Positions 1-64,000 of a stretch of 64,000 nt of DNA are shown here, one piece after another. The DNA comes from Terriglobia bacterium. GTDB lineage: Bacteria > Acidobacteriota > Terriglobia > Terriglobales > Acidobacteriaceae. The notes below the pieces were generated by a model. It was not told where the DNA came from and made no database searches. It saw nothing but the letters and a program-made list of their open reading frames with translations. Made by a program: the position numbers and the translations under genes. How positions within the stretch are numbered: the stretch's first letter is position 1; every line of letters starts with the position of its first letter. The stretch covers positions 62,001 to 126,000 of the forward strand of contig JAIQEU010000020.1 of the NCBI GenBank assembly GCA_020073665.1, read 5' to 3'.

Positions 1-124
1 CATCTGAGGATTAAGGCAGTTTCTCTCGCCTGTTGGGGGCTGGACCTCATCTTCTACGCCCACCCCATGGCTGGCGCCGCGGGCTTCATTCTTGCGCCGC
101 TCCGCGGCTAAAGTTCTCTCTAGC

Positions 125-145
125 TCGACTAGAAACTAGAAACTA
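125..145 (-). repeat. Heptamer array, word TAGTTTC
   Basis: Read on the minus strand, three 7-bp units follow each other without gaps: two identical TAGTTTC units and one variant, TAGTCGA. The first unit starts with the TAG stop codon (143-145) of the ABC permease gene. It belongs to the period-7 intergenic arrays seen elsewhere in the window. No inverted second arm is visible between here and the window edge, and bases 1-124 show no gene. Confidence 0.6.
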
Positions 146-1381
146 CTCATATCGCAACGCCTCAATGGGATCGAGCCGGGCCGCCTTGATGGCAGGCAGC
201 ATGCCGCTCACGATTCCGACAAAGCTCAAGATCGCGGTGGATGCGATCAGGGTGCCGGAATCGATGATCAGGTGAATGTCGCCTTCGCCGGCGTCTTCGA
301 TGAATGCGCTCCACAGCGGCAGCGAGCCTACCGACCAAGAGACCAGATAGGCCAGTGCCACCCCAGCCAGACCGCCGATAAACGTGATTACCAGGGCTTC
401 AGCCAGGAACTGAAAGAGGATCTGCGCCTTGCGTGCGCCCAAGGCTTTTTCTACGCCGATTTCGCGGGTGCGTTGGGTCACCGATACCAACATGATGTTC
501 ATCAGGCCGACGCCACCGATGCCCAGGGTGAGCAGCCCAATAAAGCCCAGCAAGACCTTGATCCCGACCGTAATCACGGTCAGGTCCGCCAGGTCTTTCA
601 CCGCATCAAAAACGAAAATGGCGCGATCGTCCTTGGGATCGAAGCTGTGATGGTAGGCCATTGATTGGCGCACCATCTTCACCACTTTTTCGTGCTCGCC
701 TTCGTAATCGAAGCTGATGCCATCCAGGTAGTACGTATTCTTGAGATCGCTCATGGCGCTGAACGGGATGTAAATGTTGCCGTTCATGTTGTCGTCGCCA
801 TCCTGGATCATGCGCTTCATTACGCCGACGACCTGGTACGAGATGCCGTCAATGCGCACCGTCTCGCCAATCGCGTTCTGTCCGGAGAAGAGCTTCTTCT
901 TGACATCATGCCCGAGTACCGCCACTCGGGTGTGGGTGAAGTCTTCCTGGTCGCTGAAGAAACTGCCCTCGTCCAGCTCGACGTTGCGAATATGCTGGTA
1001 GCTGGAGTAGACCCCGTGAACGCTGTAGTTGGCGGAGCGCGTGCCGTAGGCCAGCAGGCTCTGCTTGTTTGCCTCCGGAGACATCAGCTTGATCATGGGC
1101 ACTTCGGCGCGCAGGTAGTCCAAGTCTGGCTGGCTCAGCTTGATTTCTGTGCCGGCCTTGCTTCCTCCCGCCTGCAGCGAAGTGCGCCCAGGGAAGATGG
1201 CGACCAGGTTGCCGCCGAAGGTACGGAAGGCAACCATCAGCCCGCGCTGAAAGCCGGTGCCGTAGGCCAGAAGCAGCACGACCGTCGCGATGCCCCAAGC
1301 CATGCCCAGCATGGTGAGCAGGGAGCGTCGCCGGTTGTGGCGTAGCGCGTTGTAGGCTTGCTTTCCCAGTTCGCCGATCAT
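143..1381 (-). CDS. MacB-type ABC transporter permease (FtsX family)
   Basis: 412-residue inner-membrane permease. The N-terminal membrane segment lies at about residues 20-43. A large periplasmic MacB-PCD domain (about 45-270) follows, then three C-terminal segments with the FtsX-family stretch MNIMLVSVTQRTREIGVEKA, including the typical REIG..KALGA loop that couples to the ATPase. The ATG at 1381 follows the upstream permease stop by 4 bp, with AGGA upstream, so the two are co-transcribed. Members export macrolides, lipoproteins or peptides with a MacB ATPase and a periplasmic adaptor. Neither is adjacent here, so the substrate is unknown. The gene ends inside a heptamer array. Confidence 0.9.
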   Translation of the reverse strand: MIGELGKQAYNALRHNRRRSLLTMLGMAWGIATVVLLLAYGTGFQRGLMVAFRTFGGNLVAIFPGRTSLQAGGSKAGTEIKLSQPDLDYLRAEVPMIKLMSPEANKQSLLAYGTRSANYSVHGVYSSYQHIRNVELDEGSFFSDQEDFTHTRVAVLGHDVKKKLFSGQNAIGETVRIDGISYQVVGVMKRMIQDGDDNMNGNIYIPFSAMSDLKNTYYLDGISFDYEGEHEKVVKMVRQSMAYHHSFDPKDDRAIFVFDAVKDLADLTVITVGIKVLLGFIGLLTLGIGGVGLMNIMLVSVTQRTREIGVEKALGARKAQILFQFLAEALVITFIGGLAGVALAYLVSWSVGSLPLWSAFIEDAGEGDIHLIIDSGTLIASTAILSFVGIVSGMLPAIKAARLDPIEALRYE

Positions 1382-1385
1382 GTTT

Positions 1386-2633
1386 CTATTCCTGCCTCAT
1401 GGCTTCCACCGGGGGAAGCACGGCCGCCTTGCGGGCGGGATATAAACCAGCAACCACGCCAGCCACGGTGAGCGACAGAATTGCAGCCAGGGCCGACGAG
1501 GGCACGATGCGCGGGGTGTCGAACCCCTCGGGCGAAGGCAGTTGGGCCAGCAGGGTCACAAACGCCACCGAAATGGCCAGTCCGATTCCGCCGCTGAATG
1601 CGGTCAGGAACGCGCCTTCCACAAAGAACTGGGTAAGAATATTGCGGTGGGTCGCGCCCAGCGCTTTGCGCAGCCCGATCTCCTTGGTGCGCTCGCTGAC
1701 GGAAACCAGCATGATGTTGATGATGCCGATGGCGCCCAAAGCCAGCGTGACCAGGCCTACGACTCCGAGGAACCAATCCATGGCATCGAAAATCCTGCCC
1801 ACCCGCATGGAACCTTCGATGGTGTCCCAGTCTTCAAAGGCGTCTTCCACCTTGGGATCGAAACCGTGGCGGCGGGCCAGGATGGTATGTACTTCGTTTT
1901 TCGCTTCCAGGTGCTGCTCTTTGGTCAGAGGCCGGTAGTTGAGAAACGAAATTGCGTTCTCGCTGTTTTCCGTTTTCATCGGAAACAGCATGCGCATGGT
2001 CTCTACCGGCACGAAGATGCGCATGTTGGTGCCGTTGTTCCCTTCCTTGCCAATCTTCTCGACCACTCCGATGACATCGAAACGAATGCCATTCAGCAGA
2101 ATCGTGCTGCCCACAGCGGGACGTCCGGGAAACATCTTCTTGAGCAGTTCCCAACCCACAATGGCAACGCGCCGGTGCTCGGAGTTGTCCTCATTGTTGA
2201 ACCAGCGGCCTGGGCTGATGGGGACGTTGCGAATCTGGTTGTATTCTGGAGCTACACCGAAAACCTGTCCGTTGGTGCTGCCGTAGTCGCTGACCGCGCG
2301 GATGTCTTCGCGATTGATGACCGGGGAAACGGCGCGCAGAAACTTGGCTTCGCTGCGGATCGCCAGGTAGTCGTCGTAAGTGAAATTGTAGCGCCGCCCC
2401 GACTCCAGGCTGCCTTCCACCGCGGGAATCCGCCCGGTGAAGGTAAACATGATGTCCTGTCCGAGTTGGGCCAGGTTCCTTTGCTGCCCGCTCCGGAAGC
2501 CTTCTCCCAAGCCAACCAGCAATAGCAACGAGCCCACACCCCAGGCGATGCCGAACATGGTCAGGAACGAGCGCAACTTGTGCGCCCACAGGGTGGCCAA
2601 TGATTGGCTGACGATATCGACTAGAGCGCGCAT
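1386..2633 (-). CDS. MacB-type ABC transporter permease (FtsX family), first of pair
   Basis: 415 residues with the same architecture as its downstream neighbour: membrane segment about 18-42, MacB-PCD periplasmic domain, then three membrane segments with INIMLVSVSERTKEIGLRKA near residue 305. The two proteins are clearly paralogous but diverged, which suggests a heterodimeric permease. Known relatives work with a cytoplasmic ATPase and often a HlyD-type adaptor. A HlyD-type gene occurs at 33.3 kb but is too distant to assign as partner. The start is the ATG at 2633; an ATPase gene would be expected further upstream but none lies there, as the next gene is divergent. Confidence 0.9.
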   Translation of the reverse strand: MRALVDIVSQSLATLWAHKLRSFLTMFGIAWGVGSLLLLVGLGEGFRSGQQRNLAQLGQDIMFTFTGRIPAVEGSLESGRRYNFTYDDYLAIRSEAKFLRAVSPVINREDIRAVSDYGSTNGQVFGVAPEYNQIRNVPISPGRWFNNEDNSEHRRVAIVGWELLKKMFPGRPAVGSTILLNGIRFDVIGVVEKIGKEGNNGTNMRIFVPVETMRMLFPMKTENSENAISFLNYRPLTKEQHLEAKNEVHTILARRHGFDPKVEDAFEDWDTIEGSMRVGRIFDAMDWFLGVVGLVTLALGAIGIINIMLVSVSERTKEIGLRKALGATHRNILTQFFVEGAFLTAFSGGIGLAISVAFVTLLAQLPSPEGFDTPRIVPSSALAAILSLTVAGVVAGLYPARKAAVLPPVEAMRQE

Positions 2634-2936
2634 GATGTTCTCGTTCGAGCGGCGGTTGAAATCTTGGGCTACCGACGGGCGGTCTCCCGCCTCATCTGGC
2701 TTTAGATACGTACAGAGAGGACCCCCGGTTCCCGCGAACTTAGCCCTTGGTGGTTAGACCGAGTTGAGGGGCAAAAGGTTATCTTGCTGGTTTCAGAGGT
2801 CCAAACTCAGGGAATTGGGGCTTGGAGAGCCGAGCGTTCGACCGCTAACTTTGCCAGATAGATGTCGTCTAAGCGTTTGTTTTCAGATTCGGACCAATTT
2901 CTGTCCCAAAAAAGACATTTTGAAGAGAGGCTTACC
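2634..2936. other. Divergent intergenic region
   Basis: About 300 bp between the divergently transcribed permease pair and the DUF2911 gene. It should carry promoters for both. I see no convincing -35/-10 pair, terminator or RNA gene. An ATG at 2862 is in frame with the downstream gene but encodes a hydrophilic leader that would bury its signal peptide. Confidence 0.4.
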
Positions 2937-4019
2937 GTGTCGAGACACTTTGCATCGTTGTTCGTAATTGCCGGTTTACTATTGATCGCCCTTCCCTCCT
3001 CAGCACAGTTTCAGAACGGCAACCAATCGATTGTGCTTACTCTGCCGGAAATCAGCCAGCACTCGGTACTCACCCAGCGGATTGGCATCACCGATATCAC
3101 TATCAACTATCACCGACCGCTGGTAAACGGGCGCAAAGTGTTCGGCGGGTTGGTGCCGTATGGACAAGTTTGGCGCGCCGGTGCCGACCAGAACACCACG
3201 ATTTCATTCACCGATCCAGTCACGATTGAGGGCAAACCGCTGGCCAGGGGCACCTATGGCCTGCACATGATTCCCGGCGAAAGCGAGTGGACGATCATTT
3301 TTTCCAATAACTACACCTCGTGGGGCAGCTTCAGCTATGACCAGAAGGAAGACGCGTTGCGCTTGACGGTCAAACCTCAGCCAGGCGAGTTCCACGAAGC
3401 GCTCGCCTACGACTTCGACGATATGAAACCGGATTCCGCGCAGGTCACTCTGCGCTGGGAAAAGATCGCAGTGGCGTTTCACGTAGGAGTGAACGTCAAC
3501 GAGATCGTGACGCAGAGCATCAAGAACGAGTTGCGCAACACCGGCGGCTTCACCTGGATGGGCTACGACGATGCAGCCACCTATTTGCTAGAGAGCAAGG
3601 GCGACCTCAAACAGGCGCTTAACTACGCTGACCAGGCGATCCAAAATGAAGAACGTTTCGATGATTTACTGACGAAGTCACGAATCCTCGACGCGATGGG
3701 CAAGAAAGATGAAGCGACGACCGCTCGCAACAAAGCGCTCGGGATCGCCAACGTCATCCAGGTGCATACCTACGCGCGCCAATTGCAGCGGGATGGCAAG
3801 TCGGAAGAAGCCTATAAGTTGTTCCGGGAAAACGCGCGCAAGAATCCTGATAGCTGGGTCGTACACGTAGGCCTGTCGCGCATGTACTCGGCACAGGGAG
3901 ACTTCCCTAACGCGAGCAAAGAAATGACCGTGGCAATCGCCAGCGCGCCAGACGGAGCCAAGGGTGGGTTGCAGGGCTTGGCCAAACGGCTGGAGAACAA
4001 GGACGACATTAACAAGTAA
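2937..4019 (+). CDS. Exported DUF2911 protein with C-terminal TPR-like repeats
   Basis: I choose the GTG at 2937 because GAGAGG stands 7 bp upstream and translation then begins with a clean signal peptide (VSRHFASLFVIAGLLLIALP, cleavage near SSAQF). That gives 360 residues; the ATG at 2862 adds 25 unlikely residues. Residues about 30-170 match the DUF2911 pattern (NYHRPLVNGRKVFGG, YGQVWRAGAD, LARGTYGLHMIPG). The rest is helical and TPR-like (WVVHVGLSRMYSAQGDFPNA). DUF2911 proteins are secreted and common in Acidobacteriota and Bacteroidota, without known activity. A periplasmic or surface location is inferred. Confidence 0.85.
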   Translation: MSRHFASLFVIAGLLLIALPSSAQFQNGNQSIVLTLPEISQHSVLTQRIGITDITINYHRPLVNGRKVFGGLVPYGQVWRAGADQNTTISFTDPVTIEGKPLARGTYGLHMIPGESEWTIIFSNNYTSWGSFSYDQKEDALRLTVKPQPGEFHEALAYDFDDMKPDSAQVTLRWEKIAVAFHVGVNVNEIVTQSIKNELRNTGGFTWMGYDDAATYLLESKGDLKQALNYADQAIQNEERFDDLLTKSRILDAMGKKDEATTARNKALGIANVIQVHTYARQLQRDGKSEEAYKLFRENARKNPDSWVVHVGLSRMYSAQGDFPNASKEMTVAIASAPDGAKGGLQGLAKRLENKDDINK

Positions 4020-4035
4020 AGGTGTGCTTGCGTGG

Positions 4036-4076
4036 GGACGGGTCTTTGACCCGTCCAGGCGGGTCAAAGGCCCGCC
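4036..4076. repeat. Two REP-like hairpins
   Basis: A 9-bp perfect stem (GGACGGGTC, loop TTT, 4036-4056) is followed at once by a GGCGGG/CCCGCC stem (4058-4076). They lie between the convergent DUF2911 and RES genes. The same GGCGGG/CCCGCC stem recurs near 13860 and 15020. It may act as a bidirectional terminator, but no long T-run follows. Confidence 0.5.
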
Positions 4077-4087
4077 GCCACACAAGC

Positions 4088-4555
4088 TTACTGCCCTGCC
4101 GGTCGTGGGTCGAAATCGAGAGACATGGCCTTGCTCAGGCGCAGCTGCCCAAAATCCGGGTGACGCGGATTTAGGAGGAAATTGTTCTCACCCGCGATCA
4201 AGGCACTGGGAACTTGTAAGACGACTGAACTGGCGGACAGAACCCATTCATCGCCCAGTGCACGAAGTTTCTCAGGCGGCGGATCGGCTCTCCAATTCTT
4301 GGGGAGTTTGTCCGCGTCTACGTGCGTGACCAACGCCTCATCGATTCCCACCTCGAACAGCACATACTTCTCCAGCAACTCGGCTGAACCGAGGTGTACC
4401 AGAATTTCAAGCGCGGCCAGCGACCGAGTCTCAGCCGCGTAAACCATGGGGACGCCGGGATGGTTCCAGCGTCCGCCGAACTGGCGCGCACCTTCTCCGG
4501 AGAATGCAGTCCTGGCGTGCTTGCGCTTGGTGATGCGCCAAGCGGTCAGGATCAC
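4088..4555 (-). CDS. RES-domain toxin (NAD+-degrading type)
   Basis: 155 residues, the usual size for the toxin of Xre-RES type II toxin-antitoxin pairs, whose studied members deplete cellular NAD+. Visible hallmarks are WRITKRKHA with GGRWNHPG near the N-terminus, the MVYAAETRSLAALEILVH segment containing the conserved Tyr and Glu, and the late NFLLNPRHPDF motif with the conserved Asn-Pro. The ATG overlaps the antitoxin stop by 4 bp (ATGA), the standard coupled arrangement. The key Arg, Tyr and Glu are present, so the toxin looks intact. Confidence 0.9.
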   Translation of the reverse strand: MILTAWRITKRKHARTAFSGEGARQFGGRWNHPGVPMVYAAETRSLAALEILVHLGSAELLEKYVLFEVGIDEALVTHVDADKLPKNWRADPPPEKLRALGDEWVLSASSVVLQVPSALIAGENNFLLNPRHPDFGQLRLSKAMSLDFDPRPAGQ

Positions 4556-5025
4556 GAAAAGACTCCGTGCTCCAGGCGTCCAATCAGGTTCTCGACCTCG
4601 CGCGCGCCCAACTCGGTGCGCGAGTAATCCAGAGGAATGTGATTGTCGAGCGCCTTCTTGGGCATGGTCAGCCAGTTGACCGCCGCGGCCACATCTCCTT
4701 CGTACAGTTCAACGGCCTTTTCGAAGACATTCGCGATCCGCAACAGGCGTTCTGACTCGTCCAGCGTCAGCCGGCCGGAGGTCTTGCGCCGGGCCAGCGT
4801 ACGTTCGGGGATGGCAAGAATGGCGGCCAGCCGGGACACCGCGATGCCGCTCTGCGAGGCCAGGCTCTGCAAGGCATCGAAGGCGAAGCCTCGCTCCAAC
4901 TTGCGGATGAGTTCGGCGGAGCTGGCTGCGTCCAGACCGAGGCTGGCGCCGCGGGCCTTGAAACGAATACGGTGGCGCGGCGGCTGGGCCTCGGCATGGA
5001 GGGTGCGAATTTGGGTCTCAGCCAT
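4552..5025 (-). CDS. Xre/MbcA/ParS-type antitoxin (DUF2384)
   Basis: 157 residues encoded directly before the RES toxin. The central part (about 55-100) is a helix-turn-helix-like segment containing SGIAVSRLAAILAIPERTLA. The C-terminal part (about 105-155) is the DUF2384 toxin-binding domain (FEKAVELYEGDVAAAVNWL, ending in EVENLIGRLEHGVFS). It should neutralise the toxin and repress its own promoter. A candidate promoter and a short palindrome lie immediately upstream, so close that the transcript may start at or near the ATG at 5025. Confidence 0.9.
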   Translation of the reverse strand: MAETQIRTLHAEAQPPRHRIRFKARGASLGLDAASSAELIRKLERGFAFDALQSLASQSGIAVSRLAAILAIPERTLARRKTSGRLTLDESERLLRIANVFEKAVELYEGDVAAAVNWLTMPKKALDNHIPLDYSRTELGAREVENLIGRLEHGVFS

Positions 5026-5031
5026 AACTTG

Positions 5032-5060
5032 AGCTTAATGCATGGCTGCCATTTTGTCAA
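5032..5060 (-). promoter_or_regulatory. Candidate promoter and operator of the Xre-RES pair
   Basis: On the minus strand TTGACA (5055-5060) is separated by 17 bp from TAAGCT (5032-5037, a weak -10). The perfect 5-1-5 palindrome ATGGCAGCCAT (5042-5052) sits in the spacer, where a bound antitoxin would block RNA polymerase. The predicted transcript start is within a few bases of the antitoxin ATG, so the mRNA may be leaderless. The -35 is perfect, but the -10 matches the consensus at only three positions. Confidence 0.45.
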
Positions 5061-5188
5061 TTATTATGTGCCACTTGGCAGGCAGGAACAAAACACTTAT
5101 CTTCTCCCGGTTTCGTGATAACGTACTCATCGTTTTTGATTACCCCTCCCCTGTGCCTAAGCTCGCTTCGCAGTGAGGAAAACCGACT

Positions 5189-6301
5189 ATGCCTAGGTTA
5201 CGCACCTTTTTGCGCGTCCTGTTCCTCAGCTTGCTCTTCCCTGCTTCGCGGATCGTCGCCGTCGGCGCCACCTTCTACCCCGCTGCTGGAGGACCCAACA
5301 AGATGGTAGTGGCAGACCTGAATCACGACGGCAAGCCGGACGTGGTCACGGCAGGTACCGGATTCATTAGCGTGTTGCTTAACCGCGGAGACGGAACCCT
5401 GCTCCCGCACGTGGATTATCCAACGGACAACGGCTTTTTCCTTGCCGTCGCGGACTTCAATCACGACGGCAACCTGGATGTGGTTACGGAGAACGCCGCC
5501 ACTGGTGGCACGGTTGACACATTGCTTGGCAATGGGGATGGCACCTTTCAGCCACCGATCACGTTGCAGAGTAACTGCGGCATTGATCCTGCAGGAATCA
5601 CGACAGGAGACTTCAACGGTGACGGCAACGCGGATCTGGCTATCGGCAATCTTGGCCCTCGCAAACTCGCCATCCTCCTCGGAAACGGCGACGGCACCTT
5701 TCACCTGGGATCCTGCAATGTGGAAAAGGTTGGTGAGATCCTAGCTGTTGACATCAACAAAGACGGAAAACTCGACTTGTTGGGCGTCAATACCTCGAAC
5801 CAAATTGCACCCTATGGGTTACTGACGTTGCTGGGTAACGGCGACGGCAGTTTTCAAGTGCCACTCCAATTCGACAAGGGGGCGATACTGAAATCGCCCG
5901 CGGCAGCAGACATAAACGGGGACGGAATACTCGATGTTGTGACCATGGGTGCAATTTCGATTGAGACTTTCCTCAGCCGAGGCAATGGAGCCTTTGGCAG
6001 ACCTTTGACAATCTCCTCCAAGGACTTTGTCGAGGCATTCACGGTGGGAACATTCGACAGTGGTGCTACACCGGACCTCCTGATCGAAACAGCCCACGGC
6101 CTGAACTTCAGTGTTACGTTTTTTGCCGGAAAGGGTGATGGAACGTTTTCGAAAGGTGGGGCCTTCGCTATTCCCTCTTATGGTCCGACTTTGATAGCGA
6201 CCGACTTGGATGGAGATGGAAAACTAGATGTCGTAGGGACCCTTCCCAACAGCAGCCAAGTCTTCGTCTTCCACGGAAATGGAGACGGGACTTTCCACTG
6301 A
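5189..6301 (+). CDS. Exported VCBS/FG-GAP repeat protein
   Basis: 370 residues starting with a signal peptide (FLRVLFLSLLFPASRIVAVGA); GAGGAAAA upstream of the ATG is a plausible ribosome site. At least six FG-GAP/VCBS repeats follow, each with a Ca2+-binding loop such as DLNHDGKPD, DFNHDGNLD, DFNGDGNAD, DINKDGKLD or DLDGDGKLD, and a LLGNGDGTF turn. This predicts a secreted or surface beta-propeller. The protein ends right after a repeat, without a sorting domain. Such proteins are abundant in Acidobacteriota; the ligand is unknown. By eye the GC content is lower than in neighbouring genes. Confidence 0.85.
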   Translation: MPRLRTFLRVLFLSLLFPASRIVAVGATFYPAAGGPNKMVVADLNHDGKPDVVTAGTGFISVLLNRGDGTLLPHVDYPTDNGFFLAVADFNHDGNLDVVTENAATGGTVDTLLGNGDGTFQPPITLQSNCGIDPAGITTGDFNGDGNADLAIGNLGPRKLAILLGNGDGTFHLGSCNVEKVGEILAVDINKDGKLDLLGVNTSNQIAPYGLLTLLGNGDGSFQVPLQFDKGAILKSPAAADINGDGILDVVTMGAISIETFLSRGNGAFGRPLTISSKDFVEAFTVGTFDSGATPDLLIETAHGLNFSVTFFAGKGDGTFSKGGAFAIPSYGPTLIATDLDGDGKLDVVGTLPNSSQVFVFHGNGDGTFH

Positions 6302-6328
6302 GGTCGTTGCTTTCGACAGGAACTGAAT

Positions 6329-7225
6329 TCAGTTCGTACTACTTAGTGGGGCTTGGTCGGCAGATTTCGACTCTGGGTATTCGTACACTCCCCGGCCGGC
6401 CTTGCGGCCCAGGCGTCCGGCTTTGACGTACTGCACTAAGAGTGGCGCTGGCCGGTATTTCTCTCCCAGGGTTTTCTGCAGGTACTCGAGAATGTGCAGC
6501 CGGGTGTCGAGCCCGACCAGGTCGACCAGTTCAAACGGGCCCATGGGATGGTTCAAGCCCAGCTTTAAGGCTTTGTCGATATCTTCTGCTGACGCAATTC
6601 CTTCCTGCAGCATGTAAAAGGCTTCGTTGCCGATCATGGCGTTGATGCGGCTGGTGATGAAGCCCGGGGATTCCCGGATCACGACCACGTCCTTGCCCAT
6701 ACGTTTACCGACTTCGGCGACCGTGGCCAGGGTGTCGTCGTCCGTCTCGAGCGCACGGACAACCTCCAGCAGCTTCATTTTGTGTACCGGGTTGAAGAAG
6801 TGCATGCCTATGCATTTCTTGGCGCGGTAGGTGACGCTGGCAATCTCGGTGACGCTGAGCGAAGAAGTGTTCGAAGCGAGAATGGTGTCGGGACGGCAGA
6901 TTTTGTCCAGCAGGGTGAAGATTTCGATCTTCGATTCCATCTCTTCCGGGACGGCTTCGATGACCAGGTCGGCTTCGCGGGCGGCTTCTTCAACGCTGCC
7001 GGCGTACACCAGGCGGGAGAAGGCGGCGTTCGCTTCAGCGGAGGAGACTTTGCCCAACTCGACAGCTTGGTCCAGGTTAGCGCGAATCTCGCTCTCCGCC
7101 TTGCGCAGGGCGTTGGGCAGAAGATCTTCGAGAACAGTGCGGTAGCCGCCCAGGGCGGCCACATGCGCGATGCCCCGGCCCATAGTGCCGGCGCCGATCA
7201 CCGCGATGGTCTTGACCTCAGCCAC
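6329..7225 (-). CDS. 3-hydroxybutyryl-CoA dehydrogenase family protein
   Basis: 298 residues, the family length. The N-terminal Rossmann motif is GAGTMGRGIAHVAA. The NAD-binding domain contains LASNTSSLSVTEIA, and the catalytic His lies in GMHFFNPVHKMKLLEVV. The C-terminal domain has NHPMGPFELVDLVGLD. It oxidises 3-hydroxyacyl-CoA to 3-ketoacyl-CoA with NAD(P), in fatty-acid oxidation or butyrate-type metabolism. The GTG start overlaps the stop of the 62-residue gene by one base (TAGTG), and a G-run precedes it as ribosome site. No thiolase or enoyl-CoA hydratase is adjacent, so the pathway cannot be fixed. Confidence 0.93.
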   Translation of the reverse strand: MAEVKTIAVIGAGTMGRGIAHVAALGGYRTVLEDLLPNALRKAESEIRANLDQAVELGKVSSAEANAAFSRLVYAGSVEEAAREADLVIEAVPEEMESKIEIFTLLDKICRPDTILASNTSSLSVTEIASVTYRAKKCIGMHFFNPVHKMKLLEVVRALETDDDTLATVAEVGKRMGKDVVVIRESPGFITSRINAMIGNEAFYMLQEGIASAEDIDKALKLGLNHPMGPFELVDLVGLDTRLHILEYLQKTLGEKYRPAPLLVQYVKAGRLGRKAGRGVYEYPESKSADQAPLSSTN

Positions 7226-7413
7226 TACTGCCCCCCCTTTTCCAGGTGTGCCATCACGGCCGCGAAATTGTTGCTGGCCACACGCATGTTCTCGGCCAGG
7301 CGCTTGCGCTCGTCGGCTTCCATCATCGGGATGGCGGCGCTGATGCGGCGCAGGGTAGTGTTGATGTCGTCCACGTAGTTGATTAAGCGGATGAGTTCTC
7401 CAGTAGCTGCCAT
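7225..7413 (-). CDS. Small helical protein upstream of 3-hydroxybutyryl-CoA dehydrogenase
   Basis: 62 residues, charged and alpha-helical by appearance (IRLINYVDDINTTLRRI, MMEADERKRLAENMRV), without membrane segment or cysteines. A one-base overlap with the dehydrogenase start argues that it is translated and co-expressed. I do not recognise the family. A binding partner or regulator of the enzyme is only a guess from position. Confidence 0.7.
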   Translation of the reverse strand: MAATGELIRLINYVDDINTTLRRISAAIPMMEADERKRLAENMRVASNNFAAVMAHLEKGGQ

Positions 7414-7543
7414 GAATGCTCCTTTGACCCGATCAGCGCGAGCCGGTTCACACCGCCGAAAGCGCGCGCTGCAGGCCGACCAACTATTCTCAACGGTGCG
7501 GAGGATTTAGTAAAGGCGGGGAGGTCTGGAGGATAATAGCGTC

Positions 7544-8038
7544 ATGCTCCGCGACCAAAGCCTAATCCCTCTTTCCCGCCAGCACCAGCACGCGCTGGCG
7601 CTGTGCGTGCGCCTGGATCGTGCCATGCCGATCAAGGCGGGTGATCTGGAGGCGTGGCAGGCGGAGATTCAGCAGATCTTCGAACAGGAAATCTCAATCC
7701 ACTTTGCGGCCGAAGAGAAGGAGTTGTTTCCGGTGGCGGAGCGCTTTGCCGAGTTGCGGTCGCTGATAGAGGAACTGCGGGTGGAGCATGCGAAGCTGAG
7801 GGAGTTTTTTGCCGGTGCCGCGGCGCGTAGTCTGGATGCGGCCGCTTTGAAGAATTTCGGGGAAACGCTCTCCGCACACATCCGAAAAGAGGAACGGCAG
7901 CTGTTCGAGGGCATGCAGCGGGTCATGAGCGCGCAGGAACTGGCGGCCTTGGCGCCTGTGCTGGATCGAGAGCTGGCGGATGCCAGCAACGCCTGCATTC
8001 TTCCCAGCGAGGCCACCCGGTTGCGTCCCAAGGCCTGA
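7544..8038 (+). CDS. Hemerythrin-like HHE domain protein
   Basis: 164-residue cytoplasmic four-helix protein. Iron-ligand-type motifs occur in order: SRQHQHALAL, ISIHFAAEEKELFP, RVEHAKLREFF and LSAHIRKEERQLFEGM, which gives the His and His-x3/4-Glu spacing of HHE proteins. Such proteins bind a di-iron centre and are linked to O2/NO sensing or iron-sulfur repair (compare RIC/YtfE). No N-terminal ScdA domain is present. The HtrA-like gene starts only 32 bp downstream, suggesting one transcript. Confidence 0.85.
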   Translation: MLRDQSLIPLSRQHQHALALCVRLDRAMPIKAGDLEAWQAEIQQIFEQEISIHFAAEEKELFPVAERFAELRSLIEELRVEHAKLREFFAGAAARSLDAAALKNFGETLSAHIRKEERQLFEGMQRVMSAQELAALAPVLDRELADASNACILPSEATRLRPKA

Positions 8039-8070
8039 ATCCCCACCGTCCCTACCGTCATCTACCTGCC

Positions 8071-9117
8071 ATGACACAGGAGAATTTCCATCCCCTCGCG
8101 GATTATTCCTCAGGTGTGGTTCAACCCGGCGCAGCCGGCGCGCTCGACGACTCAGCGTTGCTGGATGCGTACTCGCGCGCGGTAGTTGAGGCGGCTGAAA
8201 AGATCAGTCCATCGGTAATCAAGATTGACGTCGCGCAGGCAGGCCGCAGCCGTTCTGGACAGCCGACGGAACGCCAGGGCGGCGGCTCGGGCTTCATCTT
8301 TACTCCCGACGGGCTGGCGCTCACTAACAGCCACGTGGTTCACGGGGCAAAGCGCATCGAGGTTTCGCTCGCCGACGGGCGCCGCTTCCCTGCCCACACG
8401 GTTGGCGATGATCCCGCCACCGACCTGGCCGTGATCCGCCTGGGTGTACCCAGCAACGATGTCGCCAGCCTGGTGGCCGCGCCGCTGGGCGATTCGCAGA
8501 AGCTGCGTGTGGGCCAGCTGGCGATCGCCATTGGCAATCCCTACGGTTTTCAGTACACGGTGACTGCCGGAGTGGTGAGTGCGTTGGGGCGATCGCTGCG
8601 CTCGTATTCGGGGAGATTGATTGAAGACGTAATCCAGACCGACGCGGCGCTGAATCCCGGCAATTCCGGCGGGCCGCTGGTAACGTCCGATGGCATGGTC
8701 GTGGGGGTGAATACGGCGACCATCCTGGGCGCGCAGGGTTTGTGCTTTGCCATCGGCATCAATACCGCGAAATTCGTTGCCAGCCGACTGCTGAGTGAAG
8801 GCCGCATCCGGCGCAGTTACATCGGAGTAGAGGCCCAGACCGTTCCGCTGCACCGCCGGCTGGTGCGCTTTTACGATCTGCAGCGGGAGAGCGGCGTGGT
8901 GGTTATCTCGGTGACTGACGGCAGCCCTGCAGCGAAAGCGGGCCTGCGCGAAGGCGACGTGATTATCAGCTTGGATGGCAAGGCTGTGGCGGGTGTGGAT
9001 GATCTGCATCGGTTGCTGACGGATGCGCGGGTGGGCGTGGGCACACCACTGACCGTGCTGCGGCGGACGGAGAAGCTGGATGTCAATGTGGTGTTGAGAG
9101 AGTTCTCGGAGGACTAG
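8071..9117 (+). CDS. HtrA/DegP-like trypsin-type protease with one PDZ domain
   Basis: 348 residues. The catalytic triad is complete: His88 (TNSHVVHG), Asp118 (DPATDLAVIRLG) and Ser199 (NPGNSGGPL). A single PDZ domain follows (about 245-340; SYIGVEAQT, GSPAAKAGLREGDVIISLDG). There is no signal peptide or membrane anchor at the N-terminus, unlike normal periplasmic HtrA, and no other start nearby would supply one. It may therefore be a cytoplasmic protease. The gene lies 32 bp behind the hemerythrin-like gene. Confidence 0.9.
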   Translation: MTQENFHPLADYSSGVVQPGAAGALDDSALLDAYSRAVVEAAEKISPSVIKIDVAQAGRSRSGQPTERQGGGSGFIFTPDGLALTNSHVVHGAKRIEVSLADGRRFPAHTVGDDPATDLAVIRLGVPSNDVASLVAAPLGDSQKLRVGQLAIAIGNPYGFQYTVTAGVVSALGRSLRSYSGRLIEDVIQTDAALNPGNSGGPLVTSDGMVVGVNTATILGAQGLCFAIGINTAKFVASRLLSEGRIRRSYIGVEAQTVPLHRRLVRFYDLQRESGVVVISVTDGSPAAKAGLREGDVIISLDGKAVAGVDDLHRLLTDARVGVGTPLTVLRRTEKLDVNVVLREFSED

Positions 9118-9155
9118 AGAGAGCCTTCTAACTTCAGCTATTCGATTCGCATGGC

Positions 9156-9179
9156 GCGGGGCGGGTCGCCCGCGCCCAC
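9156..9179. repeat. GC-rich hairpin
   Basis: A GGGCGGG...CCCGCGCCC-type imperfect stem in the gap between the protease gene and uppS. It may terminate the upstream transcript. No T-run follows, so Rho-independent termination is doubtful. Confidence 0.3.
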
Positions 9180-9247
9180 ACGTGCATTTCCAGTCATTGC
9201 ACGCCCCTTCCTCCCTGTGTTAACTTCAACCATCAGCAGAGGTTAGC

Positions 9248-10057
9248 TTGCAAGCGACAATTCCTGCCGGGCTGGATCGCAAGGAGGCGGAAGTTTACCT
9301 GCGACTGGATCCGAACCGGCTCCCAAAACACATTGCGATCATCATGGACGGCAACGGCCGCTGGGCGAAGCGGCGGCATTTGCCGCGCGTGGCCGGACAC
9401 CGCGCTGGAGTGGCCTCGGTGCGCTCCACCGTCGAGACCGCGGCCCGCGTCAAGATTCCTTCGCTCACGCTCTACGCTTTCTCCGAGGAGAACTGGAAAA
9501 AACGTCCCAAGAGCGAAGTCGATTTCCTGATGGGCCTGCTGTGCCGCTACCTGAAGCAGGAAGTTCCCACGCTGAACAAGAACAACATCCGCCTGGAGTA
9601 CATCGGGCGGTTGCACGAGCTTCCCCCGGTGGTACAGAAGAAGATGGAAGAGGCGCGGCAAGCTACCTCGACCAACACCGGCATGGTGCTGACGCTGGCG
9701 CTCAACTACAGCGCGCGCAGCGAAATTGTGGACGCTTTCCGTTCCATCGTCGACGCCGCCGCCCGCAACGGCGGGCTCGACCACATGGAGATCGACGAAG
9801 AGTCGGTGTCCCGCCATCTCTACACTCGCCACCTGCCGGATCCCGACCTGGTGATCCGTACCAGCGGCGAAATGCGGCTGAGCAACTTTCTGCTGTGGCA
9901 GCTGGCGTATGCGGAAATTTACGTCACTCCCACGCTTTGGCCGGAATTCCGAGGAGTGCACCTGCTGGAGGGTATCGCCGAATACCAGAAGCGCGAACGC
10001 CGCTACGGCGGGCTGGCCGACCACGACCACCACCACGCCTCCAAGGCGCGGAGCTAG
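9248..10057 (+). CDS. uppS: Isoprenyl transferase (undecaprenyl-PP synthase)
   Basis: 269 residues, slightly longer than E. coli UppS through an N-terminal extension. It condenses IPP onto farnesyl-PP to form the C55 lipid carrier for peptidoglycan. Motifs: IIMDGNGRWAKRR with the Mg-binding Asp, LTLYAFSEENWKRP-like region, and DLVIRTSGEMRLSNFLLWQL followed by EIYVTPTLWPEF. Translation starts at TTG 9248, with GAGG 6 bp upstream; no better start covers the conserved N-terminus. It is the first gene of the uppS-cdsA-dxr-rseP block. Confidence 0.95.
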   Translation: MQATIPAGLDRKEAEVYLRLDPNRLPKHIAIIMDGNGRWAKRRHLPRVAGHRAGVASVRSTVETAARVKIPSLTLYAFSEENWKKRPKSEVDFLMGLLCRYLKQEVPTLNKNNIRLEYIGRLHELPPVVQKKMEEARQATSTNTGMVLTLALNYSARSEIVDAFRSIVDAAARNGGLDHMEIDEESVSRHLYTRHLPDPDLVIRTSGEMRLSNFLLWQLAYAEIYVTPTLWPEFRGVHLLEGIAEYQKRERRYGGLADHDHHHASKARS

Positions 10058-10062
10058 GCCAC

Positions 10063-10962
10063 TTGCACCTGCTCAAACGAGTCGCCACCGCGGTGGTCCT
10101 GATCCCGATCGTCCTGCTGCTGGTGCTGCGCGCACCTGTGCCGGTGCTGGCCGTGGTGACGGCGGTGGTGGCGCTGCTGACCATCCATGAACTGCTGAAG
10201 CTCACCGAGGCTTACGGGGTGCGCCCGTTTCGCCGGCCGACTTACGTTTTCGTGGCGCTGTTTTTCGTGCTGCTGGCTGTGAACCCGGCGGACAAGCCGG
10301 TGCTGTCGACAGCCATCTTCGTCTACACCGTGGGATTTGCGGCGGCGATTGCTGCGTTTGTGTTTCTGGTGGTCGGGATGCGCTCGCTTGATCTGCATAC
10401 GGCGTTCCCGGCAGCAGCGGCTTCGGTGTTTGCGTTCTGTTACGTGGCGCTGCCGCTGGGATTCCTGGTCCAGTTGCGCCAGCAATGGTCGGGAGCGTTT
10501 CTACTTTTGTACTTACTGCTGCTGGTGTGGGCGGGAGACGTCTTCGCCTACTTTGTAGGCCGCTCACTGGGCCGTCACCTGATGTCGCCGAGAATCAGTC
10601 CCAAGAAGACCTGGGAGGGTGCGCTGGCATCCCTAATTGCGAGCCTGGTGGTAGGCATGCTGCTCTACAACTACGCGCTGCCCATCTGCACCTGGCTTCT
10701 GAATGCGCACCTGATCGAACGGCGCGACGGGTTCTTTGCTTTGGAGAAGCCGCCTTTGTGGCCGACACTTCTGCTCTCGGCGGCCATTAACATCGCGGCC
10801 CAGTTGGGCGACCTGGTGGAGTCGCTGATCAAGCGCGGCGCCGGAGTGAAGGATTCGGGAGCGATCCTGCCGGGCCATGGCGGCATGCTTGACCGTATCG
10901 ATGCCCTGCTCTTTGCCGCTCCAGTGCTGTGGTACTATGCGGCTTGGCGCGTGATGCAATAA
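10063..10962 (+). CDS. cdsA: Phosphatidate cytidylyltransferase
   Basis: 299 residues from TTG 10063, 5 bp after uppS. The open frame runs further upstream, but inside uppS and without any family resemblance. A polytopic membrane enzyme that makes CDP-diacylglycerol from phosphatidate and CTP. About eight hydrophobic segments are visible. The C-terminal signature is present: SLIKRGAGVKDSGAILPGHG followed by GMLDRIDALLFAAP. Also seen: SPKKTWEGALAS before the signature. The start is uncertain by a few codons, though HLLKRVATAVVLIPIVLL is a typical N-terminus. Confidence 0.93.
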   Translation: MHLLKRVATAVVLIPIVLLLVLRAPVPVLAVVTAVVALLTIHELLKLTEAYGVRPFRRPTYVFVALFFVLLAVNPADKPVLSTAIFVYTVGFAAAIAAFVFLVVGMRSLDLHTAFPAAAASVFAFCYVALPLGFLVQLRQQWSGAFLLLYLLLLVWAGDVFAYFVGRSLGRHLMSPRISPKKTWEGALASLIASLVVGMLLYNYALPICTWLLNAHLIERRDGFFALEKPPLWPTLLLSAAINIAAQLGDLVESLIKRGAGVKDSGAILPGHGGMLDRIDALLFAAPVLWYYAAWRVMQ

Positions 10963-10973
10963 AAGAACATAAT

Positions 10974-11027
10974 CACAGAGGACACGGAGAAGCTTCAGAC
11001 GTTCCGCGAGTCACGCATACCTCTGTG
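10974..11027. repeat. Short inverted repeat between cdsA and dxr
   Basis: CACAGAGG (10974-10981) and its exact complement CCTCTGTG (11020-11027) flank 38 bp. The left arm continues as an imperfect 9-bp repeat (CACAGAGGA, CACGGAGAA). It could form a hairpin in the mRNA between cdsA and dxr. Its role is unknown. Confidence 0.4.
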
Positions 11028-11069
11028 GTCCCCCAAGTGTTCTGTGGATAATAATTTCTTCCCGTACTC

Positions 11070-12281
11070 ATGAAGCGTATCGCCATCCTGGGCTCGACCG
11101 GTTCCATCGGCCGCAGCACTCTCAGCGTAGTGGAGTCCTACCCGGAGCGGTTCCAGGTCATCTCTCTTGCTGCCGGCAGCAATCTCGACGCTGCTTTCGA
11201 GCAGGCGCGGCGCTGGAAGCCGCGGATCATTTCCATGGCCACCGAGGCCGACGCCGAAATTCTGCGGTCGCGCCTGAAAACAACGGATGCGAGTACGGTG
11301 GAAGTGATTTTCGGCCCGGCGGGAAACGTGCGCGTGGCCACGCATCCCGAAGCTGATTTCGTGGTCAGCGCCATTGTCGGCGTCGCCGGACTGGAAGCCA
11401 CCTACGAAGCGGTGCGGGCGGGTAAAACCATCGGCTTGGCCAACAAAGAGTGCATGGTCGCAGCCGGAGAGTTGATCACGGCCGAGGCGCGACGCCAGGG
11501 CAAGCCGCTTCTGCCTATCGACAGTGAACATAACGCTGTGCACCAGTGCATGCGCGGGGGACGGATCGAGGAAGTGCAGCGCATCTGGCTGACGGCTTCC
11601 GGCGGACCCTTTCGGAACACCCCAAAGTCGCAATTTGCTTCCATTTCGGTGGAACAGGCTTTGAACCATCCCACGTGGAAAATGGGACGCCGCATCACCA
11701 TCGATTCGGCAACTTTGATGAACAAGGGCTTTGAGGTGATTGAGGCCTGCCGTTTGTTCAACTTGCCGCCGGAGCAGGTGCAGGTGATCGTGCATCCGCA
11801 ATCTACCATTCACTCCATGGTGGAGTTCGTGGATGGCAGCATACTTGCTCAGTTTTCAGTAACAGACATGAGGTTGCCGATTTTGTACGCGTTAACGTAT
11901 CCAGAACGGGTGGCATCGGATATGCGCTTCCCGGTCATGGACTTACGGCACCTCGAATTCAGTCCCCCGGATATGGAAAAATTTCCTTGTCTGCGGCTGG
12001 CTTATGAAGCGGCCGGGGCGGGTGGCGCAAAGCCAGTGGCTTTAAACGCCGCCGATGAAGTAGCCGTCGCTGCATTCCTGGATGGTTGCATCGGTTTCGA
12101 CGAGATTCCGCAGGTGATTGAAGCGGTTCTTTCTGCAACGCCTGCCGGGAAAATGGAATCTATAAAAGTGGTGCTGGAAGCAGATGCTGGGGCGCGCCAA
12201 GCTGCTCGTGACCAGATACAGAAGTTGGGCGGGAAGTCCGCAGTAGCGCGGCCGGTTTCCGCCGGATTGCGCGGGGAGTAG
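11070..12281 (+). CDS. dxr: 1-deoxy-D-xylulose 5-phosphate reductoisomerase
   Basis: 403 residues, complete. It converts DXP to MEP with NADPH, the committed step of the non-mevalonate isoprenoid pathway. Motifs: GSTGSIGRSTL (NADPH), GLANKECMVAAGELI, PIDSEHNAVHQCM (metal-binding Asp/Glu), ASGGPFR, HPTWKMGRRITIDSATLMNK and VHPQSTIHSMVEF. It lies between cdsA and rseP, a common bacterial order. No clear Shine-Dalgarno sequence precedes the ATG. Confidence 0.97.
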   Translation: MKRIAILGSTGSIGRSTLSVVESYPERFQVISLAAGSNLDAAFEQARRWKPRIISMATEADAEILRSRLKTTDASTVEVIFGPAGNVRVATHPEADFVVSAIVGVAGLEATYEAVRAGKTIGLANKECMVAAGELITAEARRQGKPLLPIDSEHNAVHQCMRGGRIEEVQRIWLTASGGPFRNTPKSQFASISVEQALNHPTWKMGRRITIDSATLMNKGFEVIEACRLFNLPPEQVQVIVHPQSTIHSMVEFVDGSILAQFSVTDMRLPILYALTYPERVASDMRFPVMDLRHLEFSPPDMEKFPCLRLAYEAAGAGGAKPVALNAADEVAVAAFLDGCIGFDEIPQVIEAVLSATPAGKMESIKVVLEADAGARQAARDQIQKLGGKSAVARPVSAGLRGE

Positions 12282-12292
12282 CAGAACACACT

Positions 12293-13639
12293 ATGTCGGG
12301 ATTCTTTACCGCAGTGCTGGCAGTCGGCGTGGTTCTGGGATTCATGATCCTGATCCACGAGTTCGGCCATTACGCCGCAGCCAAATTGCTGGGCGTTCGG
12401 GTCGAGGTTTTCTCCATCGGTTTCGGCAAGCGGCTGCTGGGCTTCCGCCGCGGCGACACCGATTACCGCATTGCGGCCATTCCGCTGGGCGGCTACGTGA
12501 AGATGAGCGGCGAGAATCCCATGGATGAGCGCACCGGGGATCCCGCGGAATTCATGTCGCACCCACGCTGGCATCGCTTCATCATTGCCATCGCCGGCCC
12601 GTCCATGAACATTTTGCTCGCTGTTGGCTTGCTGGCAGTGGTGTACATGGTGCACTACGAGTACCCGGCATTCCTCGACAAGCCCGCGGTGATCGCGTGG
12701 GTGAAGCACGATTCCGCCGCCGCGCAAGCCGGGTTGCAATCCGGGGACCGCATTATCCGCATCGACGACATTGAGAATCCCACCTGGGACCAGGTCTATC
12801 CCAAGGTGATGCTCAGTCCCAACCAGCCCATGGACATCACCATCCAGCGTGGCGCCGAGAGCTTCCAGAAGACCATCACACCCAAGCCGGTAACCGCATC
12901 GGAGGTAGGTTCGGCGGGCTGGTACGCCGAGCAATCCGTGATTGTGGGTGACATGGAGTCGGACATGCCCGCCGCAAAAGCGGGCATTAAAGAAGGCGAC
13001 CGGATCGTGGCCATGGACGGGAAGCCGTTGCCCTCGATCGATACCATGATCGAAAGCCTGCAGGACACCAAGGATAAGCCGGTGGACTTCACCATCGTCC
13101 GCGACGGACGGGAGCTTCATTTCCGGGTGCAGCCGGTGCTGGCGAAGACGGAAGACGCCAACGAACAGCGCTATCGCATCGGGTTCCAGACTTCGACGGA
13201 AATGAAAACTGGCCGCCTGCCGCTGGCTGCGGCTTTTGAGCGCTCGCTCGAAGACAACAAGAAGACGTCGCTGATGATCCTGGAGCTGGTGCAGAAGCTG
13301 CTGCAGGGAAAAGTTTCGCCGCGCACCATTGAGGGACCCATCGGCATCGGCCGCGCCGCCGGACAAGCCGCCAGCGAGAAGGGCTGGACGCCGCTGATGG
13401 AACTGACCGCGGCCATCAGCCTGAACCTGGGCATCTTCAACCTGCTTCCCATCCCCATTCTGGATGGCGGCGTGATCCTGCTGCTGGTGATAGAGGGCTT
13501 CATGCGGCGGGACATCAGCTTGCGCATCAAGGAACGGATTTACCAGGCCGCATTCGTCTTCCTGGTGCTGTTCGCGGTGATGGTGATTTATAACGACATG
13601 GTGAAGACCATTCCGGGGCTGGCGCAGAGACTGCCGTAG
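12293..13639 (+). CDS. rseP: RIP metalloprotease RseP (site-2 protease)
   Basis: 448-residue membrane zinc protease. HEFGH lies in ILIHEFGHYAAAKLLGVRVE (first membrane segment). Two PDZ domains follow in the periplasmic part (around VKHDSAAAQAGLQSGDRIIR and DMPAAKAGIKEGDRIVAMDG). The third zinc ligand is in NLLPIPILDGGVILL. It cleaves membrane-bound anti-sigma factors and clears signal peptides. It follows dxr after 11 bp. A strong terminator-like hairpin lies 27 bp after the stop, so the operon probably ends here. Confidence 0.95.
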   Translation: MSGFFTAVLAVGVVLGFMILIHEFGHYAAAKLLGVRVEVFSIGFGKRLLGFRRGDTDYRIAAIPLGGYVKMSGENPMDERTGDPAEFMSHPRWHRFIIAIAGPSMNILLAVGLLAVVYMVHYEYPAFLDKPAVIAWVKHDSAAAQAGLQSGDRIIRIDDIENPTWDQVYPKVMLSPNQPMDITIQRGAESFQKTITPKPVTASEVGSAGWYAEQSVIVGDMESDMPAAKAGIKEGDRIVAMDGKPLPSIDTMIESLQDTKDKPVDFTIVRDGRELHFRVQPVLAKTEDANEQRYRIGFQTSTEMKTGRLPLAAAFERSLEDNKKTSLMILELVQKLLQGKVSPRTIEGPIGIGRAAGQAASEKGWTPLMELTAAISLNLGIFNLLPIPILDGGVILLLVIEGFMRRDISLRIKERIYQAAFVFLVLFAVMVIYNDMVKTIPGLAQRLP

Positions 13640-13642
13640 AGC

Positions 13643-13656
13643 GTTTCTGGTTTCTG
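13643..13656 (+). repeat. Two heptamer units GTTTCTG after rseP
   Basis: Two adjacent identical 7-bp units, three bases after the rseP TAG stop. On its own this is weak. It is listed because its position and period match the heptamer arrays elsewhere, and the word is close to that at 125-145. Confidence 0.3.
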
Positions 13657-13665
13657 AAAGTCCAA

Positions 13666-13702
13666 GGGCACGGCCCAGAGCCGTGCCCCTTCCTTTTTCC
13701 CT
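13666..13702 (+). terminator. Rho-independent terminator of the uppS-rseP block
   Basis: Perfect 9-bp stem GGGCACGGC (13666-13674), 5-base loop, complement 13680-13688. A pyrimidine tract with TTTTT follows. Confidence 0.8.
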
Positions 13703-13822
13703 TCTGTTGCGCACGTCGTTTCCCCCGCTCTCTCCCGAACAATTAAGATCAGGTTTGCGGTTCGGCTGTCGCAGTCGCGGATTGTCCAGTCCCAAATCCC
13801 AACTGGGACGGGGCCGTGGAAT

Positions 13823-13870
13823 CCCACCCTTCAACAAACGAAGGGTGGGGCACCCGGCGGGCCACCCGCC
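13823..13870. repeat. Tandem REP-like hairpins
   Basis: A perfect 10-bp stem CCCACCCTTC (13823-13832) with a 7-base loop (complement 13840-13849) is followed by GGCGGG/CCCGCC (13856-13870). The second hairpin is the exact reverse complement of one at 15013-15027, so the two flank the small-gene cassette in inverted orientation. GGGGCACCC, which joins the two hairpins, also ends the 43-bp repeats near 15.1 and 15.3 kb. Confidence 0.6.
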
Positions 13871-13877
13871 GGTCTTT

Positions 13878-14237
13878 TCACCTAAGCTGATGCCAGGACC
13901 GAAATGGCAACAAAGCTGGCAAGCAAACGATCAGGCCGACTGCAACGTTCAACAAATCTAGGGGCATTTGGTGCCTGATCAGTGAGTTAACCGTCCATAG
14001 CAAGCCGACGCCCACTAGTGGAATCGCAAAGAGCACAGCAGCCCACTTGCGAAGGCGAATCAACCCGAGACCAACGACGACAGCGTACAGAGAGAATAAA
14101 ATGAGGGGCCAGTAATTCGGACCCCCGTAATACAAGTGGGCACGAAGGTTCAAAAGAAAAAGCAGTAGGAGTACTGCAGCGAACCCGATGGTTAGAAAAC
14201 CGAGCCCACGACAGAATGTTGCATCGGTTCGCATCAT
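13878..14237 (-). CDS. Small four-helix membrane protein
   Basis: 119 residues with about four membrane segments: GFLTIGFAAVLLLLFLLNL, YWPLILFSLYAVVVGLGLI, WAAVLFAIPLVGVGLLWTV and LNVAVGLIVCLPALLPF. The ATG overlaps the stop of the upstream frame by 4 bp, so it was translated with that gene. I do not recognise a family. The coupling to a toxin-tail-like frame suggests an immunity protein, but this is a hypothesis. GC content is visibly lower than in flanking housekeeping genes. Confidence 0.65.
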   Translation of the reverse strand: MMRTDATFCRGLGFLTIGFAAVLLLLFLLNLRAHLYYGGPNYWPLILFSLYAVVVGLGLIRLRKWAAVLFAIPLVGVGLLWTVNSLIRHQMPLDLLNVAVGLIVCLPALLPFRSWHQLR

Positions 14238-14739
14238 TGGCAGTTCTCCTTCATGAATTGTGGTGTGAAGATGTCAGAGAAGGTGCTGAATGGGGACAGA
14301 GTCTGACCCAGCGTATTTGCCTCAGCCCAATCGGTAAACGGTAAATAGTTCGTTATCGGCGCGCGCCAGTGGCCAGTCGTAATCCAGTCCAGATCAGCTT
14401 GCCACCTACGTACGCTGCAGTGTTTCCCCACGGCGTTAAGCTCGGGCCGGAGGCCTGTATAACCGTGTACCAGTCGACCTTGATCGGTCCTCGGGGCGTG
14501 TCGATCGGCGGAGTGTTTGAACTGTTGAATGGCTGAACTGTTCCGTCCCCGAAGCCGATGGCGGACATTAGAGCCGCAATGGTCGTTCCATATTTCTGTT
14601 CTCTGGCGAGTAGAGTCTGTGCGGCCTTGCACTGTGCGGGTGTCAGCTTCCTGTTGTTTGCGGCATTAACTTCGGTTGCGGAAGATTCCTTTGCCGCGCC
14701 ACCAGCAGTATGGCGTGTACAAAACAGCAAAGCTGGCAA
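14234..14739 (-). pseudogene. Frameshifted gene, possibly a polymorphic-toxin (Rhs-like) C-terminal fragment
   Basis: Two minus-strand frames each carry half of a protein-like sequence. The first (down to 14353) has LTPAQCKAAQTLLAREQKYG and VDWYTVIQASG. The second (from about 14390 down to 14234) has TTGHWRAPITNYLPFTDWAE and FSDIFTPQFMKENC. A shift near 14380-14395, in a locally repetitive stretch (GGACTGGATTACGACTGGCC), would join them. The distal frame overlaps the next ATG by 4 bp, so it is real. The sequence reminds me of C-terminal tails of Rhs-type proteins, but I cannot confirm this. The N-terminus is unclear and overlaps the upstream 67-residue gene. Mutation or sequence error are both possible. 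Confidence 0.45.
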
Positions 14740-14869
14740 TGGCTACCACAATCCCTAGAGTTCCACCAAAGCGGCTGCCGAACCACTCTACACCGAACCA
14801 CACAGTGCCAAACAGCATCAGGCCTTCGACCAGCTTGAGGCGATCTATCCATTCCATCGGCCGATTCAT
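14666..14869 (-). CDS. Small two-helix membrane protein
   Basis: 67 residues from the ATG at 14869, chosen because a perfect AGGAGG lies 5 bp upstream. Two membrane segments are visible (GLMLFGTVWFGVEWFG and GTLGIVVAIASFAVLYTPYC), with a basic C-terminus. The family is unknown. It is the first gene of the small minus-strand cassette and overlaps the next (frameshifted) frame. Confidence 0.6.
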   Translation of the reverse strand: MNRPMEWIDRLKLVEGLMLFGTVWFGVEWFGSRFGGTLGIVVAIASFAVLYTPYCWWRGKGIFRNRS

Positions 14870-15061
14870 CTGCACCTCCTGACATCGGAAAAGTGTTAAT
14901 AGCAAGCGCTAATGACATTTGCAGCTGCCTTAGCCTCCTGCCCCATTAAGGAGGCTTCACTTCTAATTGCGCTCCAGTTCGTAATGGCATACTGAATATT
15001 GTTCCAGGACACGGCGGGTGGCCCGCCTCTGCGCCGCCATTGTAAGCCATCTGTATAAAAA

Positions 15062-15104
15062 CGAGGGTGCCCCGCTCCTTGCGTTTTTTTGCAAGGGGCG
15101 GGTG
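15062..15104 (+). repeat. Left 43-bp terminal inverted repeat
   Basis: Identical to the reverse complement of 15331-15373 over all 43 bases; the match stops at both ends. The arm itself folds: CCTTGC and GCAAGG pair around a T-rich loop, extended by GC pairs. Each arm is thus a hairpin, and the two arms can also pair with each other across 226 bp. Confidence 0.9.
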
Positions 15105-15330
15105 TGTGCGGCGTCACAGAACTTTCCTCCCTGGTGGCTCTACGATCCGCCCACAGGCCTCAAGGTCGGAAGCGACCCACGGCGCCGGAGACTTGCACTT
15201 CATCCCTGGCAGTGGCCATCCGCAGCGGGTTTGGCTCGGTACACCCCGATGCCGTGATCTGGTCTTAGCCGGTTAGAACAGACGCAGCAAAAATATCGAA
15301 TCAGGACGCCAGCCGCATAGCCAATGCCGG

Positions 15331-15373
15331 CACCCGCCCCTTGCAAAAAAACGCAAGGAGCGGGGCACCCTCG
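15331..15373 (-). repeat. Right 43-bp terminal inverted repeat
   Basis: Exact inverted copy of 15062-15104. The flanks show at most AAA on both sides as a possible target duplication, which is too short to be conclusive. The structure resembles a MITE or a paired REP element (BIME-like). Confidence 0.9.
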
Positions 15374-15469
15374 AAAGTAGGGACGAAAACACAAGGCCTG
15401 GCCACGCGCCTCACGGGCTGATAGCCGACAGCGGAGAGCCGCTTTTCCCATGCTAAACTAGTACTTCCC

Positions 15470-16708
15470 ATGGCAAACATTCAGCGCAGAAAGACGGTCA
15501 CGGCGACCATTGGCGGGGTGCGGGTGGGCAGCGATGTGCCGGTGGTGGTCCAGTCCATGACCAATACCGATACCGCCGACATCGCCTCTACCGTCAAGCA
15601 GACCGCTGCCCTGGCCCGCGCCGGCTCCGAACTGGTGCGGGTGACGGTCAATAACGAAGAGGCCGCAGCGGCTGTGGCGCCCATCGTCGAGCAGCTCGAC
15701 AAGCAAGGCATTCGCGTACCCATCATTGGCGACTTCCACTACAACGGGCACATCCTGCTGAAGAAGTATCCCGAGTGCGCGCGAGCGCTGGCCAAGTACC
15801 GCATCAATCCCGGCAACGTCGGCATTGGCCGCAAGGACGACAACAATTTCCGCACCATGATCGAAGTGGCGGTCGAGAACCAGAAACCGGTGCGCATCGG
15901 GGTGAACTGGGGATCGCTCGACCAGGCGTTGCTTACCCGCATGATGGACGAGAACTCGCGCCAGGCCGAGCCAAAAGACGCGCGCGAAGTAACCATGGAA
16001 GCCATGGTGGTGAGCGCACTTAACTCGGCCAAGCTGGCGGAGAAATACGGCCTGCGCGCGGACCAGATTATTCTCAGCGCCAAAGTCAGTGGAGTGCAGG
16101 ATTTGATCGACGTTTACCGAGCCCTGGCCGCACGCTGCAACTATCCGCTTCACCTGGGATTGACCGAAGCCGGCATGGGAGCCAAAGGCGTGGTGGCCTC
16201 CAGCGCGGCGCTCGGGGTGCTGCTGCAGGAAGGGATCGGCGACACCATTCGGGTTTCGCTCACCCCAGCACCCGGCGGCGATCGCACGGAAGAGGTCCGG
16301 GTGGCGCAGCAGATTCTGCAGTCGCTGGGTATTCGGAGCTTTACTCCGCAAGTCACGGCTTGTCCCGGGTGCGGGCGCACGACCAGCACCTTCTTCCAAG
16401 AAATGGCGGAGCAGATCCAGTCCTACCTGCGCGAGCAGATGCCCGTGTGGAAAGGCCGCTATACGGGCGTGGAAGAGATGAAAGTTGCGGTGATGGGATG
16501 CGTGGTCAACGGCCCGGGCGAGTCCAAGCACGCAAGCCTCGGAATCTCGCTGCCGGGTACGTTCGAAGAACCCAAAGCGCCCGTCTATGTGGACGGGCGC
16601 CTGTTCACCACCCTGAAGGGCGACCACATCGTGAAGGAGTTCATTCACATCCTCGACGAATACGTGGATTCCCACTACGCCGCCAAGGAAGAAGTCGCCG
16701 CCAAGTAG
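15470..16708 (+). CDS. ispG: 4-hydroxy-3-methylbut-2-enyl diphosphate synthase (GcpE)
   Basis: 412 residues. It makes HMBPP from MEcPP, the penultimate MEP-pathway step, using a 4Fe-4S cluster. N-terminal TIM-barrel features include [21 protein letters not shown] and RINPGNVG. Cluster ligands are Cys-x2-Cys in [14 protein letters not shown] and the third Cys in [12 protein letters not shown]. Complete and in the short bacterial (no inserted domain) form. It lies downstream of uppS-cdsA-dxr-rseP, but is separated by the gene-poor cassette and needs its own promoter. Confidence 0.97.
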
Positions 16709-16762
16709 CGCACTCCAAAGTAGCGCCGGCGTCCCCGCCGGCAACGAAGCAGTCGGCGCAGA

Positions 16763-17248
16763 TTACTTCTGCGGCGCGACTCCCATCTGAGCGAAGGTAA
16801 CCATGTGTCCGCCGGGATCCTTCACGCCGATTTCTTTCGAGCCATAGAAAGTCGTTCGCACCGGCATCACCACCTCGGCCCCTTTCACTGCTGCGATGGT
16901 GTCCTCCAGATTTTCTACTTCGACATAAAGGAACGTCGGGCCCTTGTGCGTCAGCAATGGGTTAGATGAAAAATCTTTCTCCACGCTGGCGTAGCTCTGA
17001 TACATCAGCTCGACATCGCCTTTCTGCAGAATCACGAAGCCCAGCTTGTTGCCTTCGGGAACCTCGACCGTCTTCTGAAAACCCAGCTTCGCCCAGAACT
17101 GCACGCAGGGTTCGACTTCTTCCACCAACAATACGGGCGTAAGTTTCTTCACGTTCATAGCTTTCCCCTTTTCTTGTCCTTCCATCCGCCCCGCCAGGGG
17201 GTGGAGGAGCAAAGTCGAAATCAGCAGAACCAAAGTTATTACTCGCAT
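16763..17248 (-). CDS. Exported VOC (glyoxalase-fold) protein
   Basis: 161 residues from the ATG at 17248, chosen because AGAGGA precedes it and it gives a signal-like N-terminus (MRVITLVLLISTLLLHPLAG). An inner ATG (near 17161) would give a cytoplasmic form of usual VOC length. The body is a single VOC module (LTPVLLVEEVEPCVQFW, FVILQKGDVELMYQS, FLYVEVENLEDTIAAV, ending VKDPGGHMVTFAQ). Metal ligands and activity cannot be assigned. It is divergent from the PadR gene, which may control it. Confidence 0.8.
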   Translation of the reverse strand: MRVITLVLLISTLLLHPLAGRMEGQEKGKAMNVKKLTPVLLVEEVEPCVQFWAKLGFQKTVEVPEGNKLGFVILQKGDVELMYQSYASVEKDFSSNPLLTHKGPTFLYVEVENLEDTIAAVKGAEVVMPVRTTFYGSKEIGVKDPGGHMVTFAQMGVAPQK

Positions 17249-17331
17249 GGCGTTTATCCTCTTGCTTAAGCAACTAGTCTTAATTAGACTAGCCAAGTCT
17301 AAAACAGCCCTTTAAACCTGTCAAGGAGAAT

Positions 17332-17947
17332 TTGTACGGCAAAAAAGAAGTCCCCTTCCCGCGATCTGACCACGCCGGACCTGGTCCTGCTCAGCCTGCT
17401 GGCGGAGCGGCCTATGCACGGCTACGAGGCCAATCTGGAGCTGGAACGGCGCCAGGTGCGGGATTGGGCGGGGATTTCGCGTCCCCAGGTTTATTACTCG
17501 CTGGAAAAGCTGGCCCGGTTGCAGTTGGTGCGAGCGGCTACGAGCGACGCGCCCCAGGCCGGGCCGGAGCGCAACGTTGTGGAAAGCACGGCCGCCGGCC
17601 GCGCCGCGCTGGCCGACGCCCTGGAGCGCGAGGAGTGGAGCGAGCAGCGAGAGCGTCCGCCGTTTCTCACCTGGATTGCTCTCTCGTGGCAGGCGCGCCC
17701 GGGAGTTTTCCGGGAACAAATCCGGCGCCGCCAGGCATTTTTGGAGAAAGAATTAGGGCACGAGGAAGCCACGCTGCGCGCCATTCATAAAGAGGTTGGA
17801 CACCGTTTTCACGAAGCCGTGTGGATGGTCAGCCTGACGATCCAGCAGTTCCGCACCGAGCTGCGCTGGCTGCGCAAGCTGTCACGCGAGGCCCAGCGAC
17901 GGGCCCCCGCACGAAATCCGCAGCACACCGAGCAAGAGTCCCGCTAG
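17332..17947 (+). CDS. PadR-family transcriptional regulator with apparent start-proximal frameshift
   Basis: The main frame reads SRDLTTPDLVLLSLLAERPM then HGYEANLELE, a typical PadR winged-helix start, with RPQVYYSLEKL as recognition region and a C-terminal helical domain. This frame has no usable ATG, GTG or TTG before the conserved N-terminus; the first ATG (17414) would cut the winged helix. A TTG at 17332 with AAGGAG upstream reads MYGKK in another frame, and one base lost in the A6 run (17341-17346) would fuse it perfectly. So either a one-base deletion, frameshifting, a sequencing error, or an unusual start (ACG 17336). The neighbouring VOC gene is a likely target. Confidence 0.75.
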
Positions 17948-17977
17948 CGGGGGCGGGCGCGCGCACCTGTGCCGGCC

Positions 17978-18094
17978 TTATGCCGCCAGATGCAGCAACA
18001 CGTACGCCGTCGCCAGCCACAGGGTGAAGCCTGCCAGGTTCAACGCGATCCGCCAGCTCATGCTGTCAATAATGTGGTTGTACTTGGAATCCAT
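17978..18094 (-). CDS. 38-residue single-helix membrane miniprotein
   Basis: Start ATG at 18094, with GAGG 6 bp upstream. A short polar N-terminus is followed by one membrane helix (ALNLAGFTLWLATAYVLLHL). The frame is open further upstream, but that part looks non-coding. It is convergent with the PadR gene. No family is recognised, and coding status is uncertain. The remaining 188 bp to the DUF72 gene show no feature. Confidence 0.45.
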   Translation of the reverse strand: MDSKYNHIIDSMSWRIALNLAGFTLWLATAYVLLHLAA

Positions 18095-18282
18095 AACCCA
18101 CCTCGACCTTCTGCTTATTGGACGTTCCACCCCGCCACTCGTTAGTGCGTGCCGGAAGGATTGGCCCGACCTATGGATAGATACGCGGAAGGTATTGCGA
18201 AAGTTCCGTAGGTGGAATGCGACTTGGCCCGCGCGGGCACCGTGGTTGGGGCTCGCGGACAGAAGTGTCCACGCCACACGGG

Positions 18283-19224
18283 CTACGCAAGCAGGGACAG
18301 GTTAGGATCAGCGGCTTCGGGGAGCGGGTCGGCGATTGTCTTCAGTTCGGGATAATGCCGCAGCAGCGGTTCGGGGGCCCTTACTCTTTGCCCTGTCAGC
18401 ATGTGTTTCAGCTGCAGCGCGTTCACTCCGGCCTTGGCTTCGAAATGGTTGTTGGTGACCACGTAGGTGACGCCGGCTTTTTTTGCGATGCGCTCGATTT
18501 TCTCTTTCCAGCCTGCCAGTTCGGCCTCGGTGTAGAGGTAGTTGTAGCGGTCGTCGCGCTTCTCGGCCTCGAACCACTGATCGTAATTGCGTCCGTGGAG
18601 GCGCACGTAGCCGACTGGTGAAGTCACGTGCTCGGTGGGCTCGAGTGAACGTCCGATCTGCGGCTGGTCAATATTGCAGAAGGCGACATTCTTCTGCATG
18701 AACGAGTTGATGGTTTCCGGGTTGTCCCAACTCGAGTGCCGCACCTCGACCACCCGCGGATACTCGATGAACTGGCGCAGCAGGCTCTCCAGGTATTCGC
18801 GATTCAGGCTGGTGTTCTTGAACGAGGCGGGAAACTGGATCAGCAACGCGCCCAGCTTCCCTTCCGAGGCCAGCGCGTCCAGGCCCTCGCGCGCCAGTTT
18901 TTCGTCTTCATCGTTGGGCCTGATGGTGGCGGCCGAAGTCGGCTCCATCACCGCCAGCGGCGAATGGGTGAATGACTGGTGGAGTTTCGCGGTGAAAAAG
19001 AAGTTCGGGTTCACGGCCGCGGCCCGCCGCACCCACAGCTTGGCCAGTTCCGGCTTTACGTGTCCGTAGAACGAAGTATTGATCTCGACCATGTCGAAGC
19101 AGCGCGCCAGGTACTCCAGCGGGTGCTCTCTGCGGCGCTGCATGCCGTGTGGGTAGAACACGCCATCCCAGTCCTTGTAGGACCAGCCGGCAGTGCCAAT
19201 GCGGACCTGTCTTAGGGGTTCCAT
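18283..19224 (-). CDS. DUF72 (YecE-like) TIM-barrel protein
   Basis: 313 residues. The N-terminal signature is RIGTAGWSYKDWDGVFYP, followed by YLARCFDMVEINTSFYGH, FTAKLHQSFTH, LGALLIQFPASF, RVVEVRHSSW and YVRLHGRNYDQWF, all typical of DUF72. It is predicted to be cytoplasmic. The molecular function of this widespread family is not established. The ATG is preceded by AGGTGG-like sequence. Confidence 0.92.
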   Translation of the reverse strand: MEPLRQVRIGTAGWSYKDWDGVFYPHGMQRRREHPLEYLARCFDMVEINTSFYGHVKPELAKLWVRRAAAVNPNFFFTAKLHQSFTHSPLAVMEPTSAATIRPNDEDEKLAREGLDALASEGKLGALLIQFPASFKNTSLNREYLESLLRQFIEYPRVVEVRHSSWDNPETINSFMQKNVAFCNIDQPQIGRSLEPTEHVTSPVGYVRLHGRNYDQWFEAEKRDDRYNYLYTEAELAGWKEKIERIAKKAGVTYVVTNNHFEAKAGVNALQLKHMLTGQRVRAPEPLLRHYPELKTIADPLPEAADPNLSLLA

Positions 19225-19395
19225 GCCACCTCGGAGGGGATCGCCTGCCTGCAGGGTAGCACAGGCCCCGCGCAGGCCGCTGCCTTCCGGGGCTTACCGC
19301 GGCCTTGTGCGGTTTGTCACAAACGGTTGTGAGGGATCGCACAGCCGGCTGGTGGGACGCGCGCTATGTTGGTTTCAACGCCGGGGCAGGAACTG

Positions 19396-19800
19396 ATGAC
19401 AGAAAAAAAGAAGAGAGAGAAGGTCGTCGCCGAACTCACGCTTGCCCACCTGATGCAGCTGGCCGAGGAAGCGGGACAACCGCTCAGCCAGGAAGAGGCC
19501 ATCGCCTTCCTGAACCAGGACGGGCGCGCTTACGCCATGTGGAAACACATGATGCAGGCCGGCGAAGAGTACTTCAAGTCCACCCTGCAGCCGGGGTCCG
19601 AGAGGGCCATCCAGATGCGGCCTTCCGAACGGCGACGGCTGGTGAGCTTCGCTTTCACTCTCACGCAATCTACAATCGCCAGTTCAGGAAACGTCATTGT
19701 GATCTGCCGTAGCCAAGGAGCATCCCATGCGGATTGGCCTTCTTCAGAGTTTATTTTGGGCTTCTCTAGTGTTCGCTCAATCTCCCAGCCTGGCCGATAA
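19396..19800 (+). CDS. Hypothetical charged helical protein
   Basis: Read from the ATG at 19396. The first ~85 residues are protein-like and helical (EKVVAELTLAHLMQLAEEAG, QPLSQEEAIAFLNQDGRAYA, MWKHMMQAGEEYFKS). The rest looks like run-on reading and overlaps the signal peptide of the next gene by 74 bp. A frameshift near 19640 or a shorter real product would explain this. No family is recognised. Confidence 0.45.
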   Translation: MTEKKKREKVVAELTLAHLMQLAEEAGQPLSQEEAIAFLNQDGRAYAMWKHMMQAGEEYFKSTLQPGSERAIQMRPSERRRLVSFAFTLTQSTIASSGNVIVICRSQGASHADWPSSEFILGFSSVRSISQPGR

Positions 19801-20179
19801 GGAAGTACCAACTGTGGTCACATTCGTAGCCCCTGCCTATCCACGAGCAGCGAAAGACCAGCGGAAGATGGGCAAGACCATCAGCCGAATCAATGTCAGC
19901 CCTGAGGGCGTTGTTACCGAGGTCAAGACGGTCAGCGCCAACGCGGTCTTTGAGGACTATGTCCTAAAGGCCCTCAAACAGTGGCGCTTCAAGCCCATGG
20001 AAAGGGAGCACGTTCTCGAAATCACCTGTTCGTTTGAGGTCATCGAGAACGAATGTGAAGGAACCAACGAACACCCGATCACATCGGAGACATACGTCTC
20101 TGCTGAGTTGCCGACAGTTGTTCACATTCGGACAGGCTTGCAGTGCGTGGAGACTTCTAACTCGCAAGGTCAACACTGA
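19727..20179 (+). CDS. Exported TonB C-terminal-domain protein
   Basis: 150 residues with a signal peptide (MRIGLLQSLFWASLVFAQSP) and AAGGAG before the ATG. A single TonB-C fold follows: PAYPRAAKDQRKMGKTISRI, VSPEGVVTEVKTVSANAVFE, ALKQWRFKPM. There is no proline-rich linker or N-terminal membrane anchor, so it is a free secreted TonB-C domain and not a classical energy transducer. Such proteins are common in Acidobacteriota. No ExbB/ExbD or TonB receptor is adjacent. GC content is lower than in the surroundings. Confidence 0.8.
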   Translation: MRIGLLQSLFWASLVFAQSPSLADKEVPTVVTFVAPAYPRAAKDQRKMGKTISRINVSPEGVVTEVKTVSANAVFEDYVLKALKQWRFKPMEREHVLEITCSFEVIENECEGTNEHPITSETYVSAELPTVVHIRTGLQCVETSNSQGQH

Positions 20180-20307
20180 TGACGCCAAGGGACTGCGACC
20201 CGATGGTTGACGAAATCAGGCGATTACACCAACTGTCCCGGACGGGATAGCTAGTTTGGCTTCGCCTTGTTGGCCCATCTTCTAGGAAGCGCTCTGAAGG
20301 GTTCAAC

Positions 20308-21186
20308 CTAGTAGAACAACAACGCCACCCAATACACCCCGCCAGGATAGCTGGCGCTACTGGCGTAACAGGCGCCCACCGAGAAAGCGCGGAGCGATCG
20401 ATCACCAATGATTTTGGCCGCGCTCGACGGCAACGTTTCCGGTTGCATGCTGGTGTAACGCAGGAGGTAGCGTGCCGCGAGGGGCGTGGTGTTCAGAGAA
20501 TTGGCTTTGGCCATAGCGCAGGCGGCGGCCGGGGCGCTGGCGCCGTCGTCGCGCTGTAGGGTTGGGAGGGCTTGCTGTTGGCGCATCTGGGCCACACTCG
20601 CGGCTACCAGGTCTTGCGCGGTTTGGGCGGAAAACTGCGGCAGATTATGTCCGAAATCCTGGGCGACAAAAAGCACGTTCCCACTGCGAACCACGCCGAA
20701 TCCGGCGACGTTATAAGCGGGATTGAGCAGGTTCTCGCGGTGCGGTGGCGAGGTCATCAGCGTGTCCTGCGCCTGGTCCGCGCTGGCGGCGTAGGCTACG
20801 TTCTCGCCGACTCGATCAAACCGCAGGTTGCTGGCAGCTGCCACACGTTGGGTTAGGGAGGGCTCACCGGGAAACTGGTGGGAGAGCTGTTGTTGCGCGG
20901 CCATGTCGGCAGCGTGGGCGCGGGCGGCCTGGGCCAGTCCTTCGTCGGACTCGAGCGGACGCAGGCCCGACTGCTCCCGGGCCTGGTTCGCCAGTTCGAA
21001 CAGCTGGCGCTCGGCTTCGGCGTCATAGTTGGGGGAGGGCTGTAACTGGTATGACGCAGAGGTCAGCTTGGCTTTACCCGCAGGCCGTGGTGACGGGGCC
21101 TTGGCGGGAACTGCGCCGCTGTTCAATGCCATCGCGAGAGAAGCTAAGAGCGCCCAGACCATAGAGTGGTCTTCTGATGCAAACAT
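20308..21186 (-). CDS. CAP/SCP-like (YkwD-type) exported protein
   Basis: About 292 residues from the ATG at 21186; a second ATG at 21162 (MVWALLASLAMALNSG) gives a shorter signal sequence and is equally possible. The CAP domain spans about 55-170: ANQAREQSGLRPLESDEGLA, MAAQQQLSHQFPG, RVGENVAYA, SPPHRENLLNPAYNVAGFGV. It contains the two conserved His and the Glu of the CAP cavity. The C-terminal ~100 residues, with two or three Cys, are not recognised. Secreted or periplasmic; the role of bacterial CAP proteins is mostly unknown. Confidence 0.85.
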   Translation of the reverse strand: MFASEDHSMVWALLASLAMALNSGAVPAKAPSPRPAGKAKLTSASYQLQPSPNYDAEAERQLFELANQAREQSGLRPLESDEGLAQAARAHAADMAAQQQLSHQFPGEPSLTQRVAAASNLRFDRVGENVAYAASADQAQDTLMTSPPHRENLLNPAYNVAGFGVVRSGNVLFVAQDFGHNLPQFSAQTAQDLVAASVAQMRQQQALPTLQRDDGASAPAAACAMAKANSLNTTPLAARYLLRYTSMQPETLPSSAAKIIGDRSLRAFSVGACYASSASYPGGVYWVALLFY

Positions 21187-21248
21187 CGGCAAAAGTTCTG
21201 CTTTGCTTCCCTCACGCTAGACTCTAGAATCGAGGCCAGCACCTTACT

Positions 21249-22592
21249 ATGGGGACATTCCTGCTGGGCATACTCGTGCTCTCCAACCTAGTACTTCTGG
21301 TACTGGCTCTTGGGCTGTTTCGGCGCATTAAAAATATCCCGCAAACTACTGATATTACACAGCTTGCAGATCAAGCATCGAAGGTACATGAGTCGCTTTC
21401 GCAAAGGTTCACTGCGGCGACTGCCGATATGGCCATGCGGCTGGAGGGCACAAAGGGTGACCTACGGCAGGAAGTAACCGACCGGCTCAGCGAGGGATTC
21501 AAGGAAATACAGGGCATGGTGGCAAATCAGCTCACCAGCGGCCGGCGCGAGCAGGCCCAGGACATGCGGGAGGCGCGCACCGAGCTGACCAGTTCGCTGG
21601 CCCTAACCACCTCTCAACTCAAGACCGAGTTTGACGGGCTGAACCAGAAGACCGCGCAAAGCCTCGACGCCATTCGCGATCGGGTGGATGCCAAGCTGCT
21701 CGCCATCACCGAACAGGTGCAGCAGAAACTGGATCAGAACATCAAAGAGGGCTTTGCTCAGTTCGAAAAAGTGCAGCAGCACCTGAAGGCCGCCGAGGAA
21801 CAGTTGCGGGAAGTGGGGGCGCTGGGGCATTCCATCAACGACTTGAATAATTTGCTCAAGCTGCCGCACCTGCGCGGGCAATTCGGCGAGGCCAGCCTGG
21901 AACGGCTGCTGGCGGACTTCCTGCCGGCAAACATGTTCGAGATTCAGGCCCAGCTTCCGGATGGTGGCGGGCGTCCTGACGCACTGATTCAGTTTCCCGA
22001 TCGCCGTCTGCCGATTGATGCCAAGTTTCCGCGCGAGCAGGTGCTGGCGTTGTTTGAGAGCAACGTGGAATCCGAGATCGCGGAAGCGCGCGTGGAGTTT
22101 GTGCGGGTGATGAAGACCGAGGCCCGGCGCATCAAGGCGTACATTCAGCCGGAGCATGGCACCACCGATATCGCGCTGATGTATCTACCTAGCGAGACGC
22201 TGTACATGGAAGCCGTCCGCAACCGCGACTTAGCCGACTGGCTGAACCAGCAGCACGTGTTTCCGGTCTCGCCAAATACTTTGCTGATGACGCTGCAGAC
22301 CATCGCGCTGGTGCACAAGTGGTACGAGGTTGCCAGCCGCTTCGAGAAGAGCCGCGTGGAGCTGGCGAAAGCGCAAAAGTCGTTCGACTTTTTCCAGAAC
22401 CAGTTCGAAAACGTCGGCAAGAGCCTGAACAAAGCGCAGGAAGCGTTCGCCACTGCGGAGCGACATCTGAAGAGCTATCGCGGAAAAGTCACTGTGCTGA
22501 GCGGGCAGGAGCAGTTGGAACTGGATCCTTCACCAGAGAGTGGCAAGGGCGACCAAGACATCCTTCCTCTGACCGACAAAGCCAGCGCGTAA
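21249..22592 (+). CDS. rmuC: DNA recombination protein RmuC
   Basis: 447 residues. One N-terminal membrane anchor (LLGILVLSNLVLLVLALGLF) is followed by a long coiled coil (about 45-195) and the RmuC nuclease-fold domain (about 200-400): LPHLRGQFGEASLERLLADF, LPDGGGRPDALIQFPDRRLP, IDAKFPREQ. The Asp and DAK of the PD-(D/E)XK type are present. RmuC limits inversion at short inverted repeats in E. coli, of interest next to so many such repeats here. It is divergent from the CAP gene. Confidence 0.92.
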   Translation: MGTFLLGILVLSNLVLLVLALGLFRRIKNIPQTTDITQLADQASKVHESLSQRFTAATADMAMRLEGTKGDLRQEVTDRLSEGFKEIQGMVANQLTSGRREQAQDMREARTELTSSLALTTSQLKTEFDGLNQKTAQSLDAIRDRVDAKLLAITEQVQQKLDQNIKEGFAQFEKVQQHLKAAEEQLREVGALGHSINDLNNLLKLPHLRGQFGEASLERLLADFLPANMFEIQAQLPDGGGRPDALIQFPDRRLPIDAKFPREQVLALFESNVESEIAEARVEFVRVMKTEARRIKAYIQPEHGTTDIALMYLPSETLYMEAVRNRDLADWLNQQHVFPVSPNTLLMTLQTIALVHKWYEVASRFEKSRVELAKAQKSFDFFQNQFENVGKSLNKAQEAFATAERHLKSYRGKVTVLSGQEQLELDPSPESGKGDQDILPLTDKASA

Positions 22593-22600
22593 CGACGACT

Positions 22601-23092
22601 TCAGTCGGCAGCCGGTTCCGTCGATCGCCTGTCCGAACTCAAGTGCTCCGCTCCCCGCACCTCCCAAATGCCATCGAACTTGACGAAATAGGGCTCGACT
22701 GAAATATCGGGAAAGTTCGCGGCCAGCAGCGCGCCTGCACGAAGCAACTCAGTGCGATGATGCTCCGCTTCCGCGGCCGTGTCTCCCTTGAAATGTGCGA
22801 GGCCGCCGTAGGTGGCGCAGTCGGAATGGCTCATTACCAGCACGCGTTTGGTCTGGTGCAGGCGAATCGACATGCGGACTTGTTCCAGGATGAAGTCCTG
22901 CTCGAAATCATTGCGGGGGGAGGCTAGTGTTTTGGCGCCCCCGGCTACAATGATCATGTCAGGACGCGCAATTCCCTGTTTCTGCAGAAATTTCCGGACG
23001 GCTGTGCTGATGCGGTAGTCGAAGCAGCACAGCACGGCGGCATCGGCCACGTAGGGGGCGCTGGGGGAATCGAAGTGGAAGGCTTTACGCAT
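22601..23092 (-). CDS. Beta-carbonic-anhydrase-like protein
   Basis: 163 residues. The zinc motif CxDxR (C23, D25, R27 in CCFDYRIS) and HxxC (H89, C92 in MSHSDCATYGG), plus IIVAGGAKTL, match beta-carbonic anhydrases. At 163 residues it is shorter than most, and the N-terminal arm is missing. It could hydrate CO2 or be a catalytically altered paralogue. The ATG lies 5 bp after the potassium-channel stop, so it is the last gene of the flotillin-PspA-channel cluster. Downstream it converges with rmuC. Confidence 0.75.
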   Translation of the reverse strand: MRKAFHFDSPSAPYVADAAVLCCFDYRISTAVRKFLQKQGIARPDMIIVAGGAKTLASPRNDFEQDFILEQVRMSIRLHQTKRVLVMSHSDCATYGGLAHFKGDTAAEAEHHRTELLRAGALLAANFPDISVEPYFVKFDGIWEVRGAEHLSSDRRSTEPAAD

Positions 23093-23097
23093 GTAGT

Positions 23098-24051
23098 CTA
23101 CCTATTCAGTCGGGTCTTCAAGGCGATATCAAGTCTGCACTTATCGTGATACGGGCACAGTACGCACTGCTCTGTCGTCGTGGAAATGATTCGGTTCAGA
23201 ACGGGGGAGAGGTAACCAGCCTTCTGTCTGTCGGACATACTCAGCAGAAAATTGTTGTCAACACCTTCGTAGCGACCACAGCGAATGTCCCCTAGCGCGT
23301 AACGCTTACTGGCAAAGAGAAGATCGCCAGTAGCCTCAAAATATCCTCGAACTGTCAATTCCACATATTCCCCGCTAACCCCCGAAACATTCTCCGGCGA
23401 CATGATCAATGGTTGGAAATCTCCGCTCGGAGCTGTGGACGGCTGGCCGCCATTGGATTTGGTCTTGATGGCTAAGAGCCGTAACGGCGGCACTATGGCA
23501 GGGTGGTAATCGAACTTAACGAGACTTGTCTGAGTGTCGTAGAGAGAGTTTGTGTCGTTGGGCCCTTTGGGTTGGACGAGTTGGATTTCAACTTTCACTT
23601 CGCGCAGCTGGTCAGCATCGGTGTTGATGAAGCGGAACCAGAAATGGTGCTGCGCCAGCACATACACGAGGTGATCCGCAAAAACGATCGGCGCAGAACG
23701 CTTCAGCGCCTTGAACACAACAATTCCAAGCATCACAGCATTCATCGTCAATCCGAGAAATCCTTGGACAACAGAGAGCCAGCGGCCGCTACCTTTCGGC
23801 AAATAGTCTCCATATCCTACCGTAGATTGCGTAGTGAAAGAAAAGTACACCAAGCTCGTGAATTGAGTTTCACAGCTACCGTCTGGCCTAGTCACAGCGC
23901 AATCCGATACACCCTTGTACACGACAGCGAAAACCAACCCGGAGACCGCATAAAACCCAAGCCACATGCACAGCAGCGTACCGACCGTTCGCTGCGTCAC
24001 CCATAATCGAAGTCGGGAACTGAAGGAAACAGAAACATTCGGCATCGTCAC
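23098..24051 (-). CDS. KirBac-like inward-rectifier-type potassium channel
   Basis: 317 residues from GTG 24051 (GAGGAG 8 bp upstream). Two membrane helices (about 22-46 and 92-115) flank a pore helix and the filter TVGYGD (77-82). The C-terminal half is a cytoplasmic IRK-like beta domain starting at FADHLVYVLAQHHFWFRFIN. The extreme C-terminus carries C296, C299, H302 and C305, possibly a metal site and not usual in KirBac proteins. Two Cys (51, 60) lie in the outer turret. GC content is clearly lower than in pspA and the flotillin gene, suggesting separate ancestry. It is 3 bp from pspA. Confidence 0.85.
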   Translation of the reverse strand: MTMPNVSVSFSSRLRLWVTQRTVGTLLCMWLGFYAVSGLVFAVVYKGVSDCAVTRPDGSCETQFTSLVYFSFTTQSTVGYGDYLPKGSGRWLSVVQGFLGLTMNAVMLGIVVFKALKRSAPIVFADHLVYVLAQHHFWFRFINTDADQLREVKVEIQLVQPKGPNDTNSLYDTQTSLVKFDYHPAIVPPLRLLAIKTKSNGGQPSTAPSGDFQPLIMSPENVSGVSGEYVELTVRGYFEATGDLLFASKRYALGDIRCGRYEGVDNNFLLSMSDRQKAGYLSPVLNRIISTTTEQCVLCPYHDKCRLDIALKTRLNR

Positions 24052-24054
24052 TCT

Positions 24055-24714
24055 CTACGCTCCTCGTTTCGTCTTCATCTCCGCTAGCAACTGCTCGATG
24101 CGGTCTTCTTTTTCAAGCGCTGCCAAGCGATCTTCCACATCATCGGCTGCGATTTCAGATTTGGCCTGGCTCACCGCCTCAGTGTGGGCCACTTTGCGTT
24201 TCATGCGGTCGAAGGTGACGGCTTTGGAGTTGTCGCCCATGGCCATCTTGGCGTCGCTGGCTTTGCCAACGGCGCGAGCGCGGCGCTGCTGGGCAATCAG
24301 CAGGTCGGCGCGGGCCTCGGCCTCGGTCAACTTTTGCTGCAGCTGGCGCAATGCCGCCTTCAGGTTCTCGACCTGGGCTTTCTGGTCGGTCACCTGCTGG
24401 GCGAAGCTGTCGCTGAGTTCGCGATAGCTCTCGACGCGTTGCAGCGCGGCGCGGGCCAGGTCGTCTTGTTTCTTGTCCACAGCTAACTCCGCTTTGCGCG
24501 TCCATTCCGCGACTTTGTCTTCATTCTCCTTCTGCTTTTTCTCCAGCAGGTGCTGGTCGGCGATGGCGATCGCGACCTGCGTTTTCACCTGCAGAAGCTG
24601 GTTCTGCATGTCGAGAATGACTTGCTTGATCATCTTTTCCGGTTCTTCGGCCTTGTCAATCAGGTCGTTGAGGTTGGCCCGGACCAGGGTGGAAACTCTC
24701 TCTAGTAATGCCAT
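24055..24714 (-). CDS. pspA: PspA/IM30 (ESCRT-III-like) membrane-repair protein
   Basis: 219 residues, the family size, almost entirely coiled coil. It starts with the amphipathic helix LLERVSTLVRANLNDLIDKA and continues with EKMIKQVILDMQNQLLQVKT, the PspA signature region. PspA polymers coat damaged inner membrane and limit proton leak. No PspF, PspB or PspC is adjacent; instead the cluster carries flotillin and NfeD/YqiJ-like genes, a partnership known from other bacteria. GGAGT precedes the ATG. Confidence 0.93.
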   Translation of the reverse strand: MALLERVSTLVRANLNDLIDKAEEPEKMIKQVILDMQNQLLQVKTQVAIAIADQHLLEKKQKENEDKVAEWTRKAELAVDKKQDDLARAALQRVESYRELSDSFAQQVTDQKAQVENLKAALRQLQQKLTEAEARADLLIAQQRRARAVGKASDAKMAMGDNSKAVTFDRMKRKVAHTEAVSQAKSEIAADDVEDRLAALEKEDRIEQLLAEMKTKRGA

Positions 24715-24738
24715 GATGGACTCCTTTTCAAAATCGGC

Positions 24739-24759
24739 CGTCAGCTATCAGCCTTCAGC
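24739..24759 (-). repeat. Heptamer array, word xxGCTGA
   Basis: Three adjacent 7-bp units on the minus strand (GAGCTGA first, TAGCTGA last) share GCTGA. The first unit overlaps the codon before the TGA stop of the glycine-zipper gene, so the stop codon lies inside the array. Confidence 0.55.
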
Positions 24760-24952
24760 TCTTTCGTACTGCCTGGCGCGGACTGTCCGCCGCGCAGGCG
24801 GTTTGTTTTCGATTGGCGATTGCGCTTCCGATGGCCAGGCCCACGCCAGTGCCGATCGCAAGCCATGCTGGCATGTGGGTGGCGGTCATCATTGCCGCTC
24901 CGATGCCGGCACCCAGCACGACGCCGAGACCGAGGTATTTTGGCTTTTCCAT
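24755..24952 (-). CDS. Glycine-zipper membrane miniprotein
   Basis: 65 residues from the ATG at 24952, preceded by AGGAGGAGAGG. The sequence has two short glycine-rich membrane segments (YLGLGVVLGAGIGAAMM and LAIGTGVGLAIGSAIANR), a pattern of glycine-zipper proteins, and a polar tail. It lies between the flotillin and pspA genes in the same direction. A small partner of the flotillin or PspA assembly is an inference from position. Confidence 0.65.
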   Translation of the reverse strand: MEKPKYLGLGVVLGAGIGAAMMTATHMPAWLAIGTGVGLAIGSAIANRKQTACAADSPRQAVRKS

Positions 24953-24977
24953 AATCCTCTCCTCCTGCCTCCCTTTG

Positions 24978-25020
24978 CGTGGGAGGGCGTGACGCCCTCC
25001 CAACCGCCGGCGAGACGCCG
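24978..25020. repeat. Two perfect hairpins between flotillin and miniprotein genes
   Basis: A 10-bp perfect stem (24978-24987 with 24991-25000, loop TGA) and a 7-bp stem GCCGGCG/CGCCGGC (25004-25020) stand directly after the flotillin gene. Neither is followed by a T-run. They could reduce read-through from the flotillin gene to pspA or stabilise the mRNA. Confidence 0.6.
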
Positions 25021-25026
25021 GCACCA

Positions 25027-26460
25027 CTACTTACTCGGCGGCGTGGGCGGTTTTTCTGTCTTGTCGCCGATTTGGCGCACCTTGCCCAGCATCTCGCCAA
25101 GGTTCATTCCAGACAGCGTCTCGAACAATGCCGGTACTTGTGCCGCCATCTTGGTGAGATCGCCAGTGACTTTGTTCAAGCCGGCAGCGCCATCGTTGCC
25201 GGTCGAGACCACGGTGATCCTGTCCACGTTGGCCAGAGGCGCAGCCAGTGCCCGCACGATCTCGGGCAGTCCGCTAAATAGTTTGTCGATGACCGCGGCC
25301 TGGTTGTACTCCTGGTAGGCCTCGGCCTTGACGTTCATTGCCTTGGCTTCGGCTTCACCCTTCTTGAAGATGATTTCGGCTTCGGCCTCACCCTGCGCCC
25401 GGATCGCAGACGCATGACCATCGGCTTCCATGGTCAAGCGCTGCTTCTCGGCTTCGGCAAGCGTTTCGATGCGCTGACGCTCAATCTCCGCTCCCTTGAG
25501 GACGGTGGCGATGAGCTCTTTCTCGCGGCGCAGGATTTCCGCTTCCTGCACCTTGACCTGCTGCTCTTTCTCCACCTGTTGCACCTTGACCGCCTCGGCC
25601 ACGACTTGCTGCTGCATGACGTTGGTCTGGATGTCGTAGGCCTTGTCGGCCTGGGCCTGCTGCTTCTTGGTGACTTCAAGGTACTGGGCTTTCTTGACCT
25701 CGAGATCGCGCTGCGATTCAGCCTGCTTGGCCAGCGATAGAGTCTCGGCCAACACACGTTCCTGGTCGGCTTGCGCGCGGGCCACGGCGGCTTCTCGCGT
25801 GGCCAGGGCGCGCCGGATGGCAGTGTCACGTTCCGCTTCCGCGGTGGCCACGTCGGCATCGCGCTTGATGCGGGCCACGTCCGGCTTGCCCATGTTAGAG
25901 ATGTACTCGTTCTTGTCTTTCACCTCTTTGATGGTGAACGAGATGACTTCCAGGCCCATCTTGTTCATGTCGTCGGCGCAGGTGGAGCGCATGCGGTCGC
26001 CCACCATCTCCGGCTGCTTCACGATTTCTTCCACCGTGAGCTGGCCGATGATGCCGCGCAAGTGGCCTTCCATCACCAGCCGGATCAGGCCTTCCCGCTC
26101 CTGGTCGGACTTAGTAAGGAATTGCTCGGCCGCGGTGAGAATCGACTCGGTGTCCGACTTCACCTTGATCTGCGCCACCGCCTCGACTGTGACGGCCACG
26201 CCTTGCTTGGTGTAGAGGTCCTGCTGCGGAGCGACGTCAAATGACATCAACTCCAGTGAAAGGTCGCGGCAATTCTCGATCATGGGGAAAATGACTGTGC
26301 CTCGCCCTTTCACCACGCGGGTTCCGCGGAAGCCGTACACCACCAGGGCTTCATGGGGTCCGGCCTTGCGGTAGAGCCGGGCCAGCATGGCCATCAACAG
26401 CATGATGGCCATAATCATTAGTCCCACTAAGACCCATATTTCGATTGCTATGCCAAACAT
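25027..26460 (-). CDS. Flotillin-like SPFH protein (YqiK/FloT type)
   Basis: 477 residues. N-terminal membrane segment (IWVLVGLMIMAIMLLMAMLA), then the SPFH/Band-7 domain (about 35-210; GPHEALVVYGFRG, GRGTVIFPMIENCRDLSLEL), and a long Ala-Glu-rich coiled coil (about 215-400, repeats such as AEAEII and KGEAEAKAMNVKAEAYQEYN). The C-terminal ~70 residues include DRITVVSTGNDGAAGLNKVT, as in flotillins. It scaffolds ordered membrane domains. It follows the DUF1648 gene and, two genes up, a YqiJ/NfeD-like gene, the usual flotillin partner. Confidence 0.93.
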   Translation of the reverse strand: MFGIAIEIWVLVGLMIMAIMLLMAMLARLYRKAGPHEALVVYGFRGTRVVKGRGTVIFPMIENCRDLSLELMSFDVAPQQDLYTKQGVAVTVEAVAQIKVKSDTESILTAAEQFLTKSDQEREGLIRLVMEGHLRGIIGQLTVEEIVKQPEMVGDRMRSTCADDMNKMGLEVISFTIKEVKDKNEYISNMGKPDVARIKRDADVATAEAERDTAIRRALATREAAVARAQADQERVLAETLSLAKQAESQRDLEVKKAQYLEVTKKQQAQADKAYDIQTNVMQQQVVAEAVKVQQVEKEQQVKVQEAEILRREKELIATVLKGAEIERQRIETLAEAEKQRLTMEADGHASAIRAQGEAEAEIIFKKGEAEAKAMNVKAEAYQEYNQAAVIDKLFSGLPEIVRALAAPLANVDRITVVSTGNDGAAGLNKVTGDLTKMAAQVPALFETLSGMNLGEMLGKVRQIGDKTEKPPTPPSK

Positions 26461-26493
26461 ATCGTCTCCTCTCAGAAAGCGATCGACCCAAAC

Positions 26494-27369
26494 TCAGTGA
26501 GCGAACTGCTTCATCATGTCCAGATCACGCACAATGCGTTCCGGCTCGGAATGTCCCAGGAAAACGTCGCCGTGCTCGGTCTTGATGCGAACGCCCTTGT
26601 TGCCCCAGACGTAAGCACGGTCTTCGCCGACACCACGAATTCCGTAGCCGCCCATGAAGCTCCAATCGCTGGCGGCATACTCCTTGATCTGCTCCAGCGG
26701 AACGGAGCGCAGCCGCAACCCCATGGTGGAAATCTCCAGTCCGTGCCGGGTGAAGCGATAGCGGAAACCGCTCCAGGTCAGGCCGACAGCGAACAGCATG
26801 ATGAGACAGCCCATACCCAGGGCGATGCGTAGCCCGGCGGCCGGAGCAAACAAAACCACTCCGATCATCGGTAGCGCAGGTGGCAACATGACCAGCAACC
26901 AGGCACGCTGGTGATGGACTTCCTCGGCCAGGACTTCCCCGTCTGGAAGCGGCGTGCCGCGTTTGGCTCCCAGGAACACGATTGAGAGCACCAGCACACC
27001 CCCGAGCATGACGCCCACCACCGGCGCCACGTTGAACGGAGTACCGTAGAGGTTGAAATCGAGCATCGCCATCTGCGTCCAGACCAGTAGACCTATGACC
27101 AGGTAGAAGATGCCGAGCATGGCCCACGAACCGGCGTCGGTTTTCTTCACCCGCGAAGCCACCCAGGTGGCGACCCCGGCCATCAACACCAACAGGCCGA
27201 GTCCAAAGCCCAGCGCGACTTCACGCGACATCCAGCCATTCGGGTGATTGGCCATGTCGAAGTGGGTGGCCATGCGGGCCGGCAACTGGTCCCACACTTG
27301 CGCATAGCTGATCGCCACCAGCGGGATCGACAGCCAGAGCAACCCGGTCAACATGCGGTAGAGCTTCAT
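26494..27369 (-). CDS. DUF1648 membrane protein with C-terminal PH-like domain
   Basis: 291 residues from the ATG at 27369 (AAGG 6 bp upstream); the frame is open 61 codons further but that part is not protein-like. The N-terminus has the DUF1648 pattern seen in SdpI-type immunity proteins (YAQVWDQLPARMATHFDMAN, HPNGWMSREVAL). Five or so membrane helices follow, and the last ~100 residues look like a soluble PH-like domain (RYRFTRHGLEISTMGLRLRS, VPLEQIKEYAA). The function is unknown. Position in the cluster suggests membrane-stress defence, as SdpI relatives protect against membrane-active peptides. Confidence 0.8.
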   Translation of the reverse strand: MKLYRMLTGLLWLSIPLVAISYAQVWDQLPARMATHFDMANHPNGWMSREVALGFGLGLLVLMAGVATWVASRVKKTDAGSWAMLGIFYLVIGLLVWTQMAMLDFNLYGTPFNVAPVVGVMLGGVLVLSIVFLGAKRGTPLPDGEVLAEEVHHQRAWLLVMLPPALPMIGVVLFAPAAGLRIALGMGCLIMLFAVGLTWSGFRYRFTRHGLEISTMGLRLRSVPLEQIKEYAASDWSFMGGYGIRGVGEDRAYVWGNKGVRIKTEHGDVFLGHSEPERIVRDLDMMKQFAH

Positions 27370-27427
27370 AGCAAACCTTTCTGCAAGGCCCGTAGCGTGG
27401 GGGGGCCGGAAAATTCCGATGCTGCGG

Positions 27428-28054
27428 CTACTGGCGGTCCTCTCCCGCCATCTCCTCCCAGAAGCGCACGTAGGCAATTCCCTTCTCGTAACGCGTGACC
27501 ACAACCTCCGCGCCTTTCGCCATGGCCACACCTTCCTCGCTGCGCGCGCCACAGGTGCGCCGCGTGCCCGCCTGCGAATAGATGATTTCTCCAGTGCCGC
27601 CTTCGCGGATCGGATTACTGAGCTTGCCCAGCACCCCGACCATCTCGAAGTCGGCAGGATCCAGATTTTCTTCTCTCGACATCAGCACCCTGGTCAGGAA
27701 CAGGAACACGATAGCGGCGCCCACCAACCCGGCTGCGATCGCCAGCACCAGGCCCAGCGCGAACCACACGCTGGAATAACGGGTCAGCAGGAATCCGGTT
27801 CCGCCGAACCAGGCCAGAAATGCGGTCAAAGTCACAAAGTTGAACGGTGACACCTGCGCAGGATGCACCGGCGTGCCCACGCGTGCGGCGCCCGCAGCCG
27901 GAGCGTGGCCTACGGGCAGATGCGGCGCCCCCGCATGCATGTGGGGAAGATGCGGCAAGTGCAGATGCCACTGCAAGGCTCCAGCCAGAAACGACATCAG
28001 GCTGAGGGCGAACCCCACCACGAAACAGATGAGGTAGAAATCCGACCAGGTCAT
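27428..28054 (-). CDS. YqiJ/NfeD-like membrane protein
   Basis: 208 residues. An N-terminal membrane segment is followed by a His/Pro-rich loop (LPHLPHMHAGAPHLPVGH), two further membrane segments (FNFVTLTAFLAWFGGTGFLL and LGLVLAIAAGLVGAAIVFLF) and a C-terminal OB-fold-like domain (about 135-200; GVLGKLSNPIREGGTGEIIY). This matches YqiJ, the partner encoded next to YqiK flotillins. The His-rich loop could bind metal. Its ATG overlaps the Xre regulator stop by 4 bp. Confidence 0.82.
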   Translation of the reverse strand: MTWSDFYLICFVVGFALSLMSFLAGALQWHLHLPHLPHMHAGAPHLPVGHAPAAGAARVGTPVHPAQVSPFNFVTLTAFLAWFGGTGFLLTRYSSVWFALGLVLAIAAGLVGAAIVFLFLTRVLMSREENLDPADFEMVGVLGKLSNPIREGGTGEIIYSQAGTRRTCGARSEEGVAMAKGAEVVVTRYEKGIAYVRFWEEMAGEDRQ

Positions 28055-28563
28055 AATGTCCGCCTCCCCTCTCCCGTCGCGGGCCTAGGGCGTGCCGGCT
28101 CCGGACGCAGCGCCTCCAGTAGACGCTCGGCCAACCCGGGCGTGTCGAGAATCGCTCCCAGCAGCAGAAAACAGCGGCGCGTATCCTTCTCGCGAGCCGC
28201 CTTGAGCAAAACGTCGCTCACTTCTGGATCGCTGGCGAAACGCTCCGAGCCCTGCAACAGCCAGACATCGAGCTTGCCCTCGGTGGTGCGCAGATCCGAC
28301 ACCAGTTCGGTGTGGTAGCCCTCGGGGTCGTCCACCAGGAAACCAGGGTGAACTTTGAAGAAGCGCGCGACCAACGTGCGGGTGGACTGGGTCATGTGCG
28401 GACGGGTACCGCTCTCCATCTGCGACAGATAGGACTGGCTGATGCTCTTGCCCAGTTCCTTCTTGACCGCTTTAACGATTTCCTGCTGCGTCATGGGACG
28501 ACCCAGGCCGCGCAGGGAACCCTCCACTTCGCGGAGGTAGCGTAATTTCTCGCCAAGTTTCAT
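28051..28563 (-). CDS. Xre-family regulator heading the flotillin-PspA cluster
   Basis: 170 residues. The N-terminal helix-turn-helix (about 1-75) contains LGEKLRYLREVEGSLRGLGR, PMTQQEIVKAV and ISQSYLSQMESGTRPHMTQS. The C-terminal half is helical (RTTEGKLDVWLLQGSERFAS, LLEALRPEPARP) and may sense a ligand or partner. A strong promoter with imperfect inverted repeats lies immediately upstream, so autoregulation is likely. It is translationally coupled to the YqiJ-like gene. A single-polypeptide repressor controlling the eight-gene cluster is the simplest reading. Confidence 0.88.
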   Translation of the reverse strand: MKLGEKLRYLREVEGSLRGLGRPMTQQEIVKAVKKELGKSISQSYLSQMESGTRPHMTQSTRTLVARFFKVHPGFLVDDPEGYHTELVSDLRTTEGKLDVWLLQGSERFASDPEVSDVLLKAAREKDTRRCFLLLGAILDTPGLAERLLEALRPEPARPRPATGEGRRTL

Positions 28564-28579
28564 ATTGCAACTCGCGATT

Positions 28580-28609
28580 GTTATATCGCAATTTGTGATT
28601 TTCTGTCAA
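28580..28609 (-). promoter_or_regulatory. Promoter of the Xre-flotillin-PspA cluster
   Basis: Perfect -35 TTGACA (28604-28609), 18-bp spacer, -10 TATAAC (28580-28585), one mismatch from consensus. TTGCGAT and ATCGCGA lie as an imperfect inverted repeat around the -10, a likely operator for the Xre protein. The predicted 5' leader is only about 10 bases, with no Shine-Dalgarno sequence. Confidence 0.75.
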
Positions 28610-28766
28610 GAACTGGATGTGGCTTGTTTGCCGATAGATGCGTGACACGCTTTGGAACGCGTGGCCGAGAGCTGCCCCCCCCAGTGACATTTTCGGATTG
28701 GCGGCGGGACTGCCGGCGCCGCTTGGTCAAGGGTAGAGAGGAGCAGGGCGGGTTGCCGCGACCCAC

Positions 28767-28800
28767 AATAAAAAACGCCTCCGCGGGTTAGCGGAGGCGC
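28767..28800 (-). terminator. Rho-independent terminator
   Basis: Perfect 9-bp stem CGCCTCCGC/GCGGAGGCG with a 6-base loop, followed on the minus strand by TTTTTTATT. It terminates the exported repeat-protein gene that ends at 28824. Confidence 0.9.
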
Positions 28801-28823
28801 TTGGAAAGGATTCGAACTGCCGC

Positions 28824-29459
28824 TTAGCGGTGCTGGGCGTCGTGTTTCTGGTGGTAGATGTTGCGCGATGTACGGTTCTGCTGGCGGTTGACTTTGGCCC
28901 GTTCGGCCGGGGTCAGCTTGCCACCGTTGGCGGCGCGGTCAGCGGCCACTTCGTTGTGCAGATTCTTCTGCTGGTTCTCCAGTCTGGCGGCTTCGCCCGC
29001 GGTCAACTGGCCACTGGCTACGCCGTTGGCGATGCGGTCCTGCTCGTTCTCAGCGCGCTTGCCGACTTCGGTCGTCGGATTGGTGTTCTGGGTCTGCGCG
29101 TCGTGCTTCTGCTGGTAAATCTCTTTCGACAGCTTGTTCTGTTGCTGCTCCAGCTTGGCGCGGTCAGCGGCAGTCAGCTTGCCATTGTCCTCGGCCTTCA
29201 TCGCCGTGGCTTCCTTGTTGAGCTTCGACTCCTGCTTCTCCAGGGACGCAGCTTCGCCGGAAGTCAATTCGCCGGTCTTGATCCCGTTGGCAATGCGGGT
29301 TTGCTGGGCGTGCGCCCGGTGCTGCACGTTCTGCTCTTTGGTGGTAGTGGGCGCCGGCTGGGCCGGAGTTGTGGCGCTGTCGGTGCTCTGGGCCGCGGCG
29401 GGCAGAATCAGGGCTGCCAAGGCGGCGCTCAGAAAAACAGATTTCAGTTGGATCGTCAT
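28824..29459 (-). CDS. Exported protein with two 70-residue charged repeats
   Basis: 211 residues from the ATG at 29459 (GGGAGA upstream). Signal peptide FLSAALAALILPAAAQS, a Thr/Pro-rich linker, then two similar units. Each unit starts RIANG(I/V)..G(E/Q)LT(S/A)GEAA, continues with GKLT.A(D/E)RAK and ends IY.QKHDAQ. This is a secreted helical protein rich in Gln, Asn and Lys. The pattern occurs in proteobacterial and acidobacterial hypothetical proteins; the function is unknown. It is monocistronic, with its own terminator. Confidence 0.8.
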   Translation of the reverse strand: MTIQLKSVFLSAALAALILPAAAQSTDSATTPAQPAPTTTKEQNVQHRAHAQQTRIANGIKTGELTSGEAASLEKQESKLNKEATAMKAEDNGKLTAADRAKLEQQQNKLSKEIYQQKHDAQTQNTNPTTEVGKRAENEQDRIANGVASGQLTAGEAARLENQQKNLHNEVAADRAANGGKLTPAERAKVNRQQNRTSRNIYHQKHDAQHR

Positions 29460-29715
29460 TTCTCTCTCCCTAGTTTCTCGGAATCTTTGGTCTCTCTCAG
29501 AATCTTGGTCAAATCGCTGACCTTGGCCTGGAAATTCCTCATTTCCGGCCGTCTGTGAATGCAAACCCGGTGAACCAGAAAATGTTGCGCCGAAATCCGC
29601 TCCGGAGCAATAAGTTCTTGTCTTGGTATTGATTACCGGGGTACATGTCCTCCAGCCACACCCCAGCCGAGGACGGGTTGCCTGCTTGGCCAAGTGTACG
29701 CGTCCCCGCCTGCGG

Positions 29716-30573
29716 TCACAATCCCGCCTCCAGGCGCGAGCGGGGGTCAAGGTAGTCGCGCAGGGCGTCGCCAATGAAATTAAACGACAGCACAGCCAGC
29801 ATGACCGCCAGTGCCGGGAAGATGACCAGGTGAGGGGCGTCGAACAAGTGGGAGCGGCCATCGTTGAGCATGGTGCCCCAACTGGCCGTTGGCGGAGGCA
29901 CCCCCAAGCCGAGGAAGCTCATGGTGGCCTCCGCCAGGATGGCCCCGGCCATGCCGATGGCCGCCTGCACAATGATGGGCTGAATAATGTTGGGCAGGAT
30001 GTGGCGGACGATGACCCGCAGGTCGCTGGCGCCCAGGGCGCGGGCGGCTTCCACAAATTCGCGCTCACGCGCCGCCAGTACTTGCCCTCGCACCAGCCGG
30101 GCATATCCCACCCAGCCACCGAGCGAGAGAGCCAGCACCAGGTTGAAAATCCCCGGCCCGCGGAAGGCGACAAAAGCGATGGCGAGCAGAATACCCGGGA
30201 ATGAGAGGAATGCGTTCATTACGACCACATTGACGAAGCGGTCAATGCGGCCGCCGTAGTATCCGGCAATCGATCCGACGACCAAGCCGAGCGCCAGTGA
30301 TGTGGCCACGACGCAACTGCCTACAAGCATGGAAATGCGCGAGCCGTAAATCAGGCGCGAAAGAATGTCGCGGCCCAGTTCGTCCGTGCCACACCAGTGC
30401 GCGGGCGAGGCGCTGGCCAAGCGGTTGGGCAAATCGATGTAGGCAGGATCCTGGGGCGCAATCCAGGGTGCGAACAGAGCGAAGAGGACGAAGATGACTA
30501 CCAACACCGCCCCCGTGGCCGCCAGCGGGTTGTGGCGGGCGACGCGTTGGAACGAGATGGTGGCGGTGGACAT
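29716..30573 (-). CDS. ABC transporter permease, DppC/OppC type
   Basis: 285 residues. N-terminal membrane segment, then the DppC-typical stretch HWCGTDELGRDILSRLIYGS, and the binding-protein-dependent permease domain with the EAA loop EFVEAARALGASDLRVIVRH. Ends with LDPRSRLEAGL, typical of DppC. It pairs with the DppB-like gene 37 bp upstream. Substrates in this family are di- and oligopeptides, nickel or glycosides; without the binding protein and ATPases the substrate is open. Confidence 0.93.
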   Translation of the reverse strand: MSTATISFQRVARHNPLAATGAVLVVIFVLFALFAPWIAPQDPAYIDLPNRLASASPAHWCGTDELGRDILSRLIYGSRISMLVGSCVVATSLALGLVVGSIAGYYGGRIDRFVNVVVMNAFLSFPGILLAIAFVAFRGPGIFNLVLALSLGGWVGYARLVRGQVLAAREREFVEAARALGASDLRVIVRHILPNIIQPIIVQAAIGMAGAILAEATMSFLGLGVPPPTASWGTMLNDGRSHLFDAPHLVIFPALAVMLAVLSFNFIGDALRDYLDPRSRLEAGL

Positions 30574-30610
30574 GGATCAAAGTTCTAAACTACCGATCGG
30601 TAAAGCTCCT

Positions 30611-31528
30611 TCACTGTCTAATCCTCGGGTTCACCGCCGAATACAGCAAGTCCGTCAGAAAATTCACCGCGATGTAGGTCAGCCCGATCGCCAGGATGCA
30701 TCCCTGCACCAAGTAGTAGTCGCGATTGCCGATGGCCTGGATGGTCAGGCGGCCGATTCCCGGCCAGGAAAAAATCGTCTCAGTCACGATGGCGCCGGCG
30801 AGCAGGGCGCCGAACTGCAGTCCCAGAACGGTGATCACGGGAATCATGGCGTTGCGCAGGGCGTGGCGGTAGACCACGGTGCGCTCCGGGAGTCCCTTGG
30901 CGCGGGCGGTGCGAATGTAGTCCTGGCCCAGTTCTTCCAGCATGGAAGTGCGCACCATTCGAGTAAGGATGGCGGCCATCGCTCCTCCCATGGTGATGGC
31001 CGGGAGCACCAGGTGATCGAGGCTTCCCGAGCCGGAGACGGGCAGCCATCCCAGCTTGATGGCGAAAAGCAAAATGAGTATCGGCCCTAACGCGAAGCCG
31101 GGGAACGACAGGCCAAACAGGCTGACCACGCTGAGCACGCGATCGTCCCAGTGGTTGCGCCGTTGCGCGGAACGCACTCCCGCGGGAATGGACAACGCGA
31201 TCGCCACCAACAGCGCAGCCAGGGTCAGTTGCAAGGTGTAGGGATAGCGCTGGGCGATCAGGCTGCCCACGCCCTGGTTGAAGCGTAGCGAAGGACCCAG
31301 ATCGCCATGCAGCACGCCTTTCCAATAGTGAAGGTATTGCTTGCCCAGTGGAGCGTCGAGGCCGTAAGCGTGGCGAGCGGCTTGCACGTCGGTGGCAGGC
31401 GCACCCTCGCCAAGCATCTGCAGGATGGGATCGCCCGGAACCAGGTGGATCAGCAGAAACACGACCGACACCACCAGCCAGACGACCGGCAGTGTGTACA
31501 GCACGCGAAAAGACAAGTATCGCAGCAT
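30611..31528 (-). CDS. ABC transporter permease, DppB/OppB type
   Basis: 305 residues: LRYLSFRVLYTLPVVWLVVS at the N-terminus, LVPGDPILQMLGE, and the EAA loop LGQDYIRTARAKGLPERTVV in the inner-membrane permease domain. The C-terminus (VNFLTDLLYSAVNPRIRQ) is diagnostic for DppB. First gene of the pair. No solute-binding or ATPase genes are in the neighbourhood, so they must be encoded elsewhere. Confidence 0.93.
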   Translation of the reverse strand: MLRYLSFRVLYTLPVVWLVVSVVFLLIHLVPGDPILQMLGEGAPATDVQAARHAYGLDAPLGKQYLHYWKGVLHGDLGPSLRFNQGVGSLIAQRYPYTLQLTLAALLVAIALSIPAGVRSAQRRNHWDDRVLSVVSLFGLSFPGFALGPILILLFAIKLGWLPVSGSGSLDHLVLPAITMGGAMAAILTRMVRTSMLEELGQDYIRTARAKGLPERTVVYRHALRNAMIPVITVLGLQFGALLAGAIVTETIFSWPGIGRLTIQAIGNRDYYLVQGCILAIGLTYIAVNFLTDLLYSAVNPRIRQ

Positions 31529-31624
31529 GCGGTTAGGATCGTGCCGCCCGCGGTTGAAGCGACCCGCAGCGGCTAAAGCCGGGCTTGTCCTCAGCGATTA
31601 GCGGCACGAGTGAAGTCGTACCCT

Positions 31625-31656
31625 TCCCGAGGCCCGAGGTCCAACGCCCGACGTCC
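31625..31656 (-). repeat. Heptamer array, word CTCGGGC
   Basis: Four contiguous 7-bp units plus a partial one, sharing G-G-(G/A)-C at the same unit positions. The minus-strand words include GTCGGGC and CTCGGGC. It lies a few bases after the stop of the CNNM/CorC gene, between it and dppB. Confidence 0.6.
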
Positions 31657-31660
31657 TTTT

Positions 31661-33028
31661 TCATCCCGCTATTCCCACCGCTTTGGCCTCCAGCCTTTCT
31701 ATCCTAACCTTGGCAATGCGGTGGCCTTCCATCTCTTCGACGGTGAAGCGGTGGCCATCGTAGTCGAAGGCCTCACCGACCGCGGGAATTTTCTGCAGGC
31801 GGGCGAGCACGAAGCCGGCCAGGGTCTCGAAGCCGGCGTCGCGAGGCAGCACCAGTTGGTACTGCGACTCCAGGTCGCGAATGCTCACGGAGCCGTCCAG
31901 TACGAGAGCAGTCTCACCTTCAAGCTCGGCCTGCCCGGCCGCGGCCACATCGAATTCGTCTTCTATTTCACCGACCAGTTGCTCCAGGACGTCTTCCACG
32001 GTGATGACGCCGGCAGTCGAGCCGAACTCGTCCACGACGACGGCCAGATGGCGTTTCCGCTGTTTGAATTCTTCGAGCAGCTCCACCAGGACCTTGGTTT
32101 CCGGCACCACCAGCACGTCGCGCATGATCTGGCTGATTTTCATGGCGGCGATGCGGGTTGCGATCGGTTGCATGGGATTGGCGGTGAGCCGCAGGCGTGT
32201 CCAGCGCATCAGGTCTTTGGAATAGAGCACGCCGATGATGTGTTCCGGACCGCGCTGCGGATCGTACACCGGAATGCGCGAATGCTGTTCGTCCACCACG
32301 CGGGCCAGGGCCTCATCGAGAGTCAGGTCGCCAGGCAGAGAAAAGATGTCAGGCCGCGGCACCATGACCTCGCGCACGCTGATGTTTTCCAGTTCCAGCG
32401 CGTTGTGGATCATCGCTTCCTGGATTTCCGGAATCTGCCCCAACTGGCGGCTGGCGGTGACGATCAACTTCAGTTCATCGGGCGAATGAACCGGGCCCTG
32501 CCGGGTCCTGCGGCCACCGAAGATGCGCAGCACCGAGCCTGCCGCCCGGCTCATGAGGTAGATGAATGGCCGGGTCAGGGTTAGAAAGACGTCCATCGGG
32601 GCGGCCACTGCCAAGGCGACTTGTTCGGCACGCTGCAGCGCCAGTGACTTGGGCACCAGTTCTCCCAGGATCACGTGCAGGCAGGTGATGAAGCTGAATG
32701 CCAGAGCGATGGCAATTCCGTGAGCGTAGATGTTGGCGTGCGGGACCTCGCCGGTGTAGCCCTCGACGATGTGCGCCAGGATAGGTTCGCCGACCCAGCC
32801 CAGGGTCAGACTGGTGACAGTGATTCCCAGTTGGACACCATTTACCACCTCGTCCAGATTGCGGTGGAGTTTCTGGACGATGCGGGCGCCGATGCGCCGG
32901 GCCTCAATGAGTTGCTGGATGCGGGTATCGCGCACGCTCACCAGGGAGAACTCGGCGGCCGCGAAGAAAGCGTTGGCCGCTACCAGGAGCACAATGACAA
33001 ACACCCGGAGCAGCACATAGGCGATCAT
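31661..33028 (-). CDS. CNNM/CorC-HlyC family membrane protein (DUF21-CBS-CorC)
   Basis: 455 residues in three parts: a DUF21 membrane domain (about 1-195, four helices, starting VLLRVFVIVLLVAANAFFAA), two CBS domains (about 215-335; VMVPRPDIFSLP, LAVVVDEFGSTAGVITVEDV) and a CorC-HlyC C-terminal domain (about 355-440). Relatives act in Mg2+/Co2+ efflux; the old name haemolysin is misleading. It is paralogous to the shorter gene at 53.5 kb. The ATG has no clear Shine-Dalgarno sequence. Confidence 0.92.
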   Translation of the reverse strand: MIAYVLLRVFVIVLLVAANAFFAAAEFSLVSVRDTRIQQLIEARRIGARIVQKLHRNLDEVVNGVQLGITVTSLTLGWVGEPILAHIVEGYTGEVPHANIYAHGIAIALAFSFITCLHVILGELVPKSLALQRAEQVALAVAAPMDVFLTLTRPFIYLMSRAAGSVLRIFGGRRTRQGPVHSPDELKLIVTASRQLGQIPEIQEAMIHNALELENISVREVMVPRPDIFSLPGDLTLDEALARVVDEQHSRIPVYDPQRGPEHIIGVLYSKDLMRWTRLRLTANPMQPIATRIAAMKISQIMRDVLVVPETKVLVELLEEFKQRKRHLAVVVDEFGSTAGVITVEDVLEQLVGEIEDEFDVAAAGQAELEGETALVLDGSVSIRDLESQYQLVLPRDAGFETLAGFVLARLQKIPAVGEAFDYDGHRFTVEEMEGHRIAKVRIERLEAKAVGIAG

Positions 33029-33328
33029 TAAGCGCTAATTTTAACATTCCAAAGGGGGTATGACAGTCGGAGAATGTCCAAGCGGCTATGAAATCGAATG
33101 GGATGCCGAGGCGAACCCACACTGAGTTGGAAGCGTTTTCCCAGGGTGGGTCTCCAACCTGCGATTCCCTGCTTCCATTTCCCATACTACCCGGTCTAAC
33201 TAACCAGCAGCATTTGTGAACCACAGCCACCAATCGAGCTACAAAGTGTTTAAGGAACAAAAGCTACGCCGGCTTCGTAACAGTGGGTGAAGGCTAGACA
33301 GCCGAGTTTGTTACTGCAGGAGGCGGAT
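33029..33328. other. Divergent intergenic region
   Basis: 300 bp between the divergent CNNM/CorC and HlyD-like genes. It has a relatively AT-rich start. No clear promoter, hairpin or RNA was seen, apart from the AGGAGG ribosome site for the HlyD-like gene. Confidence 0.4.
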
Positions 33329-34543
33329 GTGAACGGCAATGGTAACGGCAAGAGGAAGCGTCGCAAACGGATCATCATCATAAGTTCCGTCGTGGGGGCA
33401 GTGCTGCTGGGTGCGGTCGTACTCTTTGCCTTCAACCGCGGTGGCACCAAGATCGATCCCTCCAAGCTGGCGAAAGTCGAGAAGGGCGATCTCGCCAAGA
33501 GCGTGGTCGCGACTGGAAAAGTCACGCCCATCACCAAGGTGGAAGTGAAGTCCAAAGCCAGCGGCATCGTGAAGAAGCTCCTGGTCGAGTACGGCGACAA
33601 GGTAAAGAAGGGCCAACTTCTGGCGCAGCTAGACAAGGAAGAGATCCAGGCGCAAGTCGACCAGTCGCGAGCGGCCATGGAGGCATCACTCGCCAACCTG
33701 ACCAGTTCCGAAGCCGACTACGAGCGCGCCAAGGTAGATGCCGAAGGCCCGGATGTACCCTTGCTGAAGCGAGCCTATGACCGGGCTACAGATATGGCCA
33801 GGGAGGGCGTAGTCTCCACCTCGGCGCTGGAAGATGCGCAGAAGAACTACGAACTGGCCCTGAACAAGCAGAACGTTTCCAAGGCGCAGGTTACCGTACT
33901 GAGGGCAAGAATTGCGCAAGCCAAAGCGCAGCTGGCACGCGACAAAGCCAACCTCCAGCAACTCGAAGAGCAGCTCAGCTATACCGATATTGAATCGCCC
34001 ATCGACGGCATCGTGCTTTCACGCGACGTCGAGATGGGCGACGCGGTCAGCTCCATCCTGGTACTCGGCTCCGGGGCTACCCTGGTGATGACCCTGGGCG
34101 ACACCAGCGAGGTGTACGTAAAAGGCAAAGTGGATGAGAGCGACATCGGCAAGGTGTACCTTGGCCAGCCCGCACGCATCAAGGTGGAGTCATTCAAGGA
34201 CAAGACCTTCAACGGCAAGGTCACCAAGATCTCGCCCATGGGCGTGGAAAAGGACAATGTCACCACGTTTGAGGTGCGGGTCTCGATCAACAATCCTGGC
34301 GGCGAATTGAAAGCAGAAATGACCGCCAACGCCGAAATCATCCTGGAAGAACACAAGGGTGTGTTGCAGATTCCCGAAGGCGCTCTGATCTATGACAAGG
34401 ACAAGAAGGCATCGGTGGAGATCCCTGAGCCCAGCGCCAAGGACGGCAAGAAGAAGCTGGCCGTCAACATTGGTATCTCCAACGGAGCCAAGACGGAAGT
34501 CCTGAGCGGCTTGAAGGAAGGCGACCAGGTGGTGCTGCAGTAA
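33329..34543 (+). CDS. HlyD/MacA-type periplasmic efflux adaptor
   Basis: 404 residues from GTG 33329, chosen because AGGAGG lies 5 bp upstream; an upstream GTG at 33287 is less likely. A basic N-terminus (NGNGKRKRRKR) is followed by one membrane anchor (IIIISSVVGAVLLGAVVLFA), a lipoyl-like half (VEVKSKASGIVKKLLVEYGD), a long coiled-coil hairpin (about 95-215), the second lipoyl half (YTDIESPIDGIVLSRDVEMG) and beta-barrel domains. It links an inner-membrane pump to an outer-membrane channel. The MacB-like permeases at the start of the window are candidate partners, but not adjacent. Confidence 0.9.
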   Translation: MNGNGNGKRKRRKRIIIISSVVGAVLLGAVVLFAFNRGGTKIDPSKLAKVEKGDLAKSVVATGKVTPITKVEVKSKASGIVKKLLVEYGDKVKKGQLLAQLDKEEIQAQVDQSRAAMEASLANLTSSEADYERAKVDAEGPDVPLLKRAYDRATDMAREGVVSTSALEDAQKNYELALNKQNVSKAQVTVLRARIAQAKAQLARDKANLQQLEEQLSYTDIESPIDGIVLSRDVEMGDAVSSILVLGSGATLVMTLGDTSEVYVKGKVDESDIGKVYLGQPARIKVESFKDKTFNGKVTKISPMGVEKDNVTTFEVRVSINNPGGELKAEMTANAEIILEEHKGVLQIPEGALIYDKDKKASVEIPEPSAKDGKKKLAVNIGISNGAKTEVLSGLKEGDQVVLQ

Positions 34544-34546
34544 ATC

Positions 34547-34574
34547 AGTACCTAGTACCGAGTACCGAGCAAGG
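34547..34574 (+). repeat. Heptamer array, word AGTACCG
   Basis: AGTACCT is followed by two identical AGTACCG units and a degenerate fourth (AGCAAGG). It starts 3 bases after the TAA of the HlyD-type gene. Confidence 0.65.
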
Positions 34575-34648
34575 GGAACCGGCGCTCATGGCTGGTTTCC
34601 TGACTTCTTTCCGGCTCGAGTTGTCGCATGCAGACACGGGAGGGACTT

Positions 34649-35572
34649 ATGAGCATGAGGATCCCCACCAAGGCTTTACTGGTCATTCTGCTTTCTGCCG
34701 CGTTAGCGTTGCCGGCCGTGGCTTCAGTACAGGGATCGTTCGAGCGCACGCTTACTGTCACTGGTCCCGTGGATCTAGAAGTTCTGACTCACTCCGGGGA
34801 CATTACGGTGCGCAGCGGACCCGCAGGAACTGTCTCGATTCGGGGAAAGATCATCGTCGGGAACGGGTGGTTCTCCGGCAACCGGCAGGCCGACGTTAGC
34901 GCACTGGAGAAGAACCCGCCGATTCGCCAGTCCGGGAACAACATTCGCATTGACTATGTGAACGTGCAGAACATCGCGATCGACTACGAGATCACGGTTC
35001 CCGCCGACAGCAATTTGCGTACTCACAGCGGCTCCGGCGATCAGACCATCGAAGGACTGAACACCAAGGTCGAACTGGAAAGCGGCTCCGGCGATCTGCG
35101 GCTGGCCAGCTTGAGCGGCGGGTTCCGGGTGCACACCGGGTCAGGCAACGTGAATGGCCGTGATATTTCCGGTCCCATCACTGCCGAGGCCGGCAGTGGC
35201 GACCTCCAGTTGGAGGTAAAAGGTAGCGGTGACGTGAGCGTGCACACCGGCTCAGGCAATATCGATTTGCGTGACCTAAAGGGGGCGCTTCGTGCCGAGG
35301 CCGGCAGCGGCGACATCAGCATTGCCGGCGTACAAACCGGAGGCTGGGAGGTACGCACCGGCTCCGGGGACATCCAGCTTCGGCTTCCATCGGAGGCCGC
35401 GTTCGACCTGGAGGCTTCAACCGGCTCCGGGAGCCTGGTTGTGGACCGCCCCATCACCACGACGATTCAGGGTAACGTGCGGCGCATTCATCACAACATC
35501 AGCGGCAAGGTGGCAGGCGGCGGACCTCCGCTGACCGTCCATACCGGCTCGGGCGACGTCCATATTTATTGA
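34649..35572 (+). CDS. Exported DUF4097 beta-repeat protein, copy 1
   Basis: 307 residues from ATG 34649 (GGGAGG upstream). Signal peptide (TKALLVILLSAALALPAVAS), then QGSFERTLTVTGPVDLEVLT and a row of about 20-residue beta units, each turning at Ser-Gly motifs (HSGSGDQTI, ESGSGDLRL, HTGSGNVNG, EAGSGDLQL, HTGSGNIDL, RTGSGDIQL). This predicts a secreted or periplasmic beta-solenoid. It is clearly paralogous to the next gene. In other phyla DUF4097 occurs with membrane-stress systems; the function is unknown. Confidence 0.87.
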   Translation: MSMRIPTKALLVILLSAALALPAVASVQGSFERTLTVTGPVDLEVLTHSGDITVRSGPAGTVSIRGKIIVGNGWFSGNRQADVSALEKNPPIRQSGNNIRIDYVNVQNIAIDYEITVPADSNLRTHSGSGDQTIEGLNTKVELESGSGDLRLASLSGGFRVHTGSGNVNGRDISGPITAEAGSGDLQLEVKGSGDVSVHTGSGNIDLRDLKGALRAEAGSGDISIAGVQTGGWEVRTGSGDIQLRLPSEAAFDLEASTGSGSLVVDRPITTTIQGNVRRIHHNISGKVAGGGPPLTVHTGSGDVHIY

Positions 35573-35591
35573 GGGAGGCTTGGGGGAAGAT

Positions 35592-36575
35592 ATGAAGCAT
35601 TCACGCATCGGTTTGGTGGCCACGACTGCCGCAGTCTTGCTGCTGATTTGCGTCCCTGCCCTTCCCGCCGCGGCCAGTACCGAGGGATCCTTCCAGCGTA
35701 CTTTACAGGTCACGGGCCCGGTCAATCTTGACGTGACCACCGGCTCGGGAAGCATCCAGGTACGCACCGGTAGTTCGAACCAGATAGAGATCACCGGCCA
35801 TATCAAGGCCACCGACTGGTTCGGCGGAAGCGCGGAAGACAAGGTGAAGCAACTGCAGTCGAACCCGCCCATCCAGCAAAGCGGCAACGACATTCGCATC
35901 GGCCACATCGACAATCCGGAACTGCGACACAACATCTCGATCAGCTACGAAATCGTCGTTCCCGCGGACACCGAGCTGCGCTCGCACACCGGCTCGGGCA
36001 ACCAGACGGTGGACGGGGTTCATGGCTCGCTCGACGTTGGCACTGGATCCGGCGGCTTGAAAGTCTCCAATATCAGCAACACCGTGCATGCCGATACCGG
36101 GTCGGGAGACATCGAGATTGACCACGTGAAAGGCTATGTGCGCGCCAAGACCGGTAGCGGATCGATCCGGGCCACCGATGTTGCCGGCGGGTTCGATGCG
36201 GATACCGGAAGCGGGCGCATCACACTCGAGCAGACCGCGCCGGGAGCGGTGCGGGCCGATACCGGCTCGGGCGGTATGGAGTTGCGCGGAGTAAAGGGAT
36301 CGCTGGAAGCGAAAGCCGGCAGCGGAACCATCCGGGCAGAAGGCGACCCGTCCGGCGACTGGAGGGTTCACACCGGCTCCGGCACCGTGCAACTGAAGCT
36401 GCCTTCTAACGCGGCCTTTGATCTCGATGCCCACACCAGTTCCGGTTCCATCCAGGTGGACCACCCAGTTACCGTGCAAGGCACGCTGGGACGCAAGGAC
36501 ATCCAGGGTAAAGTCCGAGGCGGCGGCGTCCGGGTGGAAGTGGAAACCGGCTCGGGAAATATTCAAATTCAGTAG
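35592..36575 (+). CDS. Exported DUF4097 beta-repeat protein, copy 2
   Basis: 327 residues from ATG 35592 (GGGGGAA upstream), 19 bp after copy 1. Signal peptide, then ASTEGSFQRTLQVTGPVNLD, nearly the same opening as copy 1, and Gly-Ser repeats (TTGSGSIQV, HTGSGNQTV, DTGSGDIEI, KTGSGSIRA, HTGSGTVQL, ETGSGNIQI). Tandem duplication with strong divergence is evident. The two may form one assembly. The stop codon is the first triplet of a heptamer array. Confidence 0.87.
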   Translation: MKHSRIGLVATTAAVLLLICVPALPAAASTEGSFQRTLQVTGPVNLDVTTGSGSIQVRTGSSNQIEITGHIKATDWFGGSAEDKVKQLQSNPPIQQSGNDIRIGHIDNPELRHNISISYEIVVPADTELRSHTGSGNQTVDGVHGSLDVGTGSGGLKVSNISNTVHADTGSGDIEIDHVKGYVRAKTGSGSIRATDVAGGFDADTGSGRITLEQTAPGAVRADTGSGGMELRGVKGSLEAKAGSGTIRAEGDPSGDWRVHTGSGTVQLKLPSNAAFDLDAHTSSGSIQVDHPVTVQGTLGRKDIQGKVRGGGVRVEVETGSGNIQIQ

Positions 36576-36688
36576 CTGGTAGCTAGTCGCTGGCAGCTGG
36601 TAGTTGGGTACCACCGTCCGGAACTCCGCCGACGTCGAAGGGCCAGATCCGAACCACCAGCGACCAGCCAGCAACGACCATCTACCTG
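36573..36688. repeat. Two-armed heptamer array, word TAGCTGG
   Basis: Left arm 36573-36607: five contiguous units, with TAGCTGG first and TAGTTGG last. Its first TAG is the stop codon of the DUF4097 gene. Right arm 36654-36688: five units in inverted sense (CCACCAG, CGACCAG type). The arms can pair as a long imperfect hairpin around a 46-bp centre. The same word occurs at 39.7 and 42.9 kb. Confidence 0.75.
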
Positions 36689-36783
36689 GTTTCGCGTTAC
36701 CTCCGTGTCTTGACTCACCCCTCGCCCGCAGGATACTTTCGCGTCTCCGGGGAAAATTCTGTCTACACGGGCAAGGAGCAATT

Positions 36784-37614
36784 TTGGCGCAACGGCCGAT
36801 CATCACGCTGACCACCGACTTCGGACTTAGCGATCACTTCGTGGGCACCATCAAAGGAGTCATTCTGGCCATTGCTGGCGATGCGGAGATCATCGACATC
36901 TGCCATTCGGTGCAGCCCTTTGACGTTCTGGACGGCGCGCTGACCATTGCTCAGGCCTATTCTTACTTCCCTTCCGGCACAGTTCACATGGTGGTGGTCG
37001 ACCCCGGCGTGGGCACGGCCCGGCGTCCGATCGTGGCCAGCAGCGAGCAGCACTACTTTGTCGCCCCCGACAACGGTGTGTTGTCGCTGATCTATGCCCG
37101 CGAAGAGCGCATGTATGTCCGGCACGTTACCTCGCAGCACTACTTCATGCAGCCCATAAGCAATACTTTTCATGCCCGCGACATTTTCGCGCCGGTAGCG
37201 GCCTGGATCGCCAAGGGCATTGACACGGAGAAGTTTGGGGAAAAGGTGGATGACTTTGTGCGCTTCAATGCGCCCAAGCCCAAGCCGGTGAATGGCCATA
37301 CCCTGCGCGGCGTAGTGCTGAAGGTGGATCGTTTCGGCAACCTGGTCACCAACATTACTCCGCAAGATGCTCCCATGTTGTTTCAGTCTGAGCCGGCGGC
37401 GTTCAAGATTCTGGTGGGCAAGTATGAGATCACCGAAGTGAAGGCCACCTACGCTCTGGGTGCACCGGGCGAGGTCTTCGGAGTTCTCGGCAGCATGGGC
37501 TTCCTGGAAATCGCGGCCAATCGCGGTTCCGCTGCCCAAGTCATCGGAGTCGGCAAAGGCACCGATGTCAGCATCGTCCTGGAAGGCGCGGCGGCGGCGG
37601 GTAACGGGCAGTAG
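36784..37614 (+). CDS. S-adenosyl-L-methionine hydrolase (adenosine-forming; DUF62)
   Basis: 276 residues from TTG 36784, with AAGGAG upstream; the frame is open earlier but that part is repeat-derived. Family motifs: ITLTTDFGLSDHFVGTIKGV, VVVDPGVGTARRPIV, FVAPDNGVLSLIY, FHARDIFAPVAAWIA, and the C-terminal beta-barrel part (KVDRFGNLVTNI). It is homologous to fluorinases/chlorinases but belongs to the common group that uses water to split SAM into adenosine and methionine. It is complete and cytoplasmic. Confidence 0.9.
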   Translation: MAQRPIITLTTDFGLSDHFVGTIKGVILAIAGDAEIIDICHSVQPFDVLDGALTIAQAYSYFPSGTVHMVVVDPGVGTARRPIVASSEQHYFVAPDNGVLSLIYAREERMYVRHVTSQHYFMQPISNTFHARDIFAPVAAWIAKGIDTEKFGEKVDDFVRFNAPKPKPVNGHTLRGVVLKVDRFGNLVTNITPQDAPMLFQSEPAAFKILVGKYEITEVKATYALGAPGEVFGVLGSMGFLEIAANRGSAAQVIGVGKGTDVSIVLEGAAAAGNGQ

Positions 37615-37804
37615 TTCTCAAGTTAAGTTCGGGATTCCTCCTCAGCGGAAACCTTCGTTCCGCAGTCTCAGCCTGTGGTAAGCTGCCGCACACAACAGAC
37701 TGAGTTGTGTCGTGATTGGAGTAACGGCAGAAGGCAAGACCTCGCAACGATAGTCTCTTTCTTCCCGAATTCAAGAAGCATTCTCATTTTCAGGAGGCGG
37801 AACG

Positions 37805-38980
37805 ATGGGCTGCAAAGTTGTGGGTAACGTGCTGCTTGTAATAGGCGGGATGCTGGTTCTCTGCCTGGGGGCAAATGCGGGAGCCTTGCCCCAGGGTTCG
37901 ACATCACCGAAAGTTCATACTTATTACGTTGCCGCCGATGAAGTGGACTGGGACTACGCTCCCAGCGGCCTCAACCAAGTGATGGGCATGAAATTCGAAG
38001 GCTATGCGGCCACCTTCGTGGAAAAAGGGCCACATCGCATCGGCAAGGTTTATCGCAAGGCCATCTATCGCGAATACACCGACGAAACCTTCACCAAGCT
38101 CAAGCCGCGGTCGCCCGACCAGGAATATCTGGGCATGCTCGGCCCGGTGCTCCGTGCCGAAGTCGGAGACACAATCCGAGTAGTGTTCCGCAACAATGCC
38201 ACGCGGCCCTACAGCATGCATCCCCACGGCGTTTTCTACAACAAAGACTCCGAAGGCACCATGAACTATAACGACAGCAGTTCCACCGCCGATAAAGCCA
38301 ACAACGTGGTCCTGCCGGGCCAGACCCATACCTACACCTGGGAGGTCCCGGAGCGTGCTGGGCCAGGGCCCGCTGATCCTAGCTCCATCGTCTGGCTCTA
38401 CCACTCGCACGTGGGCGAAATGAAAGACGTCGAAAGTGGCCTGATCGGACCAATCATCATTACCCGGCGCGGCATGTACGGAGCAGACGACAAGCCCAAA
38501 GATGTGGACCGGGAGTTTGTCACTCTGTTTATGGTTTACGACGAAAATACCAGCTGGTACCTGGACCAGAACATCAAGACCTATGTCAGCGACCAGAAGG
38601 GACTGAACAAGCTCGAGTTCGCTCCGGTGGACGACCAGGGCAATTTGTCGGCGGTCGGGACCGGCTTCGCCGCCGCCAATTTCAAACTGACCATCAATGG
38701 CTACATGTTCGCCAACACGCCCATGATGACCATGAAGAAGGGCGAGCGCGTCCGCTGGTACCTGGTGACCATCGGCGAGGGCGTAAACCTGCACACTCCT
38801 CACTGGCACGGCAATGTGGTGCTGGCCGATGGCAAGCGGACCGACGTGGTGTCGTTGACGCCGGCCCAGATGCTCACGGTGGACATGGTACCCGACGATC
38901 CGGGCACGTGGCTGTTTCATTGCCACCTGAGCGAGCACATGGACGCAGGCATGGTGGCGATGTATAAGGTCGAGCCTTGA
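37805..38980 (+). CDS. Secreted two-domain multicopper oxidase
   Basis: 391 residues with AGGAGG upstream and a signal peptide (GNVLLVIGGMLVLCLGANAG). All copper motifs are visible: HPHG and YHSHVGEM in the first cupredoxin domain, HTPHWHG and HCHLSEHMDAGM in the second. The last holds the type-1 Cys-His-Met set. At about 390 residues it is half the size of laccases. Sequence stretches such as YNDSSSTADKANNVVLPGQT recall ceruloplasmin/hephaestin, so ferroxidase activity is possible. Two-domain enzymes usually form trimers. Monocistronic by context. Confidence 0.9.
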   Translation: MGCKVVGNVLLVIGGMLVLCLGANAGALPQGSTSPKVHTYYVAADEVDWDYAPSGLNQVMGMKFEGYAATFVEKGPHRIGKVYRKAIYREYTDETFTKLKPRSPDQEYLGMLGPVLRAEVGDTIRVVFRNNATRPYSMHPHGVFYNKDSEGTMNYNDSSSTADKANNVVLPGQTHTYTWEVPERAGPGPADPSSIVWLYHSHVGEMKDVESGLIGPIIITRRGMYGADDKPKDVDREFVTLFMVYDENTSWYLDQNIKTYVSDQKGLNKLEFAPVDDQGNLSAVGTGFAAANFKLTINGYMFANTPMMTMKKGERVRWYLVTIGEGVNLHTPHWHGNVVLADGKRTDVVSLTPAQMLTVDMVPDDPGTWLFHCHLSEHMDAGMVAMYKVEP

Positions 38981-38998
38981 ACAGGAGGTGAGTGCGGG

Positions 38999-39232
38999 TC
39001 AGGAACTTTTGGCCTTGGGATGGACGTAGTGGTCCATTTCTGCGGTCCATTTAAGGAAGCGCCACAGGTTGCCGCGCTCCCGCCAGGCAAATTCCCAGAA
39101 CTCGAGAAACCCGATCTGGGTCATCTTCACGCCGCAATAGGTTTCGATTCGCCACAACAGGTAGGGACTGCGCCAGGGGGCAAGGCGATGCCCCTTGGTG
39201 GCGTTCCACAGGAATCGAAGCATGTAGCGCAT
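38999..39232 (-). CDS. Small Trp/Arg-rich hypothetical protein
   Basis: 77 residues, rich in Trp, Arg and Phe (LRFLWNATKGHRLAPWRSPY, FLEFWEFAWRERGNLWRFLK), without signal peptide. The composition is protein-like and it fits the gap between the oxidase and TPR genes. I do not recognise the family. Membrane-surface or nucleic-acid binding would fit the composition but is speculation. Confidence 0.65.
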   Translation of the reverse strand: MRYMLRFLWNATKGHRLAPWRSPYLLWRIETYCGVKMTQIGFLEFWEFAWRERGNLWRFLKWTAEMDHYVHPKAKSS

Positions 39233-39319
39233 ATGTAATTTCAGTATAGCGCCAGGGCCGATGCCGCTTTAGTACCGCGGCGGATGCTAGAATCTTTTGC
39301 TCCCTACTCCCAAATCTTC

Positions 39320-39667
39320 ATGCCAGACGACGTCCGCCAGAAAGCCGAAGACCACTACTACGCCGCGCTCGATCTAGTAGCGGAAGGCGACCACGAAAGT
39401 GCGCTCGCAGAGTATGAGAAGTCGCTGGAGGCAGACCCCACCTTCACCGAAGCCCTGCACGGCCTGTCCCGCGCCCTGCAGGACTTGAACCGGCTGGACG
39501 AAGCCATCGCCGCGGCCAAGCGCATTGCAGAGGTCGATCCCGACGACGTGCTGGCCCATACCAGCCTGTCGGTGCTGTATCAGAAAAAGGGCATGATTCC
39601 GGAAGCCGAGGAAGAGGGGAACAAGGCCCGGATCCTGGGGTGGAAGCAGCAGTTGAAAAAGAAGTAG
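39320..39667 (+). CDS. TPR protein
   Basis: 115 residues from ATG 39320; an in-frame ATG at 39284 would add 12 residues and cannot be excluded. Nearly three TPR units (KAEDHYYAALDLVAEGDHES, DPTFTEALHGLSRALQDLNR, DPDDVLAHTSLSVLYQKKGM). It is cytoplasmic and probably a protein-interaction module. The stop codon is the first triplet of a heptamer array; it converges with the PilR-like gene. Confidence 0.8.
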   Translation: MPDDVRQKAEDHYYAALDLVAEGDHESALAEYEKSLEADPTFTEALHGLSRALQDLNRLDEAIAAAKRIAEVDPDDVLAHTSLSVLYQKKGMIPEAEEEGNKARILGWKQQLKKK

Positions 39668-39736
39668 CTGGTAGCTAGTGGATGGTAGCTGGGATAAACA
39701 AGTCGTCCCCAGCGACCAGCTACCAGCTGCCTACTT
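39665..39736. repeat. Two-armed heptamer array between convergent genes, word TAGCTGG
   Basis: Left arm 39665-39692: four contiguous units, two of them TAGCTGG, starting at the TAG stop of the TPR gene. Right arm 39709-39736: four units of CCAGCTA type, ending in the TAA stop of the PilR-like gene on the other strand. Spacer 16 bp. Both genes thus terminate inside the arms of one potential hairpin. Confidence 0.8.
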
Positions 39737-41123
39737 ACAACTCATACTTCTTCACCAAGTGCCGGAACGACCGGTAGGAAATTTTCAGCAGGTCAGCGGC
39801 GCGGGTCTGCACTCCGTTGGACTGGGCCAGGGCAGCCAGCAGCAACGAACGTTCGATGTCGGCCACGTACTTCTCCATGTCCACCCCGTCCGGCAGCACG
39901 GAGCCCGCGCTGACGGTGCCGCCCGCTCCCACTCCCGCAGCCGCGGCCCGCGCCTTGGGGCGTTCCGCAGGAAGGTCAACGCGGAGCTCTTCTCCGGTCT
40001 CCAGGGCCACGGCCCGCTCAATCGTATTCTCCAACTGGCGGACGTTGCCGGGCCAGTCGTAGCCGCAGAGGGCGTCCAGGGATCGCGGGTTCACGCGCAG
40101 GATGCTCTTGCCGGCAGCCGGCGCGTATTTTTTCAGAAAGTGATTCACCAGTAGTGGAATGTCTTCGCGGCGGTCCCGCAGATGCGGCACCTGGACCGGG
40201 ATCACGCTCAGGCGATAGTAGAGATCCTCACGGAAACTGCCTTCGGCCACCAGTTTGTCGAGATCGCGGTTGGTGGCCGCGATCACCCGGACGTCGATGG
40301 CAATCTCGTTGCTGCCGCCCACCGGACGCACACAACGTTCCTGCAGAACGCGCAGCAACTTGACCTGCATGGTCAGCGTCATCTCGCTGATCTCGTCCAG
40401 GAAGATGGTGCCCTGGGTCGCCACTTCGAACAGCCCGCGCTTGTTCTGATTGGCGCCGGTGAACGCGCCTTTCACGTAGCCAAAGAGTTCGCTCTCCAGC
40501 AAGGTCTCGGGGAACGCGCCACAGTTGATGGAAACGAAGGGCTCAGCAGCCCGCGGGGAGCAGACGTGCACGGCGCGAGCCACCAGTTCCTTGCCGGTAC
40601 CACTCTCGCCGTAGATCAGGATAGTGCTTTGCGTGGACGCGACCGTACGGATGGTCTGCTTCAGCTTATCCATGGCCGGGCTGTCACCCACAATGTTGTC
40701 CAGCGAATTGCGGGTGGCGGCGTCGCGTTTGAAGGCGAAGTTCTGGCGGCTGAGCGCCATCTTCTCCATTGCCCGGTTGATGGCCAGCTTGATTTCATCC
40801 ACCAGTCCCGGAGATTTGCGGATGTAATCGGTTGCGCCACCGGCTTTCACCGCCTGGACGGCGGCTTCATAGTCATCCACCGCAGTGATCAGGATGACCG
40901 CGGAATCGGGTGAAACCTGGTGCGCGTAGCGCAGCACTTCGATGCCATCGGTGTGGGGCATCTTGATGTCGGTCACGACCACGTCGAACAGGGCGCTGTC
41001 GAGTTTCCGCTTGGCAGCTTCCCCCGAATTCACCGTTTCCACGCGATGGTTGTCGCGGCGCAAAGCGATGTCAAGCATTTCGCAGATGGAGCGCTCGTCG
41101 TCGCACACCAGGATGTTACCCAT
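39735..41123 (-). CDS. pilR: Sigma-54-dependent response regulator, PilR-like
   Basis: 462 residues: receiver domain (Asp52 in VVTDIKMP), AAA+ sigma-54 domain with Walker A GESGTGKE, an intact GAFTGA loop (GYVKGAFTGA) and Walker B GTIFLDEISEM, then a C-terminal FIS-type helix-turn-helix (LLKISYRSFRHLVKKYEL). It overlaps the sensor gene by 8 bp and lies behind pilB-pilT-pilC, so PilR is the natural assignment; in other bacteria PilR activates the pilin gene through sigma-54. No pilin gene is in the window. Confidence 0.9.
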   Translation of the reverse strand: MGNILVCDDERSICEMLDIALRRDNHRVETVNSGEAAKRKLDSALFDVVVTDIKMPHTDGIEVLRYAHQVSPDSAVILITAVDDYEAAVQAVKAGGATDYIRKSPGLVDEIKLAINRAMEKMALSRQNFAFKRDAATRNSLDNIVGDSPAMDKLKQTIRTVASTQSTILIYGESGTGKELVARAVHVCSPRAAEPFVSINCGAFPETLLESELFGYVKGAFTGANQNKRGLFEVATQGTIFLDEISEMTLTMQVKLLRVLQERCVRPVGGSNEIAIDVRVIAATNRDLDKLVAEGSFREDLYYRLSVIPVQVPHLRDRREDIPLLVNHFLKKYAPAAGKSILRVNPRSLDALCGYDWPGNVRQLENTIERAVALETGEELRVDLPAERPKARAAAAGVGAGGTVSAGSVLPDGVDMEKYVADIERSLLLAALAQSNGVQTRAADLLKISYRSFRHLVKKYEL

Positions 41124-42822
41124 GCGCTCTCCCTCCGGCTCCCACCGTCGCGGAAGCGGCTTCCGGCGCCGGCCGGGTGTGCCCGGCCAGGACGGTGCGG
41201 GTTACACCGGCACTCTCGTCCGCGCTGCTGCGCCGCAGGCGCAATACAAATACGCTGCCTTGCCCGGGCTTGGAGCGCGCCCAGACTTTGCCCTCGTGCG
41301 CCTGCACGATCTGGTAGACGATCGCCAGGCCGAGGCCGGTCCCACCTTCAAACTGGGACTGGAAGGGCTCGAAGATTTTCTCCGTCAGCTGTGGACTGAT
41401 GCCCGGGCCGGTATCGGCAAAGCTGATCTGCCAATCATCGCCTATCGTTTCTACCGAGATGGCCAGGGTTCCGCCGTCTTTCATGGCGCGAACCGCGTTC
41501 TCGCAGAAGTTCCAGAACACCTGCTTGATCTTGTCGCCGTCGGCCAGAGTGAATGCTTGTTTGGGCGCATACCGCCGCTCGATGCGGATCCCGGTGTTCT
41601 CGGTGACCAGGCGGTGCTGGAGCAGGGTGAGTGTATCCTCCAGCAACAGCAGCAGGTCGACCCGGCTGAAGCGGTACTGCTTGCCTCGAGAGTAGGCCAG
41701 GAAGTCGGTGATGATGCTGTTCAGACGCTCGGACTCACGGGTCACAATCTGCAGCAACTGCCGGTGCTCCGGGCTGAGGTCGGGAATGCCCGAAAGCATG
41801 CTGACCGAGCCGGCGATGGAAGTAAGCGGATTGCGGATTTCGTGAGCGATGGCGGCCGCCAGCCGGCCTACCGCCGCCAGCCGGTCCTGCATGCGCACTT
41901 CGCGCTCCAAGCGCCGCATCTCGGTGAGATCGTCGAAGGTGTAGACGTAACCTACCGTCTCCTGCTCGCTGACGGTAAGGGGCGAAACCATCACCCGAAA
42001 AGTTCTGCGGAAGGTGTTGGGCGCCACGAAGCGTACTTCGCCATGGGCGCGCTCGGAACCAACCTGGGGCAGGGGATCGAGAAAAACTTGCTGGATTGGC
42101 TGGCCCAGCAGTTCCTCCTCTGGCCGTTCCAGCTGCTTTTGTGCAGCTGCGTTGACCAGGGTAATGTGCCCGTCGAGCGCGGTGGTGATGAGGCCCCCGC
42201 TGATGGCCTGGATGATGTTTTCATGCAGTGCCTGCAAGTCTTCGAGGGCGCCGCTGGTGTACCTCAGTTTGACGTCTACCTGGCGCAACTTGGCGGCCAG
42301 CAGCCCGGTAAGGTAGGCCACCGCGAGGTAGGCGAAAAGGTTGATCAGAATAATGGCCTGCAGCGCTCCCAGCCCCGGTCGAGTGGTGGAATACGACGGA
42401 ACCAGGCCAAAGTAGGTCAGTTCCAGCACCATGCCGTAGAGAATGAATGCCAAGGCGGCGGTCAGGTAAGCCCACGACCGGGGTAAAAGCATGCAGGCCA
42501 CAATGATGACCAGCGGGTACAGCACGTTCAGCGAGCTATCCACGCCGCCGGTGATGTACACCACCAGGGTGACCAGCGCCAGATCAGTGAGTACCTGCAG
42601 CAGGCATTGCAGGCGGTGCTCCTGCCAGAAAGAAAGCAACAGGAGATAGAAAACGGAAATCGCGTACCACAGCAGGATGGTGGTAACAAACAGCCACACC
42701 GGCAGCGGGCTGGGGGTGAGCCGGGCGATCAGCAGCTCGATGGCCAGCAAGAACGTCAGGATGATGATACGGACCTTGACCAGCCAGGCCAACCACAGCC
42801 GATCATCGAACATGGATTGCAT
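41116..42822 (-). CDS. pilS: PilS-like sensor histidine kinase
   Basis: 568 residues from the ATG at 42822, with AGGA 6 bp upstream; the frame stays open 18 codons earlier, inside a repeat. Six hydrophobic segments (about 10-180), a PAS domain (about 205-320; SGGLITTALDGHITLVNAAA), HisKA with the phospho-acceptor His in AAIAHEIRNPLTSIAG, and HATPase (FWNFCENAVRAM, DTGPGISPQL, GTGLGLAIVYQIV). This is the PilS layout. It phosphorylates the adjacent PilR-like protein. Confidence 0.9.
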   Translation of the reverse strand: MQSMFDDRLWLAWLVKVRIIILTFLLAIELLIARLTPSPLPVWLFVTTILLWYAISVFYLLLLSFWQEHRLQCLLQVLTDLALVTLVVYITGGVDSSLNVLYPLVIIVACMLLPRSWAYLTAALAFILYGMVLELTYFGLVPSYSTTRPGLGALQAIILINLFAYLAVAYLTGLLAAKLRQVDVKLRYTSGALEDLQALHENIIQAISGGLITTALDGHITLVNAAAQKQLERPEEELLGQPIQQVFLDPLPQVGSERAHGEVRFVAPNTFRRTFRVMVSPLTVSEQETVGYVYTFDDLTEMRRLEREVRMQDRLAAVGRLAAAIAHEIRNPLTSIAGSVSMLSGIPDLSPEHRQLLQIVTRESERLNSIITDFLAYSRGKQYRFSRVDLLLLLEDTLTLLQHRLVTENTGIRIERRYAPKQAFTLADGDKIKQVFWNFCENAVRAMKDGGTLAISVETIGDDWQISFADTGPGISPQLTEKIFEPFQSQFEGGTGLGLAIVYQIVQAHEGKVWARSKPGQGSVFVLRLRRSSADESAGVTRTVLAGHTRPAPEAASATVGAGGRAHG

Positions 42823-42833
42823 TTGTAATCCTA

Positions 42834-42909
42834 GTTGCCGGTGGCTGGCGGCCGGTCGCTGGGGAACCGGGTCCAAGCCCAGCTACCAGCGACCTGCCAC
42901 CAGCGACTG
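42834..42909. repeat. Two-armed heptamer array between pilC and pilS
   Basis: Left arm 42834-42861: four units of G(T/C)xGC(T/C)G form, such as GTGGCTG and GTCGCTG. Right arm about 42878-42909: inverted units such as CTACCAG and CCACCAG. The core word is the one found at 36.6 and 39.7 kb. The array lies in the leader of pilS, so a hairpin here would lie in the pil mRNA upstream of the sensor gene. Confidence 0.7.
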
Positions 42910-42918
42910 TTCTTGCCG

Positions 42919-44127
42919 TTATCCAGCCAGTTTCGCGATCATCGCGAACAGCGGCATGTACAGCGAAATGACGATGCCGCCGATCATCACGCCCAACAGG
43001 CCGATGATGATCGGTTCCAGCATAGCCAGCATGTCCTTGGTGGCGGCGTCGACTTCGTCTTCGTAGAAGTCGGCAATCTTCTGCAGCATGGCGTCCATGG
43101 CGCCGGTGGCTTCGCCCACGCCGATCATCTGGGTCACCATGTTGGGAAACACGCCGCATTCCCGCAGCGGATCGACAATGGTACGGCCCTCCTCGATGGC
43201 TTTACGCACCTTCATCAGGGCCTCTTCCAGCACCGCATTGCCCGACGTCTTGGCGGTGATGCTCAAGCCTTCCAGGATGGGCACGCCGGAAGTGATCAGG
43301 GTGCCGAGGGTGCGGGTAAAGCGTGCCACCGCGATCTTACGCAGCAGAACGCCCAGCACCGGCAACTTGAGCATTGCAAAGTCGAAGTAGTAGCGGCCGC
43401 GGGGATGTTTACGAACCTGCTTGATCCCGAACACCGCGCCGACGATTCCGACAATGAAGAACCACCAGAACTGCCCGACGAAGGCGCTCAACCCCATGGT
43501 GATGCGCGTGGGCAGCGGCAGGGCAACGTTCAAGCCGGCAAACAGGTTGGCGAAGATCGGCACCACCCACTTCAACAGGGCGCCTACGATCAGGAACGCC
43601 AGCGAGACCACGGACACGGGATAGATCAAAGCCGACTTGACCGCGGCGCGCAGTTTGACCGCCTTTTCCACGTAGATGGCCAAGCGCTGCAGGATGATGT
43701 CCAGGATACCGCCGGTTTCTCCGGCCTCCATCATGTTGGTGGTCAGGTCGTCGAATACCTTGGGAAACTGCCGCATGGCGTTGGCCAGGGTGGCGCCGCC
43801 TTCGACCGTGGTACGGACACCGGTCAGGGTCTTCTGGAAGGCCACGTTCTCCTGGTTGGCCGCCAGGATTTCCAGGCACTGCACCAGTGGCAGACCGGCA
43901 TCAATCATGACCGAGAACTGACGGAAGAAGATGGCGATCTCCTTGGTCTTGACCTTGCCCGAGCCAAAGGTGGGCATAACGAATTCCTTACCCTTTTGGC
44001 GGATGGAGCCGGGCGTGATGCGTTCACGCCGCAGTTGCGTGCTCAGGATCTCCTTGGTCGGAGCCGTGCGCTCGCCGCTGACTTTTTCGCCGGCCGCGTT
44101 CTTGCCCGAAAACGTGAAAACTGGCAT
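42919..44127 (-). CDS. pilC: Type IV pilus inner-membrane platform protein PilC
   Basis: 402 residues: basic N-terminal domain, then two T2SSF domains (about 70-190 and 275-395), each with a cytoplasmic helical bundle and membrane helices. Motifs: FFRQFSVMIDAGLPLVQCLE, MMEAGETGGILDIILQRLAI, ARFTRTLGTLITSGVPILEG, IGVGEATGAMDAMLQKIADF. AGGAGAGG precedes the ATG. It turns pilus assembly and retraction under PilB and PilT. Confidence 0.96.
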   Translation of the reverse strand: MPVFTFSGKNAAGEKVSGERTAPTKEILSTQLRRERITPGSIRQKGKEFVMPTFGSGKVKTKEIAIFFRQFSVMIDAGLPLVQCLEILAANQENVAFQKTLTGVRTTVEGGATLANAMRQFPKVFDDLTTNMMEAGETGGILDIILQRLAIYVEKAVKLRAAVKSALIYPVSVVSLAFLIVGALLKWVVPIFANLFAGLNVALPLPTRITMGLSAFVGQFWWFFIVGIVGAVFGIKQVRKHPRGRYYFDFAMLKLPVLGVLLRKIAVARFTRTLGTLITSGVPILEGLSITAKTSGNAVLEEALMKVRKAIEEGRTIVDPLRECGVFPNMVTQMIGVGEATGAMDAMLQKIADFYEDEVDAATKDMLAMLEPIIIGLLGVMIGGIVISLYMPLFAMIAKLAG

Positions 44128-44238
44128 GGTAACCTCTCCTCGCTACGTGAACTTGCTTGCCGGTCCGGCTCGCGTTCCGGACCCAATCTGTAATCATTCC
44201 TGCCCGGTCGTGCAAAAGCCGGGACCTTGCTGCGCCGC

Positions 44239-45369
44239 TCAGCGCTTTCCGCTGGTGGCACCCTTCGCCATGGCCGGAGACTGGTTGCGATTCAACAGCC
44301 CCGCGCCGCGCGCGATCATCTCGTTCAATTCGTCCTGGTTGCTGGAGCGGGCCATGGCGGTTTCCAGTGTGATCTGCTTCTGGAAATAGGCCGTGGCCAG
44401 CGCCTGGTTAAAGGTCTGCATACCGTATTTCTCCTGCCCTGACTGCATGGCGGAGTAGATCTGGTGGATCTTGTCTTCGCGGATCAGGTTGCGAATGGCG
44501 GCGTTGGGCACCATGATTTCCATACACATGGCGCGGCCCTTGCCGTCGGCGCTGTGCAGCAGGCTTTGGCACAAGATGCCTTCCAGCACCAGCGACAACT
44601 GGGCGCGAATCTGTGGCTGCTGGTGCGCCGGAAAGACGTCGATGATGCGGTTGATGGTCGACGACGCGTTATTGGTGTGCAGCGTGCCGAATGTCAAGTG
44701 GCCGGTTTCGGCGATGCGCAGGGCGGACTCGATGGTCTCCAGGTCGCGCATTTCGCCGATCAGCACCACGTCCGGGTCTTCGCGGAGGGCGGCGCGCAAG
44801 GCGTCGCTGAAGCTCTTGGTGTCGGCGTGCAGTTCGCGCTGGTTGACCACGCAGTTCTTGTTCATGTGCACGAACTCGATCGGGTCCTCAATGGTGAGGA
44901 TGTGATCGTGCCGCTCAGAGTTGATCTTGTCGATCATGGCCGCCAGCGTGGTGGACTTGCCCGAGCCGGTCGGACCGGTCACCAGCACCAGCCCGCGGGG
45001 TTTGTCGCAGAGCTTGCTGACCACGGCCGGCAGGCCCAACTGGTTGAAGGACTTGATCTCAAAGGGAATCAGACGGAAGACGGCCGCGGTCGCGCCCCGC
45101 TGGTTGAAGGTGTTGGCGCGAAAGCGGGCCAGCCCTTTCAAGCCGAAGGAGAAGTCGAGTTCGAGATTTTCTTCGAAGCGGTGCTTCTGCGAGTCGGTCA
45201 TCACGCTGTAGGCCAGCTGCTTGGTCTCGGCCGGGGTCAACTGCGGCAGATCCAGCGGCACCAGATGCCCGTGCACCCGGATCTGCGGCGGCGAGTTGGT
45301 GGTGATGTGGAGATCGCTGCCGCTCATCTCCAGCATTCGTTTCAACAGATCACTCAGCGAAAGCGCCAT
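44239..45369 (-). CDS. pilT: Type IV pilus retraction ATPase PilT
   Basis: 376 residues. N-terminal PAS-like domain, RecA-like core with Walker A GPTGSGKSTT, Asp box ILTIEDPIEFVH, Walker B region DPDVVLIGEMRDLETIESAL and His box TGHLTFGTLHTNNA. The retraction-motor signature is intact (AIRNLIREDKIHQIYSAMQS, close to PilT's AIRNLIREGK). Linked to pilB upstream and pilC downstream. Confidence 0.97.
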   Translation of the reverse strand: MALSLSDLLKRMLEMSGSDLHITTNSPPQIRVHGHLVPLDLPQLTPAETKQLAYSVMTDSQKHRFEENLELDFSFGLKGLARFRANTFNQRGATAAVFRLIPFEIKSFNQLGLPAVVSKLCDKPRGLVLVTGPTGSGKSTTLAAMIDKINSERHDHILTIEDPIEFVHMNKNCVVNQRELHADTKSFSDALRAALREDPDVVLIGEMRDLETIESALRIAETGHLTFGTLHTNNASSTINRIIDVFPAHQQPQIRAQLSLVLEGILCQSLLHSADGKGRAMCMEIMVPNAAIRNLIREDKIHQIYSAMQSGQEKYGMQTFNQALATAYFQKQITLETAMARSSNQDELNEMIARGAGLLNRNQSPAMAKGATSGKR

Positions 45370-45397
45370 AATCTTCGGTTCCCTTTCTCTCCAAGCC

Positions 45398-47113
45398 CTA
45401 GTGAATGGTCTCGCGGGCCACTTCTTCCAGCGTGGTCATACCCTCGGCCACCTTGATGAGCCCGCTGCGGCGCAAGGTGATCATGCCCCGCTCGATGGCC
45501 TTCTTCTTGAGTTCCACCGCCGAGGCGCCGACCAGCACCAGTTCCCTGATTTCGTCATCTACTTCCATGACCTCGTACAAGCCGGTGCGGCCCTTGTAAC
45601 CGGTGTTATTGCAGGTGCCGCAACCCTTGCCTTTCTGGATCTTCACCGTCTTGGCTTCTTCCGGGGTGTAGCCTTCTTCAATCAGAGCCTGGACGGGCAT
45701 TTCCACGACCTCGGCACACTCCTTGCAAATGCGCCGCACCAGGCGCTGGGCGCAGATGAGATGGACCGAAGTCGCCACCAGGAACGGCTCGATACCCATG
45801 TTCATGAGCCGGGTGATGGTTTCGGGAGCGCCGTTGGTGTGCAGGGTGGAAAGCACCAGGTGTCCGGTGAGCGCGGCCTTGATGGCGATTTCTGCGGTTT
45901 CGAAGTCGCGGATCTCGCCCACCAGGATGATGTTGGGGTCCTGCCGCAGGAAGGCGCGCAACGAGGCGGCAAAGTTCAACCCGATCTGCTCCTTCATCTG
46001 CACCTGGTTCACTCCCGCCAGTTGAAATTCGACCGGGTCTTCGGCGGTCATGATGTTGGTGTCCGGAGTGTTGAGCCGCGCGATGGAGGAGTACAGGGTG
46101 TTGGTCTTGCCCGAGCCGGTGGGCCCGGTGACCAGCACCATGCCGTAGGGCTTCAGGATGGCTTTCTCGAACTTGACCAGCGACTCCGCCTCGAAGCCCA
46201 GCTTGGTCATATCCAGGCGGAGGTTCTCCTTGTCGAGCAAGCGGAGCACAATCTTTTCGCCCCACAGGGTGGGCAGCGTGCTGACGCGGAAGTCGAGCTG
46301 CTTCTTGCGCCCGCCCAGATTCATTTTCAGCATGATGCGGCCGTCCTGCGGCAGGCGCTTCTCGCTGATGTCGAGCTTCGACATGATCTTCACGCGGGAG
46401 ATGATGGCGTCTTTCAACTTGAGCGGCGGCGACATGATGCTCTGCAGCACACCGTCAATGCGGAAGCGGACCCGGAACTCTTTTTCGTAGGGCTCCATGT
46501 GGATGTCGCTAGCGCCCCGCTTCACCGCATCGGTCAACACCAGGTTGACCAGCTTGACGATGGGAGCTTCATCGGCCGCCCGCTCCAGGTCGGCCAGCTC
46601 CATCTCGGTCTCTTCGGATTGCAGTTCGACGTCGGCGTCGCCCAGGTCCGTCATCGACTGCATCACCTGCTCGAGATCTTCTTCGTTGCTGGTGCCGTAG
46701 GCCTTGTCGATGCCCTCGACGATGGAGCTTTCCGAGGCCACCACCGGCTCAATGTTGAAGCCGGTCATGAACTTGATGTCGTCCATCGCGAACACATTGG
46801 TGGGATCCACCATGGCGATGGTCAGCGAAGCGCCCACCCGGCTCAGCGGCAGGATCTGGTAGCGCTTGGCAGTTTCAAACGGAATCAGCTTGACGACCGA
46901 AGGATCAATTTCGAAATAAGAGAGATTGATAGCGGGAACGCCGTACTGCCGGGAAAGGAAATTGGTGACGTCCTCGTCCGACAGGAAGCCAAGCTTCACC
47001 AAGGCGGAGCCCAGGCGACAGTTGGTCTCCTTCTGGACCTTCATCGCCTGTTCCAACTGCTCTGGGGTGATGACCTTTTCTTTGACGAGAAGGTCGCCCA
47101 GCCGTTGAGACAT
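45398..47113 (-). CDS. pilB: Type IV pilus assembly ATPase PilB
   Basis: 571 residues. The N-terminal MshEN/T2SSE-N domain (about 1-150; MSQRLGDLLVKEKVITPEQL) includes the double-Leu repeats that bind c-di-GMP in some relatives. Catalytic core: GPTGSGKTNTLYS, MTAEDPVEFQLAGVNQVQM, DPNIILVGEIRDFETAEIAI, TGHLVLSTLHTNGA. A zinc tetracysteine site follows (CKEC and CGTC). It powers pilus extension. First gene of pilB-pilT-pilC-pilS-pilR; GGAG and GAGG lie before the ATG. Confidence 0.97.
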   Translation of the reverse strand: MSQRLGDLLVKEKVITPEQLEQAMKVQKETNCRLGSALVKLGFLSDEDVTNFLSRQYGVPAINLSYFEIDPSVVKLIPFETAKRYQILPLSRVGASLTIAMVDPTNVFAMDDIKFMTGFNIEPVVASESSIVEGIDKAYGTSNEEDLEQVMQSMTDLGDADVELQSEETEMELADLERAADEAPIVKLVNLVLTDAVKRGASDIHMEPYEKEFRVRFRIDGVLQSIMSPPLKLKDAIISRVKIMSKLDISEKRLPQDGRIMLKMNLGGRKKQLDFRVSTLPTLWGEKIVLRLLDKENLRLDMTKLGFEAESLVKFEKAILKPYGMVLVTGPTGSGKTNTLYSSIARLNTPDTNIMTAEDPVEFQLAGVNQVQMKEQIGLNFAASLRAFLRQDPNIILVGEIRDFETAEIAIKAALTGHLVLSTLHTNGAPETITRLMNMGIEPFLVATSVHLICAQRLVRRICKECAEVVEMPVQALIEEGYTPEEAKTVKIQKGKGCGTCNNTGYKGRTGLYEVMEVDDEIRELVLVGASAVELKKKAIERGMITLRRSGLIKVAEGMTTLEEVARETIH

Positions 47114-47450
47114 ACCTCGATCTCCTATCTGAGCGGCAGAGAAATGCCGGTGACTTCGCCTTGCTCGCGCGAAATCGCTGCTTTAGTGGGGGGAGAAATT
47201 GCAGCCTATCGCGTTGACACAAATTGTCAACGCAGATGGCATATGGCACCAGTAACTTTGGTACCTGTACCGCATGGCGGAAGCGGGCTAAGACGTTGCC
47301 GCATTACGCAGAGCGCGTCAGACGTGCTTTTTGCAACCATCCAAATTCGGGAACCGCGGGTGGCCATGACCTTAGGTAAGGGCGGCCCTGGCGCTGTGGG
47401 AGCAACGGCTGCCTCTGGGCTGGCGCGGCGCCGGAGCTACACTTGGAAGC
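47114..47450. other. Intergenic region upstream of pilB
   Basis: 337 bp between divergent pilB and the HhH-GPD gene. It contains a perfect 9-bp inverted repeat GCGTTGACA with a 5-base spacer (47211-47233) and a smaller one, GGTAC-CT-GTACC (47260-47271). On the minus strand the first repeat supplies TTGACA, followed after 16 bp by TAGGCT, a possible weak promoter for pilB. I found no convincing sigma-54 (TGGCAC-N5-TTGC) promoter. Confidence 0.5.
47211..47233. promoter_or_regulatory. Perfect palindrome upstream of pilB
   Basis: GCGTTGACA (47211-47219), CAAAT, TGTCAACGC (47225-47233). An operator-like 9-5-9 site about 100 bp before the pilB start. One half contains TTGACA for transcription toward pilB; the other half contains it toward the HhH-GPD gene. 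Confidence 0.55.
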
Positions 47451-48224
47451 GTGAAAGCTGACGCAAACGTCGGACAGATCCGCGCTTACTATCGCACCCT
47501 GTACCGGACCTGGGGACCTCAGCACTGGTGGCCAGGACGTACTCGGTTTGAAGTCATTGCGGGCGCGTACCTGGTACAGAACGCAGCGTGGACCAACGCG
47601 GAGCGTGCCCTGGGCCGTCTGCGTGCCGCCGGTGCACTCAGCCTGGATGGCATACGGAGGGCTCCACTCCCGAGGCTGCAGTCCCTGGTTCGTCCCGCCG
47701 GTTACTTTCGGCAGAAGGCACGGAACTTGAAGGGCTTCGTCAAATTTCTGGACAAGCGCTATGGCGGGTCGCTCGATCGCATGTTTCTCCAGCCCACCGA
47801 AACGCTGCGCCAGGAACTGCTCGGATTGCGCGGGGTCGGCCCCGAGACCGCGGATTCCATTCTGCTTTACGCTGGCCAGCGTCCGGTATTCGTGGTTGAC
47901 GCCTACGCCCGGCGCATCCTCAATCGTCATGGTCTCGTGCCCGCCAACGCCACCTACGATGAAGTCCGTAAGCTGTTCGAGCGCGCGCTGGCCGGTGTGG
48001 TGCCGAAGCCGCGAAAACCGGAAGCAGATTGTGGCGCCGCGGCACACACGCCTTCACCGATGAGCCGGGCAAAGCGCTCTACCCGGGCGCAGGCCTACAA
48101 CGAGATGCACGGGCTGATGGTGGGTGTGGGCAAGCAGTTTTGCTTGAAGTCGAAAGCGTGCTGCGAGGGCTGCCCGCTGGAGCAGTTCTTGCCGCGCCCA
48201 AAGTCCGGTCATCGCGGCTTATAA
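47451..48224 (+). CDS. HhH-GPD DNA glycosylase related to endonuclease III (COG2231/MagIII type)
   Basis: 257 residues from GTG 47451. The helix-hairpin-helix reads LRGVGPETADSILLYA; the catalytic Asp150 lies in VFVVDAYARRI. The Lys of bifunctional endonuclease III (GVGRKTA) is Glu132 here, as in monofunctional MagIII-type 3-methyladenine glycosylases. The C-terminal iron-sulfur motif has Cys231, Cys238 and Cys241 in correct spacing, but the fourth position (247) is Leu. A base-excision enzyme without lyase activity is the best prediction; whether it holds a 4Fe-4S cluster is open. Confidence 0.82.
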   Translation: MKADANVGQIRAYYRTLYRTWGPQHWWPGRTRFEVIAGAYLVQNAAWTNAERALGRLRAAGALSLDGIRRAPLPRLQSLVRPAGYFRQKARNLKGFVKFLDKRYGGSLDRMFLQPTETLRQELLGLRGVGPETADSILLYAGQRPVFVVDAYARRILNRHGLVPANATYDEVRKLFERALAGVVPKPRKPEADCGAAAHTPSPMSRAKRSTRAQAYNEMHGLMVGVGKQFCLKSKACCEGCPLEQFLPRPKSGHRGL

Positions 48225-48289
48225 TGAGGTCGCGCCGTCCGGGCTCGCATCTCTAGGATATAGTTCGGCTTGGCCCGGCTGCTTTATAC

Positions 48290-50536
48290 GTGTCCAGTCC
48301 AACCCCAACGCGCCCGGTGGAGAAGACCTCCAACCGCAGGAAAGCTGTCTTTTTCCTGACCGCTGCAGTGCTGGTGTTGTTTGCCGTTATCCTGTGGCAA
48401 TCCTCGTTCAGCCTGAACGTTGCCCCGGACAGCAACCAGGAACTGGTGTTCTTTGCAGCGCTCTCCTTCGTGATTTTTCTGCTGTTCGTGGCCTTCACCT
48501 TCATGCTGGCGCGCAACCTGCTGAAGCTGTTTGCCGAGCGTCGGCTGGGAGTTCTCGGATCCAAGTTCCGCACCCGCCTGGTGGTGGGTGGCCTGATTCT
48601 TTCTTTTCTGCCGGTCATCATGATGTTCTGGTTTGCCTACGGGCTGATGAACCGTTCCATTGATAAGTGGTTCTCTCAGCCGGTGGAGGAAGTGCGTCAG
48701 GATACCGCGTCGATGCTGGCGCTGCTCTCAAACTATGCAGCGCAGAATGCCCGCTCGGAAGCCCAGGCCATCGCGATCGCGCCCGAAACCCAGCGCGCTT
48801 TTGCCGGGCACAGCTTTTCCTCCGTGGTCAGCGAGTTTCGCAGTCATGAGCCCACCTTGCAGGGGGGATTTGCACTGGCAATCGCGGATGGCAACGCCGA
48901 GGCAAGCTTCGGTGCGCCCGCGGAATGGCCATTGCTGAAATCGAAGCTTCCCCAGCAGCCTTTCCCTGACACTCCGGTGCACCTCACCTGGGAGCAGACC
49001 GAGTACATCCTAGGCAGCGCCCCGGTCGGAGACCACGGATCAATCCTGGTGGCGATGCCGCTGCCACAGAGATTCTCCGCCACCGTCAAGGAGATCGAAG
49101 CCAGCCAACAACGTTATCTGGAGCTGGCTGCCAACCGCAAACTTTTGCGCCGCACCTACATGGGCTACCTGCTGCTGATGACGGTGCTGGTGCTGTTCGC
49201 CACCACCTGGCTGGCGCTGTTTCTCTCCAAGTTGGTGACTCGTCCCGTGGCTGCGCTGGCCGAAGCCACGCAGGAGATTTCCCGCGGACGTCTCGACTAC
49301 CGCGTGGAAGTACGCGCCGCCGACGAAATCGGCGACCTGGTGCGCTCCTTCAACCGCATGGCGGAAGAACTGGAAGGCAGCCGCCGCCAGATTGAGGCGT
49401 CCAGCCGCGACCTGGGTGCCGCCAACATCGCGCTAGAACAGCGCCGCCGTCACATCGAAACCATCCTGGAGAGTATTCCCACCGGCGTGGTGTCGCTCGA
49501 TGCCAACCGGCGCATCACCCACGTCAACCAGGCGTTGTTGCGCTTGTTCCGTCCCGCGGGTGGGGACACTGCCACTCCAAAGGTGCTGAATGGCGCCGCC
49601 CTGCGCGACGTCTTTCCGGCGGAGGTGGTCGAGGACCTGGAGCCTCTGCTGCGGCGCGCCGACCGCATGGGCACAACCACCACCCAGATGGAGTTGCTGC
49701 TCCCGCGCGCCAAGCTGAACGTCGCACTCACCGTGGCCATGCTGCAGCACGATGGGCAGAGATTGGGCTACGTAGTGGTGTTCGAGGATCTATCGGATTT
49801 GCTGAAGGCGCAGAAGCAAGCGGCCTGGCGCGAAGTCGCCCGCCGGGTGGCGCACGAGATCAAGAACCCCCTTACTCCTATTGCACTTTCAGCGGAGCGC
49901 ATTCGCCGGCATTTGGATCGAGGGGCGCGACCGGACGTAGATTCGGTCAAGATCATCCATGCCTGTGCCGACACCATTGCCGGCGCGGTGGAGACAGTGC
50001 GCACGCTGGTGGACGAGTTCTCTACCCTGGCACGCTTCCCCACCGCCCAACCGCAGCCTGCCAACATCAACGCCATCGTGGAAAACACCCTGACGATGTT
50101 TAACGGCCGCCTGGACGACATTCGGGTACAGACGGTCCTGGCTCCGGATTTGCCCAACGTGATGGCTGATCCCGAGGCCCTCAAGCGGGCCATCGCCAAC
50201 CTGATGGACAATGCCGCCGAGGCTATGCAAGGTTCCATGGTGCGCGAGATTCAGATCTCGACCACGCTGGTGGAAAGCCGCGACGCGGTCGAGATCACGG
50301 TGGCCGATACTGGCCATGGCGTCACGCAGGAGTTGAAGGAACGGCTTTTCCTGCCATACTTTTCCACCAAGAAGCGCGGCACTGGCCTCGGGCTGGCTAT
50401 CGTGAGCCGCATTATTGAAGATCACCACGGCTCCATTCGGATCGAGGAAAACCACCCGGTCGGCACCAGGTTTGTGGTCGAGTTGCCGGTGGCGTCTGAA
50501 ATCGAGGCCGGAGCACCCGCACGCCAGCATGCATAA
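48290..50536 (+). CDS. NtrY-like sensor histidine kinase
   Basis: 748 residues. Membrane segments at about 20-40, 50-75 and 95-120, a periplasmic domain (about 125-285), another membrane helix (YMGYLLLMTVLVLFATTWLA), HAMP (about 305-360), a PAS domain (ESIPTGVVSLDANRRITHVN), HisKA with His in RRVAHEIKNPLTPIALSAER, and HATPase (NLMDNAAEAM, DTGHGVTQEL, GTGLGLAIVSRII). The NtrY layout fits the adjacent NtrX-like regulator, which overlaps by 8 bp. The GTG start lacks a clear Shine-Dalgarno sequence. NtrY/NtrX pairs regulate nitrogen, redox or envelope responses in other bacteria; the target here is unknown. Confidence 0.9.
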   Translation: MSSPTPTRPVEKTSNRRKAVFFLTAAVLVLFAVILWQSSFSLNVAPDSNQELVFFAALSFVIFLLFVAFTFMLARNLLKLFAERRLGVLGSKFRTRLVVGGLILSFLPVIMMFWFAYGLMNRSIDKWFSQPVEEVRQDTASMLALLSNYAAQNARSEAQAIAIAPETQRAFAGHSFSSVVSEFRSHEPTLQGGFALAIADGNAEASFGAPAEWPLLKSKLPQQPFPDTPVHLTWEQTEYILGSAPVGDHGSILVAMPLPQRFSATVKEIEASQQRYLELAANRKLLRRTYMGYLLLMTVLVLFATTWLALFLSKLVTRPVAALAEATQEISRGRLDYRVEVRAADEIGDLVRSFNRMAEELEGSRRQIEASSRDLGAANIALEQRRRHIETILESIPTGVVSLDANRRITHVNQALLRLFRPAGGDTATPKVLNGAALRDVFPAEVVEDLEPLLRRADRMGTTTTQMELLLPRAKLNVALTVAMLQHDGQRLGYVVVFEDLSDLLKAQKQAAWREVARRVAHEIKNPLTPIALSAERIRRHLDRGARPDVDSVKIIHACADTIAGAVETVRTLVDEFSTLARFPTAQPQPANINAIVENTLTMFNGRLDDIRVQTVLAPDLPNVMADPEALKRAIANLMDNAAEAMQGSMVREIQISTTLVESRDAVEITVADTGHGVTQELKERLFLPYFSTKKRGTGLGLAIVSRIIEDHHGSIRIEENHPVGTRFVVELPVASEIEAGAPARQHA

Positions 50537-51884
50537 GATCCTCATCGTGGATGATGAACCGGGAATCCGCCAGTCGCTGAAAGGCGTGCTGGAGGACGAA
50601 GGCTACAAGGCCGCGGTTGCCGAGAGCGGCGAGGCTTGCCTCGAGGCTCTGCAAAAGCTCGGGTTCGACGTGGTATTGCTGGACGTCTGGTTGCCAGGCA
50701 TCGATGGCCTGGAAACGCTGGCGAGGATCCGCGAGATTGAAGCTGCGCCGGAAGTGATCATGATCTCAGGGCACGGCACCATCGAGACCGCGGTTCGGGC
50801 CACCAAGCTGGGGGCCTACGACTTCCTGGAAAAGCCGCTCTCCATAGAGCGGACGCTGATCCTGGTGAAGAACGCCATTGACTCCAAGCGACTCCGCCTG
50901 GAGAACCTCGACCTTAAGAAGCAACTGACGCCGCGCAGCATCATCGTAGGCGATAGCGTCCCCATGAAGGCGCTGCGCCAACAGATACAAGTGATGGCGC
51001 CCACCAACGGCCGCGTCCTTATTTACGGCGAGTCCGGCACCGGCAAGGAACTGGTGGCGAACGCCATCCACGCCCAGAGCCTGCGCAAGGATGAAATGTT
51101 CGTGGAAGTGAATTGTGCGGCCATCCCCGAAGACCTGATCGAGAGCGAACTGTTCGGCCACCGTAAGGGATCGTTCCCCGGGGCAACAGTCGACAAGGAA
51201 GGCAAATTCCAGAAAGCCAACGGCGGAACTCTGTTCCTCGACGAGATCGGCGACATGAGTTTGAAGACCCAGTCCAAGTTCCTGCGCACTCTCGACGAGC
51301 AGCGCTTCGTGCCGGTCGGCGGCGACGAAGCGGTCACCGTGGACGCCCGGGTGATCGCCTCTACCAACAAGGACCTGGAAGATGAGATTTCGCGCGGCAA
51401 CTTCCGTGAAGATCTGTTTTACCGGCTGAATGTGATTCCCTTCTCGGTTCCGCCCTTGCGCGAGCGCAAGGAAGACGTTCCCTTGCTGGCCCGTCATTTC
51501 TTGAAGGAGTTTTCCGCCACCTACGGCCGGCGTCCGCGCGAGTTCACGGACGACGCAGTCGATGCCCTGATGCGCTACTCCTGGCCGGGCAACGTGCGCG
51601 AACTGCGTAATGTGATCGAACGCATCGTGATCATGAATCCCACCACCACGCGCTTCGATCGCAAGCACCTGCCTCCCCTGATTCATCGTGACGGCAGCCG
51701 GCGAACGGCGGGCCCCGAGTTCTCCAGCCTGCACCAGGCGCGGGCCGCGTACGAGCGCGACTACATCCTGAAGAAGCTCGACGAGAACCACGGGAATATC
51801 AGCCGCACCGCGGAGGTGCTGGGCCTGGAACGCAGCCACCTCTACCGCAAGATGAAGGTGCTGGGAATTGCCCCCAAAGAGTAG
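50529..51884 (+). CDS. NtrX-like response regulator with altered GAFTGA loop
   Basis: 451 residues from ATG 50529; the frame is open upstream only inside the kinase gene. Receiver domain with Asp52 (VVLLDVWLPG), AAA+ domain with Walker A GESGTGKE (168-175) and Walker B GGTLFLDEIGDM, and a C-terminal FIS-type helix-turn-helix (EVLGLERSHLYRKMKVLGI). The sigma-54-contact loop reads GSFPGA (214-219) where GAFTGA is normal; the central Thr, essential for sigma-54 contact in studied activators, is Pro. It may therefore act without sigma-54, as reported for some NtrX proteins. Confidence 0.9.
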   Translation: MHKILIVDDEPGIRQSLKGVLEDEGYKAAVAESGEACLEALQKLGFDVVLLDVWLPGIDGLETLARIREIEAAPEVIMISGHGTIETAVRATKLGAYDFLEKPLSIERTLILVKNAIDSKRLRLENLDLKKQLTPRSIIVGDSVPMKALRQQIQVMAPTNGRVLIYGESGTGKELVANAIHAQSLRKDEMFVEVNCAAIPEDLIESELFGHRKGSFPGATVDKEGKFQKANGGTLFLDEIGDMSLKTQSKFLRTLDEQRFVPVGGDEAVTVDARVIASTNKDLEDEISRGNFREDLFYRLNVIPFSVPPLRERKEDVPLLARHFLKEFSATYGRRPREFTDDAVDALMRYSWPGNVRELRNVIERIVIMNPTTTRFDRKHLPPLIHRDGSRRTAGPEFSSLHQARAAYERDYILKKLDENHGNISRTAEVLGLERSHLYRKMKVLGIAPKE

Positions 51885-51911
51885 TGGACGAGGGCTGGCG
51901 GGGTGCCGGCG

Positions 51912-52355
51912 TTACCGCTTGATCATCTGGATTTCGGTGCCGTTCCTGGCGAAGTTCACTTCATCCATGAGCTGATTGATCAGGTAGATGCCGCGACCGT
52001 GATTGGAGAACAGGTTCTGCCCCTGGACCGGACTGGGAAGGGTGGAGGGATCGAATCCTAGGCCGGGGTCGCGGACCACGATCAGCATGCCCCGGGTTTC
52101 GTCACAAGCCACGTCGCACTCGATAATCTTCGAAGGATCGGCCTTGGCGCCGTGTACCACGGCATTGGCCAGAGCTTCGGTCAAGGCCAACTCGATGTCG
52201 TCTTCCTTGCCGGCGGCGCACTGCATCTTCCTGACGATCTGCATAACTCCCTGAACGACGGGATCCACAGCACTTTTGTCAGCCGCCAGGGTGACGCGCA
52301 GTTGCAGGATCAACTTGTCGGCCTCGAAGTTGCAGATTTTGTGATCGGTGGACAT
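51912..52355 (-). CDS. RsbW-like ATP-binding anti-sigma kinase
   Basis: 147 residues, a stand-alone GHKL ATPase: N box ALTEALANAVVHGAK, G1 VVRDPGLGFDPSTLP, G2 NHGRGIYLINQLMDEV. This is the size and pattern of RsbW/SpoIIAB-type serine kinases that hold sigma factors or phosphorylate STAS proteins. No STAS or sigma-factor gene is adjacent. It converges with the NtrX-like gene. Confidence 0.88.
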   Translation of the reverse strand: MSTDHKICNFEADKLILQLRVTLAADKSAVDPVVQGVMQIVRKMQCAAGKEDDIELALTEALANAVVHGAKADPSKIIECDVACDETRGMLIVVRDPGLGFDPSTLPSPVQGQNLFSNHGRGIYLINQLMDEVNFARNGTEIQMIKR

Positions 52356-52451
52356 GGCCGCGTTTGTTGCTTCCGCCCGTTAGATGCCACCTTTGGCTGG
52401 AGGATTCTACCGACATTCCGGGCTAACCGCAACTCTAACAACTGGCTTGTG

Positions 52452-53402
52452 TTAAGCCTTTTCCCGTCCAGCCAGCATTTCCAGCTGGCGGCGCCAGTCC
52501 AGCTCCTCGACAAAGTGGTGCGACTCACGCCAATGCGGTTTCACTTTCACGAACAACTCCAGGAACACGCGGGTGCCTACCATCTTTTCGATCTGCGCGC
52601 GCGCCGCCGTCCCAATCTTCTTTAACATCTGGCCCTTCTTCCCCACCAGGATTCCTTTTTGTCCTTCCCGTTCGCAGTAGATCAGGGCCGCAATGCGCGT
52701 GAGTTTGGCTCCTTCTTCGAACTGCTCGACCACCACGGTGGTGGCGTAGGGCACTTCTTCGCTGGTCTCCAGCAGCACCTGCTCGCGGATGATCTCGGCC
52801 ACCATGAAGCGCACCGGTTGGTCGGTCACCTGGTCCTCAGGGAAGTAATGAGGGCCTTCGGGCAAGGCTCCAATCACTTTCTCCAACAGGATGTCCAGGC
52901 CCTCGTGCTTGCGCGCCGACAGCGGGATGACCTCCTTGAAGTCATGCAGTTGGCCATACCGGGCGATGATGGGCAATAGTTTCTCTTTTTGTCCACCGTG
53001 TAACAGGTCGATCTTGTTCAGCAGCAACAAAGCAGGAGTTCCCGATTTCTTTACCAGGTCGAGAACGAACTGATCGGCGGCGCTAGATTTCCAGGTCACA
53101 TCCACGATCAGCAGGACCAGATTGCAACCCTCCAGGGCATCCCTGACCTCGCCCATCATCCTGCGGCCCAGTGAACTGTCCGGCCTGTGTACGCCCGGAG
53201 TGTCGATCAGAATGACCTGTCCGCCCGGTTTCTTCGTTTCTTTCTGCCGGGGGACGTGGATGACGCCGAGGATGCGATTGCGCGTGGTCTGTGGCTTGGG
53301 GCTGACGATGGCCAGTTTCTCGCCGACCAGCGCATTCAGCAGAGTTGACTTGCCCGCGTTAGGGCGTCCGAGGATGCAGACAAATCCGGAGTGAAAGGAC
53401 AT
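52452..53402 (-). CDS. era: GTPase Era
   Basis: 316 residues. G1 GRPNAGKSTLLNALVGEKLA, G2 PQTTRN, G3 IDTPGVH, G4 LNKIDL, and a C-terminal KH domain (TAARAQIEKMVGTRVFLELF, VKVKPHWRE). It binds 16S rRNA during 30S assembly. Last gene of the conserved phoH-ybeY-corC-era order; instead of a Shine-Dalgarno sequence, the leader just before the ATG consists of a heptamer array. Confidence 0.97.
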   Translation of the reverse strand: MSFHSGFVCILGRPNAGKSTLLNALVGEKLAIVSPKPQTTRNRILGVIHVPRQKETKKPGGQVILIDTPGVHRPDSSLGRRMMGEVRDALEGCNLVLLIVDVTWKSSAADQFVLDLVKKSGTPALLLLNKIDLLHGGQKEKLLPIIARYGQLHDFKEVIPLSARKHEGLDILLEKVIGALPEGPHYFPEDQVTDQPVRFMVAEIIREQVLLETSEEVPYATTVVVEQFEEGAKLTRIAALIYCEREGQKGILVGKKGQMLKKIGTAARAQIEKMVGTRVFLELFVKVKPHWRESHHFVEELDWRRQLEMLAGREKA

Positions 53403-53404
53403 GG

Positions 53405-53467
53405 GTCAGGTCGCAGGTGGCAGGTCGCAGATACTCGATGCGGGCACCCTGCGCGCTGCCACCTGAC
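53405..53467. repeat. Two-armed heptamer array between corC and era, word GGCAGGT
   Basis: Left arm 53405-53432: four contiguous units (CGCAGGT and GGCAGGT among them). Right arm 53447-53467: three units of inverted sense, ending with ACCTGAC, the exact complement of the outermost left unit GTCAGGT. On the minus strand it begins in the TAG stop of the corC-like gene and ends 3 bases before the era ATG, filling the intergenic space. Confidence 0.75.
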
Positions 53468-54732
53468 TATATCAGCTTCATCTGGCGGGGCTGGGCCAAG
53501 GAGATGCGCACCCGCTCCACACGCCTTTCGGTAGAGTCCAGCACTTCGAAGCGGAGCCCGTCTTCTTCCACCACCTCACCCTTGCGCGGAATGCGGCCGG
53601 CCAGTTCGCTTACCAATCCGGCTACGGTGGCAGATTCTTTTCCTTCGGGGCGTACGCCGAACAATTCGTCGAGACGGTCCACGTCCATGTTGCCGGGAAC
53701 AATATAAGAATTCTCGTTTTCGCGGACGACTTCGGTTTTCTCGTGTTCGTCGCGAATTTCGCCCACGATCTCTTCTACCAGGTCCTCGATGGTGACCAGT
53801 CCGGCCACGCCGCCATACTCGTCCACCACGATGGCCATGCGAACGTTGTTCTTCTGCATCTCACGCAGCAGTTCGCTGCCCAACTTGCTTTCAGGAACGA
53901 AGTACACGTCCTTGCGCATCAGCGTGCCCACGGTGCGGGTGTGGGCTTCGCTGTCGGGTACCTGCAGCACATCCTGTGCGTAGACGATTCCCTTGATGTT
54001 GTGAATAGTGCCCTCGTACACCGGGACGCGTGAAAACGGCCGCGCTCGCAGCAACTCGATGAACTTCTCTACCGTAGTATCGGCGGGCACCGCCACGATC
54101 TCCGGGCGGGGCTTCATGGCCTCGCGCACGGTCTTTTCGCCGAACTCCACCACGGACTGGATCAGGTCGCGGTTGCTCTCGTCGAGAATGCCTTCCTCCT
54201 GCCCGGCTTCGAGCAGGGCGTCCACCGCTTCGGCCTGGGTTTCCGGCTGTTCGTCGGAATGCTCTTTGGTCAGGGCCGTAACCGACTGCAGAAAGCCCAG
54301 CACCAGGGTGACGGGGAGCACGAGGTAAATCAGGCCCCGCAAAACTATAGTGAAGCGAGACAGCCATTGCCCCTTGGAGCGGGCAAAGAACACAAATGGC
54401 AGAAAGCGGTTAAACACGATGATGATCAGGATCAGGCTCAGCCCGGCCTGCAGGATCTCATGGGCCGCCCAGGAGCCGTCGCGCAGCACCGCGAAACCCA
54501 CCAGCATGGCGATCGCCGCCATGGTGAGTTGCGTGAGCACCGCCATGGATAGCGATGCACGTTCGCGGCTTACCCCCAGATGCGGTTCGACTTTCTGCTC
54601 GAAGGCGTCAATGTTGTTCTGGAATTCGCGGGAAAGGAACTTGCCGATCTCGGAATAGAGGCGGTCCACGTAAGAGACCAGGGTCAGCAGCCCGATCAGG
54701 AGCAGCAGCGCAACTGCGATGGCGTAGTTCAT
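53467..54732 (-). CDS. CorC/TlyC-type CBS-domain protein
   Basis: 421 residues. N-terminal membrane part with about three or four helices (YAIAVALLLLIGLLTLVSYV), two CBS domains (about 200-330; MKPRPEIVAVPADTTVEKFI, MAIVVDEYGGVAGLVTIEDL) and the CorC-HlyC domain (about 345-415). A paralogue with a different membrane domain lies at 31.7-33.0 kb. In many bacteria a corC-like gene follows ybeY. Its ATG overlaps the ybeY stop by 4 bp. Confidence 0.92.
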   Translation of the reverse strand: MNYAIAVALLLLIGLLTLVSYVDRLYSEIGKFLSREFQNNIDAFEQKVEPHLGVSRERASLSMAVLTQLTMAAIAMLVGFAVLRDGSWAAHEILQAGLSLILIIIVFNRFLPFVFFARSKGQWLSRFTIVLRGLIYLVLPVTLVLGFLQSVTALTKEHSDEQPETQAEAVDALLEAGQEEGILDESNRDLIQSVVEFGEKTVREAMKPRPEIVAVPADTTVEKFIELLRARPFSRVPVYEGTIHNIKGIVYAQDVLQVPDSEAHTRTVGTLMRKDVYFVPESKLGSELLREMQKNNVRMAIVVDEYGGVAGLVTIEDLVEEIVGEIRDEHEKTEVVRENENSYIVPGNMDVDRLDELFGVRPEGKESATVAGLVSELAGRIPRKGEVVEEDGLRFEVLDSTERRVERVRISLAQPRQMKLI

Positions 54733-55202
54733 CGTGCAGATCTCCGCGATCCTCGGGCCGGCGTGCTGCGCACAGTGTTCCTTTCAATCAGCGCCACTGG
54801 CAATCGTAACGCCTTGCGCAAGCGCTGCTCTTTTCGCGCCATTTTTCCCTGGTCCTGGTGGTGATCGTACCCGGCTAGGTGCAGCACTCCGTGTAATACC
54901 AGAATTTTAATCTCCTGGGAAACGGTGTGTCCCAACCGGCGTGCGTTCTGAGCCGCGATTTCTGCCGAAATAGCGACATCCCCGGAAAATTCTTTGTCCG
55001 GGCCAAACCCGGGTGGAAACGACAATACATCGGTGGGCTGGTCCCTGCCCCGAAAACGTCGGTTGAGGGTACGCAGTTCACGGCTGCTGGTGACCATTAC
55101 GTTGACTGCGCCCCGCAGCCTGGCAGCGCGACTGGCCTGCAAAACGAACCGCGCCAGCGCAGTCTCACTCAGCCCGGCCACGGGTTTTCGCAGGATGACC
55201 AT
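54729..55202 (-). CDS. ybeY: Endoribonuclease YbeY (rRNA maturation factor)
   Basis: 157 residues. The zinc motif is LVLHGVLHLAGYDHHQDQGK (H-G-x-L-H-L-x-G-Y-D-H). Also seen: FRGRDQPTDVLSFPP. It takes part in 16S rRNA 3'-end processing and ribosome quality control. 119 bp behind phoH and overlapping the corC-like gene by 4 bp. No strong Shine-Dalgarno sequence precedes the ATG. Confidence 0.95.
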   Translation of the reverse strand: MVILRKPVAGLSETALARFVLQASRAARLRGAVNVMVTSSRELRTLNRRFRGRDQPTDVLSFPPGFGPDKEFSGDVAISAEIAAQNARRLGHTVSQEIKILVLHGVLHLAGYDHHQDQGKMARKEQRLRKALRLPVALIERNTVRSTPARGSRRSAR

Positions 55203-55279
55203 TTATTCAGCTGCGCCCACAACTGGGGCCGGCATTCGATTTTTCCGGCCGGGACGCCAGTCCTACCAAAACAAAACAG

Positions 55280-55308
55280 GAGGGCCCGCCTGCCGGCACC
55301 CTCCTGCA
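55280..55308 (-). terminator. Hairpin between phoH and ybeY
   Basis: AGGAGGG pairs with CCCTCCT around a GC-rich interior. There is no T-run, so it may attenuate or stabilise the transcript and need not terminate it. Confidence 0.4.
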
Positions 55309-55321
55309 CGATTCTATCTCT

Positions 55322-56389
55322 CTATTCCTTATCTTCGGCGTTTGCTGGCGGCACCGCAGTGCTCTCGCGGTGGGTGCCGTCGCCACTACTCGGCTTGCCG
55401 TTGGCCGTCGCCTTGGTTTCGAGCAGGGATAACTGCTCTTCCTCCAGTCTGGCCTTGTGCTCATCGTAAGCGCGGATAATGCGCTGCACCAGGTGATGCC
55501 GCACCACATCGGCCTGATCAAAATAGACGAAGGTCAGGCCCTCGACGCTCTTGAGAATATCGACCGCCTCCAGCAGCCCGCTGCGCCGCGCGCTGGGCAA
55601 GTCAATCTGCGTGACATCGCCGGTGATGACCGCCTTGGAGTTGAAACCGAGACGGGTCACAAACATTTTCATCTGCTCCGACGTCGTATTCTGCGCTTCG
55701 TCGAGAATCACGAACGAATCATTCAAGGTCCGCCCACGCATGAAGGCGATGGGCGCAATCTCGATGACGTTTTTCTCCAGGTAGCGATCCACCTTTTCGG
55801 GATCAAGCATGTCGTAGAGTGCGTCGTACAAGGGGCGAAGGTAGGGATCGATCTTCTCCTGCAAAGTCCCGGGCAGAAAACCCAGGCGCTCTCCGGCTTC
55901 CACCGCAGGCCGGGCCAGGATGATCCGGTTCACCCGCTTGGCCAACAAGGCAGAGATCGCCATGGCCACCGCCAGGTACGTCTTGCCCGTTCCCGCCGGT
56001 CCGATGCCGAAGACCATGTCGTGCTGCTCGATGGCGTCAATGTAGCGGCGCTGGTTCACGCTCTTGGGCTGCACTGTGCGGCGCCCGAAGGAACGCTGCT
56101 TCCCTGCTTCCGCCAGGCCGCGCAGGCTGGCCTTGGGATCGGCCAGCAACACTCGCAGCATGCTGTTCAAGTCGCCGTTATTGAAGGTGTGTCCGGAGCG
56201 CTGCAGGTGGTCGTAGTCGGCAAAAACTTGCTCCGCCCGGGCCACATCGCGGGCCGCGCCTTCCAGTTCGATGGAATCGGAGCGCAAGTCAATGGTGACG
56301 TTCAAGCCGTCTTCCAGCACGTGCAGGTTCTCGTCGCGCGTCCCGAAGAGGGTCTCAATATTGGGGCTGATTTCGATGCTCTTCTTCAT
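55322..56389 (-). CDS. phoH: PhoH-family ATPase
   Basis: 355 residues. A KH-like N-terminal region (about 1-100) is followed by the PhoH ATPase domain: [80 protein letters not shown]. The C-terminal ~45 residues are charged and likely disordered. PhoH proteins are linked with YbeY in RNA processing. First gene of the phoH-ybeY-corC-era block. Confidence 0.95.
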
Positions 56390-56680
56390 TCACTCCCATG
56401 TGGGGACGGGTATCGTTCCCCGTCCCGGCTTGCATTAGAACAACCGCTCCCGCTCCAGCCGAGCAAAGCTCGGCACTCGCGCCGGGACCCTGGCAGCGCG
56501 CCTCGCGCACCAACCATTCTTCTGTCTGGAGATGGAACCAGCCGAGGTGCTCGCCACCGAGGTGCAAGCAACAACCATTGGTTCAAGGGTACCGCCGGTG
56601 GGGATGGGAGTCAATAAGAGGACCAGCTAGCCCGTGAAGTCCTTCTCGTATACCATGACCGCTTCCTGGAGGCAGGCGGA
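56390..56680. other. Divergent intergenic region between phoH and the amine oxidase gene
   Basis: 291 bp with an inverted repeat close to the phoH start (GGGGACGGG...CCCCGTCCC, about 56402-56426). No gene is recognised. AGGAGG-like GGAGG precedes the downstream ATG. Confidence 0.4.
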
Positions 56681-58159
56681 ATGAGCACAGACAAAACAAC
56701 TTCGAAGACAGAATTCACCCGCCGCAATGCCTTGAAGTTGCTGGGACTGGGAACCGCGGGCGTCCTGGCGGAAGACGTTCTGCACGGGACCGAGGTGGCT
56801 TCGCCATCGTCACCGCAGGCAACCGAGGTCGTGGTTGTGGGTGCCGGATTCTCGGGCCTGGCAGCGGCGCGCAATCTTGTCCGCCAGGGCAGGAAAGTTA
56901 TCGTCCTTGAAGCTCGTGACCGGGTCGGAGGCCGGGTGAAACCGGGCAAGCTTGCGGGCCACACCATCGACCTGGGTGGCATGTGGGTGGGACCGAGCCA
57001 GACCCGGCTGCTCGAACTGCTCCAGGAGTACGGCGTCAAGACGACACCCCAATTCCTGGCCGGGAAAGACATCATGGAAATTACAGGCCGCCGGGTCACG
57101 GCGGAGGGTGAGGACTTCGGGTTTGCTCCTGGGGACCAGCCTGACTATGACCGCCTTTTGGAGAAGCTGAACGCGCTGGTGGCAGTGATCCCCGTCGAAG
57201 CTCCCTGGACTGCGGCCAATGCAGAAGAACTGGACGACATGACGGTGGATGAATGGCTGCGCGCGAACACGCAGAACAAGGCGGTTCTTTCGCTGATGAA
57301 CATGGAGATCCGCGCCACCTTCACCGCCGAAACCTACCAGATTTCGCTGCTCTACTTCCTGTTCTATCTGCGGTCGGGAAACAACTTCGACAAGATCATG
57401 AGCTTCAAGAACGGGGCGCAGGCTTTTCACGTCCCCGGGAGCATGCACCAGCTGGCACCCAAGATGGCCGCGGAATTGGGCAAGGCGCTGGTGATGCAGG
57501 CGCCGGTGCACGAGATTTCGCAGGATGCCAAGGGCGTAATCGTGGTTTCTGAAAAAGGTACTTGGCACGCGAACCGTGCGATTGTGGCTATCCCGATTCC
57601 TTTAGCCGCACGCATTGCTTACCGGCCAGAGTTGCCGCCCGAGCGCGACATCCTCTCCGAGCACATGCCCATGGGTTCGGTCATAAAGTACTGGGTCGCT
57701 TATGAGAAGCCGTTCTGGCGCGATCGCGGGATGAACGGGCTGGTCCTGAGCGACGAACCGCCCACCTCCGGGTTTGCGGATTGCTCCCCACCCGAAGGCA
57801 AGCCCGGATTCCTGGTGGGATTCTTCGAGGCTTCCCGCGCTATCCGCTTTACCGGGCGTCCGATGGAAGAGCGGAAAAAAGTTATCGTGCAACGAGTGGT
57901 TGACTTCTTCGGACCCGAAGCCGCTAACCCGATCGACTACATCGATTGTGACTGGCCGTCGGACCCATGGAGCCGGGGCTGCTATGGCCCGTCGATGGGG
58001 CCCGGCGTGCTTACTTCACTGGGGAAAAACCTGCGCACAAGTTTCGGACGTATTCACTGGGCGGGCACCGAGACGTCTCCGGTCTGGACGGGATATATCG
58101 AGGGCGCTATTCGGTCGGGCGAGCGGGCAGCAGCGGAAGTGATGGACAACTTGAAGTAG
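56681..58159 (+). CDS. Tat-exported flavin amine oxidase
   Basis: 492 residues. The N-terminus has a twin-arginine signal (FTRRNALKLLGLGTAGVLAE), implying folded export with FAD bound. Dinucleotide-binding motif VVVVGAGFSGLAAARNLVRQ, followed by VIVLEARDRVGGRV; C-terminal FAD motif IHWAGTETSPVWTGYIEGAI. The monoamine-oxidase layout is complete. The substrate is unknown; polyamines, aromatic amines and amino acids are possible. No aldehyde dehydrogenase or transporter is adjacent. Confidence 0.9.
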   Translation: MSTDKTTSKTEFTRRNALKLLGLGTAGVLAEDVLHGTEVASPSSPQATEVVVVGAGFSGLAAARNLVRQGRKVIVLEARDRVGGRVKPGKLAGHTIDLGGMWVGPSQTRLLELLQEYGVKTTPQFLAGKDIMEITGRRVTAEGEDFGFAPGDQPDYDRLLEKLNALVAVIPVEAPWTAANAEELDDMTVDEWLRANTQNKAVLSLMNMEIRATFTAETYQISLLYFLFYLRSGNNFDKIMSFKNGAQAFHVPGSMHQLAPKMAAELGKALVMQAPVHEISQDAKGVIVVSEKGTWHANRAIVAIPIPLAARIAYRPELPPERDILSEHMPMGSVIKYWVAYEKPFWRDRGMNGLVLSDEPPTSGFADCSPPEGKPGFLVGFFEASRAIRFTGRPMEERKKVIVQRVVDFFGPEAANPIDYIDCDWPSDPWSRGCYGPSMGPGVLTSLGKNLRTSFGRIHWAGTETSPVWTGYIEGAIRSGERAAAEVMDNLK

Positions 58160-58326
58160 AAGGGCAAAAGGCTTCCTTCGCCTTCCGCCGATAGGCCCTT
58201 CCGACAAACATATTCCGAGCGGACCCGTGCACCTCGAAACCCTGCGCGAAACCAGTCCCCCATATCAGTTTGCTCCGCGGAAGTGCTAACCTTGGTCAAC
58301 CACTCCGTCTCAGTTCAGGATCCCAG

Positions 58327-61137
58327 GTGATTGACCCCCAGAAACCCGCAATGACGTCGGTTGCCCGTGATTCGGATGGCGGTGCCGACCCGAACGCAAC
58401 CCTCGACTCCGCGGCGGCGGTGTGGAAGGCGACAGCAATAGGCGCCATCGGACGGTATCGCCTGTTGGCCAAACTGGGCGAAGGCGGGATGGGTCAAGTC
58501 TGGCTGGCAGAGCAGACCGCCCCGGTGAAACGTCAAGTGGCGCTCAAGGTGATCAAGGCCGGGCGCTACGACTCCGCGGCGCTGCAGCGTTTCGACCTGG
58601 AGCGGCAGGCGTTGGCGATCATGGACCATCCCGCGATCGCCAAGGTCTTCGACGCCGATTCGACGCCAGAAGGACAGCCGTACTTCGTCATGGAGTACGT
58701 CCCCGGGCTGCCTATCACTACCTATTGCGACCAGAAGCGGCTGACCACGCGCGAGCGGTTGGCGCTGTTCGTCAAGGTATGCGAAGGGGTGCAGCACGCT
58801 CACCAGAAAGCCATCATGCACCGCGATCTGAAGCCGTCCAATGTGCTGGTGGTAGAGATCGATGGTAAACCCCTGCCGCGCATTATTGATTTCGGTATCG
58901 CCAAGGCGGTCACACCACAATCGCCGGACGAGACCCACGTAACTCGCGTGGGCGGAATGGTCGGGACACCGGGCTACATGAGTCCCGAGCAGAACGATCC
59001 CACCATTGCAGATGTGGACACACGCACCGATGTGTACTCACTGGGCGTGATCCTTTACGAACTGCTGACCGGATCGTTGCCCTTCGATCCAGAGCAGTGG
59101 CGGAAAAAGCCGATCGACGAGGTCTTGCGTCAACTACGCGAAGACGATCCTCCGTCACCCAGCACCAGGTTAAGCAGCAGCGAGCATACTCGCGCGGCGG
59201 CAGAGAAACGCCAGACGGAACTAAGACAACTGGTGAGCACGCTGCGCGGGGACCTCGATTGGATAGCGCTCAAGGCTCTGGAGAAAGACCGGGCGCGGCG
59301 CTACGGGACGCCGTCGGAGTTGGCCGCCGACATTGTCCGCTATCTAAAGAATGAGCCGGTGGTGGCGCGACCGGCGAGCACCGCTTACCGGCTGCGGAAG
59401 TATGTGAGGAGGCACAGGGTCGCGGTGACCGCAGCTGCGATCGTAGTGCTGCTGCTGGTGGGATTTGGCGTGACCGAGCTGGTGCAGGTGCGCCGCATCA
59501 CGCGCGAGCGCGACCGCGCCAACCGCGTCTCCGACTTTATGGTGGGGATGTTCAAAGTCTCCGATCCGAATGAGGCGCGCGGCAACACCGTCACTGCCCG
59601 GGAAATCCTTGATAAGGCGTCAAACGATATCCGCACTGGCCTAGCCACGCAACCCGAGGTGCAATCGTCGTTGATGTATACCATGGCCAGCACCTACGTG
59701 AACCTGGGACTGTTCGCCCGGGCGCATGAACTGGCTGAGAGTGCACTGGAAGACCGCAAGCGCCAGTTTGGGGCTGAGGATCCCAAGACGCTGGAATCCA
59801 TGAACCAGGTTGGTTGGATTCTTGACCGCGAAGGACACGAGGCGGAGGCGGAAAAGCTAACCCGCGAAACGCTCGTCACCGAACGCCGGGTCCTGGGTCC
59901 GGAGGACACTCTCACTCTCGAAGCCATGGACAACCTGGCCATCATTGTAGGCAAAGAGGGCCAATACCAGGAGCAGGAGAAACTGGAGCGCGACCTGCTT
60001 GAGATCCGCCGCCGCGTGCTTGGCCCAGACAATCCGCGCACCATCCGTGCCATGGCGAACCTGGCCGGCGCGGTCAGTGAGCAGGGGCGATCGTCTGAAG
60101 CAGAAGCTATGTATCGCAACACGCTGGAGATCGAGCGGCGGGTGCTGGGAAGCGAGCATCCTCAGACTATCGCCACCATGCACAATCTGGCCAACATCGT
60201 GCAAGAGCAGGGACGTTATCGCGAGGCCGAAGACTTGTACCGGCAAACCCTGGCAATTGAAGAACGCGTGCTGGGTCCGGAGCATCCTGACACTGCCGAC
60301 ACCATGAGCACCCTGGCCAATGCGCTGGCCTATGGCGAAGGCCGTACCACCGACGCCGAAGCGCTATATCGCAAGGCGCTGGAGATCGAGCAGCGCGTAG
60401 TTGGCCCCGAGCATCCTGACACCATCCGCGCACTGGAGGGACTGGCGAACATCCTGTCCGGAGAAGGACACTACGCGGAAGCGGAGAAAATGCATCGCGA
60501 GATTCTAGCGGTGCGGCAGCGCACGCTCGGACCCGAACATACCGATACGCTGCTCTCGAAATACAACGTGGCTGATGTGCTGATCAAGGAGCGCCGCTTC
60601 GGGGAAGCTGAGAAGATGCTTCGCGAGACTCAGGAAGCGCAGGCTCGCACCCTGGGAGCGGAAAATCCCGATACTCTCGCGTCGCAAGCAACCTTGGCTA
60701 GAACGCTGATGCTGGAAGGCCATTACCAGGATGCGGAGAAAGCAGCGCGGCAGGCATATCAGGTGCAACTACGTACACTGGGGCCACAGCACGCCGACAC
60801 ACTGAACTCTCTCCAGATACTGGGGACAGCACTCGTCTACAAGCACCAGTATGGCGAAGCAAAGAAGTTGTTCGGCGACACCATTGACCAACTCAGCAAA
60901 ACCGCGGGAACCGATAGCTCAATGGCCTGGTACAGCTACGCCTGTGTGGCAACCGCTGCGAATGACCGGGATGGGGCGATACGATACCTGGGCCAGGCCA
61001 TCGACCAGGGATACAAGGACACAGATCACATCGAGAACGATGACGACCTGAAGTCTCTTCACGCCGATCCACGATTTGAGGCTCTGGTGAAGCGAGCTCG
61101 CAAAACGGGTGACGCACCCGACCAAAGCAAAAAGTAG
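58327..61137 (+). CDS. Membrane Ser/Thr protein kinase with C-terminal TPR array
   Basis: About 936 residues from GTG 58327 (AGGA 6 bp upstream); ATG 58351 is an alternative. Kinase domain about 42-320: KLGEGGMGQVWLAEQ, catalytic Lys in VALKVIK, MHRDLKPSNVLVVE, IDFGIAKA, GTPGYMSPEQND. One membrane helix near 366-386 (VAVTAAAIVVLLLVGFGVTE), then about nine 42-residue TPRs of kinesin-light-chain type (ALEIEQRVVGPEHPDTIRAL and similar). One unit has a small insertion (AYGEGRTTDAEALY). The TPRs are placed outside if the helix spans once. This fusion is common in Acidobacteriota and Planctomycetota. Confidence 0.92.
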   Translation: MIDPQKPAMTSVARDSDGGADPNATLDSAAAVWKATAIGAIGRYRLLAKLGEGGMGQVWLAEQTAPVKRQVALKVIKAGRYDSAALQRFDLERQALAIMDHPAIAKVFDADSTPEGQPYFVMEYVPGLPITTYCDQKRLTTRERLALFVKVCEGVQHAHQKAIMHRDLKPSNVLVVEIDGKPLPRIIDFGIAKAVTPQSPDETHVTRVGGMVGTPGYMSPEQNDPTIADVDTRTDVYSLGVILYELLTGSLPFDPEQWRKKPIDEVLRQLREDDPPSPSTRLSSSEHTRAAAEKRQTELRQLVSTLRGDLDWIALKALEKDRARRYGTPSELAADIVRYLKNEPVVARPASTAYRLRKYVRRHRVAVTAAAIVVLLLVGFGVTELVQVRRITRERDRANRVSDFMVGMFKVSDPNEARGNTVTAREILDKASNDIRTGLATQPEVQSSLMYTMASTYVNLGLFARAHELAESALEDRKRQFGAEDPKTLESMNQVGWILDREGHEAEAEKLTRETLVTERRVLGPEDTLTLEAMDNLAIIVGKEGQYQEQEKLERDLLEIRRRVLGPDNPRTIRAMANLAGAVSEQGRSSEAEAMYRNTLEIERRVLGSEHPQTIATMHNLANIVQEQGRYREAEDLYRQTLAIEERVLGPEHPDTADTMSTLANALAYGEGRTTDAEALYRKALEIEQRVVGPEHPDTIRALEGLANILSGEGHYAEAEKMHREILAVRQRTLGPEHTDTLLSKYNVADVLIKERRFGEAEKMLRETQEAQARTLGAENPDTLASQATLARTLMLEGHYQDAEKAARQAYQVQLRTLGPQHADTLNSLQILGTALVYKHQYGEAKKLFGDTIDQLSKTAGTDSSMAWYSYACVATAANDRDGAIRYLGQAIDQGYKDTDHIENDDDLKSLHADPRFEALVKRARKTGDAPDQSKK

Positions 61138-61156
61138 CGGATGATGAACCGCTACG

Positions 61157-62848
61157 TTAGGCGCCTTCGCCCTTGGCGTCGGGCACGGATGCCGGCACTG
61201 CCCGCGTTCCCGCCCAATCGCGCAGCGCCTGGATTTCTTCGGCCCGGGTCGTGGAAAGCGGTACCGTCGCCTGCAAGGCCTCAAGCAGGGCCTGCGTGTT
61301 CAGCGGTTGCTTGCTGGAGAACGACGCGTACATCGCGGTCTGCACCGCGGCGTCGATTTCCGCCCCTGAATATCCTCGCGCGGCAGTAACAACCTGCTCC
61401 AGGTTGAACTCCGACGGATTCTGTTTTCTGCGGGCCAGCTGGATGGAAAATATCTGCTTGCGCTCGGCCTGGTTCGGGAGATCCACAAAGAACAGTTCGT
61501 CGAACCTCCCCTTGCGAATCAACTCCGGTGGGAGCGCGCTGACGTTGTTGCACGTAGCGGCGACAAATACCGGGGCTTTGCGGTCCTGCATCCATGACAG
61601 GAACGAGGCCAGCAGGCGGGACGACACCCCGGCATCCGCTGACGCCGAATCTGGGCCGCTGCCGGCGAAGACTTTCTCCAGTTCGTCAATCCAAAACACA
61701 CACGGGGCCAAGCCTTCTGCCACCTGGAACACTTTCTGGATGCGTTTTTCAGTCTCGCCAATGTACTTGTCGAAGACAGCGGCGGTGTCGAACTTCACCA
61801 GGGGTAGCTGCCATTCCCCGGCGACTGCCCGGGCGCACATGCTCTTGCCGCAGCCCTGCACGCCGAGAATGATCACGCCGCGCGGCGGTTCCAGGCCGAA
61901 CTCGCGGGCTTTGTCTTCCCACGCGCCTTGCCGCTGCTTCAGCCAGCGCTTCAGGTTGTCGAGACCGCCGACACCCGCCATGTTGTCGGAGGCTTCGATG
62001 AACTCCAGCATGCCCGAGTGCCGCAGCAATTCTTTCTTGGCCTCGAGCACGTCGGTCACGGTTTCAGGGCAAATTGCATAGCGCTTGACCAGCGCTTGCG
62101 AAACCGCGCGATCTGCTTCTTCTTCAGTAAGCCCGCGGAGATTGCCCGCCACCGCGTCGACGCCCGCGCCATCCAGTTTGAGCTTCAGGGTGTAGGTCTT
62201 CGACAAGCGCTTGAAGGTCTCTTCGACGATCTCGCGCAGGCGCTGCTGGTCAGGTAGCGGCAGGTCGAGATATTCGACCAGGCTGGCGAGTTCCGGCGGG
62301 ACCGTAATCGAGGGCGCGGTGATAATCACGGTGCGGCGATTGGCCGAGAAAGTCTGGCCCACGTCGCGCAAGCGCCGCACCACCACGGGATCGTCCATGT
62401 GACGATGAAAGTCCTTCAGCACGAACACCGCCTCGACGGTCATCGATTCCATATTGGCGAGCGCCTGCACCGGTTGGCAGGTGTTGTAAATGGCGCTCTT
62501 GGCCACTGCTGGCTCGCCGCCCAAAGCCGATGCCATCGCTTTGGCCAGCCGCTCGGCTTCACCTCCACCGGAATTCGAGACTCTGGTCTCGGAATGCGTG
62601 GCGCCGTCGCGGCTGCTCCAACTGGTCGTCTTTTCGACCTGGGCTTGAACGGTCGGCGGCGAAACCGCAGGATGGTTGCCCGAGCGCACCAGTCCGTCGG
62701 CAATACTCCATTCAAAGACTGCCATGTTGAGCTCAACGCAAGCGGCGCGAACCAGGGCCAAGGCGCGCATCTCCTCCACCGTCTCCATGACCACGATCGG
62801 GGTGGAGGAGTTGATCAGGATCTTGATGCGGTCGAGTGGGTTCGCCAT
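61157..62848 (-). CDS. Ycf46-like AAA+ ATPase
   Basis: 563 residues from the ATG at 62848; an in-frame start 60 bp earlier lacks support. The N-terminal half (about 1-260) resembles the Ycf46 regulatory part (RIKILINSSTPIVVMETVEE, VFVLKDFHRHMDDP). The AAA+ core has Walker A ILGVQGCGKSMCARAVAGEW, Walker B CVFWIDELEKVF and Arg-finger region LIRKGRFDELFFVDLPNQAE. Ycf46 relatives are chloroplast- and cyanobacteria-type proteins linked to CO2 use; the role in other bacteria is unknown. A long internal Ser/Gly-rich segment (about 70-110) is likely flexible. Confidence 0.88.
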   Translation of the reverse strand: MANPLDRIKILINSSTPIVVMETVEEMRALALVRAACVELNMAVFEWSIADGLVRSGNHPAVSPPTVQAQVEKTTSWSSRDGATHSETRVSNSGGGEAERLAKAMASALGGEPAVAKSAIYNTCQPVQALANMESMTVEAVFVLKDFHRHMDDPVVVRRLRDVGQTFSANRRTVIITAPSITVPPELASLVEYLDLPLPDQQRLREIVEETFKRLSKTYTLKLKLDGAGVDAVAGNLRGLTEEEADRAVSQALVKRYAICPETVTDVLEAKKELLRHSGMLEFIEASDNMAGVGGLDNLKRWLKQRQGAWEDKAREFGLEPPRGVIILGVQGCGKSMCARAVAGEWQLPLVKFDTAAVFDKYIGETEKRIQKVFQVAEGLAPCVFWIDELEKVFAGSGPDSASADAGVSSRLLASFLSWMQDRKAPVFVAATCNNVSALPPELIRKGRFDELFFVDLPNQAERKQIFSIQLARRKQNPSEFNLEQVVTAARGYSGAEIDAAVQTAMYASFSSKQPLNTQALLEALQATVPLSTTRAEEIQALRDWAGTRAVPASVPDAKGEGA

Positions 62849-62940
62849 GTATTTGACCAGCCGGGAGTTACTCCCGTAAAATAGCCTATTCGGTACCCAC
62901 CGGAACATCTATCTAGAGAAACGAAGGTAACGACCTAAAC

Positions 62941-63204
62941 ATGGCGAATCATTTTTCGGCGCTTAAACGCGCCCGTCAGACCACGAAGCGCACCGCCAAC
63001 AATCGCGCCAACCGTTCCCAACTGCGTACCTCGCTGCGCGATCTGCGCGAGAGCCTGGCCAAGGGCGACAAGGCGTCGGCCGAGCAAACCTACCGGAAAA
63101 CCGTGTCCGCGCTGGACAAAGCCATCCAGAAAGGCGTGATCCACAAGAATACGGCTTCACGCTACAAGTCTCGCCTAGCAGCGCGGCTGAATGCGTTGAA
63201 GTAA
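62941..63204 (+). CDS. rpsT: 30S ribosomal protein S20
   Basis: 87 residues, highly basic: [40 protein letters not shown] and [20 protein letters not shown] are typical S20 segments. AAGGT lies before the ATG. It binds 16S rRNA in the 30S body. Divergent from the Ycf46-like gene; the promoter must lie within the 92-bp gap. Confidence 0.97.
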
Positions 63205-63226
63205 GCTCCTAGGCTCTTAGCTCAAA
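63202..63226 (+). repeat. Weak short tandem repeat after rpsT
   Basis: From the TAA stop of rpsT the sequence repeats TAAGCTCC and TAGGCTCT, then TAGCTC. The period is closer to 8 than 7, so membership of the heptamer family is doubtful. Confidence 0.3.
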
Positions 63227-63259
63227 AAACACTTGGCAACGAGAAGGCTGTGCTTCCTC

Positions 63260-64000
63260 TTACAGGGTGATCTTGAAGTGTTTCTTTAAGGCTGCTTTCC
63301 ACTCGTCTTCTGACTCAATCGGCAGTTCAGTTTTCTTTCCGTTACGCGTAACCACCAGTTTGCCGTCGGCTAGAGTGATCCTCCCATGGGGCGTGGCCCG
63401 GGTGCACACCCGCTTGCGCGTGAACGGCGACTCGGGCGAAGTCTGATGGTAGTGGCACATGGGAGCAAAATCTTCCAGGCTCCGAGGTTGCAGCGTGAAA
63501 TTGTACTGACCCCTCCAGGCCCCATCGGATTCATCCCTTTCCAGGAACAGCGCGTCGTGGTGATAGACGAGCCGAAATTTTCGGCTACCCTGCGGTTGCT
63601 CGATACCAGCCTGCAGGCGCAATGGCTCGACGAAGGAATCGCCGAAGCCCACGTCAGCCAGCCATGGTTCTTCCAAATCCACTCGTAATGCCAGGTGATC
63701 GAATTCAGGCCCGGGACTTCCATCTTCGCGATTGACGCGGGCGGACAGTAGCGTGACGCGAAACCCGAGTCCCCGCAACAGCGCGGCGAAGGCACCGTTC
63801 ATCTGGTAGCAGAAGCCTCCCCGCTTTTGCTCGACGATCTTGTGGAGGAAAGCGCCTTCGTCGCAGACGATTTTGCGACCCAAACTGATATCAAGGTTCT
63901 CGAAGGGCACGGCCAGCAGGTGAGCGCGATGGATCGCTCGCAAGTTGTCAGCGTTGGGAACTATCGGGCCGGAGTAGCCAATGCGCTCGAGATAAGCAAC
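63260..64000 (-). CDS. Arylamine N-acetyltransferase (5' end beyond window)
   Basis: The gene runs off the window edge: the frame stays open to 64000, and its last 19 codons there (YLERIGYSGPIVPNADNL) are a typical NAT N-terminus, so only a few codons are missing. The catalytic triad is visible: Cys in KRGGFCYQMNGAFAALLRGL, His in EFDHLALRVDL and Asp in LADVGFGDSFVEPLRL. It transfers acetyl from acetyl-CoA to arylamines or hydrazines. It converges with rpsT. Confidence 0.93.
   Translation of the reverse strand, partial: VAYLERIGYSGPIVPNADNLRAIHRAHLLAVPFENLDISLGRKIVCDEGAFLHKIVEQKRGGFCYQMNGAFAALLRGLGFRVTLLSARVNREDGSPGPEFDHLALRVDLEEPWLADVGFGDSFVEPLRLQAGIEQPQGSRKFRLVYHHDALFLERDESDGAWRGQYNFTLQPRSLEDFAPMCHYHQTSPESPFTRKRVCTRATPHGRITLADGKLVVTRNGKKTELPIESEDEWKAALKKHFKITL

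What the first reader, a model, noticed from the sequence alone, without database searches (positions are those of the whole stretch)
22601..28563. Eight-gene membrane-maintenance cluster ending in a K+ channel and a carbonic-anhydrase-like protein
Xre regulator, YqiJ/NfeD-like, DUF1648-PH, flotillin, glycine-zipper miniprotein, PspA, KirBac-like channel and beta-CA-like genes share one strand, with 4-bp overlaps or few-base gaps at several joints. Flotillin with NfeD/YqiJ and PspA is a known association; adding an inward-rectifier channel and a CA-like protein under an Xre regulator is, as far as I know, not described. It suggests coupled control of membrane integrity, K+ flux and pH or CO2.
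Basis: partly seen in the sequence, partly recalled or inferred. Interest (0 to 1): 0.75.

Follow-up and report, generated by a model that had tools for sequence, protein, structure and literature searches.

The report
Membrane-stress operon with odd tail genes
A soil bacterium carries a known set of membrane-repair genes (PspA, flotillin and partners) followed by a carbonic anhydrase gene, a pairing that recurs in related bacteria, and by a potassium-channel gene seen at this spot in this genome only.

Summary
The eight genes are real, on one strand, tightly packed and well bounded. Six (EspR-like Xre, NfeD/YuaF-like, DUF1648, flotillin, small Gly-zipper protein, PspA) form a cassette typical of the family: Xre, NfeD, flotillin and pspA lie in this order in 108 of 108 distinct loci with enough sequence, window included. 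Popp et al. 2022 already described this core for Acidobacteriota. New here are a conserved promoter with tandem near-palindromes before the regulator gene, and the last two genes, which differ. The beta-carbonic anhydrase recurs: it follows pspA within 2 kb in 16 of 107 other loci, and two genomes of another class carry NfeD-flotillin-carbonic anhydrase operons without pspA beside them. I found no report of this link. The Kir-like channel does not recur: it is in none of the 107 other loci, no Kir relative examined lies near cassette genes, no close relative was found in the collections searched, and its codon use is the most deviant of 39 ORFs. It looks like a lineage-specific insertion between pspA and the anhydrase gene. 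K+ coupling thus rests on one genome; a flotillin/PspA-carbonic anhydrase link is the new, testable part.

The parts
28561..28609 (-). Conserved promoter (TTGACA, 18 nt, TATAAC) with two operator-like 15-bp near-palindromes 21 bp apart; the second runs up to the start codon
   Evidence: Weight matrix positive in 115 of 117 upstream regions, window 50.7, best of 117 shuffled -9.2 (matrix trained on the same regions). Promoter score >=10 of 12 in 90 of 117 against 1.8% of shuffles
28051..28563 (-). Xre/EspR-like regulator, 170 aa
   Evidence: Profile A2 matches four EspR sequences, E 3.6e-7 to 5.4e-7
27428..28054 (-). NfeD/YuaF-like membrane protein, 208 aa
   Evidence: Profile A3 matches YuaF 2K14, E 2.2e-4; 7 of 17 family members match PF01957 at E<=0.1, best 0.0018
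26494..27369 (-). DUF1648 membrane protein, 291 aa (optional member)
   Evidence: PF07853 E 3.8e-10; detected upstream of pspA in 35 of 108 loci, window included
25027..26460 (-). Flotillin, 477 aa
   Evidence: PF01145 E 9.5e-30 and PF15975 E 1.2e-8; NCBIfam FloT model E 3.4e-100 but below its cut-off
24755..24952 (-). Small glycine-zipper-like protein, 65 aa (weakly conserved, optional)
   Evidence: PF13441 E 0.09, below cut-off; similar small ORFs before pspA in many loci
24055..24714 (-). PspA/IM30 protein, 219 aa
   Evidence: PF04012 E 1.5e-37; orthologue-like hits 48-90% identical in the family sample
23098..24051 (-). Kir/KirBac-like K+ channel, 317 aa, TVGYGD filter; lineage-specific insertion
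   Evidence: PF07885 E 1.3e-11, PF01007 E 4.4e-5; KirBac3.1 E 3e-7 over residues 27-160; lowest leave-one-out codon score of 39 ORFs, z -2.5
22601..23092 (-). Beta-carbonic-anhydrase-like protein (Pro_CA_2), 163 aa, CFDYR and HSDC metal-site motifs
   Evidence: PF20393 E 3e-15; model pLDDT 87; all 19 PDB matches at E<=0.001 are beta-CAs

Best explanation
This is a local envelope-stress operon with its own regulator. The EspR-like protein binds tandem near-palindromes over its own promoter and (inferred) keeps the operon low until envelope stress relieves it. Flotillin with the NfeD-like protein forms a membrane platform that recruits PspA to damaged membrane (inferred, by analogy with B. subtilis YdjI and PspA). 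Downstream of pspA lies a slot where lineages add effectors on the same transcript. A beta-carbonic anhydrase is the recurring one; because the same family also sits in separate NfeD-flotillin operons, I take it to work with the flotillin platform, giving fast CO2/bicarbonate/proton exchange at stressed membrane (inferred). In this genome a foreign-looking Kir-like channel has also entered the slot, 3 nt after pspA and 5 nt before the CA gene, where it would be co-expressed and could rebalance membrane potential (inferred, weakly supported).
For: Shown: order Xre-NfeD-flotillin-pspA in 108 of 108 distinct loci, window included; conserved promoter/near-palindromes in 115 of 117 upstream regions; one exact copy of the pattern in the own genome, none with one mismatch, and of nine with two mismatches the seven read lie in ORFs and score below -20; EspR and YuaF profile matches; CA within 2 kb after pspA in 16 of 107 other loci, in Terriglobales and in Bryobacterales-, Bryobacteraceae- and Solibacteraceae-labelled genomes; 8 of 20 CA-bearing other genomes of the family sample have it just after pspA; NfeD-flotillin-CA operons with a 4-bp overlap and 1- and 7-nt gaps in G234 and G215, the only two of 41 genomes of their class with that CA; CA fold and metal motifs. 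Literature: YdjI, an SPFH protein, is required for PspA membrane recruitment (PMC8581546, passages).
Against: No expression, binding or enzyme data. 91 of 107 other loci have no CA within 2 kb; 12 of 20 CA-bearing family genomes have none seen beside pspA; 13 of 15 CA matches outside the family have no cassette gene nearby. The slot also holds varied genes (DUF4019, CopG-type, LPG-synthase-TM). One pspA-linked CA (L309) has lost both metal-site motifs. The hairpins at 24981-25020 could separate expression of the two halves.
Confidence: 0.6

Rival explanations
1. Kir and CA are both passengers: the region between pspA and the rmuC/CAP genes is a permissive insertion zone and neither gene works with PspA or flotillin.
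For: Downstream content varies widely between genomes; Kir is unique to this genome among 108 loci and codon-atypical; CA sits elsewhere in 12 of 20 family genomes and away from cassette genes in 13 of 15 matches outside the family.
Against: CA is on the same strand and within 150 nt of pspA in 6 of the 19 other linked loci, in several deep branches; the same CA family ends NfeD-flotillin operons in another class; in two genomes without a pspA match it follows a DUF1648 gene like the cassette's by 40 and 85 nt.
Confidence: 0.25
2. One reading: a conserved eight-gene module that jointly controls membrane integrity, K+ flux and pH/CO2.
For: Tight packing in this genome; a different PspA operon type with a potassium channel exists (PMC11237479); three palsa-labelled genomes have a non-Kir ion-channel gene about 2-2.5 kb downstream of pspA.
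Against: No Kir beside pspA in 107 other loci; no cassette gene near 20 Kir relatives within up to 9 kb; no close Kir relative in the family and phylum samples, GTDB pattern scan, plasmids or viral contigs.
Confidence: 0.07
3. Assembly error places the Kir gene here.
For: It is a compositional outlier without a close relative.
Against: Intact 317-aa frame joined by 3 and 5 nt to intact neighbours; the pspA, CA, rmuC, CAP order around it matches L115, L253, L257 and L261; the 154-kb contig belongs to a 62-contig genome estimated 100% complete with 1.87% contamination.
Confidence: 0.03

Closest known systems
Acidobacteriota pspA - band 7/FloT - NfeD - HTH neighbourhood (Popp et al. 2022, PMC9239133; passages and section 8 read)
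   Same: Same core: PspA with flotillin, NfeD and HTH regulator genes in the same phylum (11 of 19 PspAs had Band7_Flot nearby).
   Different: In its main text 'potassium', 'ion channel' and 'carbonic' do not occur; no operator described in what I read.
PspA/CesT-Tir - flotillin - YqiJ/YuaF operons (Ravi et al. 2024, PMC11237479; passages read)
   Same: PspA with a TM-band7-flotillin protein and a YqiJ/YuaF protein.
   Different: There with CesT/Tir and an AAA+ ATPase; here with an EspR-like regulator, DUF1648 and, at times, CA. 'Carbonic' does not occur in its main text.
PspA - ATP-grasp - YjfL operons with a potassium channel (same paper)
   Same: A K+ channel gene in a PspA operon.
   Different: [quoted passage not shown] the eight genes here match none of those others.
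B. subtilis pspA-ydjGHI (PMC8581546; passages read)
   Same: An SPFH protein encoded with PspA and needed to recruit it to the membrane.
   Different: SigW control, other partners; YdjI lacks a membrane anchor of its own.
Flotillin-associated rhodopsin clusters (PMC10308929; abstract and passages read)
   Same: A flotillin gene co-transcribed with a membrane protein of the proteorhodopsin family, so a precedent for flotillin paired with a possible ion-handling partner.
   Different: Marine bacteria, rhodopsin partner; 'carbonic' does not occur in its main text.
EspR of Mycobacterium tuberculosis (solved structures, sequence match only)
   Same: HTH region aligns over about 68 residues.
   Different: Other phylum; the match does not cover the C-terminal half.

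Membership tests
PspA/IM30 | PspA_IM30 domain over the whole length | tested here: met
   PF04012 129.8 bits against cut-off 33.9, residues 3-217
PspA/IM30 | Membrane binding and ESCRT-III-like polymers | not testable with these tools
   Needs experiment
Bacterial flotillin (FloT) | SPFH domain plus flotillin C-terminal domain | tested here: met
   PF01145 and PF15975 above their cut-offs
Bacterial flotillin (FloT) | NCBIfam FloT equivalog cut-off | tested here: not met
   336 bits against 700: a flotillin, but not FloT by that rule
NfeD/YuaF | C-terminal domain related to YuaF | tested here: met
   Family profile matches 2K14 at E 2.2e-4; the window protein alone has no Pfam hit
EspR-type regulator | EspR-like HTH | tested here: met
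   E 3.6e-7 to 5.4e-7 to four EspR sequences
EspR-type regulator | EspR C-terminal dimerisation domain (recalled) | tested here: inconclusive
   The match ends at profile position 92 of 170
Kir/KirBac channel | Two-TM pore with TxGYG filter | tested here: met
   PF07885 and PF01007 above cut-off; TVGYGD in the sequence
Kir/KirBac channel | Cytoplasmic Kir C-terminal domain | tested here: inconclusive
   KirBac similarity reaches residue 160 and, in weaker matches, 188; no Pfam hit for the rest; single-sequence model failed, pLDDT 37.5
Kir/KirBac channel | N-terminal LLNRDGSFNV-like stretch of acidobacterial KirBacs | tested here: not met
   Absent in the window protein, present in most of the homologues aligned
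Beta-carbonic anhydrase | CxDxR and HxxC metal-site motifs (motif recalled) | tested here: met
   C23, D25, R27, H89, C92 invariant in the 12-row alignment; L309, not in that alignment, lacks both motifs
Beta-carbonic anhydrase | Beta-CA fold | tested here: met
   All 19 PDB matches at E<=0.001 are beta-CAs, query TM-scores about 0.5
Beta-carbonic anhydrase | Classical Pro_CA domain at Pfam cut-off | tested here: not met
   PF00484 13.9 bits against 25.7; it belongs to PF20393 Pro_CA_2
Beta-carbonic anhydrase | CO2 hydration activity | not testable with these tools
   Needs an enzyme assay

The most novel reading that the evidence does not exclude
In Acidobacteriota, flotillin/NfeD platforms (with or without PspA) recruit a beta-carbonic anhydrase of the Pro_CA_2 family as a dedicated partner, so that membrane repair is coupled to proton and bicarbonate balance; a dedicated EspR-like autoregulator with tandem operators drives the PspA form, and lineages can plug in further ion-handling genes after pspA, here a divergent Kir channel.
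Probability: 0.28. Interest if true: 0.62.

Novelty: new variant of a known kind. Interest (0 to 1): 0.42.

Why it matters
PspA and flotillin act on damaged or reorganised membrane, but few partners that handle ions or pH are known. A carbonic anhydrase encoded next to pspA in many Acidobacteriota, and separately next to NfeD-flotillin in another class, gives a concrete partner to test. The conserved operator gives a simple handle on how these cassettes are switched.

Tried and rejected
Kir as a conserved cassette member: rejected. Three weak channel hits near pspA (L262, L266, L278) were followed up: a different channel type, about 2-2.5 kb away; in L262 and L266, where I listed the ORFs, other genes lie between. 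Kir structure: the single-sequence model is useless (pLDDT 37.5), so no fold search was made with it. Chance promoter: the simple scanner missed the promoter (its -10 ends in C), but comparison with relatives shows it. Other operators in the genome: nine two-mismatch hits against 0 for the reversed control pattern; the seven read lie in ORFs and score below -20, two were not read. Flotillin-Gly-zipper hairpin as a genomic repeat element: rejected for the second hairpin, one copy in the genome. CA as a purely vertical companion of the cassette: the tree needs 6 changes of the linked/unlinked label (5-7 in bootstraps, at least 3 forced by well-supported branches; 6 of 500 shuffles as low), so gains, losses or moves recur; two L261 fragments under 110 aa of 33 rows were dropped, 31 used. 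Foreign origin of Kir rests on composition alone: its GC3 (0.591) is lowest of 39 ORFs but only just (next 0.594, 0.595).

Caveats on counts: the family sample is 150 genomes, own included, drawn evenly from a larger family; 62 of 150 have no PspA match. I fetched 80 PspA stretches; L122 gave no PspA ORF, and weaker or partial PspA hits were not fetched. The 80 GTDB loci are the best 80 of 435 flotillin matches, so they lean to close relatives. Loci were de-duplicated by identical pspA DNA: 159 stretches, 133 distinct, window included. The family and phylum samples overlap. Kir neighbourhood: 20 Kir-like matches were fetched with up to 9 kb flanks, fewer where contigs end; the other Kir loci (L002-L059) have 1.5 kb flanks, and further listed matches were not fetched. 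'Unlinked' CA rows were judged on 1.5-kb flanks; where a pspA exists it lies on another contig. Some ORFs listed downstream of pspA look spurious. CA matches outside the family: 15; 12 were read with up to 6 kb flanks, 3 only with 1.5 kb.
Full report
Observation. The joints are a 4-bp overlap (Xre/NfeD), gaps of 58, 33, 74 and 40 nt through the middle, and gaps of 3 nt (PspA-Kir) and 5 nt (Kir-CA). Upstream stands a terminator-like hairpin at 28802-28773; downstream rmuC converges, its stop 8 nt from the CA stop. The unit is well bounded.

Core cassette. I searched 150 family genomes with PspA (88 matched), fetched 80 stretches around it and added 80 named GTDB loci found with a flotillin alignment. 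After removing identical pspA DNA, 133 distinct loci remained, window included. In all 108 that hold at least 4.5 kb upstream of pspA, Xre, NfeD and flotillin lie upstream on the same strand, in the order Xre-NfeD-flotillin-pspA; DUF1648 is detected in 35 of 108. Record titles name Terriglobales, Candidatus Sulfotelmatobacter, Acidobacteriaceae and Bryobacterales/Solibacteraceae MAGs; one is labelled Gammaproteobacteria, probably a mislabel since its flotillin is 88% and its PspA 81% identical to the window's. This core is not new: Popp et al. 2022 (PMC9239133; passages and section 8 read) report PspA with band 7/FloT, NfeD and HTH regulators in Acidobacteriota. Ravi et al. 2024 (PMC11237479, passages) report PspA-flotillin-YqiJ operons elsewhere.

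Regulator and promoter. A profile of the Xre family matches the M. tuberculosis regulator EspR in the PDB (E about 4e-7; positions 25-92 of 170). The NfeD family profile matches YuaF 2K14 (E 2e-4). Upstream of the Xre gene, 90 of 117 regions carry a sigma-70-type promoter scoring at least 10 of 12, against 1.8% of shuffles. A weight matrix built there is positive in 115 of 117 regions (50.7 in the window), and the best of 117 shuffled regions scores -9.2; the matrix was trained on these regions, so this shows conservation and is not an independent test. Read by eye, the consensus holds a 15-bp near-palindrome, ATTGCAAATTGCAAT, and a looser copy, ATTGCGATTTGCAAT, 21 bp further on; the first touches the -10 and the second ends at the start codon. 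In the own genome the pattern has one exact hit, none with one mismatch and nine with two (reversed control 0); the seven of these read lie in ORFs with scores below -20. I infer a local autoregulator and a very short leader; its signal is unknown.

Channel. The 317-aa protein has a two-TM pore with TVGYGD, passes the Pfam Ion_trans_2 and IRK cut-offs and aligns to KirBac3.1 over residues 27-160. The rest of its cytoplasmic part is too divergent to assign, it lacks the N-terminal stretch of most acidobacterial KirBacs, and it has a CVLCPYHDKC cluster near its C-terminus that the KirBac rows lack. In the family sample (149 other genomes) and phylum sample (395 others, overlapping) the matches are partial, 22-43% identical. 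A GTDB-wide scan that finds close relatives only, plasmids and viral contigs gave none. Its leave-one-out codon score is the lowest of 39 window ORFs (z -2.5; -2.3). Of 108 loci with at least 2 kb downstream of pspA, only the window has it. Twenty Kir relatives with up to 9 kb flanks have no Xre, NfeD, flotillin or PspA nearby. Only one genome of the genus is held. The reading that fits best is an acquired gene between pspA and CA in a locus whose surrounding order (pspA, CA, rmuC, CAP) matches L115, L253, L257 and L261.

Carbonic anhydrase. The 163-aa protein belongs to PF20393. In a 12-row alignment C23, D25, R27, H89 and C92 are invariant, though one pspA-linked protein outside it (L309) has lost both motifs. 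The AlphaFold2 model (pLDDT 87) finds only beta-carbonic anhydrases among its 19 PDB matches at E<=0.001. In the family sample 20 of 149 other genomes have it; in 8 of these (G010, G027, G028, G036, G049, G106, G126, G146) it follows pspA on the same strand within about 1 kb. Over distinct loci with 2 kb downstream, 16 of 107 others have it within 2 kb. Six linked loci (L306, L309, L310, L311, L313, L316) carry divergent CAs; four of these are labelled Bryobacterales, Bryobacteraceae or Solibacteraceae. In two genomes with no PspA match (G045, G076) it follows a DUF1648 gene related to the cassette's. The tree shows repeated gain or loss of linkage (6 changes).

A second, separate link turned up on checking. 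A CA profile found 15 matches outside the family in a 392-genome phylum sample. In two of the 15 (G234, G215) the CA is the third gene of an NfeD-flotillin-CA set: 4-bp overlap, then 1- and 7-nt gaps, same strand, with no PspA or Xre in the stretch. Pfam confirms flotillin and Pro_CA_2 in both; the NfeD calls rest on the profile and a weak Pfam hit in one. These CAs are 59% identical to each other, and they are the only 2 of 41 genomes of that class with this CA. The other 13 have no cassette gene nearby. G234 and G215 are not in the window's class, so the CA-flotillin pairing is not just inherited position in one lineage.

Literature on the link. 'Carbonic anhydrase' with 'phage shock protein' and 'flotillin' gave 0 papers; with 'PspA' and 'operon' 10, judged unrelated from titles and abstract starts; with 'NfeD' and 'flotillin' one paper holds all three terms, and its passages put the CA in carboxysome genes, apart from nfeD-floT (PMC7522525). 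'Carbonic' is absent from the main texts of PMC9239133, PMC11237479, PMC10308929 and PMC2636767. Searches on KirBac or flotillin with potassium channels found no such cluster apart from PMC11237479 (listings only). Subscription papers are not in the library.

Mechanism. Shown: shared strand, tight packing, conserved promoter and near-palindromes, recurrence of CA by pspA and by flotillin. Inferred: repression by the EspR-like protein, PspA recruitment by the flotillin platform (by analogy with YdjI, PMC8581546, passages), proton/bicarbonate support by the CA, and K+ conductance by the channel. The two hairpins between flotillin and the small gene (fold z -2.2) could set different levels for the two halves.

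Verdict. The core is ordinary for the phylum; CA is a recurring, apparently unreported partner; the Kir channel is a one-genome addition. 'Eight-gene cluster' is right as anatomy but not as a conserved system.

Noticed in passing
L343:3874-6420 (G234) and L344:5950-8517 (G215): NfeD-flotillin-carbonic anhydrase three-gene operons without PspA in another class of Acidobacteriota.
   Followed up: partly
28561-28609 and upstream regions of 117 loci, window included: Strongly conserved near-palindromes overlapping promoter and start of the EspR-like gene; the short spacing implies a nearly leaderless transcript.
   Followed up: partly
24981-25020: Two back-to-back GC-rich hairpins between flotillin and the Gly-zipper gene, no T run; the second is single-copy in the genome. 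Possible RNA processing or attenuation site.
   Followed up: partly
L176:1525-2907 and L177:469-1956: The same CA family directly follows a DUF1648 gene in two genomes that gave no PspA match.
   Followed up: partly
L114:9716-10213, L116:4829-5281: A DUF4019 protein sits between pspA and CA in two relatives: another candidate accessory of this slot.
   Followed up: no
L262:14875-16062, L266:14418-15617, L278:14287-15486: A non-Kir ion-channel gene about 2-2.5 kb downstream of pspA in three palsa-labelled MAGs.
   Followed up: partly
L248 (PKXS01000002.1): Contig labelled Gammaproteobacteria carries the acidobacterial cassette with CA, rmuC and CAP genes; likely a mislabelled or contaminated MAG.
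   Followed up: no
20308-22592: rmuC and a gene downstream of it (a CAP-domain protein by eye, not tested) recur as neighbours of the cassette in the family.
   Followed up: no
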